This document shows positions 1 to 5,379 of a stretch of DNA of 5,379 bases, piece after piece. The notes beneath the pieces are model-generated. The model was not told the DNA's origin, ran no database searches, and was given only the letters and a program-made list of their open reading frames with translations. Source of the stretch: Candidatus Hydrogenedentes bacterium CG07_land_8_20_14_0_80_42_17 (GTDB lineage Bacteria > UBA8481); NCBI GenBank assembly GCA_002780065.1, contig PEWQ01000129.1, positions 1-5,379 of the forward strand, written 5' to 3'. A program made the position numbers and the translations under genes. The stretch's first letter is position 1; each line of letters starts with the position of its first letter.

Positions 1-220
1 CACTTTCCAATTTGCACTTTCCAATTTGCACTTTCCAATTTGCAATTTTCAGTTTGCACTTTCCAATTTGCAGTTTCCAATTTGCACTTTCCAATTTGCA
101 CTTTTCAATTTGCACTTTCCAATTTGCACTTTCCAATTTGCAGTTTCCAATTTGCAATTTCCAATTTACACTTTCCAATTTGCAATTTTCAGTTTGCACT
201 TTCCAATTTGCAGTTTCAAA
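1..220. repeat. 14-bp tandem repeat array, about 15.7 units, cut by the left edge
   Basis: Fifteen complete 14-bp units and a partial sixteenth run without interruption. The consensus is CACTTTCCAATTTG. Units 1, 2, 3, 5, 7, 9, 10, 13 and 15 match it exactly and the others differ at one to three positions. Units 6, 11 and 16 begin CAG, exactly 70 bp apart (71, 141, 211). Units 4 and 14 are the same variant, CAATTTTCAGTTTG. Bases 29-77 and 169-217 are identical at an offset of 140 bp, so blocks of five or ten units were probably duplicated. The array starts at base 1 in register and so is probably incomplete. It lies downstream of the minus-strand operon and I see no gene in it. Its function is unknown; slippage-driven expansion is the simplest origin. 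Confidence 0.97.
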
Positions 221-274
221 TATAATAACATACCAGGCTTGGAGACACAGTTATTTAATTTTTATCTATTTTTT

Positions 275-298
275 CTCCGTGGCTCAGTGCCTCTGCGG
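275..298. repeat. Three degenerate 8-bp direct repeats
   Basis: Three octamers follow each other: CTCCGTGG, CTCAGTGC and CTCTGCGG. They fit a consensus near CTCNGTGG and sit just after a run of six T (269-274 is T-rich). From general familiarity, similar strings of CTCTGTG-like octamers occur between genes in many unrelated bacterial genomes, but I cannot search for that here. The first CTCCG (275-279) can also pair with CGGAG at 296-300, so the element could form a weak 5-bp stem. Confidence 0.5.
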
Positions 299-328
299 AG
301 TCATTCAACACCGACTTGCATGACTCCG
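296..328. other. 9-bp perfect inverted repeat at the operon's 3' end
   Basis: CGGAGTCAT (296-304) and ATGACTCCG (320-328) are exact reverse complements separated by 15 nt. The hairpin begins 8 nt after the stop codon of the last operon gene, where a terminator or an mRNA 3'-end stabilising stem would be expected. It has no U-tract on the minus-strand side: the transcript continues CAGAGGCACTGAG. It is therefore not a classical intrinsic terminator. CGGAG at 296-300 could pair instead with CTCCG at 275-279, which makes the two stems mutually exclusive. The stem is certain as sequence; its role is a guess. Confidence 0.5.
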
Positions 329-336
329 GTAATTAA

Positions 337-576
337 TTATTTTCGCCCTCGAGTTCGATCGAGAAGCTTAGTCTGCAAATCCTGAATCTTTGCGATACGC
401 CGTTCCTTTTCCGCCTCATCCAGCTCGATTGTGATCTTCAACACCGAGCCTTCTTTTGTTCCTGCCGGCAAGAAATTTCCGGATAAATGCAGTTTTGGCC
501 CTTCGTCGAAAAGTACGACATAAGTTGATTCTTCTATCTCATCCACCACTGCATAATGAATTTTTTCCGCTCCCAT
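337..576 (-). CDS. DUF3006 family small protein (79 aa)
   Basis: This is a 79-residue acidic protein. The N-terminal half looks like short beta strands (residues 7-48, AVVDEIEESTYVVLFDEG then the LPAGTKEGSVL turn). The C-terminal half is a highly charged helix (about residues 52-79, EAEKERRIAKIQDLQTKLL). The D-x-I-E-x-x-x-x-V-V-L-x-D-E start, the LP-x-G-x-K-E-G-S-V-L motif and the charged helix match the DUF3006 pattern. No catalytic residues, signal peptide or membrane segment are visible, and its function is unknown. From memory, members of this family often sit beside ComEC-like metallo-hydrolase genes. Here the partner is recJ. The ATG at 576 shares its A with the recJ stop codon (TAATG) and has AGGAGG 5 nt upstream. 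A longer frame starting at 645 would lie inside recJ and lacks this support. It is the last gene of the operon. Confidence 0.82.
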   Translation of the reverse strand: MGAEKIHYAVVDEIEESTYVVLFDEGPKLHLSGNFLPAGTKEGSVLKITIELDEAEKERRIAKIQDLQTKLLDRTRGRK

Positions 577-2804
577 TACATCCTCCTTTTTACAGCCGGT
601 TTTATATCCTCGACAAGACATTGCAAAGAAGTCTTGCCAGCCCACTCGTTCTTTTCGAGCTTAAAAGTGATGTCGATTTTTTCTCCCTGCTTGGGTATGA
701 AATCTAGTTCTGCATTCCACATTACGGCTTCGATTTTTGGTGAAGAAGATATGACAATTTTAAGGTGCTTGCCGTTGTCGCCCATTCTTGTCGCTTCTTT
801 CACCTCAACTCCGCGACTGCAAAATACAGGCTGTTCATTTCCATTGCCCGTAGGCTCCAATCTGAGAAGATCTTCCAGTAATTTCAAATTCAGTTCGTCA
901 ATTGCTACATCGGCATCGATATATAATCTCGGCATAAGTAATTCTTCAGGAACTTCCGACCTTACGAGCTCGTTGAATTCTTTTCTGAACTTTTCCAGAT
1001 TAATTCGCTTCAACGAAACTCCTGCCGCTGAACTGTGCCCTCCGAATTTTTCCAAAAGATGAGAGAGCTTTTCCAGCGCTTTTACTATATCGAATTCAGG
1101 TATGGTTCGAGAAGTGCCGGAGAGAATTTCGTTTCCATCGTCTATGAACAAAACAGTTGGTTTTCCAACGTAATGAAGAATTCTGGTTGCAACAAGCCCT
1201 GTAACTCCATGCTCGATATCCTTTACCGAAAGCACTACTGCGGCATCACGTTCAGGAACAAAAACTTTTTCCAGTTCGAGAAGCGCCGCCGCTTCGTTCG
1301 TTCTGGTTCGCGTTTTGCGCTCGGAATTCATTGCCGACAACTCGCCTACTAGCTCTTTAGCCCGCTTCTCATCTTTGCATAAAAGCAGTTCGACACCCAT
1401 CGATGCTTTTCCCATTCTGCCGGCTGCATTCAATAACGGTGCAAGCGTCCATCCGACATCTTTTGCCGTAATCTTTTTTGATCCTATTAAACCTTCGCGC
1501 AGTGCGGCAACACCCGGCCTTGCACTTTTTGTCAGAGCATCGAGTCCTTTCTTGACAAGAATTCTGTTTTCGGATTTAAGAGGAACGAGATCGGCTAGAG
1601 TAGAAAGTGCGACAAGATCGAGATTGTTTTTTAGAAAAAACTGAAGCTTTGCATTGCGCCGGGATAATAGACGCTTATAGAGATCGCGCACTGCTTCAAC
1701 ATCAGACATTGCTCTATGCGCGTCTTCATGAGCTATTTTTAATGATTTAGTAAGAGCGGATAGTTTATGGTCTGCCGCAGGAAACTGCATCCTCGACTCA
1801 CTAAGAGTGTCTATCGAATCATTACGGATTGTCTTTCCGCAGCATTTTTTTGCGGCCGCGGTGAGGAATTTAATATCGAAAGAAACATTGTGCCCTGCAA
1901 GAATTGAATCTCCTATGAAATCTAAAAACTTCGGAATCACTTCTGAAGCAGGAGGAGAATTCTTGAGCATCTCTTCGGTCAAACCGTGAATCTCAGTCAG
2001 ACTTGCAGGTATTGAGCATTCCGGTTTAATAAGAGAATGAAACCTATCGAGCTCTACTCCGTTTCTGGTCTTCATTCCTGCGATTTCGATAATTTCGTCG
2101 AGCCCTGCGCTCATTCCTGTAGTCTCGACATCGAAGAATACAATTTCCTTTCCAAAAAATTCAGGATCCATTCCAAGAAGCAGAGCTTGTGCAAATTTGA
2201 ATGCGACTCCGCATGCCGAAAGCTCAGAAAATGGATATTTACTATCTGCTCTTTTTGCATCTACGATAGCCCATGCCCGCGGCAGCTCTTTAGATGGTTC
2301 ATGATGATCGAGCACTATCACATCCATTCCTTTTGCCCGAGCGGATTCGACTCCGTCGATCTCTTTTATTCCGCAGTCGCATGTTAAAAGAAGTGACGCG
2401 GAAAAATCCGCGGCAGAATCCACCGCCGCTTTTGAAAGACCATATCCGTCCTCAGGTCTTGGTACGCTCCAGCTAACTTTAAGACCGATGAGCTCCATTA
2501 AATTTACGAGCAGTGTTGTAGATGTAATTCCGTCGGTATCGCGGTCGCCGGCGATGAATACCTTTTCTTTTCGCTTTAGAGCCATTTGAACCCGCTGGAC
2601 AGCCTTCTCCATGTCTGGAAGCAAAAATGGATTTTCGAGAGAGTCAATATTTATATCGAGAAATTCCATTGCTTCGAAAGAATTTGTAAACCCTCGTGCG
2701 GAAAGCATTCTTGCAATTGGCTTTGACAGATTCAGTTCCGATGCGATCTGCAATGCTACCGAAGGATCGTATTCTCTTACGATCCATTTTTTACTTAGTT
2801 TCAA
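576..2804 (-). CDS. recJ: RecJ single-strand DNA exonuclease with an inserted DnaQ-like exonuclease domain
   Basis: RecJ degrades single-stranded DNA 5'-3' in recombination and repair. This protein has 742 residues; ordinary RecJ has roughly 560-580. The DHH core shows GDRDTDG (86-92), TCDCG (141-145), DHH (166-168) and YPFSELSACGVAF (190-202). After an insertion the core resumes with DLVALSTLADLVPL (396-409; D405 is the expected metal ligand) and NAAGRMG (459-465). The DHHA1 motif is GGHSSAAG (588-595), and the RecJ OB-fold motif is LEPTGNGNEQPVF (649-661). Residues 219-384 are a DEDDh exonuclease. The start is TTG, supported by the KxW...RE N-terminus typical of the family; it overlaps the upstream stop as TTGA, with only a weak GGAAGAG site. 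Translation is probably coupled and modest. Odd points are R88 in motif I and T652 where F is usual. The RecJ assignment is firm; the dual activity is inferred. Confidence 0.95.
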   Translation of the reverse strand: MKLSKKWIVREYDPSVALQIASELNLSKPIARMLSARGFTNSFEAMEFLDINIDSLENPFLLPDMEKAVQRVQMALKRKEKVFIAGDRDTDGITSTTLLVNLMELIGLKVSWSVPRPEDGYGLSKAAVDSAADFSASLLLTCDCGIKEIDGVESARAKGMDVIVLDHHEPSKELPRAWAIVDAKRADSKYPFSELSACGVAFKFAQALLLGMDPEFFGKEIVFFDVETTGMSAGLDEIIEIAGMKTRNGVELDRFHSLIKPECSIPASLTEIHGLTEEMLKNSPPASEVIPKFLDFIGDSILAGHNVSFDIKFLTAAAKKCCGKTIRNDSIDTLSESRMQFPAADHKLSALTKSLKIAHEDAHRAMSDVEAVRDLYKRLLSRRNAKLQFFLKNNLDLVALSTLADLVPLKSENRILVKKGLDALTKSARPGVAALREGLIGSKKITAKDVGWTLAPLLNAAGRMGKASMGVELLLCKDEKRAKELVGELSAMNSERKTRTRTNEAAALLELEKVFVPERDAAVVLSVKDIEHGVTGLVATRILHYVGKPTVLFIDDGNEILSGTSRTIPEFDIVKALEKLSHLLEKFGGHSSAAGVSLKRINLEKFRKEFNELVRSEVPEELLMPRLYIDADVAIDELNLKLLEDLLRLEPTGNGNEQPVFCSRGVEVKEATRMGDNGKHLKIVISSSPKIEAVMWNAELDFIPKQGEKIDITFKLEKNEWAGKTSLQCLVEDIKPAVKRRM
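1653..2150 (-). other. DEDDh (DnaQ/epsilon-like) 3'-5' exonuclease domain embedded in RecJ
   Basis: This covers about residues 219-384 of the RecJ protein, in frame and without stops. Exo I is FFDVETTG with D225 and E227. Exo II is GHNVSFD with D310. Exo III is HRAMSD with H363 and D368, the H-x4-D spacing of the DEDDh class. PASLTEIHGLTEEML (266-280) is also typical of the epsilon/PolC/DinG exonuclease group. All five catalytic residues are present, so the domain looks active. DnaQ-like domains remove nucleotides from 3' ends using two metal ions. The domain sits after the helix AFKFAQALLL (201-210) and before RecJ resumes near residue 386, so it probably projects from a surface loop. The boundaries are approximate. 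Confidence 0.93.
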
Positions 2805-4108
2805 GATATCTCTTCCAGTATAAGCGGCATCGTCTGCGCAGGCGCGTCTGAAATTTTGATTGAGGCTTTCATACGCTTCAATGATTCTTGAAATTTGTTT
2901 TCGTCATTGTAATGAATTCTGATAATCGGAGCGCCTTTCGAAAGTTTTGCGCCGGGCTTGACTAAAAACTCCGCACCGACTGCCGGATCGATAGGATCGG
3001 AGCTTTTCTGCCTTCCGCCTCCGAGAACAACAATTGCCATTCCAACTGCATAAGTGTCGATTGAATGAAAATTTCCATCATTCCATGCCGTGAGTTCAAA
3101 CGTTTTTTTTGCTTTCGGCAATCTTGAAATATCATCGCAGACTTTTGGATCTCCGCTCTGCAGTTCAATCATCTTTCTGAATCTTTCTAAACCTGTTCCA
3201 TCATTTATTCTTCTTTGGATTTCTTTTCGGCCGTCTTCAAGTTTATTTTTAATTCCGGCAAGTTGCAGCATTCTCGCTCCGAATTCGATTACTAGAGTCC
3301 TCAAATCTTCGGGGCCTTTGCCTTTGAGAATATCGATCGACTCTTCGATTTCGAGCGCGTTGCCTGCTTTAACTCCGAGCGGTTGATCCATATTCGTAAT
3401 TAAAGCTGAAGCATTGCGGTTAGAGTTTTTACATATTGCAACCATGAGTTTTGCCAGAGCGCGAGCGTCGTCTCTTTCGCGCATGAAGGCGCCGGACCCG
3501 GTCTTCACATCGAAGACGAGCGATTTAGGACCTGCCGCAAACTTTTTCGAGAGAATCGAAGCCGCTATCAAATCCATTGTGTCGACTGTCGCTGTTACGT
3601 CGCGCATTGCGTAAAGTTTTTTATCTGCTGGAGCTATATCTGCAGTTTGACCTACGATGGCGCATCCTGCTTCCTTCACTGTTTTCAAAAACTCTTCGTC
3701 GCTTAATGTGACTTTGAATCCTGGAATAGATTCGAGCTTGTCAAGGGTTCCGCCTGTGTGACCAAGCCCTCGTCCGGACATCATAGGAACAAAACCACCT
3801 GAGGCCGCAACAAGGGGAGCTAGAGGCAAAGAGACCTTGTCGCCGATTCCTCCTGTTGAATGCTTGTCGACCGTCGGACCGGGAATGCCGGACAAATTCA
3901 TGCTTTTTCCGGATGAGGTCATCGCTTGAGTAAAAATTGCTGTCTCTTCATCGTCGAGCTTTCTGAAAAATATTGCCATTACAAATGCCGACATTTGATA
4001 ATCAGGAAGTGTGCCTTTTGTGAAGGACGAGACCATGAATTCAATTTCTTCTCGAGTCAGCTTTCCTCCGTCTCTCTTCTTTTTTATTATTTCATACGGA
4101 ACAAGCAT
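2801..4108 (-). CDS. deoA: Thymidine / pyrimidine-nucleoside phosphorylase
   Basis: This enzyme splits pyrimidine (deoxy)nucleosides with phosphate into base and (deoxy)ribose-1-phosphate, a cytosolic salvage step. At 435 aa it has the normal family length. It carries the phosphate-loop motif KHSTGGIGD (82-90) and the family signature SGRGLGHTGGTLDKLE (111-126). H83, R169, S184 and K188 match the substrate-binding residues of E. coli DeoA at a constant offset of two. The C-terminal domain is present through residue 435. At the position before MSGRG this protein has M109, as in thymidine phosphorylases; broader pyrimidine-nucleoside phosphorylases have lysine there. This favours thymidine/deoxyuridine, though only moderately. 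The ATG at 4108 has GGAGGTGA 4 nt upstream. The gene follows the purine phosphorylase by 33 nt and overlaps recJ by 4 nt. It could also be named pdp. Confidence 0.93.
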   Translation of the reverse strand: MLVPYEIIKKKRDGGKLTREEIEFMVSSFTKGTLPDYQMSAFVMAIFFRKLDDEETAIFTQAMTSSGKSMNLSGIPGPTVDKHSTGGIGDKVSLPLAPLVAASGGFVPMMSGRGLGHTGGTLDKLESIPGFKVTLSDEEFLKTVKEAGCAIVGQTADIAPADKKLYAMRDVTATVDTMDLIAASILSKKFAAGPKSLVFDVKTGSGAFMRERDDARALAKLMVAICKNSNRNASALITNMDQPLGVKAGNALEIEESIDILKGKGPEDLRTLVIEFGARMLQLAGIKNKLEDGRKEIQRRINDGTGLERFRKMIELQSGDPKVCDDISRLPKAKKTFELTAWNDGNFHSIDTYAVGMAIVVLGGGRQKSSDPIDPAVGAEFLVKPGAKLSKGAPIIRIHYNDENKFQESLKRMKASIKISDAPAQTMPLILEEIS

Positions 4109-4111
4109 GTT

Positions 4112-4119
4112 TCACCTCC
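4112..4119 (-). promoter_or_regulatory. Strong ribosome binding site for deoA
   Basis: On the minus strand GGAGGTGA precedes the ATG at 4108 after a 3-nt AAC, which leaves 5 nt between the GGAGGT core and the start codon. It lies in the 33-nt gap after the purine phosphorylase stop. It confirms the start and suggests independent initiation rather than pure coupling. Confidence 0.85.
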
Positions 4120-4141
4120 AAATATTTTGATGCTTTTTTAG

Positions 4142-4963
4142 TTACATTCTTTTAAGTATTTCCAAAATGAATTTCCTGAAAACGGTTTTTACTCTTTCAG
4201 TGGTCTCGATCACTTCTTCATGGCTTAGCGGCTGCGGCAGAATACCCGCCGCCATATTTGTGATGCAGGTGATTCCAAGAATTTGCATTCCTGAATGCCG
4301 AGCGACAATTACTTCAGGAACAGTCGACATACCTGCCGCGTCACCTCCGCAAGTTTGATACATCTTTATCTCTGCAGAAGTTTCGTAACATGGTCCCATC
4401 GATGCAACATACGTTCCTTCACGCAAGGTGATGCCTTGCTCTTTTGAAACAGTGCGGGCTAGATCAATGTATTCTCGAGTGTAAGCCATTGACATGTCGG
4501 GAAAACGAGGACCTTGTTCATCGATATTTCCGCCGCGAAGAGGATTGACTCCGAGAAAATTAATATGATCCGTAATTAGCATAAGATCGCCTACGCTGAA
4601 GGAAGTGTTAATTCCGCCCGCCGCATTAGTGACGATCATCGATTCGCATCCTAACTCGCGCATGACCCGAACAGGAAATGTGACTTGTTTCAGATCATAG
4701 CCTTCATAGTAATGAAAACGTCCGGACATTACGGCAACATTTTTACCGGCGAGCCTGCCTATGTGGAGATTGCCGGCATGTCCCGCTACTGTTGATTTTG
4801 CAAAATGAGGAATCTCTTCGTAAGGAATAGCTATGCCTTCAACCTCTTTCGCTATGCCGCCAAGTCCTGATCCAAGGATCATTGCTACTTCAGGTTTTAA
4901 AGAAGCTTTTTCTTGTATTGCATTTACTGCTTCTTTGATTTCTATTATTTCGTTATTGCACAT
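4142..4963 (-). CDS. punA: Purine nucleoside phosphorylase, class I (trimeric type)
   Basis: This enzyme converts purine nucleosides and phosphate to free base and (deoxy)ribose-1-phosphate. The chosen protein has 273 residues, the usual length for the trimeric class. Visible motifs are GSGLGG (31-36), GHAGNLHIG (61-69), GRFHYYEGY (81-89), TNAAGG (112-117), GPCYETSAE (190-198), AAGMSTVPE (209-217) and TNMAAG (235-240). By alignment with human PNP, S32, H62, R82, H84 and Y86 handle phosphate and sugar, E194, M212 and N236 hold the purine, and H248 matches H257. The E194/N236 pair points to 6-oxopurines such as inosine and guanosine. A longer frame exists from a TTG at 5032, but it would begin upstream of the likely -10 box, while ATG 4963 has GGAGG 7 nt upstream. 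It is the first gene of the four-gene operon. Confidence 0.94.
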   Translation of the reverse strand: MCNNEIIEIKEAVNAIQEKASLKPEVAMILGSGLGGIAKEVEGIAIPYEEIPHFAKSTVAGHAGNLHIGRLAGKNVAVMSGRFHYYEGYDLKQVTFPVRVMRELGCESMIVTNAAGGINTSFSVGDLMLITDHINFLGVNPLRGGNIDEQGPRFPDMSMAYTREYIDLARTVSKEQGITLREGTYVASMGPCYETSAEIKMYQTCGGDAAGMSTVPEVIVARHSGMQILGITCITNMAAGILPQPLSHEEVIETTERVKTVFRKFILEILKRM

Positions 4964-4970
4964 ATTTTTT

Positions 4971-4975
4971 CCTCC
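4971..4975 (-). promoter_or_regulatory. Ribosome binding site that fixes the purine phosphorylase start
   Basis: GGAGG lies 7 nt before the ATG at 4963 on the minus strand (GGAGGAAAAAATATG). The alternative upstream starts, ATG at 5017 and TTG at 5032, precede or overlap the likely promoter, so 4963 is preferred. Confidence 0.85.
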
Positions 4976-5000
4976 AAACTCGATATTACTCTTTTTCAAT

Positions 5001-5032
5001 ATTATATCCAATTGCATTTTATTGATTGACAA
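5001..5032 (-). promoter_or_regulatory. Likely sigma-70-type promoter of the phosphorylase-recJ operon
   Basis: A perfect TATAAT lies at 5006-5001 on the minus strand, 37 nt before the ATG at 4963. That would place the transcript start near 4994 and leave a leader of about 30 nt containing the GGAGG site. The best -35 candidate is TTGTCA (5032-5027), but the spacer is 20 bp. If GATATA (5008-5003) is used as the -10, the spacer is 18 bp. The -10 is convincing and the -35 is less so. Confidence 0.5.
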
Positions 5033-5054
5033 TTAAGAAAGTTACTGAAATTTT
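5026..5054 (+). promoter_or_regulatory. Possible cofD promoter
   Basis: A perfect TTGACA (5026-5031) lies 29 nt before the cofD ATG. With a 17-bp spacer the -10 would be AATTTT (5049-5054), a poor match. Transcription would then begin close to the ATG at 5061. TTGACAA also reads TTGTCAA on the other strand, so the -35 boxes of the two divergent promoters would overlap. Confidence 0.3.
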
Positions 5055-5060
5055 TTCATT

Positions 5061-5379
5061 ATGTCTTTAAATGTGGTTATATTTTCCGGCGGCGTCGGCG
5101 GCTCCAAACTTGTTCAAGGGTTTTATTTGAATGAGTCTTTCGAATCGCTTATCGTGATCGGAAATACTGGAGATGATGTGGAGATGCACGGACTGTGGAT
5201 CTCTCCTGATCTTGATATTGTCATGTACACTCTTGCTGAATTAGTCGATGAAATGAAGGGCTGGGGCCGCTCTGACGAGACTTTTGATTGTATGGCGGCT
5301 ATGGGAAAACTCGGTGAGAAGACTTGGTTCAATCTTGGCGATAAAGATTTGGCAGTTCATATCATTCGGACAAAGATGA
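5061..5379 (+). CDS. cofD: 2-phospho-L-lactate transferase CofD, 5' part only
   Basis: The first 106 codons are present and the frame is still open at the right edge; the family is usually about 300 residues. CofD transfers a phospholactyl-type group from its GDP-activated donor to Fo (deazaflavin), forming the F420 backbone. Visible motifs are the N-terminal nucleotide-binding loop FSGGVGGSKLVQG (8-20), GNTGDD (34-39), GLWISPDLD (44-52), MYTLAEL (55-61), GWG (67-69) and WFNLGDKDLAVHIIRT (89-104), in the order expected for the family. ATG 5061 is the best start, because an in-frame stop lies at 5046-5048. No Shine-Dalgarno site precedes it. The gene is divergent from the nucleoside operon across a 97-bp gap. 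F420 genes such as cofE or cofG/H could lie to the right, but none is visible here. Confidence 0.93.
   Translation, partial: MSLNVVIFSGGVGGSKLVQGFYLNESFESLIVIGNTGDDVEMHGLWISPDLDIVMYTLAELVDEMKGWGRSDETFDCMAAMGKLGEKTWFNLGDKDLAVHIIRTKM

Follow-up and report, generated by a model that had tools for sequence, protein, structure and literature searches.

A RecJ-family protein with a predicted DEDDh exonuclease domain nested in its catalytic core, encoded beside nucleoside phosphorylase genes

The stretch of DNA analysed here (the window) is one complete contig (G000:C40) of 5.4 kb from a 2.39-Mb metagenome-assembled genome that is 87% complete. It carries a cluster of four genes that all run in one direction, in the order punA, pdp, recJ, DUF3006, and the product of recJ holds a second nuclease domain within its own catalytic core. 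The features of the window are as follows.

576..2804, minus strand: whole recJ frame, 742 aa from a TTG start, a RecJ with the DEDDh exonuclease nested in it (505 bits for TIGR00644, cut-off 397)
2166..2804, minus strand: RecJ N-terminal part with DHH domain (residues 1-213), including D87/D89/D91, D143 and D166-H167-H168
1641..2165, minus strand: inserted DEDDh (DnaQ/PolC-type) exonuclease domain, residues 214-388 (structural match at residues 218-385)
2124..2132, minus strand: Exo I motif D225-x-E227 (DVE of FFDVETTG)
1875..1877, minus strand: Exo II aspartate D310
1701..1718, minus strand: Exo III, H363 to D368 (HRAMSD)
576..1640, minus strand: RecJ C-terminal part, with the end of the DHH domain and motif IV D405, DHHA1 at 523-615 (GGH 588-590) and OB at 629-733
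1590..1592, minus strand: RecJ motif IV aspartate D405
2801..4108, minus strand: pyrimidine-nucleoside phosphorylase (pdp/deoA type), 435 aa, with a 4-nt overlap with recJ
4142..4966, minus strand: purine-nucleoside phosphorylase (punA), 274 aa, at the head of the cluster
337..576, minus strand: DUF3006 protein, probable ATG at 576 (start picked from the sequence)
5061-5378, plus strand: first part of a CofD-like gene of the F420 biosynthesis family, which points away from the cluster and is truncated where the contig stops

The genes around recJ are tightly packed. Its start overlaps the stop of the upstream pdp gene by 4 nt (TTGA), and its stop overlaps the likely start of the DUF3006 gene by 1 nt (TAATG). 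As to anti-phage defence or a CRISPR-associated DEDDh protein, PADLOC models match the DEDDh part only; the neighbours are metabolic genes, and the contig is just 5.4 kb long. At the contig end, positions 1-221 form a tandem array of a 14-bp unit (CACTTTCCAATTTG) with 15.8 copies and 88% matches.

Outside the insert, the protein has the composition of a complete bacterial RecJ. Pfam finds DHH (residues 81-206), RNase_T (222-372), DHHA1 (523-615) and RecJ_OB (629-733) in that order, all above their cut-offs, and the whole protein passes the NCBIfam RecJ family model. The RecJ OB domain (PF17768) scores 96.7 bits, and the RecJ residues D87, D89, D91, D143, D166-H167-H168, D405 and the GGH at 588-590 are invariant in five homologues at 28-53% identity. 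An AlphaFold2 model of the window protein, with 57 sequences as input (the window protein and fetched related loci), reached a pLDDT of 96 and a pTM of 0.94. VIA-align placed its core on Staphylococcus aureus RecJ (8y30) with a Z score of 41.7 and an rmsd of 2.5 Å over 555 residues. The initial annotation had named disruption of the DHH fold as an outcome that would count against its proposal; in the model the fold is undisrupted, since both core and insert match solved structures. The RecJ site of the window protein is predicted to be a 5'-3' single-strand DNA exonuclease.

The insert comprises 175 aa (window 2165-1641) that follow the DHH motif and precede the final metal-ligand aspartate. 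The initial annotation had proposed a DEDDh domain nested in RecJ at 1653-2150, which corresponds to residues 219-384 and is borne out by the structural match. The 237 residues that it counted from H168 to D405 also stand, with both motifs present, and its figure of about 60 for an ordinary RecJ follows from the profile-based spacer between the N- and C-terminal RecJ parts, which is 175 residues here versus -4 to +12 in ordinary RecJs. A few ordinary RecJs have longer spacers that give no DEDDh match (L091, 19; L067, 33; L060, 51; L046, 52; L066, 120). The last of these, a Saccharibacteria RecJ (L066 4626-6653), has a 120-aa low-complexity spacer at the same place that is unrelated to the DEDDh insert. 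In the window protein, the insert matches RNase_T (PF00929) with 121.9 bits against a cut-off of 24 (E = 5e-35), and residues 218-385 superpose on the exonucleases of DinG (9ii8; Z 26.1, rmsd 1.3 Å) and PolC (9qrn; Z 24.2) by VIA-align. D225, E227, D310, H363 and D368 are all present, as had been claimed, and are invariant in the same five homologues; the residue sets of both sites are thus intact, with every expected metal ligand in place and conserved. Intact inserts give dN/dS of about 0.1-0.3 in the pairs with measurable dS, many pairs being saturated, and in pairs of that kind both domains are under purifying selection. The DEDDh site is predicted to be a 3'-5' exonuclease.

Proteins with the same domain arrangement do exist elsewhere, as the initial annotation had thought they might, and they could be mapped on core-only trees. 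Among 78 broadly sampled genomes, full-length matches occurred in G001, which belongs to the same order, and in G030, G018 and G072. A search of 386 genomes returned ten with a match across the insert and its flanks at E < 1e-100, from five or six families out of about 300, together with weaker matches spanning the insert in three genomes of family f155. The architecture is found in all three genomes of the G030 phylum and in 6 of 8 genomes of family f73, in the G072 phylum. Other named relatives come from termite-gut Treponema/Spirochaetaceae (L035-L037), Ozemobacteraceae (L039) and Elusimicrobia, where the insert is intact in L033 and not in L034 or L038. We take the G018 phylum to be Spirochaetota, partly from its position beside L037 in the tree, and the names Treponema-, Brachyspira- and Borrelia-like used for groups of relatives are likewise probable assignments. 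An assembly chimaera or frame artefact might be suspected in a window that is a whole 5.4-kb contig of a metagenome-assembled genome and ends in a tandem repeat, but the idea is barely conceivable, since the architecture recurs at 53% identity in another, independent genome of the same order and also in several further phyla. Homologues in other phyla rule out chimaera and chance alike; for chance, the E value of the RNase_T match leads to the same conclusion. Judged by their sequences, insert-bearing RecJs are a family spread over several phyla, many of whose spirochaete members have a catalytically dead insert.

The fate of the two sites differs among the relatives. Our motif table covers 58 long-spacer loci, some of them repeat fetches of one gene: 30 keep all five DEDDh residues, 27 have lost at least two, and one (L066) is the unrelated case described above. 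RecJ residues are unchanged across the table apart from L154 and L126, the latter truncated at the end of its contig. Most sampled spirochaete RecJs fall in the group whose insert is present without its catalytic residues. Profile comparison by hhalign identifies the dead Treponema-like inserts (probability 91, E 9e-7) and the dead Brachyspira-like inserts (probability 88, E 3e-6) as homologues of intact ones, with controls below 1. For the inserts of f96, f81, L038, L039 and L182, the same kind of comparison gave no homology to DEDDh, and only the position is common. Some spirochaetes have eroded inserts of 35-72 aa. In a whole-protein model of L037, no DnaQ chain was among the 50 structural matches listed, all of which were DHH-fold proteins.

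These dead inserts invite the reading that the insert is mainly a structural element or nucleic-acid-binding platform, with catalysis optional or vestigial, as in most spirochaete members. About 27 RecJs retain an insert of 100-176 aa without the catalytic residues, the Treponema- and Brachyspira-type ones are still recognisable homologues, and the Brachyspira-type ones show dN/dS of 0.10-0.15 where dS is measurable. We nevertheless consider this reading improbable for the family, because the 30 fetched loci that keep all five residues come from about six phylum-level groups, and because three loci (L154, L184 and L185) have kept the DEDDh residues while the RecJ ones are gone. L184 (G110; 1859-4012) and L185 (G098; 1805-3271) lie directly after pdp and have lost the RecJ motifs, and Pfam finds RNase_T and no DHH in them; their genomes each also hold an ordinary RecJ. 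L154 (G233; 1081-2694) lies between punA and pdp and has neither a DHH nor a GGH motif, with all five DEDDh residues kept; the search of its genome (89% complete) showed no further RecJ. The sampled loci keep both sites, the RecJ site only or the DEDDh site only. None of the sampled insert-bearing loci lacks both, which is partly a matter of ascertainment, such genes being hard to find.

The insert is apparently of one origin. In a core-only tree of 146 rows, insert presence needs two changes, and a well-supported branch sets 92 of the 93 ordinary RecJs to one side. The exception, L008, is an ordinary RecJ that groups with insert-bearing Elusimicrobia. A more careful tree of 43 rows supports the ordinary clade without L008 at 100/99 and the grouping of L008 with L033 and L034 at 98/95. 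In both L008 and L034, moreover, the genes run recJ, then an MTAP-like phosphorylase, then a PfkB-like kinase (identified by inspection), and this shared order together with the tree position makes loss of the insert the simplest reading for L008. An AU test does not reject a tree in which the insert-bearing rows are held together without L008 (p 0.13), a result that is not proof of that arrangement. Repeated independent fusion is disfavoured by the 92/93 split, by the support for the ordinary clade and by the AU result. The interleaving of intact and dead inserts in the tree takes 5-6 changes, which makes more than one loss of catalysis probable. Deep branches are weak, and because the trees have no root, gain of the insert and early presence with later loss fit them alike.

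Insert-bearing and ordinary recJ loci differ in their neighbours. Of the former, 27 of 53 have a phosphorylase gene on the same strand no more than 1.5 kb away; of the latter, 1 of 93 does, namely L008, which nests in the insert clade. Fisher's test gives p 1e-13 uncorrected for kinship, which overstates the case because loci within one phylum are not independent. The contrast itself is conservative, since flanks of only 0.7-1.5 kb at many loci lower the number of phosphorylases found while the ordinary loci mostly have 5 kb flanks; the 26 of 53 insert-bearing loci with no phosphorylase in the examined stretch include many with short flanks. The order is punA-pdp-recJ in G001, pdp-recJ-DUF3006-MTAP/PNP-adenosine deaminase (add)-cytidine deaminase (cdd) in G030, punA-recJ-pdp in L033, and adenine deaminase-phosphopentomutase-like (by sequence inspection)-punA-recJ-pdp in G072. 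Loci with a dead insert also adjoin pdp, so the association marks the subfamily and not an active insert. DUF3006 directly follows recJ in the window (337-576, minus strand) and in G030 (L238 6421-6714), which belong to different phyla. In G001, a second DHH-family protein of 466 aa is encoded downstream of recJ (L237 9708-11105). In several families of spirochaetes, the genes beside recJ are instead pyrB and one resembling DNA polymerase III delta'. In intact-insert spirochaetes, the delta'-like gene lies beside recJ or one gene off (L240 4602-5783; L241 10687-11886; L242 4640-5848; L243 9149-10303).

RecJ is normally a repair enzyme. The main rival to a role in DNA turnover is accordingly a RecJ of repair or recombination with an added 3'-5' activity, which would trim single-stranded tails, 5' as well as 3', during recombination or mismatch repair, and whose phosphorylase neighbours would be incidental, the relic of an old gene order. 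We regard this as possible. The window protein has the full RecJ domain set including the OB domain, most of the searched genomes that encode an insert-bearing protein gave no other RecJ match, and the pyrB and delta'-like genes of the spirochaete families would suit such a role. In Borrelia burgdorferi, disruption of recJ affects infectivity and switching, which the authors discuss in terms of recombination and mismatch repair (PMC2779866). Yet phosphorylases adjoin insert-bearing recJ in several phyla and in differing orders, more than an inert gene order would give and far from the single case among 93 ordinary loci. The loci whose RecJ site is dead and whose DEDDh site is intact, moreover, stay in the cluster, two of them in genomes that hold a separate ordinary RecJ.

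The insert might also stand in for DnaQ, with RecJ as the carrier of a 3'-5' exonuclease for proofreading or a replication-linked task. Among 149 spirochaete genomes, another RNase_T domain is present in 3 of the 18 with an intact DEDDh insert and in 86 of the 131 others; put the other way, 15 of 18 and 45 of 131 have none, and in f19, f107 and f111 the delta'-like clamp-loader gene adjoins recJ or is one gene off. The pattern is a tendency and not strict complementarity with a stand-alone DnaQ, because those 45 genomes have neither, and related genomes are not independent. The genome of the window, furthermore, encodes a second RNase_T protein of PolC size, and G001 likewise has a PolC-sized frame with its own exonuclease domain. 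We therefore find a DnaQ substitute very improbable. Replacement of exonuclease VII was rejected, as XseA is present in every searched genome with an intact insert. Among genomes with dead inserts, several that are small or Brachyspira-like gave no XseA match above the cut-off.

We propose a model in which a DnaQ/PolC-type DEDDh exonuclease entered, apparently once, the loop that joins the helix following the DHH motif to the helix bearing the last metal-ligand aspartate, and in which the window protein has kept both sites intact. On single-stranded DNA, mononucleotides would most likely be released from 5' ends by the RecJ site and from 3' ends by the DEDDh site, and one protein could then work inwards from both ends of a strand and yield dNMPs. 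The position of the gene in the punA-pdp-recJ-DUF3006 cluster suggests that this DNA turnover would feed nucleoside salvage, perhaps besides repair. The two-ended exonuclease is the most economical reading of two intact sites, their conservation, the reciprocal losses in relatives and the gene neighbourhood. Against the salvage part, phosphorylases act on nucleosides and not on nucleotides, and a neighbourhood does not prove a pathway; dephosphorylation of the dNMPs before salvage would need a nucleotidase. For a two-nuclease RecJ that degrades single strands from both ends in the service of DNA turnover and nucleoside salvage, with activities, polarity, substrate and role all predicted, we put the probability at about one half. 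More tentatively, we speculate that the whole subfamily could serve DNA catabolism rather than, or besides, repair, as a two-ended enzyme of single origin that is encoded with phosphorylases and deaminases and can lose either site if the other stays.

If the model is correct, the protein is a naturally occurring case of one polypeptide in which a 5'-3' and a 3'-5' single-strand exonuclease site have a fixed arrangement. Its relatives make up a natural series (both sites, RecJ only, DEDDh only, insert eroded, insert apparently lost) in which the contribution of each site can be probed, as can the reason why a dead exonuclease domain stays under selection. Through its phosphorylase neighbours, a nuclease known from textbooks for repair would be linked to nucleoside salvage. 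Since TIGR00644 labels these proteins plain RecJ, annotation can easily miss the second nuclease or what is left of it in spirochaetes.

The domain families, the folds and the likely chemistry are already known. For the nested arrangement, the family that it defines and the gene cluster, a search of open-access papers (subscription journals and preprints lay outside it) turned up neither a characterised protein nor a published description, in keeping with the novelty suspected at the outset. In the excerpts available from the genetic study of B. burgdorferi BB0254 RecJ (PMC2779866), the insert is not mentioned. Sampled spirochaete RecJs have their insert at the same place as the window protein, with the DEDDh residues gone in most. 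Cdc45 and archaeal RecJ/GAN are RecJ-fold proteins like the window protein, and their insertions are not known to be nucleases. Bacterial RecJ (TIGR00644; S. aureus 8y30, D. radiodurans 5f55, T. thermophilus 2zxo) has the same DHH, DHHA1 and OB domains, all the motifs and the same fold (Z 36-42), and the window protein differs from it in the 175-aa DEDDh domain between motifs III and IV, where ordinary RecJs have -4 to 12 residues. The PolC-type and DnaQ/epsilon exonucleases (PF00929; 9qrn, 2gui) match the insert in fold and in the five catalytic residues, with Z about 24, but lie in or beside a polymerase, whereas the domain in the window protein is nested in a second nuclease. The closest solved fold to the insert (Z 26) is that of S. 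aureus SaDinG, likewise a DEDDh domain joined to a DNA enzyme, whose N-terminal DEDDh domain has demonstrated 3'-5' activity (PMC12345164). DinG, however, is an end-to-end fusion with a helicase, whereas in the window protein the DEDDh domain is inserted into the core of another exonuclease.
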